From Hyphomicrobium methylovorum (GTDB taxonomy: Bacteria; Pseudomonadota; Alphaproteobacteria; Rhizobiales; Hyphomicrobiaceae): a DNA stretch of 64,000 bases. The translations under genes and the position numbers were made by a program. Below, in pieces: positions 1 through 64,000 of the stretch. The stretch covers positions 1,054,001-1,118,000 of the forward strand of contig NZ_QHJE01000001.1 of assembly GCF_013626205.1 (NCBI RefSeq), read 5' to 3'. Each line of letters opens with the position of its first letter. The first letter of the stretch is position 1. The notes below the pieces were generated by a model. That model ran no database searches and had not been told where the DNA came from. It worked only from the letters and a program-made list of their open reading frames with translations.

Positions 1-2
1 AT

Positions 3-818
3 ATCGTAATTGCAAATTCGCGCTACACGGCCGATCTCGTCGCTTCGCGCTATGGAACTTCGAGGGATCGAATGCGCGTCATCTATCGCGGAGTTGATCT
101 TGCGGCATTCGATCCGGCGAAGGTTCCAGCGGCGCGCATCGATGCGCTGCGCCATGCTTGGGGCGTAGCGCACAATCAGCGCATTGTACTGCATGCAGCG
201 AGGCTGACGCGCTGGAAAGGCCAAACCGAAATCATTGCAACAGGGGCCCGGCTTCGCGAGCGTTTCCCCGATTGCGTGTTCATTCTTGCGGGTGATGCGC
301 AGGGGCGCGACGACTATCGCGCTGGTCTCGTGCAACAGATCGCGGCGCTCAATCTCGAAGACTGCGTTCGACTCGTTGGACATGTTGACGATATGCCGGC
401 AGCGTTTGGCGCGGCGCATACCGCGTTCGTCGCGTCCAGTGAGCCGGAAGCATTCGGCCGCGCGGCCGCTGAGGCGCAGGCCATGTGCTGCCCGGTGATT
501 TCGACGAACATCGGAGCGCCGCCGGAGACAGTTCTAGCACCGCCACGCGTCGCCGCCGACGCACGCACTGGCTGGCTCGTTCCGCCCAAAGATCTTGACG
601 CTTACGATGCGGCTTTGAGCGAAGCTCTTTCGCTCGACACCAGCGCACGCGCCGCTATGGGCAAGCGGGCACGCGAGCATGTGACCACAGCTTTCTCGAC
701 GTTCGCCATGCAGCGCTCAACGCTTGCTGTTTACGATCAACTCCTCGGTAGCCGTCTCGAAGAGGCCTTCGCCGGTACGGAGCACACGAATTCCGCCAGT
801 TCGGATATGGAAAGCTGA
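3..818 (+). CDS. Glycosyltransferase family 4 (GT-B), 5' partial
   Basis: The frame is open to the left edge of the window, so the true start is upstream; the ATG at 72 is internal. The residues before it (NSRYTADLVASRYG, then MRVIYRGVD) are typical of the inter-domain region of GT4 enzymes. Downstream are the Rossmann-type donor domain (HAARLTRWKG, FILAGDAQG) and the ESEPEAFGRAAAEAQAMCCPV-like segment that in this family holds the nucleotide-sugar-binding E-x7-E region, here SSEPEAFGRAAAEA. It probably transfers a sugar from an activated donor in lipopolysaccharide or polysaccharide assembly at the inner membrane. The next glycosyltransferase gene starts 3 bp after its stop, so the two are likely co-transcribed. 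The specific sugar and acceptor cannot be read from sequence. Confidence 0.85.
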   Translation: MVIANSRYTADLVASRYGTSRDRMRVIYRGVDLAAFDPAKVPAARIDALRHAWGVAHNQRIVLHAARLTRWKGQTEIIATGARLRERFPDCVFILAGDAQGRDDYRAGLVQQIAALNLEDCVRLVGHVDDMPAAFGAAHTAFVASSEPEAFGRAAAEAQAMCCPVISTNIGAPPETVLAPPRVAADARTGWLVPPKDLDAYDAALSEALSLDTSARAAMGKRAREHVTTAFSTFAMQRSTLAVYDQLLGSRLEEAFAGTEHTNSASSDMES

Positions 819-821
819 TCC

Positions 822-1553
822 ATGCAGACCATCATTTGCATCAAGTGGGGACAGAAGTACGGTCCCGACTACCTCAACCGTCTTGCATCGATGATCCGGC
901 GGAACACGGCGCGGGAAACGCGCCTCATCTGCTTCACGGATGACGCGACGGGTGCCGATCCGGGAATAGAAATTCAGCCACTGCCACCAATCAATCTCCC
1001 CGAACGCGTTTCGTGGACGCCGTGGCGCAAGCTCTCGCTTTGGCAGCAACCGTTGCATGACCTCAAAGGCGACGTGCTCTTTTTTGACCTCGACGTCGTC
1101 ATCACCGGGCCGATCGACGATTTCTTCGATTTCTTGCCGGGGCGGTTCTGCGTGGCGCAGAACTGGACACAGCTTAACGAGCGCGTCGGCAACACCTCCG
1201 TTTACCGGTTTCCGGCGGAGCGGATGGCGTACATCTACGACATCTTCAATGCCGATCCAGAAGCCGTTCTCGCGCGCTACAGGATTGAACAGCAGTACAT
1301 TTCTGCGGTCAGCAAGGACACTGTGTTTTTCCCGAAGGAGTGGTGCCTGAGTTTCAAGCATTCCCTGCTCCCGGTGTGGCCAATTCGGTTTTTCAAGGCG
1401 CCGGAACTGCCGCCGGCCACGAGGGTTGTGGCCTTTCACGGGAAGCCCGATCCCGACGAGGCGCGGGACGGCATCTGGCCCGTTACATCGGCGTGGAAAC
1501 GGCTCTATAAGCATGTGCGGCCGACGCCCTGGATCGCCGAGCACTGGCGCTAA
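822..1553 (+). CDS. GT-A-like glycosyltransferase
   Basis: A 243-residue protein with no signal peptide. The segment DVLFFDLDVVITG (about residues 84-96) contains a D-x-D motif, which in GT-A fold enzymes binds the divalent metal and the nucleotide sugar. The N-terminus (TIICIKWGQKYGPDYLNRL) resembles bacterial proteins annotated as hypothetical glycosyltransferases beside LPS or capsule genes. It follows the upstream GT4 gene by 3 bp, which supports an operon for surface polysaccharide synthesis. Donor and acceptor are unknown. Family placement rests on the DxD motif and context rather than on strong global similarity. Confidence 0.7.
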   Translation: MQTIICIKWGQKYGPDYLNRLASMIRRNTARETRLICFTDDATGADPGIEIQPLPPINLPERVSWTPWRKLSLWQQPLHDLKGDVLFFDLDVVITGPIDDFFDFLPGRFCVAQNWTQLNERVGNTSVYRFPAERMAYIYDIFNADPEAVLARYRIEQQYISAVSKDTVFFPKEWCLSFKHSLLPVWPIRFFKAPELPPATRVVAFHGKPDPDEARDGIWPVTSAWKRLYKHVRPTPWIAEHWR

Positions 1554-1722
1554 GTGACACCTCTGGGCCAAATCGGATCGAAATCCGCCGTAGAATGCTT
1601 ATATTCGTAAGCCTGCCGAAGTCTCCCGCTTGACTTGACGACCGCTTTTTTTTCAATGTCCGGCTCGACCGGGCGGGGCGACTCAAACCCGGCTCAATTG
1701 GAACAACAGAAGGAATTCACCC

Positions 1723-2265
1723 ATCCGTAGACCTATGCGACCCGAGCCGCCGAGCCGGGAAAACCAGGGGCCCCGCATCAACGATCAAATCAGGGCCCGG
1801 GAAGTCCGCCTCATCGATGAGACCGGCCAGAATGTTGGCGTGATTGCAAAATTCGACGCGCTAGCCCGTGCGGAGGGCGTTGGCCTCGACCTCGTCGAGA
1901 TTTCACCGGATGCCGAACCGCCGGTGTGCAAGATTCTCGATTTCGGCAAATACAAATTCCAGGAACAGAAGAAGGCTGCCGAAGCGCGCAAGAACCAGAA
2001 GATCGTCGAACTCAAAGAGATCAAGATGCGTCCCGGCATCGACGATCATGACTACGACGTGAAAATGCGCGCGATTAAGCGGTTCTTCGAAGAGGGTGAC
2101 AAAGTAAAGATCACCCTGCGTTTCCGCGGTCGTGAGATGGCTCACTCGCAGCTGGGCATGGCCGTGCTGCAGCGGGTGAAAGCCGATACTGAAGCGTTCG
2201 CAAAAGTTGAAAGCGAGCCTCGCTTCGAGGGCCGCCAGATGGTGATGGTTCTGGCGCCGAAGTAA
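1723..2265 (+). CDS. infC: Translation initiation factor IF-3, probable ATC start
   Basis: Encodes IF-3, which binds the 30S subunit and checks start-codon and initiator-tRNA pairing. The N-domain ([17 protein letters not shown]), linker ([29 protein letters not shown]) and C-domain ([20 protein letters not shown]) are all recognisable. The first ATG, at 1735, lies about 20 nt from the AGAAGGA ribosome-binding site at 1708-1714, too far for normal spacing. An in-frame ATC at 1723 is 8 nt from it and adds I-R-R-P before the ATG; many alphaproteobacterial IF-3 proteins begin M-R-R-P. Non-AUG starts in infC are known from enterics, where they let IF-3 repress its own translation. The start is inferred; the gene is certain. 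A terminator follows at 2273. Confidence 0.93.
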
Positions 2266-2272
2266 AATTTCG

Positions 2273-2304
2273 CGGCGGGGCCACCAGCCCCGCCGATTTT
2301 CTTT
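2273..2304 (+). terminator. Rho-independent terminator after infC
   Basis: A 9-bp GC-rich stem (CGGCGGGGC pairing with GCCCCGCCG) with a 5-nt loop is followed by ATTTTCTTT. It begins 8 nt after the infC stop, so infC is probably transcribed separately from the downstream genes. Confidence 0.8.
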
Positions 2305-2404
2305 CCGCATACAAACCGAGATTTGGAGGCCTTTAGAAGGCCTTGTTCGTGGATGCCCGCAGATCTAACATTCCCAGCGTATCAGCTGGAAATGGCGACG
2401 GCCC

Positions 2405-2779
2405 ATGGACAACGAGGGATCATTCGACTTCTCGATATTGGATCGTATCGGTGCTCCGTACCGGCATTTCGACGCCGGTGAAAAGATCTTCCTGGAAGAA
2501 GACCAGGGTGACGTGATGTTCCTTGTTCGCAAGGGTCGCGTCGACATCATCACCTACGGCACAGTGCTTGAGAATGTGCATGCGGGTGGTCTTTTCGGAG
2601 AGATGGCGCTGGTGGTCGACGGGCTTCGCAGCGCCGCTGCAATCGCGACTGAACCAACCGAATTGATCGCCATCGATAAGGCTGCATTCTTGCAGGCCGT
2701 GCGCCACGATCCGCAATTCGCGCTGACCGTGATGGGATTGCTCGCGACGCGCTTGCGCCGCATGAATAAACAAATCTAG
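2405..2779 (+). CDS. Stand-alone cyclic nucleotide-binding domain protein
   Basis: A 124-residue protein consisting almost entirely of a Crp/Fnr-type cyclic nucleotide-binding beta-barrel: FDAGEKIFLEEDQGDVMFLVRKGRVDI, then GGLFGEMALVVDGLRSAAA, the phosphate-binding cassette region, then a C-terminal helix ending RLRRMNK. There is no DNA-binding helix-turn-helix, so it is not a complete Crp-type regulator. It may be a signalling adaptor that senses a cyclic nucleotide or an unrelated ligand; the target is unknown. It is isolated between infC and a convergent small secreted protein. No strong ribosome-binding site is visible ahead of the chosen ATG. Confidence 0.8.
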   Translation: MDNEGSFDFSILDRIGAPYRHFDAGEKIFLEEDQGDVMFLVRKGRVDIITYGTVLENVHAGGLFGEMALVVDGLRSAAAIATEPTELIAIDKAAFLQAVRHDPQFALTVMGLLATRLRRMNKQI

Positions 2780-2821
2780 CGGACCGGCGACAACCAAAAC
2801 GGTCGTCGCCGGTCAAGCTCT

Positions 2822-3097
2822 TTAGCAGCCGTGCCGGATCACGCAGCCCCGGAAGCGCGGTCCACCCCAGCCCCAGCGGTCAGCGCAAATCCTGCGCCAG
2901 CGGCCGCAATATCCGCCACGCCAGCGCGGGCCCCAATAGCGGCGTTCACGCCAACGATAATACTGGACTGATTGTACCGGACTTTGAGTTTCGGCCTGCT
3001 TCGCCGGTGTGAATGGCGCTGCTGCCGAGGGGCCGCTGCTCGCGAATGACAGGCCCAATGCGACCACTGTGGCCGCAAGGATTGGAACAAAGCGCAT
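2822..3097 (-). CDS. Small secreted Arg/Gly/Trp-rich protein
   Basis: Reads MRFVPILAATVVALGLSF at the start, a clear Sec signal peptide with likely cleavage after PSAAA. The mature part is short, very basic and rich in Arg, Trp, Tyr, Gly and Cys (YYRWRERRYWGPRWRGGY). The start at 3097 is preferred over longer in-frame starts because ACGGAGA precedes it and the signal peptide begins there. Proteins of this composition are common as uncharacterised periplasmic proteins in Hyphomicrobiales. No catalytic motif is seen and I assign no function. Confidence 0.65.
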   Translation of the reverse strand: MRFVPILAATVVALGLSFASSGPSAAAPFTPAKQAETQSPVQSVQYYRWRERRYWGPRWRGGYCGRWRRICADRWGWGGPRFRGCVIRHGC

Positions 3098-3393
3098 GGT
3101 CGTCTCCGTTCTGTCTCTATCTGCACGCGGGGGTGCGTGCAGATAGACGATCAGTCCATTTGCCTGAATAGCAACTGAACGGAGAAACAGAATTGGACCT
3201 GCTCCAATTGTGAGCATTACGACGCTCGTAAGGGCGATTTGGCACAGATCAAAGCAAGCCTAACGCGCGTTAAATCTTTAATCGCCTATACGAGATACTC
3301 CCATTGGCGGTATCACGAGATAAGGGTGGGCTCGGCGTCGGTCGCCTGTGATTTGGGCCGGTTTCAGGCGAAAAACCAACGGGGACAGCCGGA

Positions 3394-3807
3394 ATGCAAT
3401 CGAAGACAGAGCATCTGTTGCGATATACCGGAGTGAATATCGCATCGACCATTGTCGACTATTCGATATTCCTGTCTTTGACCCATTACTTCGGAATGCC
3501 GATCTTACAAAGCTGCGTGGCATATGCCGTCGCGGTCGTTTTCAATTATTTTCTTACGAAAAGGTATGTATTCGTTCGCGATATGTCACATAAAAGCGAA
3601 CACCGGATGTTTATCGAATTCTTCGCAACCGGTTGCCTCGGTCTCGTTCTAACGGCCAGCGTTATCTGGCTCACCGTGCATCTGATGAACTTGCCGCCCG
3701 TCGAAGGGAAGACGATCGCGATGCTGATCTGCTTCGTGGCGCTTTATTTCGTGCGCAGCCGTATCGTCTTCAACGGCGCGCCGATCGACAAGTCCGCGCC
3801 GGTTTAG
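3394..3807 (+). CDS. GtrA-family membrane protein
   Basis: A 137-residue protein with four predicted membrane helices, matching the GtrA-like family: FLRYTGVN-type opening (LLRYTGVNIASTIVDYSIF), then FNYFLTKRYVF, the signature between helices 2 and 3, and ALYFVRSRIVF near the C-terminus. GtrA-like proteins are thought to help move lipid-linked sugars across the inner membrane for O-antigen glucosylation or cell-wall arabinogalactan. No flippase partner or glucosyltransferase is immediately adjacent, although two glycosyltransferases lie 2 kb upstream. The specific sugar is unknown. Confidence 0.8.
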   Translation: MQSKTEHLLRYTGVNIASTIVDYSIFLSLTHYFGMPILQSCVAYAVAVVFNYFLTKRYVFVRDMSHKSEHRMFIEFFATGCLGLVLTASVIWLTVHLMNLPPVEGKTIAMLICFVALYFVRSRIVFNGAPIDKSAPV

Positions 3808-3825
3808 GCAAGCCGTTCGCCGCCG

Positions 3826-4173
3826 TTAGAAATTGACGTGCTGGATGACGTAGCCACCGGCGGCGGCAATGAGGCCGGCGATCAGGATGTACGGCAGCAC
3901 CGCGATCAGGACTGTCAGAAGTCCGACGAAGGCTCGGAAGATCTGCTCCGCCGCCCGCCAAAGCTCGAACACAGCCCGGTACAGCACATAGACAATGGCC
4001 AGAACGACGATGGCCAGGATTGCGATTTTCCATATCGGCAGGCTTTGCCAATCCGATTGGAAGATCGAGATGATCTCGCCGAAGGACCACCGCCAAACGA
4101 GTTCGATGAAGCGAAAGATCGTCGTGATGCCCAGTTGGAGAAAATTGACGATCTGGTCGATGATCTGCTTCAC
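3826..4173 (-). CDS. Small multi-pass membrane protein
   Basis: A hydrophobic 115-residue protein with three likely membrane segments (LGITTIFRFIELVWRW region, IAILAIVVLAIVYVLYRAVF, and LLTVLIAVLPYILIAGLIAAAGGYV). The GTG at 4173 is taken as the start because a strong AGGGAGG ribosome-binding site lies just upstream; the frame extends further but without comparable signals. It is convergent with the GtrA gene. I recognise no family and see no catalytic residues. Confidence 0.65.
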   Translation of the reverse strand: MKQIIDQIVNFLQLGITTIFRFIELVWRWSFGEIISIFQSDWQSLPIWKIAILAIVVLAIVYVLYRAVFELWRAAEQIFRAFVGLLTVLIAVLPYILIAGLIAAAGGYVIQHVNF

Positions 4174-4221
4174 GGTGTCCCTCCCTCGCCTTCCCCGGCG
4201 TAAACCGCGGAGACTTTGCAC

Positions 4222-4639
4222 TTTGTTCCCCAGCCCGCGCCGGTGAATTGGCGGTCGGCGTGCGAAAATGCTCGGGCTGTGGCGGCTTAGGCACCTATGG
4301 GCGATATTGCGGTTTTGGCGGCTCTCCCGTATAAGGTGGCCAGAGCCGCCCGGCGAGGCATGCCGTGGCGGTTCTTATGCTTTTGAAAAATCAGCGGAAA
4401 CCGCAAAAAGCATCCTTCGCAAGACCGGCCGTTTCGCAACGGCCGAGAGTGCGGATGCCGGAAGGCATCGGCATTTCGGGCCGAAAGGTCCGTGGCGCAA
4501 CCTAGCTCGTCGCCTGCCGGATACTATTGTCCGGTTCGCACGTGGCCAAGGCAAGTGCTCCTCGCGAAGGACAAGGTTTGCAAAGCGCTTCGGCGCAAGC
4601 ATCCGGCGGCTCCGTGCGCGAACTAAGGACTTAAGCAAA
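4222..4639 (+). promoter_or_regulatory. Structured 5' region upstream of rpmI
   Basis: About 420 bases without a convincing gene: the reading frame of rpmI stays open upstream but has no support. It contains two clean hairpins: GGCCGTT-TCGC-AACGGCC at 4427-4444 and GATGCC-GGAA-GGCATC at 4454-4469. In other bacteria the rpmI-rplT mRNA is autoregulated by L20 binding to structured leader RNA. A similar role here is inference from position; I did not identify an L20-binding motif. Confidence 0.4.
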
Positions 4640-4840
4640 ATGCCAAAGATGAAGACCAAGAGCGGCGCCAAAAAGCGCTTCAAGATGACGGGAACGGGCA
4701 AGGTTGTCGCCGCCCAGGCCGGCAAACGCCACGGCATGATCAAGCGGACTGCGAAGTTCATTCAGAAGGCCCGTGGCACGGGCGTGCTGAACGATTCCGA
4801 CGCGAAGATCGTCAAGAAATACATGCCGTACAGCCGGTGA
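4640..4840 (+). CDS. rpmI: 50S ribosomal protein L35
   Basis: A 66-residue protein with the L35 signature [18 protein letters not shown], continuing [18 protein letters not shown] and ending KKYMPYSR. L35 sits in the large subunit and binds 23S rRNA. The start at 4640 is fixed by family length and by AAGGA upstream at 4625. rplT follows 106 bp downstream in the usual order. infC, normally the gene immediately before rpmI, lies 2.4 kb upstream behind its own terminator. Confidence 0.97.
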
Positions 4841-4946
4841 GTTGTTGTTTGGCGCGTCCCGCTCCGTTTCGCGGAGCTGGCAGAAGCGCTGGACCAGTTC
4901 ACCAGACCAATCAATCTTGAAGCACGAATTCTGAGGAGTTTCCTCC

Positions 4947-5342
4947 ATGGCCCGCGTTAAACGTGGCGTTACCGCCCACGCCAAGCACAAGAAAGTTATC
5001 AAGGCTGCGAAAGGCTATTATGGCCGGCGCAAAAATACGATCCGCGTCGCTAAGCAGGCCGTCGAAAAGGCGCTGCAGTACGGCTATCGCGATCGCAAGC
5101 GTCGCAAGCGCAATTTCCGCGCTCTCTGGATCCAGCGCATCAACGCTGCCGTTCGCGAACACGGTCTGACGTACGGCCGATTTATCAACGGTCTGTCGAA
5201 CCTCGGCATCGAAGTCGATCGCAAGGTTCTCTCGGATATCGCGATCAACGATCCGGCTGGTTTCAAGGCTCTCGTCGACAAGGCTGCTGCTGCAGCTAGC
5301 TCGCCGGTTGCCGAAGCCGACAAGGCCAAGAAGGCGGCTTAA
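4947..5342 (+). CDS. rplT: 50S ribosomal protein L20
   Basis: A 131-residue L20. The basic N-terminal arm ([19 protein letters not shown]), the [22 protein letters not shown] segment and the rRNA-binding core ([16 protein letters not shown]) are all present. L20 is essential for early 50S assembly and in many bacteria also represses its own operon. It carries a short Ala/Lys-rich extension at the C-terminus ([20 protein letters not shown]), common in alphaproteobacteria. The phenylalanyl-tRNA synthetase genes follow, the usual neighbourhood. Confidence 0.97.
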
Positions 5343-5630
5343 TCGCCGCTTCCGTCTCGAACGGCCGCGAATTTTTTCTGCTCTCCGCCGCAACACTGCG
5401 GCTGAGGGCGGAACGCGGCACCGAGATGGTACGAATTTTCCGATCGCGATGTGGGGAAGCGCTCGTATCGCAGATGTTTTTGGCGAAGTCCTGCCTTTCG
5501 CCTTTGCCAGCATTTCGCTTGCCGCGTTCCGGCGCTCGCTTCTCCCGTGTCGACACTTCACGTCAATGCCGTCAAAGCATTGCGCAATTGTTGCTATAGG
5601 CGTCTTATCCCGCCGCCAAAGGAGAAACTG

Positions 5631-6704
5631 ATGGGCGGTTCGAACGATCTCTCCAAACTCGAAGCCGACCTGCTGGAAGAAATTTCCAGCGCCGCGGACC
5701 TTCCCGCGCTCGATGGCGTGCGTGTTTCGGCACTGGGCAAGAAGGGACGCGTTTCCGAGTTGATGAGCAAGCTCGGCTCTCTTCCGGCCGAAGAGCGCAA
5801 GAGCTTTGGGCAGACCGTCAATGCGTTGAAGGGCAAGATCGGCGAAGCGCTGGACGCTCGCAAAGCGGCGCTTGAAGATGCCGCGCTCGACTTGCGCCTC
5901 AAGACAGAACGCGCCGACGTAACTCTGCCTGTGCGCCTTGGCCCCGTTTCGGAAGGCCGCATTCACCCGGTTAGCCAGGTTCTCGACGAAGTCATCGAAA
6001 TTTTCGCCGACATGGGATTCGCCGTCGCGGAAGGTCCGGATATCGAGACGGACGAAATGAACTTCGACAAGCTCAACATTCCGGCGGAGCATCCTGCTCG
6101 GCAGGACCACGACACGTTCTACTTCTCGCCGAAGCCCGATGGCTCGCGGCTACTGCTGCGCACGCATACCAGCCCGGTGCAAATCCGCACGATGGTTTCG
6201 CAAAAGCCGCCGATCCGCATCATCGCGCCCGGCCGCGTCTACCGCTGCGACAGCGACCAGACGCATACGCCGATGTTCCATCAGATCGAAGGTCTGGTGA
6301 TCGACGAAGCCACGCACATGGGGCACCTGAAATGGGTGCTGCAAGAATTCTGCAAAGCGTTCTTCGAAGTCGATGAAGTGAAGATGCGGTTCCGCGCTTC
6401 ACACTTCCCGTTCACCGAGCCGTCGATGGAAGTCGACATTGGTGCCGAAGCGATCGGCAAGCCCGGACAGTGGCTCGAAATTCTCGGCTGCGGAATGGTG
6501 CATCCGAACGTGATCCGCAATTGCGGGCTCGATCCGGAAAAATATCAGGGCTTCGCTTTCGGCGTCGGTCTCGATCGGCTGACGATGCTGAAGTACGCGA
6601 TCCCCGATCTGCGTGCGTTCTTCTCCGGCGATCTGACATGGCTGCGCCACTACGGCTTTTCGATGCTTGACGTACCGACGCTTGGCGGCGGGCTGTCGTC
6701 GTGA
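5631..6704 (+). CDS. pheS: Phenylalanyl-tRNA synthetase alpha subunit
   Basis: A 357-residue class II catalytic subunit. It has the N-terminal coiled-coil arm (residues about 1-85), then [19 protein letters not shown], the motif 2 region ([20 protein letters not shown]), and motif 3 ([14 protein letters not shown]). With PheT it forms an alpha2-beta2 enzyme that charges tRNA-Phe. The start at 5631 is supported by AAAGGAG eight bases upstream; an in-frame extension back to 5451 is not expected in the family. pheT begins 142 bp downstream. Confidence 0.97.
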
Positions 6705-6846
6705 TGAGCGGCCGCGATTTGCCCATCCTTACGGGCCACGAGCGCGCAATCCGCATCTTGATGGCCCATCATTGTGTCTGCGACACGCTTTCTGCTGGAT
6801 CCCCGAACGCGCTCGCCGGGGCTCACACGTTCGAGGATGACGAAGT

Positions 6847-9279
6847 ATGAAATTCACGCTGTCCTGGCTGAAGGACCATCTCGAAACGACGGCGACGCTC
6901 GAGCAGATCGAGACGACGTTGTCGGCGATTGGTCTCGAAGTCGAACACATCGAAGACCCGGCAAAGGCGCTTGGGGCTTTCAAGGTCGCGCGCATCGTCG
7001 AAGCGAAGAAGCATCCGAACGCTGACAAGTTGCAGGTCGTGCAAGTCGAAGTCGCGAAGGGCAAGCCGCTGATGGAGGTCGTCTGCGGCGCTCCGAACGC
7101 GCGCGTCGGACTCGTTTCGGTGTTCGCGCCGCTCGGCACTTACATTCCCGGTTCGAAAATCACGCTGGAAAAGAAGCCGGTGCGCGGCGTCGTCTCGAAC
7201 GGCATGATGTGCTCTGCAGCGGAACTCGAACTTTCGGACGAGAGCGCCGGGATTCTCGAACTCCCGGAGGACTGGGCTGACCGCGTTGGCGAAAGCTATA
7301 TCGACGCTGCGGGGCTGAACGATCCGGTCATTGAAGTTAAGCTGACGCCGAACCGGCCCGACTGCACAGGCGTGCGCGGCATTGCCCGTGACTTGGCCGC
7401 AGCAGGTCTCGGCACTCTGAAGCCAGAGCCTAAGCTCGGACCGATCAAGGAAACGGGTGACGGCCTGATTCCCGTGAAACTTGAATTCACGCCGGAGACA
7501 GCAAGCGCCTGTCCCGTTTTCGCGGCGCGCACCGTGCGCGGCGTCAAAAATGGACCGTCACCCGACTGGTTGCAGCAGCGTTTAAAGGCGGTTGGCCTAC
7601 GTCCGATCAATGCGCTCGTGGATGTGACGAACTACATCTCGCTCGATCGCGGCCGTCCGCTGCACGTCTATGACGCCGACAAGCTCAAAGGCACGATCCA
7701 CGCGCGGCTCGGCAAAGCGGGCGAATCTTTCCTCGGTCTCGATGACAAGGATCATGCCATCGACCCGACGATGTGCGTCATCGCTGACGATACCGGCCCG
7801 CTTGGGCTTGGCGGTATCATGGGCGGAGAGACCACCGGTTCGACTGAAGCGACAACGACCGTGCTGATCGAGAGTGCATATTTCGATCCTGTCCGAACGG
7901 CTGCTACTGGCCGCAAAGTGGGCCTGCAGACGGATGCACGCTATCGCTTCGAGCGCGGCGTTGATCCGGCTTCGGTGAAGCCTGGGCTCGACCTCGCAAC
8001 CGACATGATTTTGAAGCTCTGCGGCGGCGAAGCCTCGAAGGCGACAATTGCGGGCAAAGAGCCAATCGAAAATCGCGTCATTGCATTTGATTTCGCGCGC
8101 GTCGAAAAGCTTGCCGGTCTCAAGATCGACGATGCGGAAATCGCGACTATACTGAAGGCGCTCGGTTTCACGATCGAGGATAAGCCGAACGCTGCGAAAA
8201 TCGGCGTGCCAAGCTGGCGGCCGGACATTCACGGACCTGCGGATCTCGTTGAAGAAGTCGTGCGTATTGCGGGCCTCGATCGCGTTCCCGCCACTGCTCT
8301 ACCGCGTGGCCACGGAATTGCTCAAGCCGTGCTGACGCCAACGCAGAAACGCGTTCGCCGTGCTCGCCGGTTGCTGGCATCGCGCGGATGCGTCGAGGCG
8401 GTGACGTGGAGCTTCATTCCGAAAGCTGAGGCGGAGCGCTTCGGCGGCGGATCGGACGCGGTTGAGCTTGCGAACCCGATTTCGACTGAGATGTCGTCGA
8501 TGCGGCCGGGGCTGCTGCCGGGTCTTCTCGCGTCCGTTACGCGCAACCGGAATCGCGGCATCGCGGACGTCGCGCTGTTCGAAGTTGGGCAGGCCTATCG
8601 CGGCGACCGGCCGGAGGATCAATACCTGAGCGCGACCGTTGTCCGCTCTGGAACGGCTGCACTTGACGGTGCGGGACGTCACTGGGCGGGCGCGAGCGCT
8701 GACGTCAGCCTGTTCGATGCCAAAGCCGATGCGTACGCTCTGCTCGCGGCACTGGGTGTCGATCCGTCCAAGGCCCAGGTTACGCGCGATTGCCCTCCCT
8801 GGTATCACCCGGGGCGTTCCGCAACGCTGCGACTTGGACCGAAGACTGTATTGGCTCATTTCGGCGAACTGCATCCGGCGACCCTCAAGGCGCTCGACGT
8901 TGAAGCACCCGCCGTTGCGTGCGAAGTTTTCATCGACGCTTTGCCAGCGGAAAAGAAGAAGTCGCGGGCCAAGGCTCGGTTGGCGGCGTCCGACTTGTTG
9001 CCTGTCACGCGTGACATTGCGTTCGTGGTAGGCAAAGACGTTCCTGCCGGAGATATTATTAAAGCCGCGACGAATGCCGATAAGGATCTCATTCGCGCCG
9101 TGACCGTTTTTGACGTGTTCGAGGGAGGTAACCTCGCTGCCGAAGGAAAGAAGTCGATCGGCATCGAGATCACTATTCAACCGCTCGCCGAAACCTTGAC
9201 TGACCAGGCCATCGAGGCTGTGACTCAGAAAGTTATAGCTGACGTGAAGAAGGTCACGGGAGGAGAGCTCCGCACTTGA
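6847..9279 (+). CDS. pheT: Phenylalanyl-tRNA synthetase beta subunit
   Basis: A full-length 810-residue beta subunit. Domains in order: N-terminal KFTLSWLKDHLET; tRNA-binding OB fold (about 40-150, KHPNADKLQVVQVEV); the B3/B4 editing domain (about 210-370); B5 (about 400-475); the catalytic-like domain; and a C-terminal ferredoxin-fold anticodon-binding domain (about 715-808, LPVTRDIAFVV). The B3/B4 module removes tyrosine misattached to tRNA-Phe. The gene pairs with the upstream pheS. There is no sign of truncation. Confidence 0.97.
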   Translation: MKFTLSWLKDHLETTATLEQIETTLSAIGLEVEHIEDPAKALGAFKVARIVEAKKHPNADKLQVVQVEVAKGKPLMEVVCGAPNARVGLVSVFAPLGTYIPGSKITLEKKPVRGVVSNGMMCSAAELELSDESAGILELPEDWADRVGESYIDAAGLNDPVIEVKLTPNRPDCTGVRGIARDLAAAGLGTLKPEPKLGPIKETGDGLIPVKLEFTPETASACPVFAARTVRGVKNGPSPDWLQQRLKAVGLRPINALVDVTNYISLDRGRPLHVYDADKLKGTIHARLGKAGESFLGLDDKDHAIDPTMCVIADDTGPLGLGGIMGGETTGSTEATTTVLIESAYFDPVRTAATGRKVGLQTDARYRFERGVDPASVKPGLDLATDMILKLCGGEASKATIAGKEPIENRVIAFDFARVEKLAGLKIDDAEIATILKALGFTIEDKPNAAKIGVPSWRPDIHGPADLVEEVVRIAGLDRVPATALPRGHGIAQAVLTPTQKRVRRARRLLASRGCVEAVTWSFIPKAEAERFGGGSDAVELANPISTEMSSMRPGLLPGLLASVTRNRNRGIADVALFEVGQAYRGDRPEDQYLSATVVRSGTAALDGAGRHWAGASADVSLFDAKADAYALLAALGVDPSKAQVTRDCPPWYHPGRSATLRLGPKTVLAHFGELHPATLKALDVEAPAVACEVFIDALPAEKKKSRAKARLAASDLLPVTRDIAFVVGKDVPAGDIIKAATNADKDLIRAVTVFDVFEGGNLAAEGKKSIGIEITIQPLAETLTDQAIEAVTQKVIADVKKVTGGELRT

Positions 9280-9318
9280 CGACACGGACGTGTCATTGCC
9301 TTCGGGAGGGCAAAAAGA

Positions 9319-10665
9319 ATGAGCATTTTAGAACCCGCTATCGATACTGAACCTAAGATTCATCACATCATTATCGTCGGCGGTGGCGCAGGCGGATTAG
9401 AACTCGCGACGCAGCTCGGTCATAAACTCGGACGTAAGGGCAAAGCGGAAATCACGCTCGTCGATCGGGCGCGGACACACGTTTGGAAGCCGCTGCTGCA
9501 TGAGATTGCTGCTGGCAGCATGGACACCGGGCGGCATGAGCTGCCGTATCAAGCGCACGGACACTGGCATGGATTCCGGTATCGTTATGGCGAGATGATC
9601 GGTCTCGATCGTGCGAACAAGCGCGTACATCTCGCGGCGACGCACGACGAAGACGGTCGTGAGATCACGCCGGATCGCTGGTTTCACTACGACACGCTCG
9701 TGCTGGCGATCGGCAGCGTCTCGAACGATTTCGGAACGCCGGGCGTCGCTGAGAACGCGATCATGCTCGACACGCCGGAGCAAGCCGAGCGCTTCAACCG
9801 CCGCCTGCTGAATGCGTGCGTGCGCGCCTATGCGCAGCAAGGGCCCGTTCGGCCTGGGCAGCTTCACGTCGCCATCATCGGCGCGGGCGCGACCGGCACG
9901 GAACTCGCTGCTGAGCTGCATCATGCTGCGCGCGGCCTCGTGGCCTTCGGTCTCGACAAGATCGATCCCGAGAAGGACATCAAGATCACGCTAATCGAAG
10001 CTGCTCCGCGCATTCTACCTGCGCTGCCGGAGCACCTTTCCACCGCGACGACGAATATTCTGACGGGTCTCGGCGTCGAAGTCCGTGCCGGAAGCCGCGT
10101 CACCAGCGTCACGCCCGAGGGTGTCAATCTCGCGAACGGCGATTTCATTCCGTCGGAACTGGTTGTTTGGGCTGCGGGCGTCAAAGGGCCGGATGTGCTT
10201 TCCAAGCTCGACGGACTTGAGGTTAGCCGCGCCAATACGCTGGTTGTTAAGCCGACGCTTCAGACCACGCGTGACGACGATATTTTCGTTATCGGCGATG
10301 CCGCTTATCTGGTTCCCGAAGGTGAAACGCAGGCTATCCCACCGCGCGCTCAGGCGGCGCACCAGGAAGCCTCGCATCTCGTCCGCCAGTTGCAGCGGAA
10401 GATGCACGGGGAAAAGAACCTCACGCCGTTCAAGTACCGCGATTTCGGTTCTCTCGTTTCGCTTGGGCACTATTCGACCGTCGGCAACCTGATGGGCTTC
10501 ATCTCCGGCAAGTCGCTGCGGATCGAAGGCTGGTTTGCGAAGCTGATGTACCGGTCGCTGTACAAGATGCACGAGATGGCGCTGCACGGGCCGATCAAAG
10601 TGACACTCGACTCGGTATCGCGCCTGTTGACGCGCCGTACGCAGCCGCAGGTGAAGCTGCATTAA
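9319..10665 (+). CDS. ndh: Type II NADH dehydrogenase (NDH-2)
   Basis: A 448-residue flavoprotein with two Rossmann dinucleotide-binding sites: HIIIVGGGAGGLELAT at the N-terminus for FAD and VAIIGAGATGTELAAEL (about 182-198) for NADH. A third flavin-contacting motif, DDIFVIGDAAYL, lies near residue 320. The C-terminal 80 residues include an amphipathic membrane-anchoring segment (FISGKSLRIEGWFAKLMYRSLYKMH region). NDH-2 passes electrons from NADH to quinone without pumping protons. A GGGAGG ribosome-binding site precedes the ATG. It stands alone between pheT and a convergent transglycosylase. Confidence 0.93.
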   Translation: MSILEPAIDTEPKIHHIIIVGGGAGGLELATQLGHKLGRKGKAEITLVDRARTHVWKPLLHEIAAGSMDTGRHELPYQAHGHWHGFRYRYGEMIGLDRANKRVHLAATHDEDGREITPDRWFHYDTLVLAIGSVSNDFGTPGVAENAIMLDTPEQAERFNRRLLNACVRAYAQQGPVRPGQLHVAIIGAGATGTELAAELHHAARGLVAFGLDKIDPEKDIKITLIEAAPRILPALPEHLSTATTNILTGLGVEVRAGSRVTSVTPEGVNLANGDFIPSELVVWAAGVKGPDVLSKLDGLEVSRANTLVVKPTLQTTRDDDIFVIGDAAYLVPEGETQAIPPRAQAAHQEASHLVRQLQRKMHGEKNLTPFKYRDFGSLVSLGHYSTVGNLMGFISGKSLRIEGWFAKLMYRSLYKMHEMALHGPIKVTLDSVSRLLTRRTQPQVKLH

Positions 10666-10788
10666 TTGATGGCGCTTCCGACTCGCGTTCCGCGAGCCGG
10701 CCGGAAGCGCAGTCGCGGGGCTGGCACCGATTGGTTTGCCGAGGGAGTAGTGGCGCTGGCGACTTTTGGGCGCCAGCGCTGAGTTAGA

Positions 10789-12027
10789 TTAGCTGCGGCC
10801 GCGGAGAGCGGAGAGCAATTCTGCTGTCGGATAGCTGTCGGCTGGCAGGCCAAATTCCAACTGCATTTCCTTGACCGCTTTGCGCGTGCCTGCGCCGAGC
10901 TTGCCGTCGATCTCGCCGACGTCGTGTCCGCGACGGTTGAGCAAGCGCTGCAATTCCTTCAGCTCTTCGTAGCTGAGCGACGGAACGTTGCCGATGTTCT
11001 TGCTCAGGTTCGGAGCGCCTGCCATGCGCGCGGCGAGATGTGCCGCGGTGGTTGCGTATGTCAGCGACTGGTTCCACTGCGGATAGATACCGAAGTTGTC
11101 ATAGGCCAGGAACGCGGGGCCATGGCGGCCCATCGGCAAGATGAGCGACGCTGGCATTTCGTCATTCGGCAACGCATCACCCACGCCAGTGACACCCCAT
11201 GCGACCCATTGAGAGCGCGGCAACTTGATTGCGAGATCGGCCTTTTCCCATGGCAGATCCTTGGTGACCTTCACCTGCTCGAGCCAGGGCTCGCCGCGGC
11301 GCCAACCGAGAGAGGCGATGAACTTCGCCGTCGATCCGATGATGTCGGCCCTGTCGTTGATGAGATCGCGCCGTCCGTCGTTGTCGTAGTCGACGGCGAA
11401 ATTATAATAGTGACGCGGTAGGAACTGCGTCTGGCCGAGTTCGCCAGCCCAGGAGCCGATCAGCTGGTCGGCCGTCAGGTCGCCGCGCTCGACGATTTTC
11501 ATCGCGGCTTTCAATTCTTCGCGGAACAGATCGCTGCGGCGGCAATCCCAGGCGAGCGTCAACAGCGAACGCACGACCGGCAGCTTGCCTTGCCCGGCTC
11601 CGAAATCGCTTTCCAAAGCCCAGAACCCGGTGATGACAGGCCCCGGAACGCCGAACTCCTTCTCCGCGCGGTCAAATAGCTCGTGATAGCGCTTGAGGTA
11701 GACGCGACCCGTGTCTTCGCGGTTCTTGGTGGCGAGCTTGAAGTAGAACTGCGCGAACGTTTGCGAGAAGAAGCTTTGCTTGCGATCTCGCGAGATGACG
11801 CTCATGTCCGGTGTCAGGCCGCCGATCATCGACTGTATGGTCTCGGCGTGAATTCCCTCGGCGAGCGCTTCCTTTTTGAAATCCGCCACCCAGCGATTGA
11901 ACGGAACAGTATTCTGACAATTGCGCTTGTTGGCAGGCGTTGGCGGGGCCGCCTCAGCTTGCGCGCCAGTCGACATTGCGGCGAGCACAAGCATGGCGGG
12001 GGCAAAAATCGAATGACGAGCGCGCAT
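10789..12027 (-). CDS. Lytic murein transglycosylase (MltB-like) with peptidoglycan-binding domain
   Basis: A 412-residue exported enzyme. The signal peptide (MRARHSIFAPAMLVLAAMSTGAQA) is followed by an SLT_2-type catalytic domain; ITGFWALESDFGAGQGKLP holds the expected catalytic glutamate (WALESDFG), and GELGQTQFLPRHYYNF is another MltB-family hallmark. The C-terminal 60 residues (ELKELQRLLNRRGHDVGEIDGKLG) form a PG_binding_1 module. It should cleave the MurNAc-GlcNAc bond in the periplasm, forming 1,6-anhydro ends, and take part in wall turnover. No lipobox cysteine is seen, so it is probably soluble rather than a lipoprotein. Confidence 0.9.
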   Translation of the reverse strand: MRARHSIFAPAMLVLAAMSTGAQAEAAPPTPANKRNCQNTVPFNRWVADFKKEALAEGIHAETIQSMIGGLTPDMSVISRDRKQSFFSQTFAQFYFKLATKNREDTGRVYLKRYHELFDRAEKEFGVPGPVITGFWALESDFGAGQGKLPVVRSLLTLAWDCRRSDLFREELKAAMKIVERGDLTADQLIGSWAGELGQTQFLPRHYYNFAVDYDNDGRRDLINDRADIIGSTAKFIASLGWRRGEPWLEQVKVTKDLPWEKADLAIKLPRSQWVAWGVTGVGDALPNDEMPASLILPMGRHGPAFLAYDNFGIYPQWNQSLTYATTAAHLAARMAGAPNLSKNIGNVPSLSYEELKELQRLLNRRGHDVGEIDGKLGAGTRKAVKEMQLEFGLPADSYPTAELLSALRGRS

Positions 12028-12316
12028 GGGATGCCTTCATTGTGAGAAGCCGGCACTCTGCCAGCAGCGCGGACTGGGTCAAGACACTATGGCTTCTCTG
12101 AGGCTATAGGCATCAGAAGGTGCGCAGGTGTGATCTGAACGCCGTCATTTTGTGTGATGAGTTGAATAAGCATTGAACGCGCATGCTCAAGCATCTGCAT
12201 TGCGCAGTCGTCGCGCGTCTGCCGAGACGATCATCCTTCTACGGATGACCGCCCCTCACGTTCATATGATGCCCACTGAAAACGCAGGCATCAGATGGGC
12301 ATCAGAATAAATTGCG

Positions 12317-12871
12317 TCAGCGGGAATTCGATTTACCGCCGGGCGGGTTCGTCTTGCCCATGGCGTTCTGCTGCGCGTCCACCCAGGTTGACATCGCTTG
12401 CTGCCAGCCCTTTTGCCACATCTCAGCGGCCTGCATCCAAAATTGGATCGGATTGGCTGCGCCCGATGAAAAATCTGGCATTCCCGGGAAGAGATTCGAT
12501 CCGGCGCCGAAGCTGGGTGTGGACCCGCCGCCGAAGGTTGGGAAGTTCGGAAATCCGGTGAACTGGCCGGTGGTGCCGAATGACTTGACCTGCTTCTCCC
12601 ACATATCCATGACCTGATCGACGGCCTGGAGCTGGAGCTTGGATGCGTTCTGCATCTGGCGGCGGCTAAGTTCGACAAAGTCCGTCGGCCAGCCCAGCGC
12701 TTTCGCGGCTTCCGCCATTTTATCGAAAACGGCGTTGCTATTGTTCTCGCCGATTTCCCCGAGTTCGGCCCGCCAGTTCGACATAGCCTCGAAGGCTTGG
12801 ACGACCGACTTGCGCGCGTCTTCTCCAAGCTTGGTGAAGGCGGGGTTGGCCTCAAATGCTGAATTCGCCAT
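12317..12871 (-). CDS. Phasin-like helical protein
   Basis: A 184-residue protein without signal peptide. The N-terminal two-thirds is amphipathic helix (ARKSVVQAFEAMSNWRAELG, LSRRQMQNASKLQLQAVDQV), then a Gly/Phe/Pro-rich linker (FPNFPTFGGGSTPSFGAG) and a second helix (FWMQAAEMWQKGWQQAM). Phasins coat polyhydroxyalkanoate granules and have this helical character; a PHB depolymerase gene lies 6.6 kb away, which suits such a role. The start at 12871 has GGAGAG just upstream and is preferred over a 41-residue extension. The phasin call is a judgement from composition and context, not from a firm motif. Confidence 0.55.
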   Translation of the reverse strand: MANSAFEANPAFTKLGEDARKSVVQAFEAMSNWRAELGEIGENNSNAVFDKMAEAAKALGWPTDFVELSRRQMQNASKLQLQAVDQVMDMWEKQVKSFGTTGQFTGFPNFPTFGGGSTPSFGAGSNLFPGMPDFSSGAANPIQFWMQAAEMWQKGWQQAMSTWVDAQQNAMGKTNPPGGKSNSR

Positions 12872-13047
12872 TGCGTCTCTCCAGGCTGTCGTTCGTTTCC
12901 GCGGGCGTCCCAAGGTTTTTCGCATAACAACCCTTGGGTTGCCAGCCTTCTTATGGCCTACGTGCGGCGATCCAGCCGGTCTATGAACCCGCACAGAGGC
13001 TTAACAGCCCTTTTGCCCCAGGGTTCCGGATGGTATGAGCCCCGCCC

Positions 13048-14850
13048 ATGACAGACATTTCACGCATACGGAATTTTTCGATCATCGCGCACATCGACCA
13101 TGGCAAGTCGACGCTGTCGGACAGGCTGATTCAGCTCTGCGGCAATGTCACAAACCGGGAGATGAAGGCACAGATCCTCGACTCGATGGACATCGAGCGC
13201 GAGCGCGGGATCACGATCAAAGCGCAAACCGTGCGCCTCGACTATCCTGCAAAGGACGGCCACACCTATCAGCTCAACCTGATGGACACGCCAGGCCACG
13301 TCGACTTTGCGTACGAGGTTTCGCGGTCGCTCGCTGCCTGCGAAGGCGCGGTTCTCGTCGTCGATGCGAGCCAGGGTGTCGAAGCGCAAACGCTGGCCAA
13401 CGTCTATCAGGCACTCGACAACGATCTCGAGATCCTTCCAGTCCTGAACAAGATCGATCTGCCCGCCGCAGACGCCGATCGCGTGAAGCAGCAGATCGAG
13501 GACGTGATCGGGATCGACGCTTCGGCGGCCATTGGCGTCTCCGCCAAGACGGGTCTCAATATCGAGGCCGTTCTCGACGCGATCGTGGAACGGCTGCCGC
13601 CGCCGAAGGGCGATGGAAATAAGCCGCTCAAGGCGATGCTGATCGATAGCTGGTACGATGCCTATCTCGGCGTTGTCGTTCTGGTGCGCATCATCGATGG
13701 CAAGCTGAAGAAGGGCCAACGCGTCAAGCTTCTGTCGACGGGCGCGAGTTATCAGATCGAACGCGTCGGCATCTTCCGTCCCAAGCAGGAAACGCTGGAA
13801 TATCTCGGGCCGGGCGAGATCGGCTTTTTTACCGCCGCAATCAAGGAAGTTGCCGACACGCGCGTCGGCGACACCATCACCGACGAGAAAAACCCGACGA
13901 CCGAAGCTCTCCCCGGCTTCAAACCGGCTCAGCCGGTCGTCTTCTGCGGTCTCTTTCCCGTGGACGCTGCGGACTTCGAAGACCTGCGCGAAGCCATGGG
14001 CAAGCTCAGGCTGAACGACGCGAGCTTTTCATTCGAGGCCGAAAGCTCTGCTGCGCTCGGGTTCGGCTTTCGCTGCGGTTTCCTTGGGCTTTTGCACCTT
14101 GAAATCATAACGGAGCGGCTCGAACGCGAGTTTAATCTGGACCTCATCACGACCGCGCCGTCGGTGATCTATCACCTGCATATGAACGACGGATCGATGA
14201 TCGAGATGCACAATCCGGCGGACATGCCGGAGGTGGTGCGGATCGATCATATCGAGGAACCGTGGATCGAAGCGACGATCCTGGTGCCCGACGATTATTT
14301 GGGCGCGGTGCTGAAGCTCTGTCAGGATAGGCGCGGCCGGCAGAAGCAGCTGACCTACGCCGGCTCTCGCGCGATGGTCATGTATGAGCTGCCGTTGAAC
14401 GAGGTCGTGTTCGACTTCTACGATCGCTTGAAGAGCGTATCGCGCGGCTACGCGTCGTTCGACTATCACATCAAGGATTACGAGGAAGGCGATCTCGTCA
14501 AACTGTCGATCCTGGTGAACGGCGAACCGGTGGACGCGCTGTCAATCGTCGTGCATCGCTCGCGCGCGGAGAGCCGCGGCCGTTCGATGTGCGAGAAGCT
14601 CAAAGAGCTGATCCCGCCGCATCTCTTCCAGATTCCCATTCAGGCTGCGATTGGGGCGAAGGTCATTGCGCGCGAGACGATCAGGGCGCTGCGTAAAGAC
14701 GTTCTTGCCAAATGCTACGGCGGCGATATTTCGCGAAAGCGCAAGCTGCTCGACAAGCAGAAGGCGGGCAAGAAGAAGATGCGCGAATTCGGCAAGGTCG
14801 AGATTCCGCAAGAAGCGTTCATCAACGCACTCAAGATGGACGACAATTGA
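13048..14850 (+). CDS. lepA: Elongation factor 4 (LepA), ribosome back-translocase GTPase
   Basis: A full-length 600-residue GTPase. The G motifs are [15 protein letters not shown] (G1), [12 protein letters not shown] (G2), [14 protein letters not shown] (G3) and [10 protein letters not shown] (G4). Domain II, the EF-G-like domains III and V, and the LepA-specific C-terminal domain ending [20 protein letters not shown] follow. EF4 acts on stalled or mis-set ribosomes and affects initiation and elongation. It is monocistronic here, divergent from the phasin-like gene; a terminator for the opposite strand lies just past its stop. Confidence 0.97.
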
Positions 14851-14859
14851 CGCGCGCAT

Positions 14860-14892
14860 AAAAACGGCGGCGACCCTGGTTGGATCGCCGCC
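14860..14892 (-). terminator. Terminator for the minus-strand PepSY-like gene
   Basis: An 8-bp stem (GGCGGCGA pairing with TCGCCGCC) with an 11-nt loop is followed on the minus strand by GTTTTTAT. It lies 25 bp beyond the end of the minus-strand gene at 14917. Confidence 0.65.
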
Positions 14893-14916
14893 CGGAATGC
14901 CTAAGCTCCAACGCTA

Positions 14917-15189
14917 TCAATCGTTGTCGAGTTTTTGCTTTATGATCTTGTAGTCGGTGCTGAGATCGACATCGTACTTCTTGCCGTCAGCGGCGATTGC
15001 GTCGTCGACTTCCCACTTGCCATCGTCGAGTTCCACCTTACCCCACGATTTATATCCGGCACTGGTCAGCGCCGAGCTGATCGCGCTTGTTTCCTCGGCG
15101 GTGGGCGGGCGGTCCTTATCTGCCAGAGCGTTTCCTGCAGCGAACCCCATTGCCAACGTCAGCGCGGCGGCGGTCATCATTCGTCTCAT
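14917..15189 (-). CDS. Small secreted PepSY-like protein
   Basis: A 90-residue protein with a signal peptide (MRRMMTAAALTLAMGFAAGNALA). The mature part (TSAISSALTSAGYKSWGKVELDDGKWEVDDAIAADGKKYDVDLS) matches the alternating helix-strand pattern of PepSY domains, where a helix is followed by W-E-V-D and Y-D-V-D-L strands. PepSY domains are periplasmic and often inhibit or bind proteases or respond to envelope conditions. A terminator follows. The exact role is unknown. Confidence 0.7.
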   Translation of the reverse strand: MRRMMTAAALTLAMGFAAGNALADKDRPPTAEETSAISSALTSAGYKSWGKVELDDGKWEVDDAIAADGKKYDVDLSTDYKIIKQKLDND

Positions 15190-15267
15190 CGATCAGTCCT
15201 TTCGGGCGGTTGATGTCGCTCGTGGTGGCAAACGCGTTTTGCAGCCTATTGGTTCAACTGCTCGGGT

Positions 15268-15513
15268 TTATCGAGACCTGCGAAGGCCGCGCGGGTTGAG
15301 CTTGCGCTGCGAGCGAAACTCAATATCGGGAGGTCGCGTGGAGCCTGTGTCGCACCAGGGGTTGCCGTAGTAGCCGTAGCGCCCGTTTATCGGCGTGCAC
15401 TCGCGCTCGGGCGGAGCTGGCCGATGCTTGCCGCGTGTGTCTTCCCGCGCCGAGGCGCTCTGGGCGAAAATGCCGGAGAGAAGGCTCAGGATCGCGATGG
15501 CGACGATGCGCAT
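15268..15513 (-). CDS. Small secreted protein of unknown function
   Basis: An 81-residue protein opening with a signal peptide (MRIVAIAILSLLSGIFAQSASA). The mature part is basic and Pro/Arg-rich with two cysteines (PERECTPINGRYGYYGNPWCDTG), which could form a disulfide. No known family is recognised. It is on the same strand as the PepSY-like gene 79 bp away but need not share its transcript. Confidence 0.55.
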   Translation of the reverse strand: MRIVAIAILSLLSGIFAQSASAREDTRGKHRPAPPERECTPINGRYGYYGNPWCDTGSTRPPDIEFRSQRKLNPRGLRRSR

Positions 15514-15667
15514 GCTCTCGCAGATCTCCTATGCTGGCGGCCTCCGGCGGCCCATTGGGGCTGTCAGACGAGGCATAGGGATAGATGGGAGCGGCGAACC
15601 CGCCTACCAGGGCCGCCGCTCTTAATAGTGCTCCACCGCCTTTAAGCGGCGTTCGCGGTTAACGTGA

Positions 15668-16123
15668 CTAGGGAAGGCGGCCGTAGCTGAATAGGCCATA
15701 GAGCCAGGCGGTGACGGCGCCGAAGCCAGCGGAAATGCAAAGGATCGGCACCAGCTCGCTGACGTTGCCCTCAAAGAGCGGCGATGTGCGGTGCGCCAGA
15801 TAGGGCATCACAGTCAAAGCGCCGACGAGACCCGGGCCCAGGAGGCCCAGAAACGCGCCCCGGAACGTCAGACGCCCTTCGGGCTCCGAGCCGAGGAACA
15901 AACCGAAGAGGGCGCCCCAGAGCCCGCCCGTAACCGCGTTGCCTACCAGCCAGGGTAATTCCAGGTCTGCCATCAGCAGACTCTGGGTCGGTTCCATGCT
16001 CCATGGTGTCGCATCCCAGCCGGTCCAATAGTTAACAAACAGCCAGCTGATGAACTCGTGCGCGGTGACCGCGGCTATCGCTCCGGCGATGAAGCCCACG
16101 ATGATGCATTTCAATGCGCCCAT
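15668..16123 (-). CDS. Multi-pass inner-membrane protein
   Basis: A 151-residue protein with about four membrane helices: ALKCIIVGFIAGAIAAVTAHEF, LVGNAVTGGLWGALFGLFLG, AFLGLLGPGLVGALTVMPYL and LVPILCISAGFGAVTAWLYGLF. The glycine-rich GxxxG spacing suggests closely packed helices. No transporter or enzyme family is recognised from sequence. It is monocistronic. Confidence 0.65.
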   Translation of the reverse strand: MGALKCIIVGFIAGAIAAVTAHEFISWLFVNYWTGWDATPWSMEPTQSLLMADLELPWLVGNAVTGGLWGALFGLFLGSEPEGRLTFRGAFLGLLGPGLVGALTVMPYLAHRTSPLFEGNVSELVPILCISAGFGAVTAWLYGLFSYGRLP

Positions 16124-16535
16124 AACTTTTTCCCCTTTTTTGGCTGTCCCATCAGCCGCTTTCGTTGCGGTCTGCTACCCCAGCGCGGGGGAATATTCCA
16201 TGCCGAAGACAGAAATTATAGCGCGCGTCTAAAGTCTCTCCGCCGTGATCATCGTTAATTGTATATACTCAATCCAAGACAATCGTGCCACATTTCCGCC
16301 TTCTGCTTCATGCTTTGAGCGGGCGCCGCACGACAATGCCCCGGCCTGGTCCACAGGTTCAACGGGGAGGCCGGACATCCCAGTTCCGCCGGCGGCACCT
16401 ACGGGTAGCTGGCGCTCGCGGCTTCCCGCTCTCATGACCCCCACCGCACTACTGGCTCAACGATCGCCTCCGGCGACGTGACCTTGCAGCGGCTCGGGCT
16501 TCTTTCCATCACCGCAAGATGAGGACTTTCTTCCC
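16124..16535. other. 412-bp intergenic region with no gene seen
   Basis: Divergent spacer between the membrane protein and the M15-like peptidase. Short frames are present on both strands but lack ribosome-binding sites or recognisable sequence. An AT-rich patch near 16255-16275 (TTAATTGTATATACT) could hold a promoter. No hairpin followed by a T-run was found. Confidence 0.4.
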
Positions 16536-16970
16536 ATGAGTAAGGGATTTATCGCTATTATTACGTTGATGCTGATCACGCTCGCGGCAGGTATCGCGAA
16601 TGCCAGATCGTACGACGGCGACCACAGCAAGATGAAAAGTCGCGCAATGACGAGCAGCGGAAGCTCCGTCACGTGCCTGTCCTGGGATGCACGCGCACTT
16701 TTGAACCGTATTCGCAGCAAATTTGGAAATGTGCAGATCGTTTCCACGTGCCGTCCCGGCGCGCGTATCGCCGGAACCCGGAACGTCTCGCGCCACTCCT
16801 ATGGCAAGGCCATCGACTTCCGTGTGCCGGGCCGCAAGGCTGAGGTCGTTCGCTGGCTCATCGCCAACCATCGCACCGGCGGCGTGATGACGTATCGCGA
16901 TATGGACCACATCCACGTCGATATCGGACCGCACTTCGTGGCGTTGAACCGCCCGAGCGGACGCACCTGA
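16536..16970 (+). CDS. Periplasmic M15-like (YcbK/DUF882-type) peptidase
   Basis: A 144-residue exported protein; the first 23 residues (MSKGFIAIITLMLITLAAGIANA) are a signal peptide. The C-terminal half carries the zinc-site pattern of the M15 family: SRHSYGKAIDFRV gives H-x6-D, and DMDHIHVDIG gives the second histidine region. STCRPGARIAGTRNVSRH corresponds to the conserved arginine segment. Members cleave peptidoglycan peptides or have structural roles in the periplasm. Ribosome-binding sequence is weak. The substrate is not determined by sequence. Confidence 0.75.
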   Translation: MSKGFIAIITLMLITLAAGIANARSYDGDHSKMKSRAMTSSGSSVTCLSWDARALLNRIRSKFGNVQIVSTCRPGARIAGTRNVSRHSYGKAIDFRVPGRKAEVVRWLIANHRTGGVMTYRDMDHIHVDIGPHFVALNRPSGRT

Positions 16971-17246
16971 TAGGAGGGGCCGGCGCGTCCGGCCCCAGCC
17001 AATCCTTCACCCCGGGGAAGATGACTAGAATCGTCGTAAAATCGAGCTTTTCAGCCAAGTTGGATGGGTCTCGCGATCCTGCGACGATCTTGCGTTTCTC
17101 GCTAGAGCAAGGCATAAAGTCGCCATCGAACACGCCTTGGCTTACTCTTCGACAGCGCTACCGCCTGCTTTAAGACGTCTCCATCGCGCGATTTGATGGC
17201 CTCCGTCATACCGCCGGAGGACGCACGTTTGCTTGGAGGCATTGGA

Positions 17247-17453
17247 ATGTCGAACGGGACTGTCAAGTGGTTCAACGGTCAAAAAGGATACGGCTTTATT
17301 CAACCAGAAGAAGGTGGCAACGACGTTTTCGTGCACATCTCGGCGGTTGAACGTGCCGGCCTGCAGTCGCTTCGTGAGGGTCAGAAGATCTTCTTCGAAA
17401 CTGAGCGTGGACGTAACGGCAAGATCGCTGCCGTAAACCTCCGCCCGCTCTAA
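17247..17453 (+). CDS. Cold-shock domain protein (CspA family)
   Basis: A 68-residue single cold-shock domain. The RNP1 (KGYGFIQPE) and RNP2 (DVFVHISAV) nucleic-acid-binding motifs are intact, preceded by GTVKWFNGQ. Such proteins melt RNA secondary structure and act as transcription antiterminators or RNA chaperones. The ATG at 17247 with TTGGAGG upstream is the family start; an 18-residue upstream extension in the same frame is unlikely. A strong terminator follows at 17482, separating it from infA. Confidence 0.95.
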
Positions 17454-17481
17454 GGGATTTTTGGGCTCACTTTTTTTACAC

Positions 17482-17515
17482 AAGCGGGGAGCAGCTCGTC
17501 TGCTCCCCGCTTTTC
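17482..17515 (+). terminator. Strong terminator between cold-shock gene and infA
   Basis: An 11-bp stem (GCGGGGAGCAG pairing with CTGCTCCCCGC), extendable by two A-T pairs, with a 5-nt loop CTCGT, followed by TTTTC. It lies 28 bp past the cold-shock stop. Confidence 0.88.
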
Positions 17516-17562
17516 ATATCGAAGACCGATCAGATTTCGGTTCAAGGAGATCAGGAGACCGA

Positions 17563-17847
17563 ATGGCGAAAGAAGAGATGCTCGAGTTCGAAGGCATCGT
17601 GGACGAAGTTCTGCCGGATGCCCGCTGCCGCGTTAAACTCGACAACGGGCATGAGGTGATTGCCTACACCTCTGGACGCATGAAGAAGAACAGAATTCGT
17701 ATTCTCGCCGGCGACCGTGTTACCGTTGAGATGACGCCGTACGACCTGACGAAGGGCCGTATCAACTTCCGTCACAAAGACATCCGCGCAGGTGGCGGAG
17801 ATTTCGCTGGCGGATCGCGCCCGGGTGGACCGCCGCGCCGCCGTTAA
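17563..17847 (+). CDS. infA: Translation initiation factor IF-1
   Basis: A 94-residue OB-fold protein. [48 protein letters not shown] and [14 protein letters not shown] match IF-1 throughout. It occupies the ribosomal A site during initiation with IF-2 and IF-3. A Gly/Arg-rich tail (about 20 residues) extends beyond the usual 72-residue core. Start supported by AAGGAGATCAGGAG upstream and by family conservation. Confidence 0.95.
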
Positions 17848-17908
17848 TTGCAATAGTACTTCCGTGCCAACCGAGCCTGAATGGCCGGTTGCCGCGGACG
17901 GACGCAGG

Positions 17909-19195
17909 TCACGCTTTTTCGGCAGCGTGACGGCTATGTTCGCGCCCCAGGTTTTTAGCCACCCATAGCCAAAGCCCGACAAGCGGAATGGCCACCGCAG
18001 CGATGGTTCCGGATGCGAATCCAAGTCCTCCACCGGCGGCGCCGTAGACCCAGCTCGATGACGCGTCGCCACCGCGATACACGACGGTGTCGATGAAGTT
18101 CTGGACTTTGTATTTTTCGTCTGGCTGGGCGAGCGTGTAGATCACCTTTACTGCGGGATTTGCGAGCGCGAACGCGACGACTCGTTCAGCGACCATCACG
18201 GCGGCGACAACCCACAGAGCCGCATCGAAGCTCAGCAACAACGTTCCGAACGCGGCCGTCATCGGGAGCGCGAGCAGCGCCGCTGTCAAACCAAAGCGCT
18301 GTAATACGCGCGCGGTTCCGAACAGCTCGATCAGCAATGTTGCAATGCTGACGGCGAGATCGCGTCCGGCAAAGAATTCGACGCGCGTTGTTGTGTCGGG
18401 AATTGTCAGCGCGACCAGCCGCGCTTGCTCGAGATAAAAGAACGTGCCGACGACGTTCGCAAGAAACACGAATAGCGCGATGTAGAGAAACATCGGCGTC
18501 GTGAAGACCTTGACCGCGCCATCGAAGATGCCGCCAACGGCGAGATCGGTTTCCGCGCCCTCCTGACCGGGTCGCAGGCGGCGAACGAGAATTCCAGCGA
18601 GCATCGAGACAAGAAGCAAAACCGCCGAGATCAACAAGAGATCGACCGGCGAGAGCGCACGCACCAAACCTTGCGTGAGCAGCGGACCAGCGAGTGCGCC
18701 AGCCGTGCCTCCGGCCGAGATGAAGCCGTACAGCCGGCGCGCTTCGGCATGAGACCAAAGCTCCGACATCAGACTCCAAAACAGCGAGACGACGAACAGG
18801 TTGAAAACGCTGGCCCAGACAAAAAACGTGCCCGCAGCGAGCTGGCTGCCGGGCATCGTTTTCATCGCGATCCAGAAGCCGACGAGGTTCAGCACAAAGA
18901 ACGTATAGATTGCCGGAAGCACGTAGCGGCGCTGGAAACGAGCGGCGACAAATCCGAACAGCGGAACCAGAACCAGCATCACGACGAATACGATGCTGAA
19001 AAGCTGATGCAGCACATCCTTGCCGAGCATCACCCCGATTTCGTCGCGCACAGGACGAATGATGTAGTACGCGGAGAGTAACGTGAAGAACATCGCAAAC
19101 GAGGCGAGCAGTGCCATCGTCTCGGTTGGTTCGACTTTCACAAACCGCCTTAACCAAAAGGCCAGTCGTGGGTCAGTCGGCTTGTCGGGGGTCAT
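17909..19195 (-). CDS. Npt1/Npt2-like (ATP/ADP-carrier superfamily) membrane transporter
   Basis: A 428-residue, twelve-helix transporter. SAYYIIRPVRDEIGVMLG in helix 1-2, SLFWSLMSELW and ARRLYGFISAGGTAGALAGPLL are features of free-living bacterial proteins annotated as NTP/NDP-exchange (Npt1/Npt2) or MFS transporters. True nucleotide exchange is established for obligate intracellular bacteria and plastids; substrates of free-living homologs are mostly unknown. The ATG at 19195, with AGGAAT upstream, is used rather than an extension of ten residues. Monocistronic, convergent with infA. Confidence 0.75.
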   Translation of the reverse strand: MTPDKPTDPRLAFWLRRFVKVEPTETMALLASFAMFFTLLSAYYIIRPVRDEIGVMLGKDVLHQLFSIVFVVMLVLVPLFGFVAARFQRRYVLPAIYTFFVLNLVGFWIAMKTMPGSQLAAGTFFVWASVFNLFVVSLFWSLMSELWSHAEARRLYGFISAGGTAGALAGPLLTQGLVRALSPVDLLLISAVLLLVSMLAGILVRRLRPGQEGAETDLAVGGIFDGAVKVFTTPMFLYIALFVFLANVVGTFFYLEQARLVALTIPDTTTRVEFFAGRDLAVSIATLLIELFGTARVLQRFGLTAALLALPMTAAFGTLLLSFDAALWVVAAVMVAERVVAFALANPAVKVIYTLAQPDEKYKVQNFIDTVVYRGGDASSSWVYGAAGGGLGFASGTIAAVAIPLVGLWLWVAKNLGREHSRHAAEKA

Positions 19196-19481
19196 GCGAT
19201 TCCTGCGGGTGATAAAGCGACCCACCGATGATGCACTGCGGAACTAAAGTCTAGTGAACAGGGTTTCTCGCTGCGGCTATTATTGCGGTGCGTTCACGTC
19301 GAAGCCACTTCCACAGACTGTACCTAATATGCACGGTGCCCGTTATCATTAGGCAAGCAAACGATTTCTGGATTGAGGCACACTACAATCGTTCTATACT
19401 AATGCGATGCAACAGAATGCTGCTCTGCAGCTGGAGATAGCTCGCTAAAATTTGCATTAAAAACAAGGGACTACGAACGCG

Positions 19482-20837
19482 ATGAACTATTATGCCTATG
19501 AAATGGCCCATGCGTTTATGTCCCCTGTGCGATTCGGCGTGCAGGCGTTCCGGCAGACGATTGACTGGCCGTTGAACCCCGTGGCCTACACGGCGGTGGG
19601 GAAAAACCTTATCGCTGCGTGCGAAGTCTTCGAGAACATCACACGCCGCTATGGCAAGCCGGAATTCGGTATCAACAGCGTCACGCACGCGGGGCAGACT
19701 GTTCCTGTGCACGAGAAGCTCGTTGCGGCCCGGCCCTTTTGCAATCTGCTACGTTTCGAGCGCGAGTTTCCGAAGACGAACAACCGGCCCGATCCCAAAG
19801 TTCTGATCGTTGCTCCGATGTCCGGGCACTACGCCACGCTTCTGCGCGGAACCGTGGAAGCGATGATCAAAGAGCACGACGTCTACATCACCGATTGGGT
19901 TGATGCGCGTAATGTGCCGATCGCCTCTGGCCGCTTCGACTTCGAAGACTTCGTCGATTATCTCATCGATTTCGTTCGCGTGCTCGGACCTGACACGCAC
20001 GTCATCGCCGTATGTCAGCCTGCTGTTCCCGCGCTTGTCGCGACGGCTGTCATGGCAAGCCGGGACGAAGATGTGCATCCCGCGTCGCTCGTCCTGATGG
20101 GCGGCCCGATCGATACGCGGCGCAATCCGACGGCGGTCAACGAACTCGCCGCTGCCAAGCCCATCGAATGGTTCGAGCGGAACGTGATCTCGACCGTTCC
20201 CTTCCCTCACACCGGTTTCATGCGGCCGGTGTATCCGGGCTTCATGCAGCTCACAGGGTTCATGACCATGAACCTCGAGCGGCACATGAATGCGCACGTC
20301 GACCTGTTCAACAATCTGGTTGCGGGTGATTGCGACAGCGTAAAGCAGCATCACGCGTTCTATGAAGAGTATCTCTCGGTCATGGATCTTTCGGCCGAGT
20401 TCTATCTGCAGACGGTGCAGATCGTGTTTCAGGAACACCTGCTTCCCGACAAGCGGCTCACGCATCGTGGCGTGCCGGTTGATTGCGGCGCGATTTCGAA
20501 AACCGCTCTCTTCACGGTCGAAGGCGAGCGAGACGACATCTGCGGCCTCGGCCAGACAGAGGCTGCTCAGGACCTCTGTACGTCCGTCCCCGTCGATGAA
20601 AAAGTCCACTATGTGCAGCCGGGCGTCGGGCACTATGGCGTCTTCAATGGCACGCGTTGGCGGACGGAAATTCAGCCGCGCATTCGCGAATTCATCCGCA
20701 TGGTCGATGCCAAGCGTCGCGGCGAAGCCAAGTCTGCCGGATCCGCTCCGAAGTCTGCGCCAAACGGCGAGCACTACAAATCGAATGGTGCCGCACTGAA
20801 TGGCATTCTTGCGCCCGCTTCGCATGCGTCCGACTGA
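19482..20837 (+). CDS. phaZ: Intracellular PHB depolymerase
   Basis: A 451-residue alpha/beta-hydrolase of the intracellular polyhydroxybutyrate depolymerase family. The nucleophile is a cysteine, C178 in AVCQPAVP, as in the Ralstonia PhaZ family rather than the serine of extracellular enzymes. Other hallmarks are DWVDARNVP, LMGGPIDTRRNPT and the late GVGHYGVFNG with the likely catalytic histidine. There is no signal peptide, fitting a role on cytoplasmic PHB granules, releasing hydroxybutyrate oligomers. With the phasin-like gene this suggests the organism stores PHB. The last 35 residues are low-complexity. Confidence 0.92.
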   Translation: MNYYAYEMAHAFMSPVRFGVQAFRQTIDWPLNPVAYTAVGKNLIAACEVFENITRRYGKPEFGINSVTHAGQTVPVHEKLVAARPFCNLLRFEREFPKTNNRPDPKVLIVAPMSGHYATLLRGTVEAMIKEHDVYITDWVDARNVPIASGRFDFEDFVDYLIDFVRVLGPDTHVIAVCQPAVPALVATAVMASRDEDVHPASLVLMGGPIDTRRNPTAVNELAAAKPIEWFERNVISTVPFPHTGFMRPVYPGFMQLTGFMTMNLERHMNAHVDLFNNLVAGDCDSVKQHHAFYEEYLSVMDLSAEFYLQTVQIVFQEHLLPDKRLTHRGVPVDCGAISKTALFTVEGERDDICGLGQTEAAQDLCTSVPVDEKVHYVQPGVGHYGVFNGTRWRTEIQPRIREFIRMVDAKRRGEAKSAGSAPKSAPNGEHYKSNGAALNGILAPASHASD

Positions 20838-20907
20838 TCTATCAGACCAGCATCGAGCACCTACTCAGCGCATCGCGGTTTGCGGCTGAGTAAAAGCTGC
20901 GCTTGTC

Positions 20908-23901
20908 TTAGTGGGCCTCATCCCAGTTGGCTGCCGCTTTGGCGTCAACATGGATTGGCACCGACAGCTTTACGGCGGGCTCGGCTGCTGTTTCCATGAC
21001 CTTGCGCGCGATTTCGATGAGGCGTGGTGCGCTCTCTTTTTCAACTTCGAACACAAGCTCGTCGTGCACCTGCAGGAGCATGCGCGCGTTCTCCAGCTTC
21101 GCCGCCTCGAGGGCCGCTGGCACGCGGATCATGGCACGGCGAATGATGTCTGCGGCCGAGCCCTGGATCGGTGCGTTGATCGCAGCACGTTCAAGGAAGC
21201 CGCGCATCGACGGGTTCTTGGTATTGATCTCGGGGTAGTGGATGCGGCGACCGAAGATGGTCTCGACATAGCCGTGCGCGTGCGCCGCCTTCTTCGTCGC
21301 GTCCATGTAGTCGCGAATTCCCGGGAAACGCTGGAAATAGGTTTTGATGTAGTCGCCCGCCTCTTCGCGACTTATGGCGAGCTGATTTGCAAGACCGAAC
21401 GCGGAGATACCGTAGATGATGCCGAAGTTGATCGCCTTGGCGCGTCGGCGAACCTCTGACGGCATATCCTTGATCGGAACGCCGAACATTTCAGACGCTG
21501 TCATTGCGTGAATGTCCAGCCCGTTGGCGAACGCTTTCTTCAACTGCGGAATGTCGGCAACGTGCGCCAGAACGCGAAGCTCGATCTGCGAATAGTCAGC
21601 CGAAACGAGCGTTAGCGCGTTGTCGCCGATAAACGCCGTGCGAATTTCGCGGCCTTCCTTGGTGCGGATCGGGATGTTCTGCAGATTGGGGTCAGACGAT
21701 GCGAGGCGCCCCGTTGTCGTCGCGCCCAGCGCGTAGCTCGTGTGGATGCGGCCCGTTGTGGCGTTGATATATTCCGGCAGCGCGTCGGTATAGGTCGACT
21801 TCAGCTTCGTCATCTGCCGCCATTCGAGCATCGTATTGACGAGGCGGCGCGCGTCTCCATCCAGTTCTTCATTGGCGGCGAGATCATCGAGCACGTTTGC
21901 GCGCGTTTCCCATTGCCCGGTTTTGGTCTTCTTGCCGCCCGGCAGTTTCAACCGGTCGAACAACAGTTCGCCGAGTTGTTTGGGCGAGCCGAGATTGAAC
22001 TTGTGGCCAACGAGCCCGTTGATCTCTTCTTCAAGCTTGACGGTGCGTTGCGCGAAGGCGTTCGACAGCCGCGTTAGAATGCTGCGATCGACCTTGATCC
22101 CAGCGTATTCCATATCGACGATGACGGGCACCAGTGGCCGTTCCAGTGTTTCGTACACGGTCGTCATACGCTCAGCGGCCAGGCGCGGCTTCAGCACCAG
22201 CCAGAGCCGCAGCGTCACGTCCGCATCTTCGGCGGCGTACTCGGTCGCTTTGTCGAGCGGCATGGCAGCGAAGGTCTTGTCGGATTTCTTCGCACCGGGC
22301 GCGTGGCCCATCGCTTGCGCGAATGTCATGCATGCGTGGCCGAGGTGGCGTTCCGCAAGCGCATCCATGCCGTGCTGTCCGCGACCCCCATCGAGCGCGT
22401 AGGACAGAAGCATCGTGTCGTCGATCGGCGTAACATCGATGCCCCGGCGCTTCATCACCAAGAGATCGTATTTGATGTTCTGGCCGATCTTCAGGATCGA
22501 CGGATCTTCGAGAAGCGGCCGCAGAATTTCCAGGGCTTCAATCGCGTCGAGCTGCTTGGGGCGATTGTCCTCGCCACCGAACAGATCACCGCTCGGACCG
22601 GTGTGACCCAACGGAATATAGCAGGCTTCGCCCGGCGCAACGGCGAGCGACAGGCCAACCAGATCAGCATCGAGCGCACTGATCGCCGTCGTTTCGGTAT
22701 CAAACGCAACGCGTCCTGCCTTTTGCGCTTTATCGATCCAGGCAAGGAGCGCAGCGCGTGTCGTTACGGTTTCATACGTGCTGCGGTCTATCGGATTTGC
22801 GCGAACGCTCGCCGCCGCCGCGGCAACCGCAGCAGCCGGCGACGATTCTTCTGGTACGGACGTGTCTTCTCCGGCCTCTCCGATGCCGCCCGGCACCGGC
22901 TTTGGTTTCACGCTGGCGCCAACGGACGCCGCGAGCGGCGGTGGTGCTTCGACGCCGAGACCTTCGGAGATGCGCTTCGTTAGCGTGTTGAATTCCATCT
23001 GCCGCAAGAAGCTGAGCAGCGTCTGTGCATCAGGATCACGAACGCACAGCGCGTCCGTTGCGATCTCAAGCGGTACGTCGTCCTTCAGCGTTACGAGCTG
23101 TCGCGAGATGCGCGCCTGCTCGGCAAATTCGATAAGCTTCTCACGCCGCTTCGGCTGCTTGATCTCACCCGCGCGCGCCAGCAACGAGTCGAGATCGCCG
23201 TAGGTCGCGAGCAGCTCGGCCGCGGTCTTGATGCCAATGCCGGGAACGCCTGGCACGTTGTCGATCGAGTCGCCTGCCAGCGCCTGCACATCGATCACCT
23301 TCTCCGGCGGAACGCCGAATTTTTCGATGACTTCGTCGCGACCGATGCGCTTCGATTTCATGCCATCGAACATCGTGACGCCAGGACGCACGAGTTGCAT
23401 CAAATCCTTATCGGACGACACAACCGTGACGTCGCCACCGGCTTCGCAAGCGTGGCGCGCGTAAGTGGCAATGAGGTCATCCGCTTCGTATCGGTCGAGT
23501 TCGATGCAAGCGACGTTGAAGGCTCGAACAGCATCGCGGATGAGCGCGAACTGCGGAATCAGCTCTTCCGGCGGCGGCGGACGTTGCGCCTTGTATTGCG
23601 GATAGATGTCATTGCGGAAGGTATCGCGTCCGGCATCGAATATGACAGCGAAATGCGTCGGCGCTTCGGACACTTTCGTTTCGCGCAGTAGCTTCCAGAG
23701 CATCTGGCAAAAGCCGTGTACCGCGCCAACAGGCAGACCGTCGGACGGACGCGTCAACGGCGGAAGCGCGTGGAATGCGCGGAAGATGTAGCCAGATCCG
23801 TCGATCAGATAGACGTGGCTTCCCTTGCCGACGGGCACAATCTCGGCATCTGCCGGTGCTGCGTTTTCCGACGGCGGAATGGTGTTCGCTTTGTTGCTCA
23901 T
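20908..23901 (-). CDS. polA: DNA polymerase I
   Basis: A full-length 997-residue three-domain enzyme. The 5' nuclease domain covers about 25-320 (YLIDGSGYIFRAFHALPP, then SSDKDLMQLV). The 3'-5' exonuclease begins near 395 with an intact acidic motif VAFDTETTAIS. The polymerase domain runs from about 600 and holds motif A (LVSADYSQIELRVLAH), motif B (RRRAKAINFGIIYGIS) and motif C (LQVHDELVFEV). It fills Okazaki and repair gaps. The acidic exonuclease residues look intact, so proofreading is probably retained. Monocistronic on the minus strand, convergent with phaZ. Confidence 0.97.
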   Translation of the reverse strand: MSNKANTIPPSENAAPADAEIVPVGKGSHVYLIDGSGYIFRAFHALPPLTRPSDGLPVGAVHGFCQMLWKLLRETKVSEAPTHFAVIFDAGRDTFRNDIYPQYKAQRPPPPEELIPQFALIRDAVRAFNVACIELDRYEADDLIATYARHACEAGGDVTVVSSDKDLMQLVRPGVTMFDGMKSKRIGRDEVIEKFGVPPEKVIDVQALAGDSIDNVPGVPGIGIKTAAELLATYGDLDSLLARAGEIKQPKRREKLIEFAEQARISRQLVTLKDDVPLEIATDALCVRDPDAQTLLSFLRQMEFNTLTKRISEGLGVEAPPPLAASVGASVKPKPVPGGIGEAGEDTSVPEESSPAAAVAAAAASVRANPIDRSTYETVTTRAALLAWIDKAQKAGRVAFDTETTAISALDADLVGLSLAVAPGEACYIPLGHTGPSGDLFGGEDNRPKQLDAIEALEILRPLLEDPSILKIGQNIKYDLLVMKRRGIDVTPIDDTMLLSYALDGGRGQHGMDALAERHLGHACMTFAQAMGHAPGAKKSDKTFAAMPLDKATEYAAEDADVTLRLWLVLKPRLAAERMTTVYETLERPLVPVIVDMEYAGIKVDRSILTRLSNAFAQRTVKLEEEINGLVGHKFNLGSPKQLGELLFDRLKLPGGKKTKTGQWETRANVLDDLAANEELDGDARRLVNTMLEWRQMTKLKSTYTDALPEYINATTGRIHTSYALGATTTGRLASSDPNLQNIPIRTKEGREIRTAFIGDNALTLVSADYSQIELRVLAHVADIPQLKKAFANGLDIHAMTASEMFGVPIKDMPSEVRRRAKAINFGIIYGISAFGLANQLAISREEAGDYIKTYFQRFPGIRDYMDATKKAAHAHGYVETIFGRRIHYPEINTKNPSMRGFLERAAINAPIQGSAADIIRRAMIRVPAALEAAKLENARMLLQVHDELVFEVEKESAPRLIEIARKVMETAAEPAVKLSVPIHVDAKAAANWDEAH

Positions 23902-24136
23902 GGCGCCGCACTATAGGGCGATCGCGCGCCGAGGCCAGTCATCTCAAAACGCCGCAAGTCTGCCCTCGAAAAACCGCCGGGCCGCAACGTGCCGGCCAAC
24001 TTCTCCAAGTACCGGAACATACCGGCGCTTGGGCCTGGCGTCTGTTGACAGTGCAACGGACCGCATGGCTGATGACGCCGGGTATTCAACGGAGCCGGTT
24101 GCCACGGGCAATTCGGCCGTAGCGGGAGAAAGCGCC

Positions 24137-24451
24137 ATGCGCACAACGACCAGAATTGCGGCCCTTGCGATTGCCGCCGCTGCAACGACTGGCCTCACCA
24201 CGTTCAGTGCCGAAGCGCTGCCGCGGTGCCGGGCGCCGGTGGAAGGATTTGCCACGGCCACGGGAATTTTGGGCGCTGGTTCCGCAAAGGCGCGGGAAGA
24301 AGCCCGCATCAGATGGCGCCGGACGGCGCGCAACCTCTACGGGCCCCGGTATGCCGATTTCCGCAACGCGCAGGACCGCCAGTGGGATTGCAAAAAGAAC
24401 GCGATCTTGCTCGCCAAGTGCGTCGTCGTTGCCCGTCCCTGCCGCTACTAA
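24137..24451 (+). CDS. Small secreted cysteine-containing protein
   Basis: A 104-residue protein with a signal peptide (MRTTTRIAALAIAAAATTGLTTFSAEA). The mature portion has four cysteines (LPRCRAP, WDCKKN, AKCVVV, RPCRY), a likely pair of disulfides, and a basic helix ARIRWRRTARNLYGPRYADFRNAQDRQWDCKK-like region. Similar short proteins occur in Hyphomicrobiales without assigned function. The start at 24137 is preferred because GGGAGAA precedes it. It is the last core gene before the tRNA and the inserted element. Confidence 0.65.
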   Translation: MRTTTRIAALAIAAAATTGLTTFSAEALPRCRAPVEGFATATGILGAGSAKAREEARIRWRRTARNLYGPRYADFRNAQDRQWDCKKNAILLAKCVVVARPCRY

Positions 24452-24563
24452 ACGCTCAACACTGGCACGCGCCGTGGCGAGACGCGGGGCTCAACCCCCG
24501 CGTGCTGCGGGCGTGTGCCGATCACCGCCCCTTTGCCGCCCGACCTCAGCTTGATGCCGCGCC

Positions 24564-26243
24564 TTAGATCCCGCGAACGTGCGGCGCGTAAGACATTTGC
24601 GGGCACGAGGCGAATGGGCTATCAGTCTGGCTCTTCAGGCACCCGTAGCTCAGCTGGATAGAGTGCTGCCCTCCGAAGGCAGAGGTCGTAGGTTCGAATC
24701 CTACCGGGTGCGCCATTACTGAATTGTCGTTTGAAAACTCCTGCAAAGCCGCGAAAAGCTTGGTGATCTGGGGGGTTCGAAGTCCTCCAGAAACATCGTA
24801 TTTCACCCTACCGCCAAACAGGAGACGCACCAGTTTCCGGCGGTGCTCGATGCGGCCAGAATCCCATAGAATCCGGGGGTTTGAGAGGAAGGCGAACGAG
24901 GTTCGAAAACTTTCCTCGAAGCTCTTCTTCGGGCGGCTCGCAGTGGCTGCTTTTTCAGTCAGCAGATTTTTCTGATCCTGAAGCTTTTGAAGCTGCGCTT
25001 CATAAGCGCTGATCACGGCACGATTGTCGGCTTCAACAAGGCGGGCCACTAGCTGCTCGATCTTGCGCTCAACGGTCTGCAATTCGCGCGAGGCGTGCGC
25101 TGCGCGTTCCTTGGCGTTCGCCTCGCGCTGCTCCCATAGTACCTTGAGCATGGCGTGCGCGGTGAACAGCAGTTCCTGCGTGGGCCGAACGGAATCTATC
25201 AGGCGGTCGAAGTCGCCTTCCAGCGTTGCCTTGCGGATGTTCTTGCGAGCCTGTTCGCAGCCTTTGGTGAAGCACCAGTAATAAGCATATCGCGTGCCTT
25301 TGCTGCCCCGCGCCCAGGCGGCGGTCATGGGCCGGTCGCAGCAGGCGCAATTGACGAAGCCGCGCAGCGGGAAATCATCGCTCAGATCGGCACGTTCCGG
25401 CGCAACAGTCTGACGCCCATGCAGCCGCTCATCAATCTTGAGGAACGTTTCGTATGTAATCAGCGCCTCATGCTTGGCGGCAACGCGATACATTCCCCAT
25501 TCCGGCACGCTCATGTATCCGGCATAGAGCACTTGCGTGAGAATCTGGCTCACCCTGTTCGGATGAACGGTGCCGGAGCGGTTCTTGGGGAAGATGGGAT
25601 TGTTCTGGAAGAACCGCTGCACCTCGGCCTGCGTTTCAAAGCGGTTGGATGCGAAGCCTTCCAACGCTTCCTTGATAACGCTGGCGAGCGGCTCACGCGG
25701 CACGAGCACCTTGCCGCTATGCCCGGCCACGCGGTCATAGCGGTAGCCGATGGGCGGCGAGAATCCCCAATAGCCATTAGCGGCGCGGGCCTGCATGCGG
25801 TTCTTGGTCTGCTCGGCGTTCTTCTGGCGCTGGTGCTGCGAGACGGAGGCGAGCAGGTTCTCGACCAGCATGCTGTCGGAGTCTTCGCCGAACTCGATGG
25901 ATGGCGATTCCAGCTTGCCGCCTGCGGCTGAGATCGCCGTGCGAAGCTGGATATGCGCTTCGAGCCCGCGCGCAAGGCGGCTGATGTCGTCGATGATGAC
26001 AACATGCGTATCGGTGCGGCGATGCTTTTTCAGGAAAGCCAGCATGGAAAGCATGCCGGAACGGTCGATGACGCTGCCCGATGAGCCTTCATCGCGGAAG
26101 ACTTCCACAACCTCAAAGCCTTTGGACCGCGCGTAATCACGGCAGCGCGTTTCCTGCGAGCCGAGGCCGGAGCCGCGCGTTACTTGTTTGGGGTCGGAGA
26201 CGCGGCAGTAAATAACGGCGCGGGTCGCGGTGTCGGTTGTCAT
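24564..26243 (-). CDS. Large serine recombinase (integrase of the element); frame runs antisense through tRNA-Arg
   Basis: A 559-residue protein. Resolvase N-domain about 8-150 with catalytic serine S16 (VIYCRVSDPKQ) and the arginine segment DDISRLARG; Recombinase domain about 165-300; zinc-ribbon CACC...CFTKGC about 297-330; coiled-coil about 365-440; then a C-terminal region. Large serine recombinases catalyse attP-attB integration without a long homology. The last 45 or so residues (beginning MAHPVGFEPTTSAFGGQ) are the antisense translation of the tRNA and its flank, a sequence often seen as an annotation artefact. In the excised circle the C-terminus would differ. The natural end is probably close to residue 514. 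Confidence 0.9.
   Translation of the reverse strand: MTTDTATRAVIYCRVSDPKQVTRGSGLGSQETRCRDYARSKGFEVVEVFRDEGSSGSVIDRSGMLSMLAFLKKHRRTDTHVVIIDDISRLARGLEAHIQLRTAISAAGGKLESPSIEFGEDSDSMLVENLLASVSQHQRQKNAEQTKNRMQARAANGYWGFSPPIGYRYDRVAGHSGKVLVPREPLASVIKEALEGFASNRFETQAEVQRFFQNNPIFPKNRSGTVHPNRVSQILTQVLYAGYMSVPEWGMYRVAAKHEALITYETFLKIDERLHGRQTVAPERADLSDDFPLRGFVNCACCDRPMTAAWARGSKGTRYAYYWCFTKGCEQARKNIRKATLEGDFDRLIDSVRPTQELLFTAHAMLKVLWEQREANAKERAAHASRELQTVERKIEQLVARLVEADNRAVISAYEAQLQKLQDQKNLLTEKAATASRPKKSFEESFRTSFAFLSNPRILWDSGRIEHRRKLVRLLFGGRVKYDVSGGLRTPQITKLFAALQEFSNDNSVMAHPVGFEPTTSAFGGQHSIQLSYGCLKSQTDSPFASCPQMSYAPHVRGI
24639..24715 (+). tRNA. tRNA-Arg(CCG)
   Basis: A complete 77-nt tRNA with the 3' CCA encoded. 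The acceptor stem GCACCCG pairs with CGGGTGC; the anticodon arm is CTGCC-CTCCGAA-GGCAG with anticodon CCG, reading CGG arginine; the T-loop is GTTCGAATC. The D arm (GCTCAGCTGGATAGAGT) is normal. The gene is intact and is the insertion site of the element to its right: the recombinase gene begins on the other side and its frame reads back through this tRNA on the minus strand. Confidence 0.96.
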
Positions 26244-26269
26244 GGCAGGCGGTGTCTTTCCGGGGCGGA

Positions 26270-26545
26270 TTAGTCCTTGTTTGCTTGCGAGCGGGCGCTT
26301 TGCCCGGCTTCGGGCAGAGGCGCGTTCGCGTTATCTGCATGCATATAGTCTATAGTATTCAACGACTTAATGCGAGAAAATTGGTCGTTGTCATTCGCAA
26401 AATCGTTCTTTTCGACAATGCCCCACGCCTCGTCTGCGAAGCTCTCCATAATCGACCAGAGATCGGCGAGAAGCTCCAGCTTCTGGGCCTCGGTGAGATT
26501 GCAGTGTTCGACATAGGGCAGGAATTGTCTGAGATCGGTGGTCAT
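26270..26545 (-). CDS. Small recombinase-associated protein (QFLPYxEH family)
   Basis: A 91-residue protein immediately upstream of, and 26 bp from, the recombinase gene in the same direction. Its core MTTDLRQFLPYVEHCNLTEA and LWSIMESFADEAWG is shared with a second protein at 63172 in this window (QFLPYLEH, LWKIMESFADEAW). AAGGAAG precedes the chosen ATG. No domain of known function is recognised; linkage to the recombinase suggests a role in the element's maintenance or excision, which is inference. Confidence 0.7.
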   Translation of the reverse strand: MTTDLRQFLPYVEHCNLTEAQKLELLADLWSIMESFADEAWGIVEKNDFANDNDQFSRIKSLNTIDYMHADNANAPLPEAGQSARSQANKD

Positions 26546-27012
26546 GCGGCGCTTCCTTTCATTGAGAAGCACCATGCCAGTTTCCAGAATCATGACCGGG
26601 GGGAAGCCCGCCGGGCGGAAGACAGACAAACACTTGAAACTTGAAAAAGGGGTGCGCATGCACCCCTGCCCCTCGGCGAGAGCGGGGTTAGCAAGCGCAA
26701 GGAGGCTCCGAGCGAGGGGGCCCGCATGAAATGCGGGGATGCGCTTGGATGCCTTGCGCGCGCGAGGGGCAGCGCCCCTTAGCCACTTCGCGTCAGGGAT
26801 CGAAGCCCGAAGGGACAAGACCGCACTGCACTGGCGGGCTTGGTTCACGAGAGCCCGGCCCCGGCAGCGCCGGGGAGGCGCATATCAAGTCCCGCCCCCG
26901 AGTCTTTGAAATCATAGATAAAAACAAAAAAAGAACATCGATCAAGAGTCTTTCCACTTGAACCATCAAGACTCAAGCATATATAAGGATCAAGAAACTT
27001 AGAGGACTTGCG
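26546..27012 (+). promoter_or_regulatory. Upstream region of the HEPN operon with promoter
   Basis: 467 bases with no convincing gene. The left part is GC-rich and holds no clear signal. The right part has a likely sigma-70 promoter: TTGAAC at 26958-26963, 17 bases, then ATATAA at 26981-26986. A 7-bp inverted repeat, GAGTCTT (26946) and AAGACTC (26968), overlaps the promoter and may be an operator. Another GAGTCTTT occurs near 26900. AGAGGA at 27001 is the ribosome-binding site of the next gene. Confidence 0.5.
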
Positions 27013-27546
27013 ATGAACACAGCAGCCGCGCCGTCACCGACGAAAGAATTCGATGCGATCCAGACTGTTTACAAAGCGCTGGAACCCCTCGATGCAGACG
27101 GTCGCCAGCGTGTGGTGAACTACATCGTCAGCCTTTTTGGCTTGGATTCCATTGTATCCGAGCCTGAGGAGATTTCAGCCGAAGGATCGCTGTCAGCCAA
27201 TCAAAATGTTGTCGGTTTGAAATTCGACTCCCTTGCCGATCTATACGATGCGGCAAACCCGGCTACTAACGCGGAAAAGGCGCTCGTGGTCGGCGTTTGG
27301 CTGCAAGACAACATCGGACACGACAGCTTCAGTTCGCAAGCGATCAACACAGAGTTGAAACACCTTGGTCACGGGATCGCCAACATAACGAATGCGCTGG
27401 ATCAGCTCAAAGACATGAAGCCCGCGCAAATTCAGCAGCTTCGGAAAAGCGGTACCAGTCAGCAGGCAAGAAAAACCTACAAGGTGACGCTCGCCGGCAT
27501 ACGCGCGGTGAAGGCAATGATCGAAAAGGCTCAGACAGCGGGGTAG
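27013..27546 (+). CDS. Operon protein 1, helical/winged-helix-like, function unknown
   Basis: A 177-residue cytoplasmic protein. The N-terminus (FDAIQTVYKALEPLDADGRQRVVNYIVSLFG) is a helical motif found at the start of many small prokaryotic proteins. The C-terminal half (KALVVGVWLQDN, QAINTELKHLGHGIANITNALDQL, KTYKVTLAGIRAV) looks like a winged helix. It is the first of three genes in one operon: the next begins 2 bp after its stop and the third overlaps the second. The third encodes a HEPN-like protein. I do not recognise a named family; a defence or regulatory role is inferred from partners and position. Confidence 0.7.
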   Translation: MNTAAAPSPTKEFDAIQTVYKALEPLDADGRQRVVNYIVSLFGLDSIVSEPEEISAEGSLSANQNVVGLKFDSLADLYDAANPATNAEKALVVGVWLQDNIGHDSFSSQAINTELKHLGHGIANITNALDQLKDMKPAQIQQLRKSGTSQQARKTYKVTLAGIRAVKAMIEKAQTAG

Positions 27547-27548
27547 CT

Positions 27549-28064
27549 ATGCAAGATGAAAAGACGCGGCTGCGCGTGAAGCTCGGCGCAGCGGAAATCG
27601 AATACGAGGGTGGCGCTCAATTCCTCAAAGAGGAAGTGATGCCGACCGTTGGACGCATGTTGGAACTCGTTCAGGAGCGCGCCGATCTGCAGCGTCCAGC
27701 GCCCACGATGATCCAGGCCAATGCCGTTGAGCCTCCGTTGCCGCTGGCAAACGGCTCCAAGTCGACGCACTCGACCAACACTATCGCAACGCTTCTGAAT
27801 GCCTCTACCGGCGGGGATTTGGCTATTGCAGCAGCGGCGCGTCTTATCTTGGTCGAGGGTCGGGAGACGTTCACCCGCGCAGATTTGCTGAAGGAAATGC
27901 AGTCTGCCACCACATTTTACAAGCAGACCATGAGCAACAATCTGACTTCAACGCTTAAGACTCTGGCGAAAGAAGATCGGCTGAGGCTGGTCAGCGCAAG
28001 CACCTATTCCTTGTCGCACAAGGAGCGCCAGAAACTGGAGCAAAAGCTTGCTGAAGCAGGGTGA
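27549..28064 (+). CDS. Operon protein 2, unknown, with helix-turn-helix-like C-terminus
   Basis: A 171-residue protein. The N-terminal part (KLGAAEIEYEGGAQFLKEEVMPTVGRML) is small and mixed; a Pro/Ser-rich linker follows; the C-terminal 80 residues (AAARLILVEGRETFTRADLLKEM, NNLTSTLKTLAKEDRLRLVSASTYSLS) have the pattern of a winged-helix DNA- or protein-binding domain. Its start is 2 bp after gene 1 and its 3' end overlaps gene 3 by 17 bp, which indicates translational coupling. No catalytic motif is seen. Confidence 0.7.
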   Translation: MQDEKTRLRVKLGAAEIEYEGGAQFLKEEVMPTVGRMLELVQERADLQRPAPTMIQANAVEPPLPLANGSKSTHSTNTIATLLNASTGGDLAIAAAARLILVEGRETFTRADLLKEMQSATTFYKQTMSNNLTSTLKTLAKEDRLRLVSASTYSLSHKERQKLEQKLAEAG

Positions 28065-28773
28065 TCTCAAGGCGTGGCTGCATCGCAAGGAGTTAAGGCA
28101 GTTGGACAAGCTATTGCTTGTTCTGGCCACCTTCGATGCGCCCGCCCAAGTGAAAGATATAAAAGAACGGGCCCGGGCCGGTGGCCTGAAAATCACCGAC
28201 AGCTGGAACCCATCCTCGACCCTTTCCAAGTCTGATGGGTTGGCGATCAGCACCCCCGACGGTTGGGAGCTGAGCGAAGCTGGCAAAAGCCACCTGCGAA
28301 CGCTCGGCGTAAGTCAGCTAGCGCCAGCCGCCGCGAATATCGCTCACGACTTAAGGGCAGAACTTCCAAACATCAAAGACGCTGACACGCGGAGCTTCGT
28401 GGAAGAGGCCATTAAGTGCTACGAGTACGGCCTTTATCGATCTGCGGTGGTGATGTCGTGGGTTGGGGCTATGCACGTGCTTCATCTGCACGTCCACAAG
28501 CACAAGCTGGTGGCTTTCAACGCGGAAGCATCGCGTCTGGATGCGAAATGGAAGCCCGCAGTAAGCACAGACGATCTAGGACTGATGAAGGAGTTCACCT
28601 TTTTAGAACGGCTGGCCGCGATCTCGGTAATCGGCAAGAACGTGAAAGATGAACTCCAAAAAGGCCTCAAGCTGCGAAACGCATGCGGTCATCCGAATTC
28701 GATGAAGGTGGGACCGAACATGGTCGCGCACCATCTTGAGGTACTGTTGCTGAACGTCTTCAAAGTTTTCTAG
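28048..28773 (+). CDS. Operon protein 3, HTH plus HEPN-like domain
   Basis: A 241-residue protein. N-terminal residues about 15-90 look like a winged helix (LLLVLATFDAPAQVKDIKERA, DGWELSEAGKSHL). The C-terminal half is all-helical (FVEEAIKCYEYGLYRSAVVMSWVGA) and holds R210-N-A-C-G-H215, a match to the HEPN signature R-(N/D/H)-x3-H. HEPN proteins include RNases used in toxin-antitoxin, Abi and CRISPR-linked immunity. Start is TTG at 28048 with GGAG seven bases ahead, overlapping gene 2 by 17 bp. Nuclease activity is inferred from the motif. Confidence 0.65.
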   Translation: MLKQGDLKAWLHRKELRQLDKLLLVLATFDAPAQVKDIKERARAGGLKITDSWNPSSTLSKSDGLAISTPDGWELSEAGKSHLRTLGVSQLAPAAANIAHDLRAELPNIKDADTRSFVEEAIKCYEYGLYRSAVVMSWVGAMHVLHLHVHKHKLVAFNAEASRLDAKWKPAVSTDDLGLMKEFTFLERLAAISVIGKNVKDELQKGLKLRNACGHPNSMKVGPNMVAHHLEVLLLNVFKVF

Positions 28774-28788
28774 CGCCCAGGCCTAAGG

Positions 28789-29523
28789 TCAGCGCGCCGC
28801 CTCTGCCGCAATATGTCCGGCGAAGCTGGTGACAAAGGTTTTGAGGCCCGTCATCTCGTCAAGCTCTGCGTATGCGCCATCGGCGGAGGCAGTGCGGGGC
28901 GACGTGAGAATAGAGGCCGCTGAATAAAGCTGCTCCTGCATCAGGCGCTGACACAGGATTTTGTACCGCTGCTGGTATGATGCCCCGGCGAACTCGGGGA
29001 ATATCGGGAAGTGCGGAGAGCGATCCGTTACCGGCTTGCGTGACTCCGGCGCGTCTTCGAGCAGCATCAGCCAGCCGAGGAAGGGGCGCGGATGCTTGCC
29101 GAAGGCCCCTTCGCGGTAGGCTGTCCAGAGACAATGCGCCGTGCCGATGGCTTCTTCGGTTCGATTGTTGAAGTTGTTGCCGAAGGATGGGCCGACCTGG
29201 CTTTTGAACTCAAGCGCGGCGATCAGCCTGCCTTCATTGATCACCAGCAAATCCCAGAGCTTGGTAGGCCGGAAGTAACCCGGAAGCGTAACGAGCGCGC
29301 GGTCGCGGTAGATCGTAGCCGCGTCCAGGCCGTTCGCTTTGACAAGATCAATGACGAGAGCAACGAACCCATCCATGTTCTTGCCAGCGGTGACACCGGC
29401 ACGCTCACCGGCATCGACATTTCCGGCCTCTATCTGCTTCTGGCGCGCCATCTCGCGGTTGCCCCAGAAGGCCTGAACCGCTTCGCGCGTTTGGTTTTGA
29501 TAATCCGCAAGGTTGATCGCCAT
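28789..29523 (-). CDS. Type II restriction endonuclease, XhoI/PaeR7I family
   Basis: A 244-residue enzyme close in length and sequence to XhoI and PaeR7I (about 245 residues) as I recall them: [36 protein letters not shown] and [20 protein letters not shown]. The PD-(D/E)xK active site is D91...E105-F-K107 ([19 protein letters not shown]). The family cuts CTCGAG; that specificity is predicted here, not shown. Its ATG follows directly on the methyltransferase TAG stop (TAGATG on the minus strand), so the two are coupled, with the methylase translated first. Confidence 0.9.
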
Positions 29524-31245
29524 CTAGTCCCCGTTCCCGCCGATAGCGGCGCGTTCGGCTTTAGATAGCCCGTAGAGCTTAAACACAGCCGTGTTGCAGG
29601 CGGCGCTGTCGCCGCGCTCTGCTGCCGCGATCAGTTCCTTGCGGGCGGCAGCCGGAACATCAGACCAGCGCGGGACGCGGATGCGGCGCAGATACTGTGC
29701 TTGAAACCGCATGTACCCGCCGCGCATGCGCGTCGAATAGATGGACACAAACAGGCGTGCGATGCCGGAAAGCAGGACGGCTTGCAGCGCCTTGATGTCC
29801 CACTCCTCCGAGGTGATGAAATAAAGATTGTGATGGGGGTAGAGCTTACCTTCCTCAAAGACAATATGCGCCTCGCCCTTGATGTCGGGGATGAGCAGCT
29901 TGGGCTTTTTGGTTATCGCCGGATAGATCCGGTCGATGGTGCGGTACCAGTTCGCCGGGGCTTTTTCAGCGACGTGCCGCTTGGCGATTTGCTCTCTGCG
30001 CGCCTCTAAATACGCTTGCAGCTTCGGATAGGCCTTGAGATCAACAAGCCCGCCATCATCATTGAATGGGTTGATGACACCATAGCCGCGCCATTCAACC
30101 TGCCCGTCCAGGATATCGCGCGTCATCACGAGGGGAAGCTTGCGGTCAGGCTCCACGTCAAGCTCGTCGAATTTACCGATGAAGGCCTTGTCGGCTCCGG
30201 TGGCAACACCGATGCCGACCTTGCAGCCCGCATCTTCTAGCGAGGGGAAGGACTCTTCCAACCGCCTGACCACTGCGAGCTGGTCGAAGGATTCCAGAAT
30301 CCACGGCTCGGCCCCTGCCGCGATAGAGTGCATCTCGCGAACACCGCTCGACTCCGGCGGCGTTTCCACAGCGCTCAGGAATTTGCCAAGGCGCTTAAGC
30401 GCAGGCGCGCAGATTTCAGGTCGGCGGGCAACGCGCGTGGTCGTGCCCTTTTCGTTGGCGATGAGCGTGATAGCCGGATAGGCGATGACATCACTATGAA
30501 AGGCAGGCGTATCGACCATGTCGATATAGGCGCGAAGGTGGAAGCCGCTCGCGACCATCTTGCGCAGCGGGCCGCCATAGCGGTTCTTCATCCACCGATC
30601 AGCACAAATAAAGCCGAGCAATCCGCCCTCGGCCAGAAGGCTGAGAGAGTGCTCGATGAAGGGTATATAAATATCGGCGCGGTCATAGATCGTTTGGTAA
30701 CGCGCGCGGTATTCGGCCATCAGCACATCGGGGATCAGTTCCTGCCGTACGTAAGGCGGGTTTCCGATCACCACATCGAAGGTGCGAGGAAATTCCTGCA
30801 ACAGGAAGTCGCCATGCCACAGCCAGCCAGCCACGAGCTTCGTCGCTTGGGCGGAAGTCAGCCCTTGCGCGCGCAGGAATCCAATCACGGATGCAGAAGT
30901 TTTTGCAAATGTCGCTGCGTGAAGCTCTACGCCGCAAACTGCTTCGGCGAGCGCATCAGCAAGCGGCTGGCCTTTGAGATCGCGCTTGGCTGATTTGAGC
31001 AACCGTTCGATGGCGGGCAGCAGGAAATCGCCATCGCCAAACGAAGGCTCCAGCAGCCGCAGCTTGTAGAGCTTGCGGTCGGCTGTATATCCGGCGAGAT
31101 CAAGGATGAAATCCACCACCTCGCGGCGGGTGAAGATCGCGCCGCGTCCTTCAATGCCAGCCGAAGCCAGCGCCTGTACCGCGTCCGGCACGGGCGAGAA
31201 TTCAGTGAATGCGAGTTGCCGCGCCGCAGATGCTCTGGCCGCCAT
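29524..31245 (-). CDS. Type II N6-adenine DNA methyltransferase partner
   Basis: A 573-residue amino-methyltransferase. The AdoMet-binding motif I is [11 protein letters not shown] (about 66-74) and the catalytic motif IV is GNPPYV, N162-P-P-Y165, as in gamma-class adenine methylases. The C-terminal half (from about 340) is the target-recognition region. It should methylate adenine in the endonuclease's target, presumably CTCGAG, protecting host DNA. It starts one base after overlapping the RHH regulator stop and ends against the endonuclease start, so all three form one operon. Confidence 0.9.
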
Positions 31246-31463
31246 TATCGTCCTCTCGCAGTTCGGGTTCGGGAAATCGGCCCGGCGGCATGGCTGCTGC
31301 TTACGGCATCACGATTCTTGACGAGATCATTCACAGCGCGGCGTATGACCCAGGCGACTGATACGTCATCAGCGCGGGCGATGTCGCAGATCGTGCGATA
31401 CGTCTGCTCGTCCAGGCTGACGGACAGGCGGGCGGTTTTCGGGTTGGAGGCGATTCGGCTCAT
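31245..31463 (-). CDS. Ribbon-helix-helix regulator of the restriction-modification operon
   Basis: A 72-residue protein: [38 protein letters not shown] is a classic CopG/Arc-type ribbon-helix-helix. Its stop overlaps the methylase start by one base, so it is the first gene of the operon. A perfect palindrome, TGCACCACTTTGGTGCA, lies 15 bp upstream of the ATG. RHH proteins bind short inverted repeats as dimers and usually repress their own promoter; here it probably controls methylase and endonuclease timing, the job of a C-protein in other systems. That role is inference. Confidence 0.8.
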
Positions 31464-31477
31464 GCACTGATGGTAGT

Positions 31478-31494
31478 TGCACCACTTTGGTGCA
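31478..31494. promoter_or_regulatory. Palindromic operator of the restriction-modification operon
   Basis: TGCACCA-CTT-TGGTGCA, a perfect inverted repeat with 7-bp arms and a 3-bp centre. It lies 15 bp ahead of the RHH regulator start and overlaps the space where a promoter would be expected (TTGCCT on the minus strand lies just upstream). It is the most likely binding site for the RHH protein. Confidence 0.7.
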
Positions 31495-31570
31495 GGCAAG
31501 CTTTTCCCAATCTGCTTCGTCAAGCAACTGTGGGCAGGTCTGACCCCGTCGCCAAACTCAGCGAACAGTG

Positions 31571-31867
31571 CTAGCGGTCGTCGTCCACCTCATCGCGGAG
31601 CCTAGCTAGCTCTGCGGCTTCCGCATCGGACAGCGAAAGGGCGGCGATATCCTCGTCGAAGCAGATAAAATGCGTGCCTTCGCAGGTGAGCACGTGGGCA
31701 ATGTAGGCTCGGATGATGTTGGCGTAGTTGATGCCATTCTGCTCAGCCTGCGACGTGACGGAAACCTCATCGATCTTTGCGCAATCGCTCTGCATGGCAA
31801 ACCTCAGCTGTATATGTGCCACCTGGATAGCGCGGTGGCGCAGGACCTCTGGGAAAAAGCCATTCAT
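31571..31867 (-). CDS. Hypothetical protein
   Basis: A 98-residue protein with no signal peptide or membrane segment. The C-terminus is very acidic (EDIAALSLSDAEAAELARLRDEVDDD). The frame extends further upstream, but the extension overlaps sequence with no coding character; ATG at 31867 is chosen with only weak ribosome-binding signal. Not recognised. It lies between the RM operon and a divergent hypothetical gene. Confidence 0.45.
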   Translation of the reverse strand: MNGFFPEVLRHRAIQVAHIQLRFAMQSDCAKIDEVSVTSQAEQNGINYANIIRAYIAHVLTCEGTHFICFDEDIAALSLSDAEAAELARLRDEVDDDR

Positions 31868-32039
31868 ATTGGCGGCCAGCTCTCGGGCCGGGGGGATGGA
31901 ACGGGGGCGCGCAGCGGGCCCCCTTCCCGAGGAGGCGATAGCCGACGAGCAAGATGGTGCTGTCATACAGCACACATCTTGCGGATCATCAGTTCTAACA
32001 ATTTCTGTTCCGGTAAACGCGGTCAGCAATCGGGGCTAC

Positions 32040-32585
32040 ATGCAGTTCATCGAGATAAGAGATCGGTTTCTGGAAGCGTTCTTGGCTGAGACAGGTCCTC
32101 GCAGCGATGCTTTGCGTGGTGAATTTCTGTCATCCCTCACGGATGGTACCGGACTTCAAGAAGCGGAGATCGAGGCGTTGGTCTGCAACTGGATGCTGCA
32201 GATCGCTATGTGGCACCGGCAGCCGGGCTTTCTCTGGATCGATCCTCGGTACGAAATTCGGCGTGGCGACGAGGGGTTTGAGCATCACCACGGCGCGCTG
32301 CTGAGATTTGGAAAGAGCACAGCTAAGGGCGTTTCAACCGAAACTCCGCGATGGTCGGTCGTGGAGATCGCGATCAATCGCGATCGCTGTTGGATCAGAC
32401 CTCCTGTCTCCGAGTGTGATGCGGGGGGCAGCCAGTGGATGTCGAATGTATCGGCGCGAGAGATACTGGAAGCGCCATACCCACTCACGTTACGCAGCAG
32501 CAGCGTCGCGCACGGCGTCGCCGAAGTTCGGCTGACGAGAGGATGGTCAGTTGTTTACTCCCCGGAAATCGAGCTGGTTACGTAA
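32040..32585 (+). CDS. Hypothetical protein
   Basis: A 181-residue cytoplasmic protein beginning MQFIEIRDRFLEAFLAETG, with VCNWMLQIAMWHRQPGFLWIDPRYEIRRGDEGFEHHHG in its centre and a beta-rich C-terminus (WSVVEIAINRDRCWIRPP, AEVRLTRGWSVVYSP). The open frame extends to 31728, but the upstream part looks non-coding, so the ATG at 32040 is used. No family recognised; it sits in a short variable stretch of the element. Confidence 0.5.
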   Translation: MQFIEIRDRFLEAFLAETGPRSDALRGEFLSSLTDGTGLQEAEIEALVCNWMLQIAMWHRQPGFLWIDPRYEIRRGDEGFEHHHGALLRFGKSTAKGVSTETPRWSVVEIAINRDRCWIRPPVSECDAGGSQWMSNVSAREILEAPYPLTLRSSSVAHGVAEVRLTRGWSVVYSPEIELVT

Positions 32586-32676
32586 CTAGGCATATATTCC
32601 TGACGCTAAGAAATTGATATTGAGAATTATTATCATTATACAGATAATAATAAACCAATTGCTATTCGGAGATATA

Positions 32677-32838
32677 ATGACAAATGGAAATGTATTCGGA
32701 ATTGTTTCTGCGGCGTTCATAGCGGTTGCTGTGTTCGCGGCTACTAAAAGTACCGGAGACGCGTGCTTGCAAGATGTTGGTCACGGCCTTGGGCATGCGC
32801 CGACGGAGCAACCTCACGTAACGCTTGACGATCTGTAG
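32677..32838 (+). CDS. Small membrane or exported protein
   Basis: A 53-residue protein: MTNGNVFGIVSAAFIAVAVFAATKS is a hydrophobic N-terminal segment, followed by a short polar tail with one cysteine (DACLQDVGHGLGHA). CGGAGA lies eight bases before the ATG. The upstream region is AT-rich with TTATTATC-like runs. No family recognised. Confidence 0.5.
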   Translation: MTNGNVFGIVSAAFIAVAVFAATKSTGDACLQDVGHGLGHAPTEQPHVTLDDL

Positions 32839-32840
32839 TT

Positions 32841-33326
32841 CTAGGGCGCGCCAAGCGCCTGCTTACATAGGTCTCTCGCGCGGCGGAGAATGCAGTTCGC
32901 GCGATCATCGCGTCGCCACTCGGTACCTAGCAAGGCGTCCAATCGCTGAGACGAAGAGCCAGCTCTAAGCTCTACCTCTGCGTACTGCGCCATGCATTGT
33001 TTGTGCTGATGCGCCAGATGGCGGAGTGCTGTGGCAAGAATGGAGCTTGAAAGTCGTTTTGCGTCATCCGCATCTCTTGGATCGCGCCGAAGTGTAGTGT
33101 CGAAGCAGATGGTGTCCCCGTGGACCTGTTCGACGAAGGCGCAGTTCACGAGGAGATCGCGGGGAGCGTTAGGATTTTTGCGAAGAAGCCCACAATCAAT
33201 CGTGCGCGACACTGACTTTCCTTGCTCGTCCGCGCTTAGGGTGACGAGTGGTTCCGCACCGGCGCTTACCGAAAAAAAGTACAGCGTTCCGCAGAACGCA
33301 CTCCTTGCAAACTTCATCTGAGCCAT
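32841..33326 (-). CDS. Secreted hypothetical protein
   Basis: A 161-residue protein with a signal peptide (MAQMKFARSAFCGTLYFFSVSAGA). The mature part has six cysteines (TIDCGLL, NCAFVEQ, ICFDTT, QCMAQY, NCILRR, LCKQAL), suggesting several disulfides, and a central helix rich in His/Gln (ALRHLAHQHKQCMAQYAEVEL). It resembles the DUF1311-like type of small periplasmic proteins in pattern only. Function unknown. Confidence 0.55.
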   Translation of the reverse strand: MAQMKFARSAFCGTLYFFSVSAGAEPLVTLSADEQGKSVSRTIDCGLLRKNPNAPRDLLVNCAFVEQVHGDTICFDTTLRRDPRDADDAKRLSSSILATALRHLAHQHKQCMAQYAEVELRAGSSSQRLDALLGTEWRRDDRANCILRRARDLCKQALGAP

Positions 33327-33344
33327 CCATCCCTGGCAATCACT

Positions 33345-33956
33345 TTAGTGAACGCACTCCACGCCTGCACGTTTAAACCCGCGCGTCAAAGTGGTGGGAG
33401 AAACTTTGTAACGCCGGGCGACCTCTCTTATGGAGTCGCCCTTCTGCATGACAGCGCGATGACCTTCGAGAATGACATCGATCGAGAGCAGCGGTGGGCG
33501 TCCTAGCGCAGTGCCTCGCTGCCGCGCAGCTGCTAGGCCTAGTGCGGTGTTCTCGCTGATTACATCACGTTGGAACTCAGCGAAGGCAGCGAACAGGTGG
33601 TAGACGAGTTTGCCGCCGGGCGTAGTGGTGTTAATGCCCTCCGCCAGCGAGCAGAAATGAATACCCTCATTCCCTAATCTAACCAGAAGATCGGAGAGGT
33701 GCTGGACCGAGCGGCTGAGCCGGTCGAGCTTGAACACCACGAGTGCATCGCCGCGCCGCAAAGTCTTGAGGGCTTGATCTAGGCCAGGCCTGCTGGCCTT
33801 GCCACCGCTGATGCCGTGGTCTTTAAAAATCTCATCGCACTGCGCGGCCTTGAGACCGTCAAGCTGCATGCGGAGCTTCTGGTCAGCGGTAGAAACTCGC
33901 GCATATCCTATTCGCCGCCCTGTCACCTCGACGCTTGGGAAAAAGAAGTTGGTCAT
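33345..33956 (-). CDS. Serine resolvase/invertase (TnpR-like)
   Basis: A 203-residue small serine recombinase. Catalytic S22 lies in RRIGYARVSTADQKL; the arginine segment is FKLDRLSRSVQHLSDL; the C-terminal helix-turn-helix is GDSIREVARRYKVSPTTLTRGFKRAG. This is the architecture of Tn3-family resolvases and DNA invertases. No transposase gene is seen next to it and I found no Tn3-type terminal repeat nearby, so it may be a remnant or may resolve element dimers. Confidence 0.9.
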   Translation of the reverse strand: MTNFFFPSVEVTGRRIGYARVSTADQKLRMQLDGLKAAQCDEIFKDHGISGGKASRPGLDQALKTLRRGDALVVFKLDRLSRSVQHLSDLLVRLGNEGIHFCSLAEGINTTTPGGKLVYHLFAAFAEFQRDVISENTALGLAAARQRGTALGRPPLLSIDVILEGHRAVMQKGDSIREVARRYKVSPTTLTRGFKRAGVECVH

Positions 33957-34081
33957 GACTCAACCTCGTCAAAATCGATCCTTTCTGACGAGGCGCTACG
34001 AGTCCTAGTGCTAGCGCCGCACATTGGCGGAAAACCGCCTGTTCTTAAGTAGTGTCGTCTCATTCTCGTGCTAGTTTTCCC

Positions 34082-34116
34082 TCCTGCTCAATAACGATCG
34101 TTTATGTTGAGCAGGA
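34082..34116. promoter_or_regulatory. Inverted repeat spanning a start codon
   Basis: TCCTGCTCAA and TTGAGCAGGA form 10-bp perfect arms around a 15-nt centre that contains the palindrome AACGATCGTT and the ATG at 34104. It could be a protein-binding site or an RNA hairpin that exposes or hides the start of the downstream gene. Confidence 0.5.
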
Positions 34117-34442
34117 AAGCACTAGCGATAGCAAGTCTGAGTACCATCGTATGCAGTGGCGCTGGTCACGCTGCAGATGGGTTTAAGGCATCAGAATTTC
34201 TGAAGTTTCCGCAGGAGAACCAGAAAGGATATATCTCCGCCTCGGCGATGATGGCCGGACTGATTGCCACTCAGAACGTGCCTGATCAGGCCAAGTGTAT
34301 TGATCGATGGGTAGCTGATGAGGCGACTAGGGGGTATCCCAGGATCGCTGAAGCGATGAAGGCGCACGGCGACTACCATCCGACAGCCGTGATCATGAGT
34401 GTTCTTCAGAAGGAATGCGGAGCGTTCAAATACGCGAGATAG
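34104..34442 (+). CDS. Small secreted protein with start codon inside an inverted repeat
   Basis: A 112-residue exported protein; signal peptide MLSRKALAIASLSTIVCSGAGHA, then a mature domain with two cysteines (QAKCIDRWV, QKECGAF) and KGYISASAMMAGLIATQ. Similar short periplasmic proteins occur on alphaproteobacterial plasmids; no function is known to me. The ATG lies in the loop of a 10-bp inverted repeat (34082-34116) and has no clear ribosome-binding site, which may mean its translation is controlled by RNA structure. Confidence 0.6.
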   Translation: MLSRKALAIASLSTIVCSGAGHAADGFKASEFLKFPQENQKGYISASAMMAGLIATQNVPDQAKCIDRWVADEATRGYPRIAEAMKAHGDYHPTAVIMSVLQKECGAFKYAR

Positions 34443-34444
34443 CA

Positions 34445-35221
34445 CTAACTCGGCGGGAGCATCATCATTTCCGTGCCTGAGAACTGGACTTCCGCCGGTT
34501 TGACTTGATCTACTCTGACCACGTTCAAATGTTTCTGCGTCTCCAGATCCAGTTCTTGAATCTGACCGCGAAGGTCTTCCACGCGCTCTTGCGTCGGCGG
34601 GTTGTCCTTATCGGTCATTTCCTCCCGGATGCCGCCGAGGTCGACTTGGACGCCGCGCATCTCGTCAACGCTGCGGGAAAGGTCTTCGGCATAGCGGTTT
34701 TGATCGCTGAAAGCCTCCTGTGTCGGCTCATCGCCGCGCCATTGGATTGAAGCGGCTTGGTCGTCGCTGATATGCGCGCCGTGTTCGTCCCAGACTTGCC
34801 CGTTTTTGTCTTTGAACACTCGGCGGCCATCCGGCAGCTTTGCCGCGCGCTCAAGCATGTCCTGAGTTTCCCGGCGGGCCTTGGTGAGAGCGACCTCTAG
34901 CTTCTCAATCGCATCATCGGCTGCTTTCTCGGAATCGCCCAAGGCATCCATGGTGTTGTTGTATGCCTTGGCATAGCCCGGATTGGTTGCCAGCAGCATC
35001 TGTAGTCGGGAGGCGTATTGCTGTTGCGCCGATCGTTGGGCACTGGATGCGCCGCCTCGGCCCTGACGGCGTTCTTCGACAAATTCTGTACCGTGGAAGC
35101 GTGCCTCGCGGCCAATATCGATCCCGGCCAGCTCGCGCTCATAGTCGCGGCGATCTTCCTCGCGCGTGCGCGCGGCTTCGATCTCCCATATGGCCTTTAG
35201 TTCGCCCGTGTCGTATCCCAA
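34445..35221 (-). CDS. Coiled-coil hypothetical protein of the element
   Basis: A 258-residue, highly charged cytoplasmic protein: ARTREEDRRDYERELAG, then a long helix (ALGDSEKAADDAIEKLEVALTKARRETQDMLERAAKL) and a second (VEDLRGQIQELDLETQKHLNVV). A short beta segment, GRRVFKDKNGQVWDEHG, looks like a small repeat motif. Start is TTG at 35221, 30 bp downstream of a perfect-consensus promoter. No family is recognised; such proteins are frequent in mobile elements of Hyphomicrobiales. Confidence 0.6.
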   Translation of the reverse strand: MGYDTGELKAIWEIEAARTREEDRRDYERELAGIDIGREARFHGTEFVEERRQGRGGASSAQRSAQQQYASRLQMLLATNPGYAKAYNNTMDALGDSEKAADDAIEKLEVALTKARRETQDMLERAAKLPDGRRVFKDKNGQVWDEHGAHISDDQAASIQWRGDEPTQEAFSDQNRYAEDLSRSVDEMRGVQVDLGGIREEMTDKDNPPTQERVEDLRGQIQELDLETQKHLNVVRVDQVKPAEVQFSGTEMMMLPPS

Positions 35222-35250
35222 ATCCCCATTACCCCATACTGCATGGTAAA

Positions 35251-35280
35251 ATTATACAGTACACGGTATAAATATGTCAA
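35251..35280 (-). promoter_or_regulatory. Consensus sigma-70 promoter
   Basis: On the minus strand, TTGACA (35280-35275), an 18-bp spacer and TATAAT (35256-35251). Both hexamers match the consensus exactly. It drives the coiled-coil gene starting at 35221. Flanking sequence includes inverted elements (GTATA..TATAC-like), which may be operators. Confidence 0.75.
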
Positions 35281-35415
35281 ACAGGCTGGTCTGCGAGCAC
35301 CGCGATTTAATTTATGGCACTCTTGCGATACGTAATTATTTTGCATAATTTTGTTGCAACTGCTAAACTCGAACCATTGTTTATGTAATGCGTAAATATT
35401 GTTATTGCGGATATT

Positions 35416-35706
35416 TTGGACGATCACGAGAAGTCACTTAAACGAGTCTATCGCAAGCGCGCGGAGCTGCCTGATCCGACGAAGCCTGCCAATGCGCCTG
35501 CCAATCTGCGACGCAAGCAAGTGGCCCTCCGCTTCCTTCCTGAGCTAACTGACGCCATCGACACTGCCCTTCGACGTGATGGGGGTGATCTCACGCGCAA
35601 TGATTGGGTCACTGCCGCTTTGGAAGAGAAGCTGCTACGTGACCATCCAGATTTGCTCAATCAGCCGTCACAGCCCGCCGAGCCGGAGCCGTCTCCAAAA
35701 AAGTGA
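35416..35706 (+). CDS. Short RHH-type protein related to the next gene, possibly truncated
   Basis: A 96-residue protein from a TTG codon with no good ribosome-binding site. Its opening (LKRVYRKRAELPDPTKPANA) repeats a linker in the adjacent 252-residue protein (LKRTYRKRAELPDPTKSADA), including an identical 30-bp stretch of DNA. The rest (KQVALRFLPELTDAIDTAL, LTRNDWVTAALEEKLL) looks like a ribbon-helix-helix with helix extension. It may be an independent regulator or the surviving 3' half of a duplicated gene. Confidence 0.45.
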   Translation: MDDHEKSLKRVYRKRAELPDPTKPANAPANLRRKQVALRFLPELTDAIDTALRRDGGDLTRNDWVTAALEEKLLRDHPDLLNQPSQPAEPEPSPKK

Positions 35707-35844
35707 TTTCACACAAAACGGAACGGCGACAGCTCCCGTAGCGTGCGGATTGACTGGCTCCAGCGCTGGCCTATATTACGGGTACCCAAATTGATTGGGC
35801 GCTGCGCTTAGCGAGATTTGATTAGGTCACCCGAAGGGACGTGC

Positions 35845-36603
35845 ATGAGCAGAAGGCGCGCGGAAGCGGCAAAGACCTCTCATGCCGAAAGTGCCGGTGC
35901 ACCGAGTATTGAGGGGCCGATTTCAGTCCGGCCTGGAGACAGCGATCTTCCACCAGCCCTTGGCAAGTTGCTAGAGCCAGCCGTCTTAACGCAGGTTCAA
36001 ACGGCACTGATGAAGAAGGGGCTGACTCGGCCCAGAGATGCCGGGTCGTTATCGGCCTTTCTGGCGCGGCTGGCGCAAGAAACAGAAAATTTTGGGGTGT
36101 TGAAATTACCAGACGGACTAATTGTTGAAAATCTTAGGTTCAAAAACACAAGACTAGACGCCATAGCAACGAAGTGTGCTCAAGCAATGGCGTCAATGCT
36201 TAGAGGCGGTTTCGCTGAAAACTCGCAACCAGTTGGACAAGACGTTGAGGATGTACTTAAGCAATTTATTGGCAATCCTAAGGCGGTTGGAGTTATACTT
36301 AGGTATCTACACTATGAGCTTAGAGAAATTTCGAACGAACGCGACACCCTAAAACGAACATACAGAAAGCGCGCGGAGCTGCCTGATCCGACGAAGTCCG
36401 CCGATGCCGAAGTGAACAGACCCACGGTACAAGTGAAGCTGCGGATCGATCCTCGTATTGCGGCAGCCATCGACGAAGTCGTGGCAGGAAGCGGCGAAAC
36501 ACGCAGCGACTGGCTGGTGGATGCAGCGATTGAGCGCATCAAACGGGAGCGTCCCGACCTCTTGCAGACGATCGAAGCGCTCCTCGAACCCAACTCAAAA
36601 TAA
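35845..36603 (+). CDS. RHH-type DNA-binding protein with N-terminal extension
   Basis: A 252-residue protein. The N-terminal 160 residues are helical without recognised domain; the C-terminal part (VQVKLRIDPRIAAAIDEVVAGSGETRSDWLVDAAIERIK) is a ribbon-helix-helix. The linker LKRTYRKRAELPDPTKSADA duplicates the short gene just upstream. ATG at 35845 has GAAGGGA ahead. GGGTACCC palindromes lie on both sides of the gene (35779, 36605, 36626) and may be its binding sites. It may regulate itself and the 138-residue gene downstream. Confidence 0.6.
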   Translation: MSRRRAEAAKTSHAESAGAPSIEGPISVRPGDSDLPPALGKLLEPAVLTQVQTALMKKGLTRPRDAGSLSAFLARLAQETENFGVLKLPDGLIVENLRFKNTRLDAIATKCAQAMASMLRGGFAENSQPVGQDVEDVLKQFIGNPKAVGVILRYLHYELREISNERDTLKRTYRKRAELPDPTKSADAEVNRPTVQVKLRIDPRIAAAIDEVVAGSGETRSDWLVDAAIERIKRERPDLLQTIEALLEPNSK

Positions 36604-36604
36604 A

Positions 36605-36635
36605 TTGGGTACCCGACTCTTGAAACGGGTACCCG
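36605..36635. promoter_or_regulatory. Paired GGGTACCC sites
   Basis: TTGGGTACCCGAC at 36605 and CGGGTACCCGAC at 36626: the palindrome GGGTACCC followed by GAC occurs twice, starts 20 bp apart (about two helical turns). A third copy, CGGGTACCCAA, lies at 35779 ahead of the RHH gene. They flank the RHH gene and precede the 138-residue gene, suggesting operators. Confidence 0.55.
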
Positions 36636-36698
36636 ACATTTCCATGTAGCTCATCACGCGTCGCGGATTTGTGCCCGCTTTGCCGTGAGGAGACGATC

Positions 36699-37115
36699 AT
36701 GGACCCCAAGAACTCCGCCTCGACCCATTGCTCATTCTCGCATGAGGCAAGCGAAAAGACCGTGGTGATGGCTGCTGACTATCAGCTCCAGCGGACCTCG
36801 CACTTCCAGCGTCTTGCCATCGCCACCGTTGCGCTTGGCGTATCTCGTCGAGAGATTCCGAACATTCTGGCCGACGCGATCTACGGCTTCGAAGGCACGA
36901 TCTATTTCGCTGACGGTCGCAAGTTCGAGCCGACAGATACGGAGATCGACGACACGTTCGCCGATCCAGACTTCCGTTGGATATCGGACTTCCTCTCCTT
37001 CGCTGAAACTGAGCCGCGACAGCGCCCGCAGCGTCGCGTGATTGCTCGGTTGAGGCTGATCGACCTCTACTTCCGCATCAAGCACCCTGAACGTGCGCGG
37101 CTCATCGCGGAGTGA
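36699..37115 (+). CDS. HFQRLA-family element protein, copy 1
   Basis: A 138-residue protein homologous to the gene at 42443. Shared features are HFQRLAIATVALGVSRREIPN, DAIYGFEGTIYFADGRKFEP and QRRVIARLRLIDLYFRI. GAGGAG precedes the ATG. Upstream in-frame codons would add a C-P-L-C pair resembling the zinc-ribbon start of copy 2, but without a good start signal. No known domain. It ends at a strong terminator, and the metal module starts directly beyond it. Confidence 0.65.
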   Translation: MDPKNSASTHCSFSHEASEKTVVMAADYQLQRTSHFQRLAIATVALGVSRREIPNILADAIYGFEGTIYFADGRKFEPTDTEIDDTFADPDFRWISDFLSFAETEPRQRPQRRVIARLRLIDLYFRIKHPERARLIAE

Positions 37116-37136
37116 ATGAAGCGCCGCGTGACGGGC

Positions 37137-37163
37137 GAGCCCCCTAGTTCAGGGGGCTCTTTC
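37137..37163 (+). terminator. Terminator at the edge of the metal module
   Basis: GAGCCCCCT-AGTTC-AGGGGGCTC, a perfect 9-bp stem with a 5-nt loop followed by TTTCGTT on the plus strand. It ends the HFQRLA gene and overlaps the stop codon of the convergent lspA. Confidence 0.75.
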
Positions 37164-37644
37164 GTTGAAACAAGCCAAATGACGATCCTAAGAGCGTTGC
37201 AACGCCCAGCGTGATGGCGACATCAGCGATGTTGAAGCTTGGCCAGTGCCATTGGCCCACATGAAAGCTTATGAAGTCAGTCACTGCATGATTGGCGGCG
37301 CGGTCGATAACATTCCCGGCCGCTCCGCCTGATATCAGGAGATATGAAACTCTCTCAGATGAGGCCGCCGCCAAGAGTCCGACAATCGCAAAACCAATCG
37401 CAGCAAGGCTGGCGATCACAACCAATGTTGTGACATGGCCGGCATGCTCGGCTTCAAACAGACTGAAGCTGATACCGCGATTGTATGCTAGCCGCAGGTC
37501 CAACCACGGAAGCAGCGTGATGGTCCTCGCGCCACCTTCAAGAAGCCAGACCATGGCACTCTTGCTTGCGAGGTCCAAAGTGATCGTCAGTGCGACTAAG
37601 AGGAGATAGAGGAACGGCCCCGGCCATCTATTGGTCGAGCTCAT
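37144..37644 (-). CDS. lspA: Accessory prolipoprotein signal peptidase (LspA)
   Basis: A 166-residue four-helix membrane protease. The catalytic aspartates are in GGAAGNVIDRAAN and FNIADVAI, and LRLAYNRGISFSL is the family's central motif. LspA cleaves signal peptides of lipoproteins in the inner membrane. Its start overlaps the CDF exporter stop (ATGA), so it is coupled to a metal-export gene. LspA-like proteins linked to metal exporters are known from lead-resistance loci (PbrC). Its housekeeping paralog is presumably elsewhere in the genome. Confidence 0.9.
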   Translation of the reverse strand: MSSTNRWPGPFLYLLLVALTITLDLASKSAMVWLLEGGARTITLLPWLDLRLAYNRGISFSLFEAEHAGHVTTLVVIASLAAIGFAIVGLLAAASSERVSYLLISGGAAGNVIDRAANHAVTDFISFHVGQWHWPSFNIADVAITLGVATLLGSSFGLFQRKSPLN

Positions 37645-38333
37645 TCTTTTGAAACCTGACCCGTGCGGGGCCCGCTAACCGTTCTGGTCCGCCATTCCTG
37701 CCATGCTTGCAGCAGTATTTGGGTGGCAGAGGTCAGGAAAAGAGCGGCCATCACACCAGCGACAATAAGATCGGGCCAAGCGGTGGTAGTTCCCCATACG
37801 CCGAGCGCCGCGATCACCACGGCCACGTTTCCAATGGCATCATTCCGCGAGCACAGCCAAACCGAGCGCACATTGGCATCACCGTCCTTGTACCGGAGCA
37901 GGAGAAGAACGCTGGTCACGTTCGCAGCAAGCGCCAGAAAGCCGATGGTGCCCATGATCTCTGCGCGCGGGAGATCAAGGAACAGCACATTGTAGAGAGT
38001 GCTTCCAAATACGAAGAGGCCCATCACAAGCAGGCTTGTGCCCTTAGCCAATGCTGCCATTGAGCGCAAAGCGATAGATTGGCCGATCACGGCCAGGCTG
38101 ATCCCGTAGGTCAGTGTGTCACCCAGGAAGTCTAGGGCGTCAGCCTGCAGCGCTTGCGATCCGGCGAGTTGCCCCGCGACCATCTCGATGACGAACATAG
38201 TCGCGTTTATGGAAATGACCGCCCATAGGATGCGGACGTAGCGACGATCCATGCCGTCGAATTTTGGATTGCCGTGACAGCCGCAGGAATCGGGCTGGCA
38301 AGACGCATCTGTAATCTTCTCTTTCACGCTCAT
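37641..38333 (-). CDS. CDF-family heavy-metal exporter
   Basis: A 230-residue, six-helix cation diffusion facilitator. The metal site in helix 2 is DFLGD (D-x3-D in ADALDFLGD); the helix 5 site reads CSRND, with Cys where many family members have His (H-x3-D). The N-terminus is Cys/His-rich (CQPDSCGCHGN). It is short and lacks most of the cytoplasmic C-terminal domain. CDF proteins move Zn, Cd, Co or similar ions out of the cell. It is divergent from a MerR regulator, with a MerR-type promoter between, and coupled to lspA. Confidence 0.85.
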   Translation of the reverse strand: MSVKEKITDASCQPDSCGCHGNPKFDGMDRRYVRILWAVISINATMFVIEMVAGQLAGSQALQADALDFLGDTLTYGISLAVIGQSIALRSMAALAKGTSLLVMGLFVFGSTLYNVLFLDLPRAEIMGTIGFLALAANVTSVLLLLRYKDGDANVRSVWLCSRNDAIGNVAVVIAALGVWGTTTAWPDLIVAGVMAALFLTSATQILLQAWQEWRTRTVSGPRTGQVSKE

Positions 38334-38340
38334 GATTCAC

Positions 38341-38371
38341 ATCATAAGATCTCTAGTGACTAGAGGAGCAA
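38341..38371 (-). promoter_or_regulatory. MerR-type promoter and operator of the CDF-lspA operon
   Basis: On the minus strand: TTGCTC (38371-38366), a 19-bp spacer, TATGAT (38346-38341). The spacer contains a perfect dyad CTCTAG-TGA-CTAGAG (38351-38365). An overlong 19-bp spacer with a central dyad is the hallmark of MerR-activated promoters. The expected start point is about 7-8 bases beyond the -10 element, almost on the exporter ATG (38333), so the mRNA may be leaderless. Confidence 0.8.
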
Positions 38372-38378
38372 GTAAATT

Positions 38379-38789
38379 ATGAAAGGTCGCATTCCCATTG
38401 GTGTGTTGGCGCGCGAGAGCGGTGTCAAAATCCCTACCATCCGCTACTACGAGAGCATTGGTCTCTTGCCGGAACCCGTCCGCAGCGAGGGCAACAGGCG
38501 GCTTTACGGTGAAAAGGCGCTCATCCGGCTTCGCTTCATCCGGCACGCGCGCGAGCTCGGATTTGAGGTCGATTCCATCCGCGAATTGCTAGCGCTAGCC
38601 GAACAACCACAGCAATCCTGCGCAAAAGTTGATGCCTTGGCGCGCGATCACCTCAAGGCGATCTCCCATCGCATAGAGCGTCTAAGCGCTCTTAGGACTG
38701 AGCTCGAACACATGATCAAGGCCTGCGCAAAGGGGCGGATTGCCCAATGCCACATCCTTGATGCGCTCTCTAGCCCAGCGTCCAGCTAA
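38379..38789 (+). CDS. MerR-family metal-responsive activator
   Basis: A 136-residue regulator. The N-terminal winged HTH is IPIGVLARESGVKIPTIRYYESIGLLP; the dimerisation helix follows; metal-binding cysteines are C81, C116 and C124 (SCAKVD, ACAKGRIAQC), the arrangement of the ZntR/PbrR/CadR group for divalent soft metals. It is divergent from the CDF exporter and should twist the 19-bp spacer promoter between them to activate it when metal binds. Zn, Cd and Pb are all possible inducers. Confidence 0.9.
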   Translation: MKGRIPIGVLARESGVKIPTIRYYESIGLLPEPVRSEGNRRLYGEKALIRLRFIRHARELGFEVDSIRELLALAEQPQQSCAKVDALARDHLKAISHRIERLSALRTELEHMIKACAKGRIAQCHILDALSSPASS

Positions 38790-38830
38790 CCCCCCGTTTC
38801 GATCGAAACCAATCTCACTGCAAATTTATA

Positions 38831-38858
38831 TTGAATCATTCAAGGATTGTTGTATTGT
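38831..38858 (+). promoter_or_regulatory. Promoter/operator of the ars operon
   Basis: TTGAAT-C-ATTCAA (38831-38843) is a perfect inverted repeat with 6-bp arms and 1-bp centre, as expected for an ArsR dimer. TTGAAT can also serve as the -35 element; TATTGT at 38853-38858 is a plausible -10 with 16-bp spacing. The arsR ATG is at 38865, seven bases downstream. Confidence 0.6.
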
Positions 38859-38864
38859 TAGTGT

Positions 38865-39215
38865 ATGAATAAGAAGCAAGCCGTTACATCTTTGGCAGCG
38901 CTCGCCCATGAGCAGCGCCTTGGCATTTTTCGTCTCTTAGTGCGGCAAGGCCCCAACGGGCTTGCCGCGTATGAGATCGCCGACGCCATCAAGGCCAGTC
39001 CCACGGCCACGTCATTTCATCTCAAAGAACTGGACCGGGCAGGCCTGCTCCACGCCAGCAGGCATGGCCGCTATGTGCGCTATGCCGTGCATATCGATGG
39101 GATGCGGCAGCTGCTCGAATATCTGACGGAGGATTGCTGTCAGGGGCAGCCGGAGCTGTGCGGCACGGTGTTCAAGAAAGCAAAAATGGTTTGTACCAGT
39201 AAGGGAGGAAAGTGA
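38865..39215 (+). CDS. arsR: ArsR-family arsenic repressor
   Basis: A 116-residue winged-helix repressor. AALAHEQRLGIFRLLVRQGPNGLAAYEIADAIKASPTATSFHLKELDRAGLL covers the HTH; HGRYVRYAVH is the wing. C-terminal cysteines (EDCCQGQPELCG, MVCTS) could bind As(III), as in several ArsR branches where the ligands are at the C-terminus. First gene of the operon; its stop overlaps the start of the phosphatase-type arsenate reductase. A 6-1-6 palindrome lies directly upstream. Confidence 0.92.
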   Translation: MNKKQAVTSLAALAHEQRLGIFRLLVRQGPNGLAAYEIADAIKASPTATSFHLKELDRAGLLHASRHGRYVRYAVHIDGMRQLLEYLTEDCCQGQPELCGTVFKKAKMVCTSKGGK

Positions 39216-39730
39216 TGACCAAGGCCCCGCTCAATGTGCTGTTCCTCTGCACGCATAACTCTGCGCGCTCGATCATTGCCGAAGCAGTGATGAACAAGCT
39301 GGGGGCTGGACGGTTCAAGGCCTACAGCGCCGGGAGCCAGCCAAGCGGGCGCGTGCACCCCTACGCGCTCGATATGCTGGGCAAGATCGGCTACGACATT
39401 TCCAACATGCGCTCGAAATCATGGGAAGAGTTTACCGCGCCTGATGCGCCTCAGCTCGATTTCGTGTTCACGGTTTGCGACAACGCCGCCAACGAGACGT
39501 GCCCCGTATGGCCCGGCCAACCGATCAGCGCGCATTGGGGTTTACCCGATCCCTCTAGCGCACAAGGCTCGGATACCGAAAAGCACCTCGCTTTCGCCGA
39601 CACGCACCGCATGCTCTATCAGCGCATCGGCATCTTCGTGAACCTGCCTCTGGCCTCGCTCGACAGTCTCTCGCTCCAGCGCCGCCTTGATGAAATCGGG
39701 CAAAGCACCCCAACGCCGGAGCGCGCATGA
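39215..39730 (+). CDS. arsC: Arsenate reductase, low-molecular-weight phosphatase type
   Basis: A 171-residue enzyme with the P-loop LFLCTHNSARSIIAE (C-x5-R) and a following SAGSQPSGRVHP, plus VCDNAANETCPVWPG, typical of thioredoxin- or mycothiol-linked arsenate reductases in alphaproteobacteria. It reduces As(V) to As(III). GGAGG lies at the right distance from ATG 39215; a GTG one codon earlier is possible. It overlaps the arsR stop and the start of the aquaporin gene, so it is translationally coupled with both. A second, unrelated ArsC is downstream. Confidence 0.9.
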   Translation: MTKAPLNVLFLCTHNSARSIIAEAVMNKLGAGRFKAYSAGSQPSGRVHPYALDMLGKIGYDISNMRSKSWEEFTAPDAPQLDFVFTVCDNAANETCPVWPGQPISAHWGLPDPSSAQGSDTEKHLAFADTHRMLYQRIGIFVNLPLASLDSLSLQRRLDEIGQSTPTPERA

Positions 39731-40428
39731 GCGCCGCCGTTACTCTCAAACAAAAACTAGTCGCGGAAGCGCTCGGCACGGCGCTGCTGCTCGCCACCGT
39801 CGTGGGCTCGGGCATCATGGCCGAGCGCCTTGCTGGCGGGAATGTCGCGATCGCTTTATTAGGCAATACGCTGCCAACGGGTGCAATCCTGGTGGTGCTC
39901 ATCACAATGCTGGGCCCGATCTCAGGGGCACATTTCAACCCGGCAGTGAGCGCCATCTTTCTCATGCGCCGGGAAATCTCCGCGCATACCGCAGGCCTCT
40001 ATGTCATCGCGCAGTTATTCGGCGCGCTAGCCGGCGTCCTGCTTGCTCACGCCATGTTTGATCTGCCCCTAATGCAGGTTTCTGAGAAGCTGCGCGCCGG
40101 ATGGGGGCAGGGCATCTCCGAAGCGGTTGCTACCTTCGGCCTTATCCTGACGATCCTGCTGACACTCCGCGCCAGACCGGACGCCGTGCCGCTCTCGGTC
40201 GGGCTTTACATCACGGCGGCCTATTGGTTCACCGCCTCGACGTCGTTTGCCAATCCCGCCGTGACGATTGCGCGGGGCTTCACAGATAGCTTTGCGGGCA
40301 TCGCACCTGCGCATGTGCCGATGTTTATCGCAGCCCAGCTCATCGGTGCAGTGATCGCCTTGGGCGTAACCCGCATCCTCGCGCCCGCCGCTGCCCAACA
40401 GACCGCACACCTCAAGGCGGCAGAATAG
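39727..40428 (+). CDS. aqpS: Aquaglyceroporin-like channel of the ars operon (AqpS-type)
   Basis: A 233-residue, six-helix MIP-family channel with two NPA boxes: GAHFNPAVSAIFLM and FANPAVTIARGFTD. In Sinorhizobium meliloti an aquaglyceroporin, AqpS, replaces ArsB and lets As(III) leave passively after reduction of arsenate. The same layout here, with no ArsB or Acr3 pump in the operon, points to that strategy. It overlaps arsC by four bases. Selectivity-filter residues were not analysed. Confidence 0.88.
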   Translation: MSAAVTLKQKLVAEALGTALLLATVVGSGIMAERLAGGNVAIALLGNTLPTGAILVVLITMLGPISGAHFNPAVSAIFLMRREISAHTAGLYVIAQLFGALAGVLLAHAMFDLPLMQVSEKLRAGWGQGISEAVATFGLILTILLTLRARPDAVPLSVGLYITAAYWFTASTSFANPAVTIARGFTDSFAGIAPAHVPMFIAAQLIGAVIALGVTRILAPAAAQQTAHLKAAE

Positions 40429-40436
40429 AAGACACC

Positions 40437-40856
40437 ATGATCACGATCTATCACAACCCCGCCTGCGGCACGTCACGCAACACTTTGGAAATGATCCGCC
40501 AGAGCGGAGAAGAGCCGCGCGTGATCGAATACCTGAAAACGCCGCCTACTCGTGACGAGCTTGTGAGCCTGATAAGCGCCATGGGCATCACGCCGCGCGA
40601 GCTGCTGCGTCAGAAGGGGACGCCCTATGATGAGCTCAATCTCAGCGATCCAGCCAAGACTAACGATGAATTGATAGACGCTATGATGGCCCATCCTATC
40701 CTGATCAACCGGCCGATCGTGGTCACGAAGCTCGGCACGAGGCTTTGCCGTCCTTCGGAGGCTGTGCTGGATATTCTCCCAAACCCCGCCATCGGTCCCT
40801 TCATCAAGGAAGACGGCGAAGTGGTGATAAACGAAAAAGGTGAACGCGTTGTCTGA
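40437..40856 (+). CDS. arsC: Arsenate reductase, glutaredoxin-dependent type
   Basis: A 139-residue protein of the thioredoxin-fold ArsC/Spx superfamily. Catalytic cysteine C10 lies in [14 protein letters not shown], with conserved arginines in [19 protein letters not shown]. It reduces As(V) with glutathione and glutaredoxin. This family is unrelated to the phosphatase-type ArsC two genes upstream, so the operon carries two independent arsenate reductases drawing on different thiol pools. It overlaps arsH by 17 bp. Confidence 0.92.
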
Positions 40857-41628
40857 ACTCGATCTATCCCTTCCCAATATCAAGACTGACACTTTTGCCA
40901 CGCCCGACCCGGCTGCGCTCCGCGAGCCCCAAGCAGCCCATAAGCCACGCATCCTCCTGCTCTATGGCTCCGTGCGTCCGCGCTCCTACAGCCGTTTCCT
41001 AACATTCGAAGCCGCGCGTCTTTTAGTGGCCATGGGGGCGGAGCCGAAGATTTTCGACCCAAGCGGCCTCCCGCTGCCCGATGACGCCACCGAAGATCAC
41101 CCCAAGGTGAAGGAGCTGCGCGATCTTGTAGCCTGGTCCGAAGGGCAGGTTTGGTGCTCGCCCGAACGCCACGGTGCCATGAGTGGAATTCTGAAGGCTC
41201 AGATTGATTGGATTCCCCTCAACTCGGGCGCTGTGCGCCCGACCCAAGGTAAAACGCTGGCAGTCATGCAGGTGAGCGGCGGTTCGCAATCGTTCAACGC
41301 CGTAAACCAGCTTCGCGTGCTGGGCCGCTGGATGCGGATGCTCACCATCCCCAATCAATCATCCGTGGCCAAAGCCTTTCAGGAGTTTGACGACGCAGGC
41401 CGGATGAAGCCTTCTTCCTATTACGACCGAGTGGTGGATGTGATGGAAGAGTTGGTGAAGTTCACGCTGCTCACGCGGGGTGTAAGCCCATACCTCACGG
41501 ATCGTTACAGCGAGCGCGTCGAGACCGCTGAAGAGCTTTCCAAGCGCGTGAACCTGATCGAAGCAGTGGATGTGAAAAGCAAAGAGTGCGGATGCGCGCC
41601 AACCTGCTGCGCACCGGCACAAACTTAA
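40840..41628 (+). CDS. arsH: ArsH NADPH:FMN oxidoreductase
   Basis: A 262-residue flavodoxin-fold protein. [24 protein letters not shown] is the FMN phosphate loop; [20 protein letters not shown] is the family signature; a Cys-rich tail ([10 protein letters not shown]) is at the C-terminus. ArsH oxidises trivalent organoarsenicals in several bacteria. Start is GTG at 40840, inside the arsC frame. The gene meets the convergent gene at 41625 with overlapping stops. Confidence 0.92.
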
Positions 41629-42251
41629 ATTCCTTTGCCGAGCGGGTTCTTGAGCAAGTATCTCCGGTAATCCTCATACAGCCGCAGTTCGGGATGTGCA
41701 TGCGGCTTTGCGCCAGGAATGAACTCGGCCAGCTTTTGCAGCGGTTCGCTCGGACGGAGGGCCGTGAAGGCCTCGGCGATTTGCGCCAATAGGCGATCAT
41801 CGACCTCCATGCCTCGCAAGTCGAGCGCGCAGAATATCCGCACGGCCTTCTCCAGTAGGAAAAGGTGCTCATCGTCTGCGGACACGCGTGGTGCTTGCCG
41901 TTTGATGTAGCGGCTGAAGCGGCGCGTCCGCTCGATGCTCGCGATGATGCGGCGGCCTTCTGGCGCGACGCTCTCGTCTTCAAACAGATAGACACCGGCA
42001 TGAGAAAACCGGGTGCGCTCGCGCTGCGTTGCAACGGGAAGGTGCGCGCGCAATGTCCCGTAAGTCGTGCGGATCGTCTTACCGCTCACATGGGTAGTTG
42101 GCTCCAGTACCTTGATCGGCGTGCTTTCCGCGAAGCCGTGCAGCACCCGCAGGAACTTGTGCTCCGATAATTTGGCACCCGCCACATAGCGATTTCGAGG
42201 CGCGTATCTGCGCCCTCTTTTTTGTTTTTCGACGATACCCAACACCCGCAC
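41625..42251 (-). CDS. Hypothetical protein with HTH-like N-terminus
   Basis: A 208-residue basic cytoplasmic protein from a GTG start. [39 protein letters not shown] in the N-terminal third has the spacing of the DNA-binding region of IS1595-type transposases, but no DDE catalytic domain follows. The rest is helical and charged. It may be an orphan derived from such an element. Its stop overlaps that of arsH, marking the right edge of the ars operon. Confidence 0.5.
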
Positions 42252-42442
42252 CTACGCTTCACTTCATGGTTGTTTATGTGCGGCTATTCTTCCCTTCGAT
42301 TTTGCAGAAAACGCCGCGTTTGCAGTAGTTTGCCAGCAGAACTTAAACAAACACTTCAACTCATACGTGTGTGTTCGAGAGCTAAGGCGCGGTGCTTGAA
42401 AACGAGCATCGCCAAAAACAACAACAAAAGGAGACTTGAGTT

Positions 42443-42877
42443 ATGACCTACTGCCAACGCTGCGGACGCGATGTCTGCCAACCCTGTGCCTTCAAGCCGG
42501 TGAACGACAACAAGCGTGTTGTTGTTGTGGCGAGCGATGAGGAGCTATCCCGCCGCTCACATTTCCAACGTCTGGCAACCGCGACCCGCGCGCTTGGCAT
42601 CTCCCGCCGCGAGATACCGAACTGGATTGCGGACACGATTTACGGATTTCGGGGCCGCATCACATGGCCGGATGGCAAGCCGTTTGAAATCGACGATGAA
42701 GATATCGACGCCGCTTTCAACGATGATGGCAGTTTCCGCTGGCTCTCAACCTTCATGTATTTCGCGGAATACGACCCGCGCCAGGCCCCTCAGCGCCGCA
42801 TCATCGCCCGTTTACGCCTGATCGATCTCGCCTTCCGCATCTCTAACCCTGTGCGCGCCGGGTTCATTGCCAAGTAG
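42443..42877 (+). CDS. HFQRLA-family element protein, copy 2, with zinc-ribbon-like start
   Basis: A 144-residue homolog of the gene at 36699: HFQRLATATRALGISRREIPN, DTIYGFRGRITWPDGKPFEI and QRRIIARLRLIDLAFRI. Its N-terminus is MTYCQRCGRDVCQPC, two C-x2-C pairs that could bind zinc. AAAGGAG precedes the ATG. The two copies bracket the metal and arsenic module; nucleotide identity in the core is moderate, so the duplication is not recent. Function unknown. Confidence 0.65.
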   Translation: MTYCQRCGRDVCQPCAFKPVNDNKRVVVVASDEELSRRSHFQRLATATRALGISRREIPNWIADTIYGFRGRITWPDGKPFEIDDEDIDAAFNDDGSFRWLSTFMYFAEYDPRQAPQRRIIARLRLIDLAFRISNPVRAGFIAK

Positions 42878-42997
42878 CGCAAACTTCCTCCCAGCATCTT
42901 CCCCACACGCCCGCTGGTCGCTCCTAGCATCGACCATCTGCTGCAGGTCTGCCGCCATCTTGGTGGCGGACCGAAGCGGTGAAAGGAGCAATCCCAA

Positions 42998-43300
42998 ATG
43001 CGCAACGCCAATGATCATCGCCAGAAGCGCCAGGATGTTTTCATGCAGTCCATCGAGTGGACGGCAAACATTCTGGCCTTCGTCGCCGCCTTCCTGCTGA
43101 CCCCTGAAATCTATGCTCGCACGGTTCATTGGGTCGTGAGCTACACCGCGAGCCGTTACGGCGTGACCGGTGACGCGCTCGACCTCGTCAGCTTCGTCTG
43201 GTTCGTCACCATGGCGCTGCTGACCTTCTTCGTATCGCGCGCCACGCTCGCTACCGCCATCGTCGCAGCCGGTCTCGCTGCCGCGACCAGGTTCATCTGA
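42998..43300 (+). CDS. Small membrane protein upstream of the coupling protein
   Basis: A 100-residue protein with two to three membrane helices (SIEWTANILAFVAAFLLTPEIY, LVSFVWFVTMALLTFFVS, ATLATAIVAAGLAAATRF). AAAGGAG precedes the ATG. Its position ahead of the VirD4-like gene suggests an accessory transfer function, but no named family is recognised. Confidence 0.6.
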   Translation: MRNANDHRQKRQDVFMQSIEWTANILAFVAAFLLTPEIYARTVHWVVSYTASRYGVTGDALDLVSFVWFVTMALLTFFVSRATLATAIVAAGLAAATRFI

Positions 43301-43331
43301 AAAACCAAGCACCGTCGAAAGGAACTCTACA

Positions 43332-43556
43332 ATGGCTCATATCCCTGACGTCATCATCAGCAAGCCCCGCAAGTTCGCGCACGACGCATTCACTATCCTC
43401 GCGGTGATCGCCTTTATCGTCGCAGCGCTCAACCTGCTCGCAGGCAACATCGGCACAGCAATCGTGTACGGCATCGTGACTGCGTTGGTTGGCAACATTG
43501 CCTCGAAAATCAAGTTCAAGTGGGTGCTGCGCGGCGGAACCGCTGTTTTCGAATGA
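43332..43556 (+). CDS. Small membrane protein
   Basis: A 74-residue protein with two membrane helices (AHDAFTILAVIAFIVAALNLLAG and IGTAIVYGIVTALVGNIAS) and short charged ends. GAAAGGA precedes the ATG. It follows the 100-residue membrane protein by 31 bp, probably in the same transcript, and is followed by a hairpin. Confidence 0.6.
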   Translation: MAHIPDVIISKPRKFAHDAFTILAVIAFIVAALNLLAGNIGTAIVYGIVTALVGNIASKIKFKWVLRGGTAVFE

Positions 43557-43562
43557 TAGCCA

Positions 43563-43595
43563 AAAGGGGGCCGCCGCGATGCGGCCCCTTGCTGT
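43563..43595 (+). terminator. Possible terminator or attenuator before the coupling-protein gene
   Basis: AAGGGG(G)CCGC pairs with GCGGCCCCTT (one bulged G) around a 6-nt loop, followed by GCTGTTT. The T-run is weak, so it may only attenuate transcription into the coupling-protein gene at 43615. Confidence 0.45.
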
Positions 43596-43614
43596 TTAAG
43601 GACAGGAGGCTGCG

Positions 43615-45228
43615 ATGCACCCCACCGAATTCAACGAGCAATATCGCTTCGGCAGCGCAGGCTGGGCAGATGAGCGTCTGATCCGCAGTGCAGGGCTTCT
43701 CGCAGGGAGGGGCCTTCCTGTCGGTTTTATGGGACGCAAATCGCTGCATCTGGAGGGCGATGCGCCACTCATCACCTTTGGCGGCGCAGGCACGGGCAAG
43801 CTCACGACTGTGATCGGTCATATCCTATGTACGGTCCAAGACCGCTCGATGATCGTGCTCGATCCGAGAGGTGAGATCGCAGCCACGTTCATGCCTGCGC
43901 TGGCGCGGCACGGAATCGAAGCGTTCCTCTGGAACCCCTATCGCCTGCACGGGCTGCCATCACATCACTGCAACCCGCTTGATCCCATTGATCCGCGTAA
44001 ATCGACCTTTCATGCAGATTGCAAACTGGCCGCACGGGCGCTCGTCACCGTCACCAGCCGGTCGGAGGGCAAGTATTTCGAGCAGCGCGGCAGCGGCTGG
44101 GTCGAAGCGATCATCAAGTTTGATGCGGAAATATTCGGCCAGACGAACCTCGCCAACTTGATGCGCGTCATCAATGTCGTCGAGGGCGACCTTGGGAATT
44201 GGGCGACGTTTCTGGAAGCCATGCGCACCTCTAAATTCGAAGACGTGCGCCGCACAGCGGGCGAGATGATCACGAAGCAGCAGGACAGCCCGCGCGAGTT
44301 CGGGTCGGTTATGGGTGAGATTTACGCGAGCCTGTCGTTCCTTGACGACCCAATCCTCCGCGCATCGTTGGAGAACCCGGATTTCTCGTTGGAGGATGTG
44401 TGCAATTCATCCAGCCCGAAAATTGTCTTCCTCATGATCCCGGCGGAATACCTTCACCAGAGCGCCGGTTGCCTCCGCCAGTTCTTCACGGCCTGCATGC
44501 TCTACAAATCACGCGCGCCGGGCTCTCGCCGGCTGCTGATGCTGATCGATGAAGCTGCTCAGCTCGGAGCGTTTCAGGCGTTGCAACAGCTTTACACCTA
44601 TGGGCGGGGCATCGGCATCCAGCCGTGGACGTTCTGGCAGGATATCGGGCAGATCACCCACAACTTCGGCCCGAGCGGAACGGATACGTTCATGGCCTCG
44701 GCACAGATGCGCCAGTTTTTGGGCACACGGGATTTCAGCACGGCGCGGCTGATTTCTAACATGCTGGGCACCGAGACGTTGGAATACAACGACACCCGCT
44801 TGCAGGAGGAGGCATCGCGCCAGAAGCGACTTGCCGTGCAGCGCGTAATGGCTGGAGAAGACATGCTCACCGCCATGATGGAAGCCGCGCACTTCTCAAA
44901 GGCGGCGCAGATGCGGACCAAGCAAGCAAGGAAGCTGCTGACTGAGGACGAAGTCCTCTCATTGGGTTTGGATAAGCAGGTCCTATTCCTCTCCGGCAAG
45001 GAACCTCTGGCCGTGCTGGCGGATCGCAAACCCTATTTCGAGTGCGCGGAGCTGGCAGGGCTCTATCTGCCCAATCCGTATCACCCTCCATACGATCGTG
45101 TGCGCATCGCTGGACGTTGGGGAACGCGGGAGGCCCGCGTCATCACAGGACCTGTGCCGAAGAAATATTCGTCTTTCGCCCAATATCGGAATGGAAATTG
45201 GGCATACGTGGAAGGCTACCAACCCTGA
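43615..45228 (+). CDS. VirD4/TraG-type IV coupling protein
   Basis: A 537-residue ATPase. Walker A is FGGAGTGKLTT (about 55-65), with Leu after the Lys as is tolerated in coupling proteins (VirD4 has GKG); Walker B is RRLLMLIDEAAQLG (about 305-318). VIVLDPRGEIA-type sequence (MIVLDPRGEIAATF) and the late SGKEPLAVLADRKPYFE are typical of TraG/VirD4. It should deliver the relaxase-DNA complex to a mating channel. It lacks obvious N-terminal membrane helices; the two small membrane proteins upstream might supply an anchor. Confidence 0.9.
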   Translation: MHPTEFNEQYRFGSAGWADERLIRSAGLLAGRGLPVGFMGRKSLHLEGDAPLITFGGAGTGKLTTVIGHILCTVQDRSMIVLDPRGEIAATFMPALARHGIEAFLWNPYRLHGLPSHHCNPLDPIDPRKSTFHADCKLAARALVTVTSRSEGKYFEQRGSGWVEAIIKFDAEIFGQTNLANLMRVINVVEGDLGNWATFLEAMRTSKFEDVRRTAGEMITKQQDSPREFGSVMGEIYASLSFLDDPILRASLENPDFSLEDVCNSSSPKIVFLMIPAEYLHQSAGCLRQFFTACMLYKSRAPGSRRLLMLIDEAAQLGAFQALQQLYTYGRGIGIQPWTFWQDIGQITHNFGPSGTDTFMASAQMRQFLGTRDFSTARLISNMLGTETLEYNDTRLQEEASRQKRLAVQRVMAGEDMLTAMMEAAHFSKAAQMRTKQARKLLTEDEVLSLGLDKQVLFLSGKEPLAVLADRKPYFECAELAGLYLPNPYHPPYDRVRIAGRWGTREARVITGPVPKKYSSFAQYRNGNWAYVEGYQP

Positions 45229-45246
45229 CACGTAAGGAGATCAGAC

Positions 45247-45546
45247 ATGAGCAACGACAATGACACTAAGCGCCCCTCTCACATAGCCTACCAAGTGCGG
45301 GAGGGCGATGAGAACAAGTCCTACTTCAACCGCATAGGTGCTGTGTGGAAACACAAAGACGGCGAGGGGTTCAACCTCGAGCTGGATTCCTTCCCGAAGG
45401 ACGGCAAGGTGGTCGTCCGTTCCGTCCAGGAACGCATCCAGGAGACGAAGGACAACGCGCGCGATGGAGATCGCCGTGACGACAAGCGCACCGCCGAAAG
45501 GGAGGACCGTCGCCCGCGCGATAACGGTCCCCGTTATGAACGGTGA
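45247..45546 (+). CDS. Conserved small element protein
   Basis: A 99-residue hydrophilic protein. HIAYQVREGDENKSYFNRIGAVWKHKDGEGFNLELDSFPKDGKVVVR is a compact beta-rich domain seen in small alphaproteobacterial mobile-element proteins; the C-terminal half is charged and disordered. AAGGAGA precedes the ATG. Its end overlaps the next gene by four bases. Function unknown. Confidence 0.6.
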   Translation: MSNDNDTKRPSHIAYQVREGDENKSYFNRIGAVWKHKDGEGFNLELDSFPKDGKVVVRSVQERIQETKDNARDGDRRDDKRTAEREDRRPRDNGPRYER

Positions 45547-45821
45547 GCAAACCTGAGTTTGGCCGGGCCGCTTCTGGTGTCGTAACCAAAGCGGAACTCG
45601 ACCAACGCATCGCAGCTCAGCCCAAGCCGAGGGCTGAGCTGCACCTCACGCCCAACGGCTACGAAGTGCAGACGGTAAACACCGAGCAATTCAAAGCCTA
45701 CCGCGATCGCATTCATCACCTGCGTGCGCGGCTTAATAAAGCGCAGGACACACTGCGCGAAGATCGCCCCAAAGCGCTGCTGCGCGGACGCGCCAAGCAG
45801 GACTTCGATAGGGAGCGGTGA
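45543..45821 (+). CDS. Small hydrophilic element protein
   Basis: A 92-residue protein from a GTG overlapping the previous gene's stop. It is basic and helical (YRDRIHHLRARLNKAQDTL). No domain is recognised. Operon position with transfer genes suggests an accessory function only by association. Confidence 0.5.
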   Translation: MSKPEFGRAASGVVTKAELDQRIAAQPKPRAELHLTPNGYEVQTVNTEQFKAYRDRIHHLRARLNKAQDTLREDRPKALLRGRAKQDFDRER

Positions 45822-45851
45822 GAGCGCTCCCAGCTCCTCCGGGTTCAAGCC

Positions 45852-46103
45852 ATGAAAACCTTCAGCAAGCTCGACCAAATCCGCACGCATCTCCGCCCTG
45901 AGCTTACGCCAACTGCGCGCGTCGCCACGTTAGAGGGCGGCAAACGCGTGCAGAAAAATCTTTCGATCCTGGAAAGCGATGCTGATCGTCTCGCAGACCT
46001 CGCTAAGCGCGATGGTCTCAGCCAAGCCCGGCTGCTGTCGGAAGCGTTGGATGCGTATGAGGGGCAGGCTACAAAAAAGACCAGCCGGATTGCTCTCGGC
46101 TGA
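45852..46103 (+). CDS. Small RHH-like protein
   Basis: An 83-residue protein: VQKNLSILESDADRLADLAKRDGLSQARLLSEALDAYEG has the strand-helix-helix pattern of ribbon-helix-helix regulators. It is last in the row of small genes after the coupling protein. Its target is unknown. Confidence 0.55.
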   Translation: MKTFSKLDQIRTHLRPELTPTARVATLEGGKRVQKNLSILESDADRLADLAKRDGLSQARLLSEALDAYEGQATKKTSRIALG

Positions 46104-46128
46104 TCTCAGCAGTGCGAAAAGTCAGAAC

Positions 46129-46275
46129 TTACTTCTTACCAGCGTCGTTCTTGGCATCGTTCCAGATTTTGTTCACGCGGTTGCGCTCTTCGGTGCTCAT
46201 CCCGTTCGTTGAAACAGGATTGCCCTTCGTACCCGCATCCTTGATCTGCTGATCAGTGAGGTTGTTGTTGCTCAT
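46129..46275 (-). CDS. 48-residue protein, convergent with transfer genes
   Basis: A short frame that begins MSNNNLTDQQIKDAGTKGNP and ends NKIWNDAKNDAGKK. GGAG lies nine bases before the ATG. It is highly hydrophilic, Asn/Lys-rich and without a membrane segment. The composition and ribosome-binding site support translation. No family recognised. Confidence 0.5.
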   Translation of the reverse strand: MSNNNLTDQQIKDAGTKGNPVSTNGMSTEERNRVNKIWNDAKNDAGKK

Positions 46276-46434
46276 CGGCTGTAACTCCAGAGAACATCAC
46301 TAGTTGAAACGGAGGAGAGTCTGCGCTTTCTCGTGGCGGATAAAAGGCAGCGCACGGAATATGACGGCAGTCGTGGATATTTTGATTACTGAAGGGTTTG
46401 CCACGGGATGAGCGCTGTGAGCGCTCTTGGTCAA

Positions 46435-47679
46435 TCAGACGAGATCAAACTGCTGCGAGAGCTGCGTTTCAGGAGCAGCCGAATTGGCTTGAGCAACTGG
46501 CCCAATCGATAAGCGCGCAGCATTGTCAATGTCGAAGCGGTGAGCAGCTTCGCGAACTTGCTCCAAAGATAGGTCAGCATAACCGGCGTCAATGGTGTGC
46601 CAGTCGATGATCTTGCCGGTAAGCTCGTATTCAGTGGCCATAAGGCGAACCCGCTGACGGGGATCGGAGACTTGGAAGGCGTCCTGTAGCTTCCAGCGGC
46701 GCTTAAGCCCATCAAGATTGGCGCTTGTTAGCCAGCGCTCCGGATCATCGAGCGTGGATGAAATCAGCCTTGAGATGTCTGGGGCATTCGCAGGTGGTGC
46801 CGTGATGCAAATTTCATAAAATCCGAAATCCGAATACGGGACGTAAGCGGCGTATGAGCCCGAGTAGTTCAGGGCGCGAGCGCAAAGCTGACGGTCCAAT
46901 TCCTTCTTTAACAGTTCTGTGAACGCAATGCACGCCATGCGGTCGTCCGGCGCGGCTTCAGTGTCTTGTACGTAAAATGACAGTTCTTGCGTATCCTGCA
47001 CTTTGTGATGAGACAGGTGAACCGAGTTGCAAATTGGTTGAGTAGTCGCTGGCGCGGCCGTGCCGCGCGGTAAATTTCGTAAGAGTGCCTCAAGCTGAAC
47101 CATGACCTGAGCCGGATCAACCGGCCCGGAGACAACGATCCCGATACGCTCGCCCACCACATTCGCGCGGTGATGGTCTCGCAAGGCCCCGGGTGTCATG
47201 GCCTCGATATCGCTTCTGAGGCCAAGGATCGTATTGGCAAATAGGTGGCTCCCATACAGGCGCTTCTGGAGTGGTGCCAGCAGCGGAAAATTCGTCCGCG
47301 ATTCTAATTCTTCGTGCAAGATGCGGGATTGCTCGCGCTCAAAGCTCTCATCGTCGAAGGCGGGATCGAGAACCGCAGTTGAAATGAGCTGCAGCACATC
47401 TTGGAAGTCTTCGGCAACGCAGTCGGCCTCGATTAGTACTCGTTCTTTCGAGGTGTAGAATCCGCTGCTGACGCAGAGCCGTTCCAGGTCATCGGCGACA
47501 TTGCCGGATGCAGTCCGCGCTTGGGACATGCAGTGTTCAAGGAAATGGGTAGACCCCGATACGCCGTCGTGGCGCGAGCCGTTGCGAATAACGAGGCGCA
47601 CCGAGACGCCGTGGGAGTGGGGATTGGGATCGATACCAACTGAAATGCCGTTTGATAGAACCCCCGAAACAAAAGCCAT
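46435..47679 (-). CDS. M16-family (pitrilysin/insulinase-like) metallopeptidase
   Basis: A 414-residue single-subunit M16 protein. The inverted zinc motif is H45-F-L-E48-H49 (STHFLEHCMSQ) and the third ligand is in the helix ILHEELESR about 75 residues later, as in active members. VVSGPVDPAQVM marks the second half. M16 enzymes degrade short peptides inside a closed chamber. There is no signal peptide, so it is cytoplasmic. It is isolated among mobilization genes; the substrate is unknown. An unusual cargo for such an element. Confidence 0.88.
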   Translation of the reverse strand: MAFVSGVLSNGISVGIDPNPHSHGVSVRLVIRNGSRHDGVSGSTHFLEHCMSQARTASGNVADDLERLCVSSGFYTSKERVLIEADCVAEDFQDVLQLISTAVLDPAFDDESFEREQSRILHEELESRTNFPLLAPLQKRLYGSHLFANTILGLRSDIEAMTPGALRDHHRANVVGERIGIVVSGPVDPAQVMVQLEALLRNLPRGTAAPATTQPICNSVHLSHHKVQDTQELSFYVQDTEAAPDDRMACIAFTELLKKELDRQLCARALNYSGSYAAYVPYSDFGFYEICITAPPANAPDISRLISSTLDDPERWLTSANLDGLKRRWKLQDAFQVSDPRQRVRLMATEYELTGKIIDWHTIDAGYADLSLEQVREAAHRFDIDNAARLSIGPVAQANSAAPETQLSQQFDLV

Positions 47680-47757
47680 TATGTATTATGAATAAATAAC
47701 GGCTAAAAATCAAATTAGCGAAACTGGAATCGGCACCAGCGCTATTGATAGGGAGCG

Positions 47758-47946
47758 TTAGAGGAAGCGATCAAATGGAATCGGATCGAGATGACCGAGC
47801 CACGGCCGATCAGGCTTACCCCTCAGCGGATTTTGTTTGGTCGTTTCGGCGTCGCCATGGCGTTCTTGATGCCTTAGCGCCAATTCCCGCATCAAATCCG
47901 GCGGCATTTTTATTTTCGAAAATATTTTTGCTAGCATATTCATCAT
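47758..47946 (-). CDS. Possible small protein (uncertain)
   Basis: A frame giving about 62 residues (MMNMLAKIFSKIKMPPDLMRELALRHQERHGDAE...). The sequence has balanced composition, but no clear ribosome-binding site is present and the region is otherwise AT-rich spacer between the peptidase and the ion channel. Without this frame, 47680-48022 holds nothing else I can identify. Confidence 0.3.
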   Translation of the reverse strand: MMNMLAKIFSKIKMPPDLMRELALRHQERHGDAETTKQNPLRGKPDRPWLGHLDPIPFDRFL

Positions 47947-48022
47947 AATTATCAGCCAATCCGTTGCTATCCTACAGCTTGTTACCTTCAGCGTTCCGCC
48001 TGTTTTACGTCTTTGGCGCCTA

Positions 48023-48796
48023 TCAACTGTCGCCCTGATCATTAGGCGGCTCGTTAATTGAAAGCTTGCCGATAACCGAGAGAGTCACGGCAACGGCGAG
48101 CGCCATAGACATCAGACCGAGCGACGCTTCTATCATGACCGTAATCCGGCCTGCACTCGATGCTGGGACAATGTCGCCGAAGCCAAGCGTAGTCCACACA
48201 ACGACCGAGAAATACAACGCATCGAAAAAATTATGCGATGTAAAGCTGCCGCCTATTAGCACTCCGAAGTAGCTGTGCAGCTTAGCGAAAACAATAATTA
48301 AAAATAGCAAATTTATCAAGAAATATGTGTAATGGAGAATAATCGTAGTTCTATTGTGGGGAATTTTTTCGGTCAGGATGTTAAAGATATCCGATAGGGT
48401 AAGCCACAATACCAGCGCGCCCATGAGAAAGCAGAGATAAGGTGTGAAATGTCCCAGGTCGGCAGATACTAGCGCTAAGATAATTAAGTGCGGCCAGAAG
48501 AAGCCTATGAGCCATACAGAATATTCAGTGTATTTGCCTAGCAGCACGAATAAATAGGACGCTAGGTATGCCGCTATCGCCGCGACATACATAAAATAAG
48601 GCCACACAGGGCCATACTCAATCAGCAGATAGGCTGCTGCGACGAGCAGAACGATGAACGCTTGGGCATGCCCGTGGCCTTGATATTTCAAACGAACGTA
48701 GGTGGCATAAAGCGCGCCGATGGACATCAGCGTCCAATAAATGTGGAACGCCCAATACATTACGTTGGCTGATGCCAGTGATGCAAAGCTAGACAC
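48023..48796 (-). CDS. Two-pore-helix (Ion_trans_2-type) ion channel
   Basis: A 257-residue membrane protein with six or more helices and a single pore loop near the C-terminus: FFDALYFSVVVWTTLGFGDIVP gives selectivity motif TTLGFGD, a potassium-channel-like filter (TxGFGD). The preceding helices may form a separate membrane domain. No cytoplasmic RCK domain follows. Start is GTG. Potassium selectivity is predicted from the filter. It is unexpected cargo within a mobile element. Confidence 0.8.
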   Translation of the reverse strand: MSSFASLASANVMYWAFHIYWTLMSIGALYATYVRLKYQGHGHAQAFIVLLVAAAYLLIEYGPVWPYFMYVAAIAAYLASYLFVLLGKYTEYSVWLIGFFWPHLIILALVSADLGHFTPYLCFLMGALVLWLTLSDIFNILTEKIPHNRTTIILHYTYFLINLLFLIIVFAKLHSYFGVLIGGSFTSHNFFDALYFSVVVWTTLGFGDIVPASSAGRITVMIEASLGLMSMALAVAVTLSVIGKLSINEPPNDQGDS

Positions 48797-48891
48797 TTAA
48801 GCTCTCCGAGTATCTGGGCCACGACAATGCTAAGAATGTTATCGATGCGGACTTCCGGCCACTAGGTGGAAAAGGAAGCCCCCACCCTTGG

Positions 48892-49983
48892 GTGATGACT
48901 GCTGTTACATCGGCAGCTCCAGCAAGGGCACAGCCGATGCAGAAGCTAATATCGATAGCTGGTTTCACTGCCGCGCTCGTTATGTGCGCCGTATCCGGCG
49001 TGATGAACTATCTGTTCATGGCCTCGCTCGGGAAGACGCCGCTGGAGGGCCAGGTGCTAGGCGCGGCCTCCGCCGCGGCGGACGTACTCAAAGCGCTGCT
49101 TCCGTTTTTCATCGCTTGGAGCTGGGCGGCGAAGCGCATGGTGGCCGCGTTTAGCGGTGCGCTCGCCTTCGCTTTCTTCGCAGGCTTCTCGCTTTTGAGC
49201 GCCATCGGCTTTGCCGCAGCTACGCGAGGCACGCTGGTCGAGAGTCGTGAAGGCCTCACGCAATCGCATGAGCGCGTGCTTGGCTCACTAAGAGCGCTCG
49301 AAGCGCGGCGCGGCGGCTTACCTACTCACCGTCCTGCAGCTGTGCTGGAAGAAGAAATTGAGGCTAAGCGCCAGAACAGGCGTTGGCATGTGTCGAGAGA
49401 TTGCACGAACGCAACTGAGGGCGAAAGCAGGTCATTCTGCGCAGAGTATTTTCGTCTGCGCGCCGAACTGGCGGCTGCGCAGGAAGCGGATCGCCTATCC
49501 GTGCAGATTGGCAGCCTGCAGCTAGAGAGCGTAAGGCTGCGGGAGAGCGGTGCGGGGCAAGATAGCGATCCACAATCCTCGCTGCTCAGTCGGATCACTG
49601 GTCAGAAGCCGGAGCCTGTGCGGCTTGCGCTCACCATCGCCGTTGCACTGCTGGTCGAGATCGGGGCCTCACTCGGGCTATTTCTCGCTAGCGGCCACAA
49701 TTCGCCATTGGGTCCATCTTCGCCAATCTTGCAGCAGGCCAAGCCAGCAGGCTGCATTGAGGAGTTTTGCCTGGAGGCGCTGACCGCTGCCCCGCATTCC
49801 GCGCTGTCTATGGAGGAGATTCTTCGAGCCTACGAAGCCTGGTGTGCCAGCAAAGGCCTGACAGCGTCCGATGTGGACACCGTCAGCGAAGTCTTTGCAG
49901 CTATCGCCTTGGCAATTCCCTTGCCCTATGACGGCAAGGCATATCGGGGGCTCGCGCTGTCGGGATCGGGGGCTTTATCATGA
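48892..49983 (+). CDS. Membrane-anchored coiled-coil protein with small C-terminal domain
   Basis: A 363-residue protein. Three membrane helices lie in the first 115 residues, then a coiled coil (LTQSHERVLGSLRALEARRGG, FRLRAELAAAQEADRLSVQIGSLQLE), another membrane helix (LALTIAVALLVEIGASLGLFLAS) and a C-terminal winged-helix-like segment (SMEEILRAYEAWCASKGLTASD). Comparable architectures occur on alphaproteobacterial plasmids near relaxase genes. The start is GTG with ATG next; the ribosome-binding site is weak. Function unknown. Confidence 0.6.
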   Translation: MMTAVTSAAPARAQPMQKLISIAGFTAALVMCAVSGVMNYLFMASLGKTPLEGQVLGAASAAADVLKALLPFFIAWSWAAKRMVAAFSGALAFAFFAGFSLLSAIGFAAATRGTLVESREGLTQSHERVLGSLRALEARRGGLPTHRPAAVLEEEIEAKRQNRRWHVSRDCTNATEGESRSFCAEYFRLRAELAAAQEADRLSVQIGSLQLESVRLRESGAGQDSDPQSSLLSRITGQKPEPVRLALTIAVALLVEIGASLGLFLASGHNSPLGPSSPILQQAKPAGCIEEFCLEALTAAPHSALSMEEILRAYEAWCASKGLTASDVDTVSEVFAAIALAIPLPYDGKAYRGLALSGSGALS

Positions 49984-50499
49984 AGCCGCGATCTTGCTCA
50001 GCAAGTCGATGGCGTTGAGGCGTTCAGGTCTGTCAGCAACGGGGTCAGGATTAGCCGCCACAGCTCTTAGACCTTCGACATATGCGTTGGGTAAGGAGTT
50101 CCGCTCTGCACCCGCTATCACGAGATCACGGTACCAGTCATAGGGTACGAGTGCGGTGTTGCTAGACTGTGCCAGAGCCAGATACGTGACGGCATCAACG
50201 GGTGAGGCCGGAGCAGTAAAAACTTGGAAGTCCTGGCAGGCGTAGCCCGGACCCTCGTGCCGATCGAGATCGGTCTTTTCACTGGCATCAATCGAAAAAA
50301 TGACGCCGTAAACACGCGCGGATGCGTCGTTGGCTTTGATCAGGGTGGCTTTTCCGGAGCCATCCTTGCTTATCTTGTGAAACACAAGTTCATAGCCATC
50401 GACCCATGCGGAGCCAACCGCATGCGCAGATTTGCAGCGCCTTTGAAGGCGCTCTGCCAGCATGTTCGATCCATACGCGAAGTACCGAATCGTGGTCAT
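49978..50499 (-). CDS. Gamma-glutamylcyclotransferase-like (AIG2/GGCT) protein
   Basis: A 173-residue protein of the GGCT/AIG2 fold. The signature YFAYGSNML is at residues 6-14; the probable catalytic glutamate is in DLDRHEGPGY. Enzymes of this family release 5-oxoproline from gamma-glutamyl amino acids or related substrates. It overlaps the 3' end of the preceding plus-strand gene by six bases and sits beside the relaxase. The substrate is not defined by sequence. Confidence 0.8.
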   Translation of the reverse strand: MTTIRYFAYGSNMLAERLQRRCKSAHAVGSAWVDGYELVFHKISKDGSGKATLIKANDASARVYGVIFSIDASEKTDLDRHEGPGYACQDFQVFTAPASPVDAVTYLALAQSSNTALVPYDWYRDLVIAGAERNSLPNAYVEGLRAVAANPDPVADRPERLNAIDLLSKIAAS

Positions 50500-50514
50500 G
50501 CTGACACTCTAGCA

Positions 50515-51870
50515 TTACCGCTCCCGATCCATATCCCTATCGCGACCTCGGCGCGGTGCGCGGTCACCCTTACGCAGGCGCTCGATGCGATCGTCCATCG
50601 AAGGCGTGGGCCGGGCTTCTTGAGTGAAGGTTTTGGTGACCTTCGCTGCTTGTTCAGGCCTTTCGATCTTTTTTGCAGCCTGCTGATCGGCGCGCAAATC
50701 CTTCAGCAACGAGGCATGACGTTCGCGCGCGGCCTTGATCTGCGTCTGCAGCGCCCGCCGCTCCTGCATTTGGGCATCAATAACCGCTTGTCGCTGCGCG
50801 CGATCACGGGCAAGAGCCGCGTATGCGTCGCGTTCGTTCTGACGCTGCACCTCAGCATGTTTGCCCGATAGTCGGCCCCACAGCCCTTTTAGCCCTTTGT
50901 CGAAGCGATCCGCCCGCGTGCGGGTTTCCTCGGCCCATCGCCGTTCTTGCCCGGTCTTGAGTCGCGTGCGCTCAGTCCTTTGCGCATGAACCATTGCCGC
51001 GCGCTGTTGATCGAGCGGGACAAGCGCACGCCGCTTTTCTTGATCAGCCTCTCGCCGCAGTCGCAGGAAATTGGCTGAAAGCTCTTTGGCAAGTTCCGCC
51101 CTGGCCGCCTGCACGCTTGGGAGTGCGTCCGACGGGCCGAGTCGCTTCTCGATCTCTTTGGTCTTCTTGCCGGTGTAGCGGGCCACAGAGAGCACTTCGC
51201 CCTCGGGCGTGATCGCCACATGGCCGCGCCGGTCGCCTTTGGCGAGCGTAATGCCGCGAGCCTTCAGCGCCTGCACGAAAGCGGCCTTGGAATCCGAAAC
51301 GGCCCAACATTCCTGCATCAGCTCTTTGAGATCGCGGGCATCGCGTCCGATGCGCTTGGCCTGCTGCCATTCCTGGAGAGAAAAGTTGCGTGGATCGGCC
51401 TCGCGGCTGTTCATCAGGCCGCGCGGCATCTTCCAGCCGTTTTCCAGATAAAGCTCGCGCGAGAGATCGCGCAGCCGGGTTTTGAAGAAGGGAAGGTTGA
51501 TGGCCGTCATCGTCTCGGCATCAATTCGGCTCCAAACCGCATGGGCGTGGCGGCGGCCCTCCTTTTCGTGAAAAACCACCACGCGCGGCTGCCCCGCAAG
51601 GCCGGTACGCTGCTCAATTCGCTCGATGGCGCTCTCAAACGTCTCGACAGAAACCCGCTCCTGCGGCGGCGGGCTGAGCGAGACCGAGAACAGAAACTGC
51701 TTACAGCGCGTGCCCAGGCTGACGGCATGCGCCTCCGTCAGCGCTCCGGTCAGGTCGTGCGAGATGAAGCTCCGAATCTCGTGAGTCTCGACGTGCTCAT
51801 TTTCGTCGGTACGAAGGAGGTGCTGGGCGAGCTGCTTTCCGCCGCCGCGCTGTGAAGCCTTGAGGATCAT
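50515..51870 (-). CDS. Relaxase (MobA/VirD2-like)
   Basis: A 451-residue nuclease. MILKASQRGGGKQLAQHLLR opens the domain; the HUH-type metal motif is GRRHAHAVWSRID (H-x-H-x2-W), and SLSPPPQERVSVETFESAIERI is a further MobP-family feature. The C-terminal half is charged and coiled-coil-rich (READQEKRRALVPLDQQRAAMVHAQRTERTRLK). It nicks the transfer origin and carries the strand into the recipient. The ATG at 51870 is used. The MobC-like gene is upstream, overlapping slightly; oriT probably lies nearby, but I cannot place it. Confidence 0.88.
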   Translation of the reverse strand: MILKASQRGGGKQLAQHLLRTDENEHVETHEIRSFISHDLTGALTEAHAVSLGTRCKQFLFSVSLSPPPQERVSVETFESAIERIEQRTGLAGQPRVVVFHEKEGRRHAHAVWSRIDAETMTAINLPFFKTRLRDLSRELYLENGWKMPRGLMNSREADPRNFSLQEWQQAKRIGRDARDLKELMQECWAVSDSKAAFVQALKARGITLAKGDRRGHVAITPEGEVLSVARYTGKKTKEIEKRLGPSDALPSVQAARAELAKELSANFLRLRREADQEKRRALVPLDQQRAAMVHAQRTERTRLKTGQERRWAEETRTRADRFDKGLKGLWGRLSGKHAEVQRQNERDAYAALARDRAQRQAVIDAQMQERRALQTQIKAARERHASLLKDLRADQQAAKKIERPEQAAKVTKTFTQEARPTPSMDDRIERLRKGDRAPRRGRDRDMDRER

Positions 51871-51877
51871 TGGCTGA

Positions 51878-52267
51878 TCACCGCTTGCGCAGGCCAAGGG
51901 CCTTCATCAGCAGGGCCTTGATCGCGGCGATATCCGCGCAAGCCTGCTGCAGAGCTGCTTCCACCTCTGGCGTCATTGGCAAAGCGCCGAGTCGGGCAAG
52001 GCGGGCTAACTCCTGCACGCTGCCCGATACCTCCATTGCCCCGAGCCTGGCCAGAACCGTGGCAAACGCTTGCCGGTCCTTTCGGTCATGACGTGCGATG
52101 CGCTTTTTGGGCGGCGCGTTGTCGTTAGCGGGGAACAAGACCTTGCGAGCGTAGGCACTGACTGGCTGCCGCCCCGCACGCCGCTCAAGGTCAGCCTTGA
52201 GCTCCGTTGTCAGGGGTATCGACAGAATCACGCGGCTTGTTTGTTTCGGGCGGTCCTCGGGCATCAT
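51878..52267 (-). CDS. MobC-like mobilization protein
   Basis: A 129-residue basic protein ahead of the relaxase. The N-terminal part (KQTSRVILSIPLTTELKADLERRAGRQPVSAYARKVLF) is a ribbon-helix-helix; the C-terminal helix (ARLGAMEVSGSVQELARLARLG) matches the MobC/relaxosome accessory type. It should bind oriT and help the relaxase. The start at 52267 is preferred over a 49-residue extension. Its stop is 8 bp from the relaxase ATG. Confidence 0.75.
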   Translation of the reverse strand: MMPEDRPKQTSRVILSIPLTTELKADLERRAGRQPVSAYARKVLFPANDNAPPKKRIARHDRKDRQAFATVLARLGAMEVSGSVQELARLARLGALPMTPEVEAALQQACADIAAIKALLMKALGLRKR

Positions 52268-52540
52268 GCCCAAACTGTGCCATGACCGCTCAAGCGAGCT
52301 GGGCGGAAGGTGGCTAGGGCCCGCAACCCGCCTTATAGCCCTTATGCTGGTCGCCTGTGGTTGACCCATCGGACTGCATACACGTCTTGAATTCATTATG
52401 CCGCTCGTCCGCACAGGCTGCGAGCAAGTGAGCCGACATCAACAAAAGGCCGATTAAAGGTTTGCGCATTGCGAGCTACTCCCCCTCGTTGGAATCGAAG
52501 GTGCTGACAAAGCGTGACCAAAATTCGGACGTTGCCGAAA

Positions 52541-52568
52541 TTGACAGTGTACAAACCGATCTGATACC
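52541..52568 (+). promoter_or_regulatory. Conserved plus-strand promoter-like element in the left repeat
   Basis: TTGACA followed by 16 bases and GATACC (or 18 and TACCGT). The same arrangement is kept in the right copy (TTGACA, 16 bases, GATACT) at 62864. It points into the microprotein gene from the opposite strand, so a transcript would be antisense to it. Promoter activity is inferred. Confidence 0.4.
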
Positions 52569-52633
52569 GTTTTCTCGTGCCGTGGATCGAGAAGGAATCT
52601 TCCTCCCACTCTTTTTTCCCGGCTCAGGAAGCA

Positions 52634-52744
52634 TCAAGGTTCGGGATGAGGCTCAAACAGTTGAGAATACTCAGCTAAGTCGTCGTTCAGAGCTTCGAGC
52701 AACTCAAGCAATTGGTGCGAACTGGACCCGTCCGGGCGCGCCAC
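52634..52744 (-). CDS. 36-residue microprotein, left copy
   Basis: Frame from GTG at 52744 (an upstream in-frame TTG would add three residues) to TGA at 52634. Key segments are QLLELLEALNDDLAE and YSQLFEPHPEP. The right copy at 62958 is 25 of 36 identical, and several differences are at third codon positions (CTC/TTC aside, GAG/GAA, CCC/CCG), suggesting selection on protein. The sequence is acidic and helical. It is short and previously unannotated as far as I can tell. No function is known. Confidence 0.55.
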   Translation of the reverse strand: MARPDGSSSHQLLELLEALNDDLAEYSQLFEPHPEP

Positions 52745-52882
52745 GATTTCCAAGTCATTTAACATATTGATTTTATTGTGGTTTTATGGGAAATCTAATT
52801 AGACCCGTCTGGATGCCTCAGCCAATACATTGATTTTAATAATGAAATTAGTTCGAACGGCCACACCGTTTATATTTTCGGA

Positions 52883-53392
52883 CTACCGACCGGGCTCCAA
52901 GCGCGTTTGCGATACGGGTGGCAAATCCTTCGCGCCCTCGCGCACCGGCTTTGCTTCGAGATCGGCAATCAAAGCCTTCATCTCGTTTATTTCGCGCACC
53001 TGGGCTTTGATAATCTCATCGGCGAGTTTCCGGACGCGCGGATCGCGAATATGCGCGCGCTCACTGGTCATGATCGCGATCGAGTGGTGCGGGATCATCG
53101 CGCTCATGTAACTGACATCATCAACGGTCTCTTGGCTGCGGACCAGCCAGAGCGAGGCCGCGAACACCACGACGCTCGCACCGATAATCGCGGCGTTCAC
53201 GGTCTTGTTCTTATACATCGACCACATGAACCCCATCATTACGACCGCCATGGTGGCCCCCATCAGCAGTGCCATCCATGATCTGGTCTGGCTGAACGTG
53301 GCGTGATCGAGCGCATAAGTGTTGAGATACATGAGACCGAACATGATCACGGTGGAAGCCGCGATCATCGCGGCGAAGCGGGCGTAGGACAT
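52883..53392 (-). CDS. Membrane-anchored DUF305 protein
   Basis: A 169-residue protein with three N-terminal membrane helices (FAAMIAASTVIMFGLMYLNTYA, WMALLMGATMAVVMMGFMWSMY, AAIIGASVVVFAASLWLV) and a C-terminal DUF305 region with YMSAMIPHHSIAIMTSERA and ADEIIKAQVREINEMKALI. DUF305 proteins are ferritin-like helical proteins common in copper-resistance clusters. Start ATG at 53392 (a longer frame exists). It follows the copper ATPase gene on the same strand and is probably co-transcribed. Confidence 0.8.
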   Translation of the reverse strand: MSYARFAAMIAASTVIMFGLMYLNTYALDHATFSQTRSWMALLMGATMAVVMMGFMWSMYKNKTVNAAIIGASVVVFAASLWLVRSQETVDDVSYMSAMIPHHSIAIMTSERAHIRDPRVRKLADEIIKAQVREINEMKALIADLEAKPVREGAKDLPPVSQTRLEPGR

Positions 53393-53529
53393 CACGATTT
53401 TCCAACTGGGTTTGGTGCCGCCGGATCGCACGGACCCAAAGACAAGCTAGAAAAATAAACGAGCTGTCGATCGAAAAGGTTCCAAAAAGAGCCTATCGGC
53501 GCGCCGATAGGCTCATGCATTTAGATTGC

Positions 53530-55920
53530 CTAGATTTGCGCGCTGCGAAGCCGCAGGGCATTGGCAATGACGCTCACCGAAGACAATGCCATGGCGGCTG
53601 CGGCGATCACTGGCGAGAGCAGCAATCCGAAAGCGGGATACAAAATGCCTGCGGCGACCGGCACACCCGCCGCGTTATAGATAAACGCGAAAAACAAGTT
53701 CTGCCGGATATTGGTCATGGCCGCCGCCGAAAGATGCCGGGCTTTGACGATGCCGTTGAGATCGCCTTTGAGCAACGTCACGCCCGCACTTTCCATCGCG
53801 ACATCGGTGCCTGTTCCCATCGCGATGCCGACATCGGCCGCAGCGAGCGCAGGGGCATCATTGATGCCATCGCCGGCCATGGCAACGATGCGTCCCGCGT
53901 GCCGCAGACGCTCGACGATTTTGCCCTTATCCTCGGGCAGAACTTCGGCTTCGACCTCCTCAATGCCGAGCTTCGCGGCAACGGCCTTGGCCGTAGTCGC
54001 GTTATCACCCGTCAGCATGATGACCTTGATACCAGCCCCTTTCAGCGCTGCAACCGCTTCCGGGGTCGTGGGCTTTACCGGATCGGCGATCGCGAGAATA
54101 CCGATAACCTTGTCATCAGACCCGACAAAGATCGCTGTTGAGCCGTCCTTGCGGAGCTGATCGGCAGGCTCGTCAAAAGCCTGCGTATCGATCTGCGCTT
54201 GCTCCATGATCCGGGCGTTGCCGATCACGAGACGCTGTCCATCGACAATCCCCGTCACGCCCTTGCCGATCGGCGAGTCGAATTCCGAGACGGCGGAGAG
54301 CTTTAGGCCGCGTTCATTAGCCGAGCGGACGATTGCTGCGGCCAGAGGATGCTCGCTCGCCACTTCGAGACTCGCGGCTAAGCGCAGAAGCTCGGCTTCT
54401 TCGATGCCCGATGCGGTATGGATCGCAACGACGCTCGGCCGTCCTTCGGTCAGCGTCCCGGTCTTATCAATGACGAGAGTATCGACCTTTTCCATGCGTT
54501 CCAGCGCTTCGGCGTTCTTGATCAGCACGCCGGACTGAGCGCCGCGCCCCACGCCGACCATGATCGACATCGGTGTGGCCAAGCCAAGCGCACAGGGACA
54601 CGCAATGATGAGAACGGAGACGGCGGCGATGAGGCCGTAAGTGAAGCGCGGTTCCGGGCCGAGCAATCCCCAGATTGCGAATGCCAGTAACGCGACCGCG
54701 ATCACAGCAGGTACGAACCATCCTGAGACCTGATCGGCTAGCTTTTGGATCGGCGCGCGGCTTCGCTGCGCCTGCGCCACCATTTGTACGATCTGGGCAA
54801 GCATGGTGTCGCGGCCGACCTTGTCGGCACGCATGATGAACGCGCCCGATTGATTGATCGTACCGCCGATCACCTGATCGCCGGTCGATTTGGTCAACGG
54901 CATCGATTCTCCGGTGACCATCGATTCGTCGATTGAGCTTCGCCCTTCTATGATCTCGCCATCGACGGGCACGCGCTCACCGGGTCGCACACGCAGGCGA
55001 TCGCCTGCTTGCACATCATCGAGCCCAACATCCGCTTCGGTGCCGTCGGCACTCAGTCGACGTGCGGACTTGGGCGAGAGATCGAGCAGTGCGCGGATGG
55101 CACCACTCGTGTTTTCGCGCGCTCTCAATTCAAGAACCTGCCCCAAAAGCACGAGAACGGTGATGACGGCAGCGGCCTCGAAATAGACGGGCACCGCACC
55201 GTCGCTCACGCGCATCGATGCCGGAAACACATGCGGGAGAGCCGTTGCAACAACGCTGTAGAGCCATGCCACGCCTGTGCCCATGGCGATGAGCGTGAAC
55301 ATGTTGAGGTTGCGTGATTTCACGGATGCCCAGCCGCGCTCGAAGAACGGCCAGCCGGCCCATAAGACGACGGGCGTTGCGAGCGCGAATTGCACCCAAT
55401 TGGAGACCGTCTGGCCGATCCAATGATTGAGCCCGGTCAGATGTCCGCCCATTTCGAGGGCGAAGACCGGGAGCGTCAGCGCCAGTCCGATCCAGAACCG
55501 CCGCATCATGTCGGCCAGTTCGGGATTTGGTCCCGTATCCGCACTCACCGTTTCCGGTTCGAGCGCCATGCCGCAGATCGGGCAGAAGCCCGGACCCGGC
55601 TGGCGAATTTCAGGATGCATCGGGCAGGTATAGATCGCGCCTTCGATGACCGGCGGCGGTGCGCGGTCTTTGAGATACTTCGCCGGGTTGTCGTCGAACT
55701 TTGTCTTGCAGCCAACGGAGCAAAAGTAAAACGGGTGCCCCTCATGGAGTGAGCGGTGCTTTGCCGTATGGGGGTCAACAGTCATGCCGCAGACCGGGTC
55801 GCGGACTTCGTTTGCCGAGGCTGGGGACTGGCCGTGATCGTGGTCGTGGTGGCCACTATGCTTATGGGCGCAGCAGGATGCTTTATGCCCTGCGGGTTCT
55901 TGTGTTTTTGATGTCATCAC
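53530..55920 (-). CDS. copA: Copper-transporting P1B-type ATPase (CopA/SilP-like)
   Basis: A 796-residue exporter. The N-terminus is Cys/His-rich ([16 protein letters not shown]). Then come a YHS/TRASH-type segment ([19 protein letters not shown]) and a heavy-metal-binding segment ([24 protein letters not shown]). The CPx motif [11 protein letters not shown] marks helix 6, and DKTGTLTEG is the phosphorylation site; [16 protein letters not shown] is the hinge motif. The architecture is that of SilP/CopA ATPases that expel Cu+ or Ag+. It is divergent from csoR with shared operators between. Confidence 0.93.
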
Positions 55921-55936
55921 GGCCTCACAAATCTAC

Positions 55937-55949
55937 ACCCCCCGGGGGT
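55937..55949. promoter_or_regulatory. CsoR-type G/C-tract operator, site 1
   Basis: ACCCCC-C-GGGGGT, a perfect dyad with 6-bp arms and one central base, 17 bp ahead of the copper ATPase start. CsoR operators are GC-rich inverted repeats with G-tracts such as this. It lies where a minus-strand promoter would be, although I see no strong -10/-35 pair there. Confidence 0.6.
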
Positions 55950-55957
55950 ATGTCTAC

Positions 55958-55986
55958 TTGACACCTACACCCGGTAGGGGTATAAG
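55958..55986 (+). promoter_or_regulatory. csoR promoter with operator in the spacer
   Basis: TTGACA (55958-55963), 17 bp, TATAAG (55981-55986). The spacer holds CACCCGGTAGGGGT, a CsoR-type C-tract/G-tract dyad, and the whole is bracketed by ACTTGAC and GTCAAGT (55956-55992). The start point would be expected near 55993, on the csoR ATG, which suggests a leaderless transcript repressed by CsoR itself. Confidence 0.65.
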
Positions 55987-55992
55987 TCAAGT

Positions 55993-56268
55993 ATGGAGAA
56001 AACGACGAGCGATTTCTGTCTGAAACGTTTGACCAAGATCGAGGGTCAGGTGCGCGGCATTGCGCGCATGGTTGATGAAAAGCGCTATTGCATCGACATT
56101 ATCACGCAGATTTCCGCCGTTCGCGCCGCCTTGCGAAAGGTGGAGGAAGCCGTCCTGAAGGACCATGTCGGTCACTGCGTGGAGCATGCGATAGCCAGCG
56201 GAAACGCCGCTGAACAACGCAAGAAAGTTGCTGAGTTGATGGAAGTATTGGCGCGGTCGGATCGATAA
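55993..56268 (+). CDS. csoR: CsoR/RcnR-family metal-responsive repressor
   Basis: A 91-residue all-helical regulator. RLTKIEGQVRGIARMVDEKRYCIDIITQISAVRAALRKVEEAVLKDHVGHCVEHA contains the Cys-x-His/Cys ligand set (C33 in RYCIDI, H and C in HVGHCVEH), the Cu(I) site of CsoR. Apo-protein binds GC-rich inverted repeats and releases DNA on Cu(I). It is divergent from the ATPase and upstream of the downstream metal-export genes, so it probably controls both directions. No separate ribosome-binding site is needed if leaderless. Confidence 0.9.
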   Translation: MEKTTSDFCLKRLTKIEGQVRGIARMVDEKRYCIDIITQISAVRAALRKVEEAVLKDHVGHCVEHAIASGNAAEQRKKVAELMEVLARSDR

Positions 56269-56334
56269 AGGGCCGGGGCGCTTTTACGCGGTGGAAGTCA
56301 GAGTTATAATTGTTACCAATAGAAAGGTCGCAAT

Positions 56335-56802
56335 GTGAATGTAAGGCGTGTACTTGAAGGATTGATCGTTGTGGTTGCCCTGTTTGTCGGGACCACTGCG
56401 AGCGCCTTTGCGCACGCCGGACACTCACACGCGCAGCCCGCCTCCGTAGCAATGCCTGCTTCCGTGATTTCGACAACCACGCCCACGACGGTTGTTCAGA
56501 AATCAAGCGATGTTATACCGCTCTTCGCGACCTTGGGCGGCGCTCGCGCCGATATGGCTCATCCGGGAGATCCATTAGCGATAGGGACACAACGTCCTGA
56601 GAACGCGCCTTGCACGCCCGGCACCTGCGGCTGCCAAGGCGCATCCATGTGCGGCACCGGTGGACACTGCTGTGCATCGATGATGCCGGAGTCCATGCAC
56701 TGGGCCCCGGATTATCGCGATCATATGCGCTATCACTTGGCACGTCTGGGGTGGGTCTATCCTGACGTTGTCTTCGGTCTCGATCGCCCTCCGAAGGCCT
56801 GA
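56335..56802 (+). CDS. Secreted Cys/His/Met-rich protein of the copper module
   Basis: A 155-residue exported protein from GTG at 56335 with AGAAAGG ahead. Signal peptide MNVRRVLEGLIVVVALFVGTTASAFA is followed by HAGHSHAQ, a low-complexity linker and a Cys/His/Met cluster (APCTPGTCGCQGASMCGTGGHCCASMMPESMH). Such clusters bind soft metals. Position after csoR suggests periplasmic copper binding. No named family recognised. Confidence 0.6.
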   Translation: MNVRRVLEGLIVVVALFVGTTASAFAHAGHSHAQPASVAMPASVISTTTPTTVVQKSSDVIPLFATLGGARADMAHPGDPLAIGTQRPENAPCTPGTCGCQGASMCGTGGHCCASMMPESMHWAPDYRDHMRYHLARLGWVYPDVVFGLDRPPKA

Positions 56803-57001
56803 TAACCGCTCTCGACAGAGCCTTGGTGACGCGCTGGCCGCACTCAGCGGTTCCCGCGTGGTCTCTCCCTCACATTTGAGAACGCTTGGCGACCTCCGTC
56901 GCTGAGAACAGTCGTTCGACCACGCTCCCGCAAGGCAAAACTGCGGAGCGTCGTGGATGCGGCACTCTCGATATGAACACCTATTAACGAAAGGACTTAC
57001 G

Positions 57002-57433
57002 ATGAAACCGACTATTTTTCTTCTCGCTGCTGCGTTGCTCTTTGCGCCCACCATCGCCAATGCCGAAGGCGGCTGCTGCAAGGGGATGGAGCAATCCGGC
57101 GGTATGGGCTGCATGAAAATGGCAGAATCCGGCGCCGGTCATGACATGCACGACATGAAAGGGCCTGATCTCACGAAAGGCGAGGCTGCGGCAGCCTTCG
57201 CGGCGATCAACGCCAAAATGCACAAGGCCATGGCCATCGAGTTCTCGGGCGATGCCGATGTCGACTTCATGACAGGCATGATCCCGCACCATCAGGGCGC
57301 GATCGATATGGCAAACGTGCTTCTGAAGTACGGCAAGGACGCAGAGACCCGCAAGCTCGCCGAAGAAATCATAAAGGCGCAGGAAAGCGAGATTGCCATG
57401 ATGAAGGCTTGGCTCGCCAAGCGTCAGAAATAA
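57002..57433 (+). CDS. Periplasmic DUF305 protein
   Basis: A 143-residue exported protein: signal peptide [21 protein letters not shown], then [32 protein letters not shown] (Cys/His/Met-rich) and the DUF305 core [47 protein letters not shown] in the core is the likely metal-ligand pair. AAAGGA precedes ATG. A second DUF305 protein (52883) is membrane-anchored, so the module has both forms. Confidence 0.85.
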
Positions 57434-57455
57434 CTGTCACGACGAAAGCGAGGCT

Positions 57456-59201
57456 ATGGCCATGATGAAGCGCATTGACTTACTTAAACACCGGCTGCGT
57501 GCCATCACGGCGTTGGCGGCTGTGCTGTTCGTTGCGGTCATAGCCTTTTCTGCCTCAGGCGCATATGCCCACGGCGGTGAAGATCACGGCGGCGAGGAAG
57601 CCGCCGTGACTTCGGCCTCCGGGCCGCGTGTCGATGCACACTCGACGGATTTTGAGCTGGTCGGCATCCCGAGCGGTCGCGACGGCGGTGTGCTCAACGT
57701 CTATCTCAACGACTACGCGACCAACAAGAGTATCGCAGGCGCGACCATCGAGTTGATTCGCGGCGGGGAGACGATCTCCGCCGTAGAAGCCAACGGCATT
57801 TATCGGTTCAAGGCCCCGTGGGTCACAACGCCGGGCCACTATGATCTGACTTTTTCGATTGCGGCTGGTGAGAAGGCTGACCTGCTGATCGGTCGCCTCG
57901 ATATTCCTGCCGCGCCTCCGGCGGCGGCAGCTCACGAGTCCATCTGGGATCATATCGTGCCGCACGATTCCGGGCTCGCGAACCTCCCCATCTGGGTACC
58001 AGCGGTAACAGTCGCACTTGCTTTGCTGCTTGCGTCGCTAGCCCTTAAAGGGCCGTCTGCGTTTCGTGCCGTCTTCCTGACGGCAGCTTTCATGAGCGGA
58101 ATTAGCAGTGTGGCGCTTGCGGCGGTTGTGCTGGCCAACGGTGCACGCGTCTTTCCAGAATCGTCGGTCGCGTTGCTGGATTTGCCCGATACATCGCGAC
58201 GGCTTGAAGATGGGGCGGTGTTCGTGCCCAAGCCGACGCAGCGGCTGCTTGGTGTTGCCACAGTGAAAGCCGCAAAGGCAGAAACTGTGCAGAAGACGGT
58301 GCGGCTCATCGGTCAGGTGATACCCGATCCCAACCGCAGCGGTGTTGTTCAATCTTTGCTGGCTGGACGCATCGAGCCGCCCGAGAACGGGTTTCCGCTA
58401 ATCGGCAGCACGATCAAGAAAGGCGATCTGCTCGGTTATCTGGTGCCGCGTGTCGAACTCGTTGACCAGAGCGACATCACGCAGACGCAAGGCGATCTCG
58501 ATAAGCAAATCGCCCTTCTCGAAGCCAAGCTCAAACGTATTGAACCCTTGAGTGGTGCGGCCGTACCCGCCAGCCAAATCGCCGATACGAAGATCGAACT
58601 CGATATTCTTCTCAAGCGGCGCGCGGCGATCAAACCCGTTCTGAAAGAGCGCGAGGAACTGCGCTCGCCTGCTGACGGCATTCTAGCGCAATCGAACGTG
58701 GCAGCAGGCCAAGTGGTCGAAGCGCAGACACTGCTGTTCCAGATCGTCGATCCGAAAAATCTGTGGGTCGAAGCCCTCGCCTTCGATGCTGCGACGGCGG
58801 CAGGTATTGAGCAATCCGGTGCGCAGGCGCTCGCACAGACAGCCGATGGACGAAAGGTTGCCGTGAGTTTCGCCGGGCGTTCGCCGGCGCTTCGTCAGCA
58901 GGCGGTTCCGCTGCGATTCCGGATTGAAGGAGAGGGCCCTGCGCTGAATGTCGGGGAGCCGGTCACAGTTCATGCGCCAATCAACGAGTCGGTTTCAGCG
59001 ATCACGCTTCCGCGTGCAAGCGTGGTGCGATCAGGCAATGGCCAGTCGGTTGTGTGGGCGCATGTTGAAGCCGAGAGGTTCGAGCAGCGCGTGATTAAAA
59101 CCGCGCCGGTCGATGCCGAGCGGCTTGGCGTGACGGGCGGTCTCGAAGCTGGAACGCGGGTGGTGACTCGCGGTGCCGAACTCATCAATCAGGTACGGTG
59201 A
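57456..59201 (+). CDS. RND metal-efflux periplasmic adaptor with long N-terminal extension
   Basis: A 581-residue membrane-fusion protein. The adaptor core occupies about 240-581: hairpin helices ([25 protein letters not shown]), lipoyl-like halves ([23 protein letters not shown]) and a beta domain ending [11 protein letters not shown]. The first 240 residues are unusual: signal peptide, His-rich [12 protein letters not shown], an immunoglobulin-like beta domain ([24 protein letters not shown]...) and two membrane helices. Usual CusB/CzcB proteins are near 400 residues. It immediately precedes the pump gene. No outer-membrane partner gene is in the window. Confidence 0.85.
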
Positions 59202-59211
59202 GGAGGCATCC

Positions 59212-62200
59212 ATGTTCAATTTCCTCATCAAGACCAGTCTAAACAACCGTTTGATTGTTCTGGCCGCAGGGGCATTGCTTGTGGTGTGGGGCAGCTTCGC
59301 GCTTCGGACGCTTCCGGTCGATGTTTTTCCCGACCTCAACAAACCGACTGTGACCATCATGACGGAAGCGGAGGGCTTGGCTCCGCCCGAGGTCGAGCAA
59401 CTCGTCGGTTACCCTATCGAGACGGCGCTCAACGGAATTGCTGGCGTGACGCGCGTCCGCTCCGTGGCTGGCATCGGCCTGTCGATCGTCTACGCTGAGT
59501 TTGACTGGGGCACGGATATCTATCGCAACCGTCAGCAGGTTGCGGAAAGACTGGCAAGCATCGCCGCCCAGCTGCCGCCCGGCATTACGCCGCAAATGGG
59601 ACCTGTGTCGTCGATCATGGGCGAAATCATGCTGATCGCCGTCACGGGTGACGGCAAGGCCGATGCCATGACCGTACGCGAAACAGCAGACTTCATCATC
59701 CGGCCGCGCCTGCTCTCGATTGCAGGGATCAGCCAAGTGATTCCCATCGGGGGAGAGGTCCGGCAATTCCGGGTCACGCCGAACATTGCGGCGCTGGCAT
59801 CGCTCAACATTGGTGTAGAGGACATCGAGCGCGCTATCCGCGCCTTTGGCGGCAATACCGGCGGCGGGTTCGTCGATCAACATGAACGCGAATATCTGAT
59901 CCGCAACATAGGTCGTACGACAGACCTCGAAGATCTACGCAGTGTCGTAATCACGACACGAGAGGATCAGCCTGTCTTTCTGCATCAGGTGGCTGATGTC
60001 GGCTATGCGGCACAGGTCAAGCGCGGCGATGCCGGATTCAACGGCGCGCCGGCCGTCATCATATCGATCCAGAAGCAGCCGGGCTCCGACACGATCACGG
60101 TGACGAACGAGGTGGAAAAGGCTCTGGCCGAGCTTAGTAGAAACCTCACCAATGGTGTCAAAGCTGAACAAATTCTGTTCCGGCAGGCGGATTTCATTTC
60201 GACCTCGATCGCCAACGTCAAGACCGTGCTCTTCGAAGCAGCGATCGTCGTCGCGGTCATTCTGTTCCTGTTTCTGTTGAATGTACGGACGACGCTCATA
60301 TCCTTGACGGCGATCCCGCTCTCGTTGTTCGTGACGGTTCTGGTGTTCAAGGCCTTCGGCCTTTCGATCAACACGATGACGCTTGGCGGCTTGGCCATTG
60401 CCATCGGTGAATTGGTCGATGACGCCGTGGTCGATGTCGAGAACATCTTTCGGCGGCTCAGAGAAAACCGGGCAAAGGCAAACCCTAGACCGCTTCTTCA
60501 AGTGGTCGCGGATGCCAGCATCGAGGTGCGATCCGGGATCGTCTACGCGACCTTCATCATCGTGCTTGTCTTTATTCCGCTCTTTGCCCTCTCAGGCATA
60601 GAAGGTCGCCTCTTTGCTCCGCTCGGCATCGCCTACATCGTTTCCATCCTCGCAAGTCTTCTCGTCTCGATAACAGTGACGCCGGTATTAGCCTCGTATT
60701 TACTGGGCCGCGCCAAGCAGCTCGATCATCACGATGGTGCCTTCGTGCGGGTGCTCAAGCGCGGCAATGAACGCTTGCTCGATTGGGCCTTCCGGCGTTC
60801 GAATGCCATCATCGCACTAACACTCGCAGCCGTGCTTGTTGCCGGCGTTATGGCGGCGGCTTTGCCCCGCGCGTTTCTGCCCTCGTTCAACGAAGGCACG
60901 CTCACCATCAGCATGACCTTCAATCCCGGCATCTCGCTCGAAGAGAGCCACCGCATCGGCCTGATTGCCGAGAAACTCTTGACCGAGGTGCCGGAAGTCA
61001 AAACCGCCGGACGGCGGACCGGGCGCGCCGAGCTTGATGAGCATGCGGAAGGGGTACATTCGAGCGAAATTGATGTGGATCTGGAGAAGTCTGATCGCAC
61101 GCGTGAGAACATCCTTGCCGATGTCCGCGCCAAGCTCGCCGTGCTTCCCGCGACGATCAATGTCGGTCAGCCGATTTCGCACCGTCTGGACCATTTGCTC
61201 TCCGGGGTGCGAGCGGAGATCGCTCTCAAAATCTACGGGGACGATCTCGACACCCTGCGAAGCCTCGCCGAAACGCTGCGCGCGAAGCTCTCCGGCATTG
61301 ACGGCTTGGTCGATCTGCAAACCGAAAAGCAGGTGCTGATCCCGCAGCTTGAGATTCGCGTCGACCCCGACCGGGCCGCGTTGTTTGGTGTGACACCGGC
61401 CTCCGTCACGGAGGCACTGGAAAGCCTGTCCAACGGCCGGACCGTGTCAACTGTCATCGACGGCGCGAAGCGTTTCGATGTCGTCATGCGCCTATCCGAG
61501 GCTGACCGGACCACGACGGGCCTGAGCGAGCTTCTGATCGAAACGCCGAAAGGCCGCGTTCCGCTCAACCGCATTGCAAGCGTTGAAGAGACGGAAGGTC
61601 CCAATCAGATCGCAAGAGAGAACGGCCGCCGCCGAATAGTCGTGCTCGCCAACACGGACGGCTCCGATATGGCGGAGATCATCAACCGCATCCGCGAAGT
61701 CGTATCTCAGACACCGCTCCCCAGCGGCTATTCGACGAGCTTGGAGGGAACTTTCTTGGCGCAGGAGGAGGCCTCACGGCTCATCCTCGGCCTTTCGCTG
61801 ATCTCGCTCGCATCGATCTTCGTTGTTCTATACAGCCGTTACCGCTCCGCGGCTCTCGCGCTGATCATCATGGGCAATATCCCGCTTGCCTTTATCGGTA
61901 GCGTGATCGCGCTTTGGATCGCTGATCAACCGCTCTCCGTCGCCTCGATGATCGGCTTTATCACCTTGACAGGGATCAGCGCGCGCAACGGCATTTTGAA
62001 GATCAGTCACTATATCAATCTGGCTCTCTATGAAGGGGAGAGCTTCGGCGATCGGCTTATTGTGCGCGGGAGTCTGGAGCGCCTAACCCCGGTGCTCATG
62101 ACGGCACTCTCGGCCGGAATGGCGCTGATCCCACTGCTCTACGGGGCTGACGCGCCGGGTAAGGAAATCCTGCATCCGGTTGCGGTGACGATTTTCGGCG

Positions 62201-62334
62201 GTCTTATCAGCGCGACGCTGCTCGACACGCTTTTGACACCAATTCTGTTCCGAAAATTCGGCGCGGGACCTTTGCAGCGGCTCAGAGATAGCCGTCCGCT
62301 GGCGGGGGACACCCAGACGATTGAAGCCTACTAA
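59212..62334 (+). CDS. CusA/CzcA-type heavy-metal RND pump
   Basis: A 1040-residue trimeric pump of the HME-RND family. [20 protein letters not shown] opens helix 1; [18 protein letters not shown] in helix 4 has the proton-relay aspartates; [14 protein letters not shown] and [22 protein letters not shown] are periplasmic motifs of the CzcA/CusA group. It uses proton flow to expel metal through the adaptor. GAGGAGG precedes the ATG at 59212, 10 bp after the adaptor stop. Cu/Ag or Zn/Co/Cd specificity cannot be decided by eye; the CsoR/CopA context favours Cu/Ag. Confidence 0.92.
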
Positions 62335-62353
62335 CGACAAGAGGAGAAAAGTT

Positions 62354-62743
62354 ATGTTCAAAGACTTCCATAAATCCACGCTGATAGCTTTGATGGCGGC
62401 GCTAATGCTTGCGCTTTCGCCCTACGCTATGGCGCACGAGGCGACCAAAGGGCCAAACGGGGGTGCCCTCGTCGATGTCGAAGGGCATCACATCGAGTTT
62501 GTTCCGGGCGAGGGGCAGTTCACATTTTATCTCACTGGAGAGAAAGATGCTCCGATCGACTCCGCAGGGTCGAAGCTAAAAGCCATCATCCTAGACGGCG
62601 GCAAAACCCAACAGGTGGATTTGACGCCAAGCGAGCCTAACAAGCTGACTGCTGAAGCATCTGCGTCATCAGGCGCCAAAGTGGTCGTATCGGGCACTCT
62701 CGCCGACGGGCATGCTCTGCAAGCAAGATTTGTGGTGCCGTGA
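62354..62743 (+). CDS. Small periplasmic protein of the RND operon
   Basis: A 129-residue exported protein: signal peptide MFKDFHKSTLIALMAALMLALSPYAMA, then HEATKGPNGGALVDVEGHHIEFV, with His clusters typical of small proteins co-encoded with metal RND pumps. The rest is beta-rich (KAIILDGGKTQQVDLTP, AKVVVSGTLADGHALQARFVV). GAGGAG precedes the ATG. Last gene of the operon, 19 bp after the pump. It may bind metal in the periplasm; function is not known. Confidence 0.7.
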   Translation: MFKDFHKSTLIALMAALMLALSPYAMAHEATKGPNGGALVDVEGHHIEFVPGEGQFTFYLTGEKDAPIDSAGSKLKAIILDGGKTQQVDLTPSEPNKLTAEASASSGAKVVVSGTLADGHALQARFVVP

Positions 62744-62863
62744 GAGTGGCACATATGCGGGCCTGAACCGCTGCCGGAGATACGGAACTAAGTGCTACCG
62801 CCGGTCTGTGCAACACGTGCTGATGGACCGGCAACACACATCATGAGGCGAGCAAAGCTGAAA

Positions 62864-62891
62864 TTGACAGTATGCAAATTAATCTGATACT
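62864..62891 (+). promoter_or_regulatory. Conserved plus-strand promoter-like element in the right repeat
   Basis: TTGACA, 16 bases, GATACT (or 18 bases and TACTTT). The geometry matches that of the left copy although the spacer sequence differs. Downstream lies a near-perfect hairpin GAGAGGGAA..TTCCCGCTC. It faces the minus-strand microprotein gene. Confidence 0.4.
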
Positions 62892-62957
62892 TTTTCTCTC
62901 GTGCCGCGAAGATGAGAGGGAATCTTCTTCCCGCTCTTTTTCCCGGCGCGCGGTGCG

Positions 62958-63068
62958 TCAAGGCTCCGGATAAGGCTCAAACAGTTGAGAACACTCAGCT
63001 AAGTCGTCTTTCAGAGACTCGAATAGTTCAAGCAATTCGTTCGAACTATTTCCATAATGGCGCGCCAT
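62958..63068 (-). CDS. 36-residue microprotein, right copy
   Basis: ATG at 63068 (MARHYGNSSNELLELF) to TGA at 62958; segments SLKDDLAECSQLFEPYPEP. An in-frame TAA lies four codons before the ATG, so this is the only start. Identity to the left copy is 25 of 36, with the acidic C-terminus best kept. It is downstream of the QFLPYxEH-family gene on the same strand. Frame and length are conserved between copies while the flanks have indels, which supports coding. Confidence 0.6.
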   Translation of the reverse strand: MARHYGNSSNELLELFESLKDDLAECSQLFEPYPEP

Positions 63069-63171
63069 TTTCAGTTTTTACGTTAAATCATTGATTTTAT
63101 TGCATTATTTTCATAATAATTATCAGGGCCTGGTTTGAGGCCCAAACCAAGTCTCTGAGTTGCCTTGATTT

Positions 63172-63348
63172 TTAGTTCGAACTCCTGTCGGGCTTTTTCC
63201 TGTCCGGGGGTGGGCATATATCCCAGGCTTCATCTGCGAAGCTCTCCATAATTTTCCAGAGATCGCGCAGTATTTGCATCTTCATCTCTTCAGATACGGT
63301 AGCGTGCTCCAGATAAGGCAGAAATTGCTCCAGTTGTTTGTCGTCCAT
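63172..63348 (-). CDS. Small QFLPYxEH-family protein, second copy
   Basis: A 58-residue protein (MDDKQLEQFLPYLEHATVSEE, LWKIMESFADEAWDI) homologous to the recombinase-linked gene at 26270. A 31-residue extension to an ATG at 63441 is possible; neither start has a strong ribosome-binding site. In the first copy the recombinase is downstream; here the microprotein is. It is divergent from the fic gene, with the repeat array between. Function unknown. Confidence 0.6.
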   Translation of the reverse strand: MDDKQLEQFLPYLEHATVSEEMKMQILRDLWKIMESFADEAWDICPPPDRKKPDRSSN

Positions 63349-63442
63349 AAGCTTCAGGGTGAAGAATAGCCGGGAACCTGGCAAGTATTTGTGGGGGACG
63401 GCATGCTTGGGTGTGCGGCCCGGAAGTGGGGCAAGGCTCATG

Positions 63443-63608
63443 TTGTATCAATTATCACGCCATAGCGATTTTTTGTACCAATTTTCATGACTTTGTATCA
63501 TTTTTCATGATAGGATGCATCCTGTATCGTTTTTCACAGGAGGGCACCGTTTTTCATGGCCAGAGCGCCGCAGAACCGATTTTCAGGCCCCGTAACCGTT
63601 TTTCATGA
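63443..63608. repeat. Array of seven 18-bp direct repeats at the fic start
   Basis: Copies begin at 63443, 63473, 63493, 63522, 63542, 63571 and 63591. Consensus TTGTAYCRTTTTTCATGA; the best kept part is CRTTTTTCATGA. Start-to-start distances are 30, 20, 29, 20, 29 and 20 bp. The last three copies overlap or lie inside the fic coding region. Copies B and C overlap a likely promoter. The regular two-and-three-turn spacing suggests cooperative binding of a dimer or an iteron-binding protein. Confidence 0.75.
63473..63501 (+). promoter_or_regulatory. Possible fic promoter within the repeat array
   Basis: TTGTAC (63473-63478), 17 bp, TATCAT (63496-63501). Both hexamers belong to repeat copies B and C, so a protein bound to the repeats would compete with RNA polymerase. 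Expected start near 63508, 48 bp before the fic ATG, which has CAGGAGGG upstream at 63537. Confidence 0.45.
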
Positions 63609-64000
63609 ACGGCGGCTGCCGGAGGTTGCGACACCCGTTGGCTATGCGGCGCTGATTGATGCGTATGGCTTGGCCGTTCCGGTTCCGGCCACCCTCTCTG
63701 CAATCGGCACACGTCATCGCCGCACGGAGCAGCAGGGCTGGCGGATATTCGGGCCGCGATATGCGCCGGATGCCAGCCTCGAAGGCCACCTCACATTCGC
63801 TCTCAAGCATGAGGGACTTGATCTTGGGGTGCTCAAGCGCCTGTTCCTTGCCGTGGGTTCGGCGGAAATAGAAAGGCTGGTGCGAGCCGAGCCGACGGGG
63901 CGTTATGCGCGCCGCATCTGGTTTTTGTATGAGTGGCTGACGGGGGCGCGGCTTGACCTGCCGGATGCTGCCGCAGGCACATATGTGGCCGCGCTTGATC
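63556..64000 (+). CDS. Fic-family protein, 3' partial at window edge
   Basis: Open from ATG 63556 (AGGAGGG upstream) to the end of the window. The visible 148 residues include NRFSGPVTVFHERRLPE, GHLTFALKHEGLDLGVLKRLF and GRYARRIWFLYEWLTGARLDLPD, which I recognise as the N-terminal region of a family of Fic/DOC proteins. The Fic motif HPFx(D/E)GNGR, if present, is beyond 64000, so enzyme activity cannot be judged. Fic enzymes usually transfer AMP to proteins. The gene begins inside a repeat array, suggesting self-regulation. Confidence 0.7.
   Translation, partial: MARAPQNRFSGPVTVFHERRLPEVATPVGYAALIDAYGLAVPVPATLSAIGTRHRRTEQQGWRIFGPRYAPDASLEGHLTFALKHEGLDLGVLKRLFLAVGSAEIERLVRAEPTGRYARRIWFLYEWLTGARLDLPDAAAGTYVAALD

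Follow-up and report, generated by a model that had tools for sequence, protein, structure and literature searches.

A seven-repeat array over the promoter region and first codons of a class II fic gene as the probable operator of its own Fic protein

Features of the fic locus

The 64-kb stretch of DNA that we analysed (the window) ends inside a gene for a Fic-domain protein, and the start of this gene lies within a series of seven direct repeats, all on one strand (Table 1). The gene runs past the window end to a stop codon at L002:5097, and the genome continuation supplied the complete open reading frame of 513 aa. From start to start the repeats are 30/20/29/20/29/20 bp apart, and the earlier description of seven copies with alternating 20/29-bp spacing was correct for all copies and all spacings. 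The core proposed for the repeat held in part: the seven copies are present, but CATGA ends only copies 2, 3 and 7, copy 5 has CATGG, and copies 1, 4 and 6 have CACG, CACA and CAGG, respectively.

Table 1. Features of the fic locus and its surroundings in the window. Bits are those of the leave-out PWM; slots are relative to the start codon and are given with the number of loci in which they are filled.
Feature	Coordinates	Strand	Bits	Slot	Remarks
fic	63556..64000	+			first 445 bp in window; whole gene L002:3556-5097, 513 aa
R1	63444..63463	+	9.5	-112, 64/75	upstream of promoter region
R2	63474..63493	+	15.3	-82, 68/75	in family consensus, fills 17-bp promoter spacer
R3	63494..63513	+	16.9	-62, 64/75	in family consensus, overlaps -10 element
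R4	63523..63542	+	16.5	-33, 33/75	probably 5' untranslated region; least conserved
R5	63543..63562	+	15.9	-13	holds fic start codon ATG, 63556-63558
R6	63572..63591	+	13.7		in fic frame, codons 6-12; wobble positions of codons 9 and 10 constrained
R7	63592..63611	+	17.4		taken as 20-mer; in fic frame, codons 13-19; wobble positions of codons 15 and 16 constrained
-10-like TAGGAT	63511..63516	+			putative, from sequence
Shine-Dalgarno-like AGGAGGG	63538..63544	+			R4/R5 border
89-aa ORF	63172..63441	-			divergent from fic, starts 2 bp from R1
Mini-ORF copy	62962..63065	-			about 36 aa
Mini-ORF copy	52638..52741	-			about 36 aa
Heavy-metal-efflux-like ORFs	57456..62743				upstream of fic unit; by eye

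A position weight matrix (PWM) retrained on 73 loci, with the window locus and its two nearest relatives (L006 and L007) omitted, recovered all seven copies; first-order shuffling of these 300 bp, repeated 20,000 times, left 0-4 PWM sites against the seven real ones. The array was also evident when no motif was used. In a motif-free chain test it scored 21, and shuffles reached at best 7 with lags of 20/29/30 (2,000 shuffles) and 8 when any lag of 15-35 was allowed (500 shuffles). There are three exact copies of the pair TTTTCA-N14-TTTTCA in the 3.4-Mb genome, every one of them inside the array, and 15 further places match it with one mismatch. Exact paired sites are thus unique to the fic locus, and no regulon was seen.

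A strict consensus scan of the window for sigma-70 promoters gave no match; the promoter is placed by the family consensus. When the relatives were aligned on R2, a TTG stood four bases 5' of R2, R2 itself formed the 17-bp spacer and TAgrAT overlapped the start of R3. At these -35 and -10 positions the window reads TTTTTG (63470-63475) and TTGTAT (63493-63498), both poor matches, and TAGGAT is the better -10 candidate for the window. Under either putative -10 placement the promoter region lies beneath the repeats, as do the start codon and the Shine-Dalgarno-like sequence, which agrees with the earlier claim that they lie over a likely promoter, the ribosome-binding site and the first codons.

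The array in close relatives

A scan of a genome collection found 406 relatives of the Fic protein, the best 80 of which were kept. A plasmid collection held 282 records with a match, and no Fic relative was found in a phage collection at E 1e-5. The close set of 85 loci with enough upstream sequence was reduced by the removal of 9 near-duplicates to 76 loci, window locus included, and an EM motif search with 12 random starts was run on their upstream sequence alone. The best consensus was AGaATCATTTTTCAtGAAAt, which makes the family repeat an asymmetric unit of about 20 bp; several starts returned shifted versions of the motif and two returned a poly-C artefact. In the 76 loci conservation extends beyond the T tract, to ATC before it and CA after it.

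Sites counted with the EM PWM at a cut-off of 6 bits, a matrix trained on the upstream parts of the same loci, averaged 5.96 per locus (n=76); the corresponding averages were 0.37 for shuffled sequence, 0.64 for the reverse strand and 0.04 for the interior of the gene. Adjacent sites were mostly 20 bp (143 gaps), 29 bp (97), 30 bp (45), 49 bp (31) or 50 bp (16) apart, and the common slots lie near -112, -82, -62, -33, -13, +16 and +36 relative to the start codon. The last two are out of sample, as only upstream sequence had been used to learn the motif. The same repeats and spacing recur at other fic homologues as a common seven-slot frame in 76 non-redundant loci, with seven or more sites in only 22 of them and nine at most. 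Conserved protein N-termini without repeats, named in the initial annotation as a possible counter-observation, are not what these loci gave: 75 of them have at least four sites and one has two.

The start codon lies inside R5 and R4-R7 are downstream of the consensus promoter, as would suit repeats that act in the mRNA, where the Fic protein or an antisense RNA at the start codon would block translation. We find this very improbable, since R1-R3, which are well kept, precede or overlap the consensus promoter, the spacings are near whole helical turns, as suits DNA, and at some Bradyrhizobium loci (L049, L062 and L077) the R5 repeat persists with no ATG inside it.

Direct repeats with near-helical spacing also recall an iteron-type replication or partition site, and an iteron-like replication site had been among the earlier suggestions. 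However, the fic locus is on a 3.44-Mb contig, no replication gene was recognised by eye among the ORFs around fic (L002), and the array is tied to one gene, over its start codon in many hosts, on plasmids and large contigs alike; we give this reading next to no probability. In 18 plasmid stretches with the gene, one of them without annotation, repC was found about 0.8 kb downstream of fic once.

Constraint inside the reading frame

We compared codon usage in 75 loci (L100 was left out), with codons 25-499 as background. TTT encodes Phe9 in 71 of 73 loci and Phe16 in 70 of 71, compared with a gene background of 29%. TCA is used at Ser10 in 66 of 72 (background 9%), and GTT at Val15 in 61 of 67 (background 19%). 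When the loci were thinned at 75% identity (17 loci), the counts were 16/17 for TTT9, 16/17 for TCA10, 14/17 for GTT15 and 14/17 for TTT16. A or T occupies the third position with a frequency of 0.89-0.99 in codons 9, 10, 15 and 16, compared with 0.11 in codon 14, 0.20 in codon 17 and 0.29 over the rest of the gene. The frequency is also elevated, to about 0.5-0.75, at codons 2, 5, 7, 8, 12, 18 and 21-23, indicating a mild start-of-gene effect that is insufficient by itself for the four key codons. These four are held to the wobble letters of the repeat, corroborating the earlier claim that the repeats shape the protein start.

The in-frame repeats might instead be a mere conserved N-terminus, with the upstream copies as chance matches or relics of duplication. 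FSGPxxxF is indeed conserved in the N-termini of close relatives, and the raised A/T at some non-key early codons points the same way. But the wobble constraint far exceeds the early-codon background, the upstream sites were recovered without use of the reading frame, and the spacing is kept in divergent homologues with different N-termini (see below), so that hardly any credence is left for this explanation.

Divergent homologues and clade-specific motifs

From 186 loci with the gene, 180 were full enough and 142 of these were non-redundant, including 53 whose protein is less than 60% identical to that of the window. Motif-free self-matches in the 53 divergent loci peak at lags of 20, 30 and 50 (9, 7 and 9 loci), against at most 0.3 per lag in shuffles. 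The 20/29/30 chain test gave p<=0.05 in 37 of the 53 homologues, at 28-57% identity, and 24 of the 53 beat all 200 shuffles; the repeated motif was often a different one from that of the close set. The remaining 16 showed no significant 20/29/30 chain; among them are L101 and L155-L157, where EM placed sites of the clade-D type with gaps including 20, 26, 27 and 30.

An EM search on five divergent clusters returned a clean motif in one, blurred or low-complexity motifs in two and failed in two. The clean case was the L087 group (8 loci), with a TTTTCGAC-type motif and gaps of 30 (twelve), 20 (nine) and also 26-27. In the L112 group (10 loci) the motif was blurred by extra matches 10-12 bp apart, the L096 group (7 loci) gave a poly-A-like motif, and no repeat motif came from EM on the L086 group (10 loci) and the L110 group (3 loci). 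By eye, the L112-L126 group carries AGCGTAnnnTTTTGC, again at the start codon. The repeat reads GAACGTTTTATTGCAC in L123 and TGTAAGCGTTTTTCAT, with gaps of 29/20/29/20, in L153. The motif letters thus vary by clade, and the spacing is kept.

Phased T5 tracts about 20 and 30 bp apart could, we infer, sum to a curve, and such a bend might itself set the promoter strength. This is extremely unlikely: bending does not need the conserved ATC before and CA after the T tract, nor clade-specific ends such as TTTTCGAC and TTTTGC, and many copies read AAATTC or ATTTTC.

Motif similarity tracks protein identity (r 0.64; Mantel 0 of 2000) in 36 loci, thinned from the 102 (out of 142) whose chain score was 4 or more, a correlation that could be explained by common descent alone. 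Genome G200 has two intact fic paralogues and a broken one. L101 (clade D) carries five D-type and no A-type sites, and L172 (clade A) carries five A-type sites and also four D-type matches, two of them strong; this contrast is partly in-sample, because L101 helped to train the D matrix (eight loci) and close relatives of L172 are in the A set. Mean matches per locus, likewise largely in-sample, were 5.91 A and 0.92 D in 89 clade-A loci and 0.88 A and 6.12 D in 8 clade-D loci. In genomes G108 and G426, with two paralogues each, the motifs differ by eye.

As a side observation, the upstream sequence of L172, which is Bradyrhizobium-like, has in some slots AAATTCGA-type variants that score on the clade-D matrix, as if different slots of this array had different affinities.

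The Fic protein

The complete protein has a Fic domain (Pfam PF02661, E 2.3e-14) with the motif HPFEDGNGR at residues 339-347, and the pattern HPFx[D/E]GNGR was matched by 18 of 18 diverse members. The PADLOC profile PDC-S24 aligned over residues 25-512 with positions 4-490 of 497 (E 5.9e-207) and scored 686.4 bits, against 59.5 bits for the SoFic profile. By profile, the protein is a clear member of PDC-S24 (PDC, phage defence candidate). We found no literature naming PDC-S24 in the open-licence PMC literature.

The inhibitory helix of class II Fic proteins follows the pattern [S/T]xxxE[G/N]. The window protein has S224-YVI-E228-G229, N-terminal to HPFEDGNGR, and S224, I227, E228 and G229 are invariant in 45 close relatives. 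Class II is defined by an inhibitory helix N-terminal to the Fic motif (PMC9755527; PMC12249575), and by motif the window protein is of this class.

An AlphaFold2 model was built, with an alignment of 45, on the L007 relative, which is 96% identical to the window protein. Its mean pLDDT is 81, and residues 266-296 and 337-343 are below 50. Foldseek matched the model to CbFic2 (8cil, rank 1), SoFic (3eqx), 7cb8 and CccR (7xux, rank 8), the last code being confirmed in PMC9755527. Three short C-terminal helices are predicted at residues 466-478, 485-491 and 497-511, in the part of the protein in which the initial annotation had proposed to look for an HTH. A search of the PDB by sequence with the C-terminal profile gave no credible match (best E 0.0083, a hexosaminidase), nor did one with the N-terminal profile, and for the N-terminal domain Foldseek had no match below E 3.3. 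This last result, together with hhalign probabilities of at most 2.6% against the proteins of two AbiEi loci, led us to reject an AbiEi-like N-terminal domain. Sliding-window partial correlations between motif and protein made no region stand out (partial r <=0.16). We therefore assign no DNA-binding region by covariation, with r of 0.15-0.16 around residues 60-95 and 440-480 and down to -0.31 around 264-302.

Searches by profile, fold and covariation thus pinned no DNA-binding domain in the Fic protein, which leaves room for a host DNA-binding protein, such as a nucleoid protein or an unlinked regulator, that would bind the array and control fic. This seems unlikely to us, since paralogues in one host differ in motif (partly in-sample for G200, by eye for G108 and G426) and the exact paired sites are confined to fic.

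Neighbouring genes did not offer a general binder either. When ORFs of at least about 45 aa were clustered across the 117 loci with sufficient flanking sequence, no neighbour ORF recurred at more than 6 of them, and in those six it lies downstream. The 89-aa ORF beside the array, for which Pfam had no match above the cut-off, was found among the loci compared only at the window locus and in L007 (83% identity); the earlier proposal of the small neighbour protein as binder therefore has no support as a general rule.

Proposed regulation and comparison with known systems

The array is specific to fic in the genome, recurs with fic, differs with the clade of the Fic protein and lies over the promoter region and the gene start, and self-repression by the Fic protein is the simplest reading of these data. 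We consider it probable that the array is a seven-site operator to which the Fic protein itself would bind, repressing its own gene. Each of the seven direct repeats would be an operator site for the Fic protein encoded there, with neighbouring Fic molecules separated by about two or three turns of the helix. Bound Fic would cover the promoter and the ribosome-binding site as well as the first 19 codons and so shut down its own transcription, and this would keep a potentially toxic, self-inhibited AMP-transferase scarce. We infer that the Fic protein would be the binder and its binding cooperative and repressive, and the enzyme would presumably be a growth-stopping toxin, possibly anti-phage. 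The initial annotation had suggested an autoregulating Fic protein or a cooperative repressor; autoregulation has gained comparative evidence, and cooperativity is suggested solely by the spacing.

The closest precedent is CccR of Yersinia pseudotuberculosis, a class II Fic protein of 380 aa that binds close to the -35 and -10 elements of its own promoter and represses it, as a dimer on one inverted repeat with a 26-bp spacer (PMC9755527). Like CccR, the window fic is a single-gene class II Fic with a putative operator over the promoter, and by eye AATCAT is common to the CccR site AGATAATCAT and the 5' half of AGaATCATTTTTCAtGAAAt. Unlike CccR, the window protein has 513 aa, and in place of the single inverted repeat there are seven direct repeats, 20/29/30 bp apart and reaching about 50 bp into the gene, which suggests a variant of the CccR scheme and not a copy.

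CbFic2 of Coxiella burnetii binds DNA through a C-terminal wHTH, and this binding regulates its activity (PMC10628234). It is a class II Fic and the best Foldseek match of our model (8cil, E 1.4e-5), with 16% identity over the structural alignment. A term search of PMC10628234 gave no report of its own promoter, an inverted repeat, a binding motif or autoregulation. The C-terminal part of the window protein has three predicted helices, and its sequence profile has no credible match in the PDB. Since the activity of CbFic2 is reportedly regulated by DNA binding, the array may also control the Fic enzyme, as a DNA-held safety catch in which Fic molecules lined up along the seven sites would stay harmless. 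We give this extension little probability. If it were true, loss or destruction of the DNA, through phage attack or loss of the element, would free active enzyme and growth would stop, and fic would be a one-gene toxin-antitoxin module with the DNA array as antitoxin.

SoFic is a class II Fic enzyme that acts as a single-protein anti-phage defence, and downstream of the E. coli Sofic gene lies the gene for a 47-aa antitoxin, AS1 (PMC12249575). The window protein resembles SoFic (3eqx) in class and as a Foldseek match, but belongs to a different PADLOC family. Unlike Sofic with AS1, window-type loci have no conserved partner among the clustered ORFs of the 117 loci.

According to the Discussion of PMC9755527, 80% of Fic proteins belong to class II, whose function is almost entirely unknown. 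A multi-site array at a Fic gene was not reported, by title or start of abstract, among the matches listed in the open-licence PMC literature. One Fic family, with 406 relatives in one genome collection, appears to carry its own regulator site. If the self-repression reading is correct, an operator of several sites that spans promoter and protein start would be a testable rule for keeping Fic enzymes quiet. The reading also predicts a DNA-binding function in parts of the Fic protein without an assigned family, and many natural pairs of protein and DNA site are now available for working out recognition.

Possible mobility of the fic unit

Several further observations concern the surroundings of the gene. 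In one relative (L015:3001-4539) the fic frame contains one stop codon. A 2.2-kb unit made up of the 89-aa ORF, the array, fic and a downstream mini-ORF is 89% identical between the window locus (L002:3038-5254) and L007 (2481-4699), the match ending at or near mini-ORF copies, as if the unit had moved as one piece. The heavy-metal-efflux-like ORFs upstream of it include a membrane-fusion-like protein and a 1053-aa RND-like pump. The mini-ORF has a third copy just past the window (G000:C1:1119146-1119253, minus strand). The three copies, 10.3 kb and 2.2 kb apart, flank the metal-efflux-like ORFs and the fic unit and may mark the edges of exchangeable cassettes. We rejected the mini-ORFs as a general fic partner, since they have relatives at other places in the genome and in 5 of the 59 other genomes searched. 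Genome G788 has two mini-ORF copies, likewise 10.3 kb apart.
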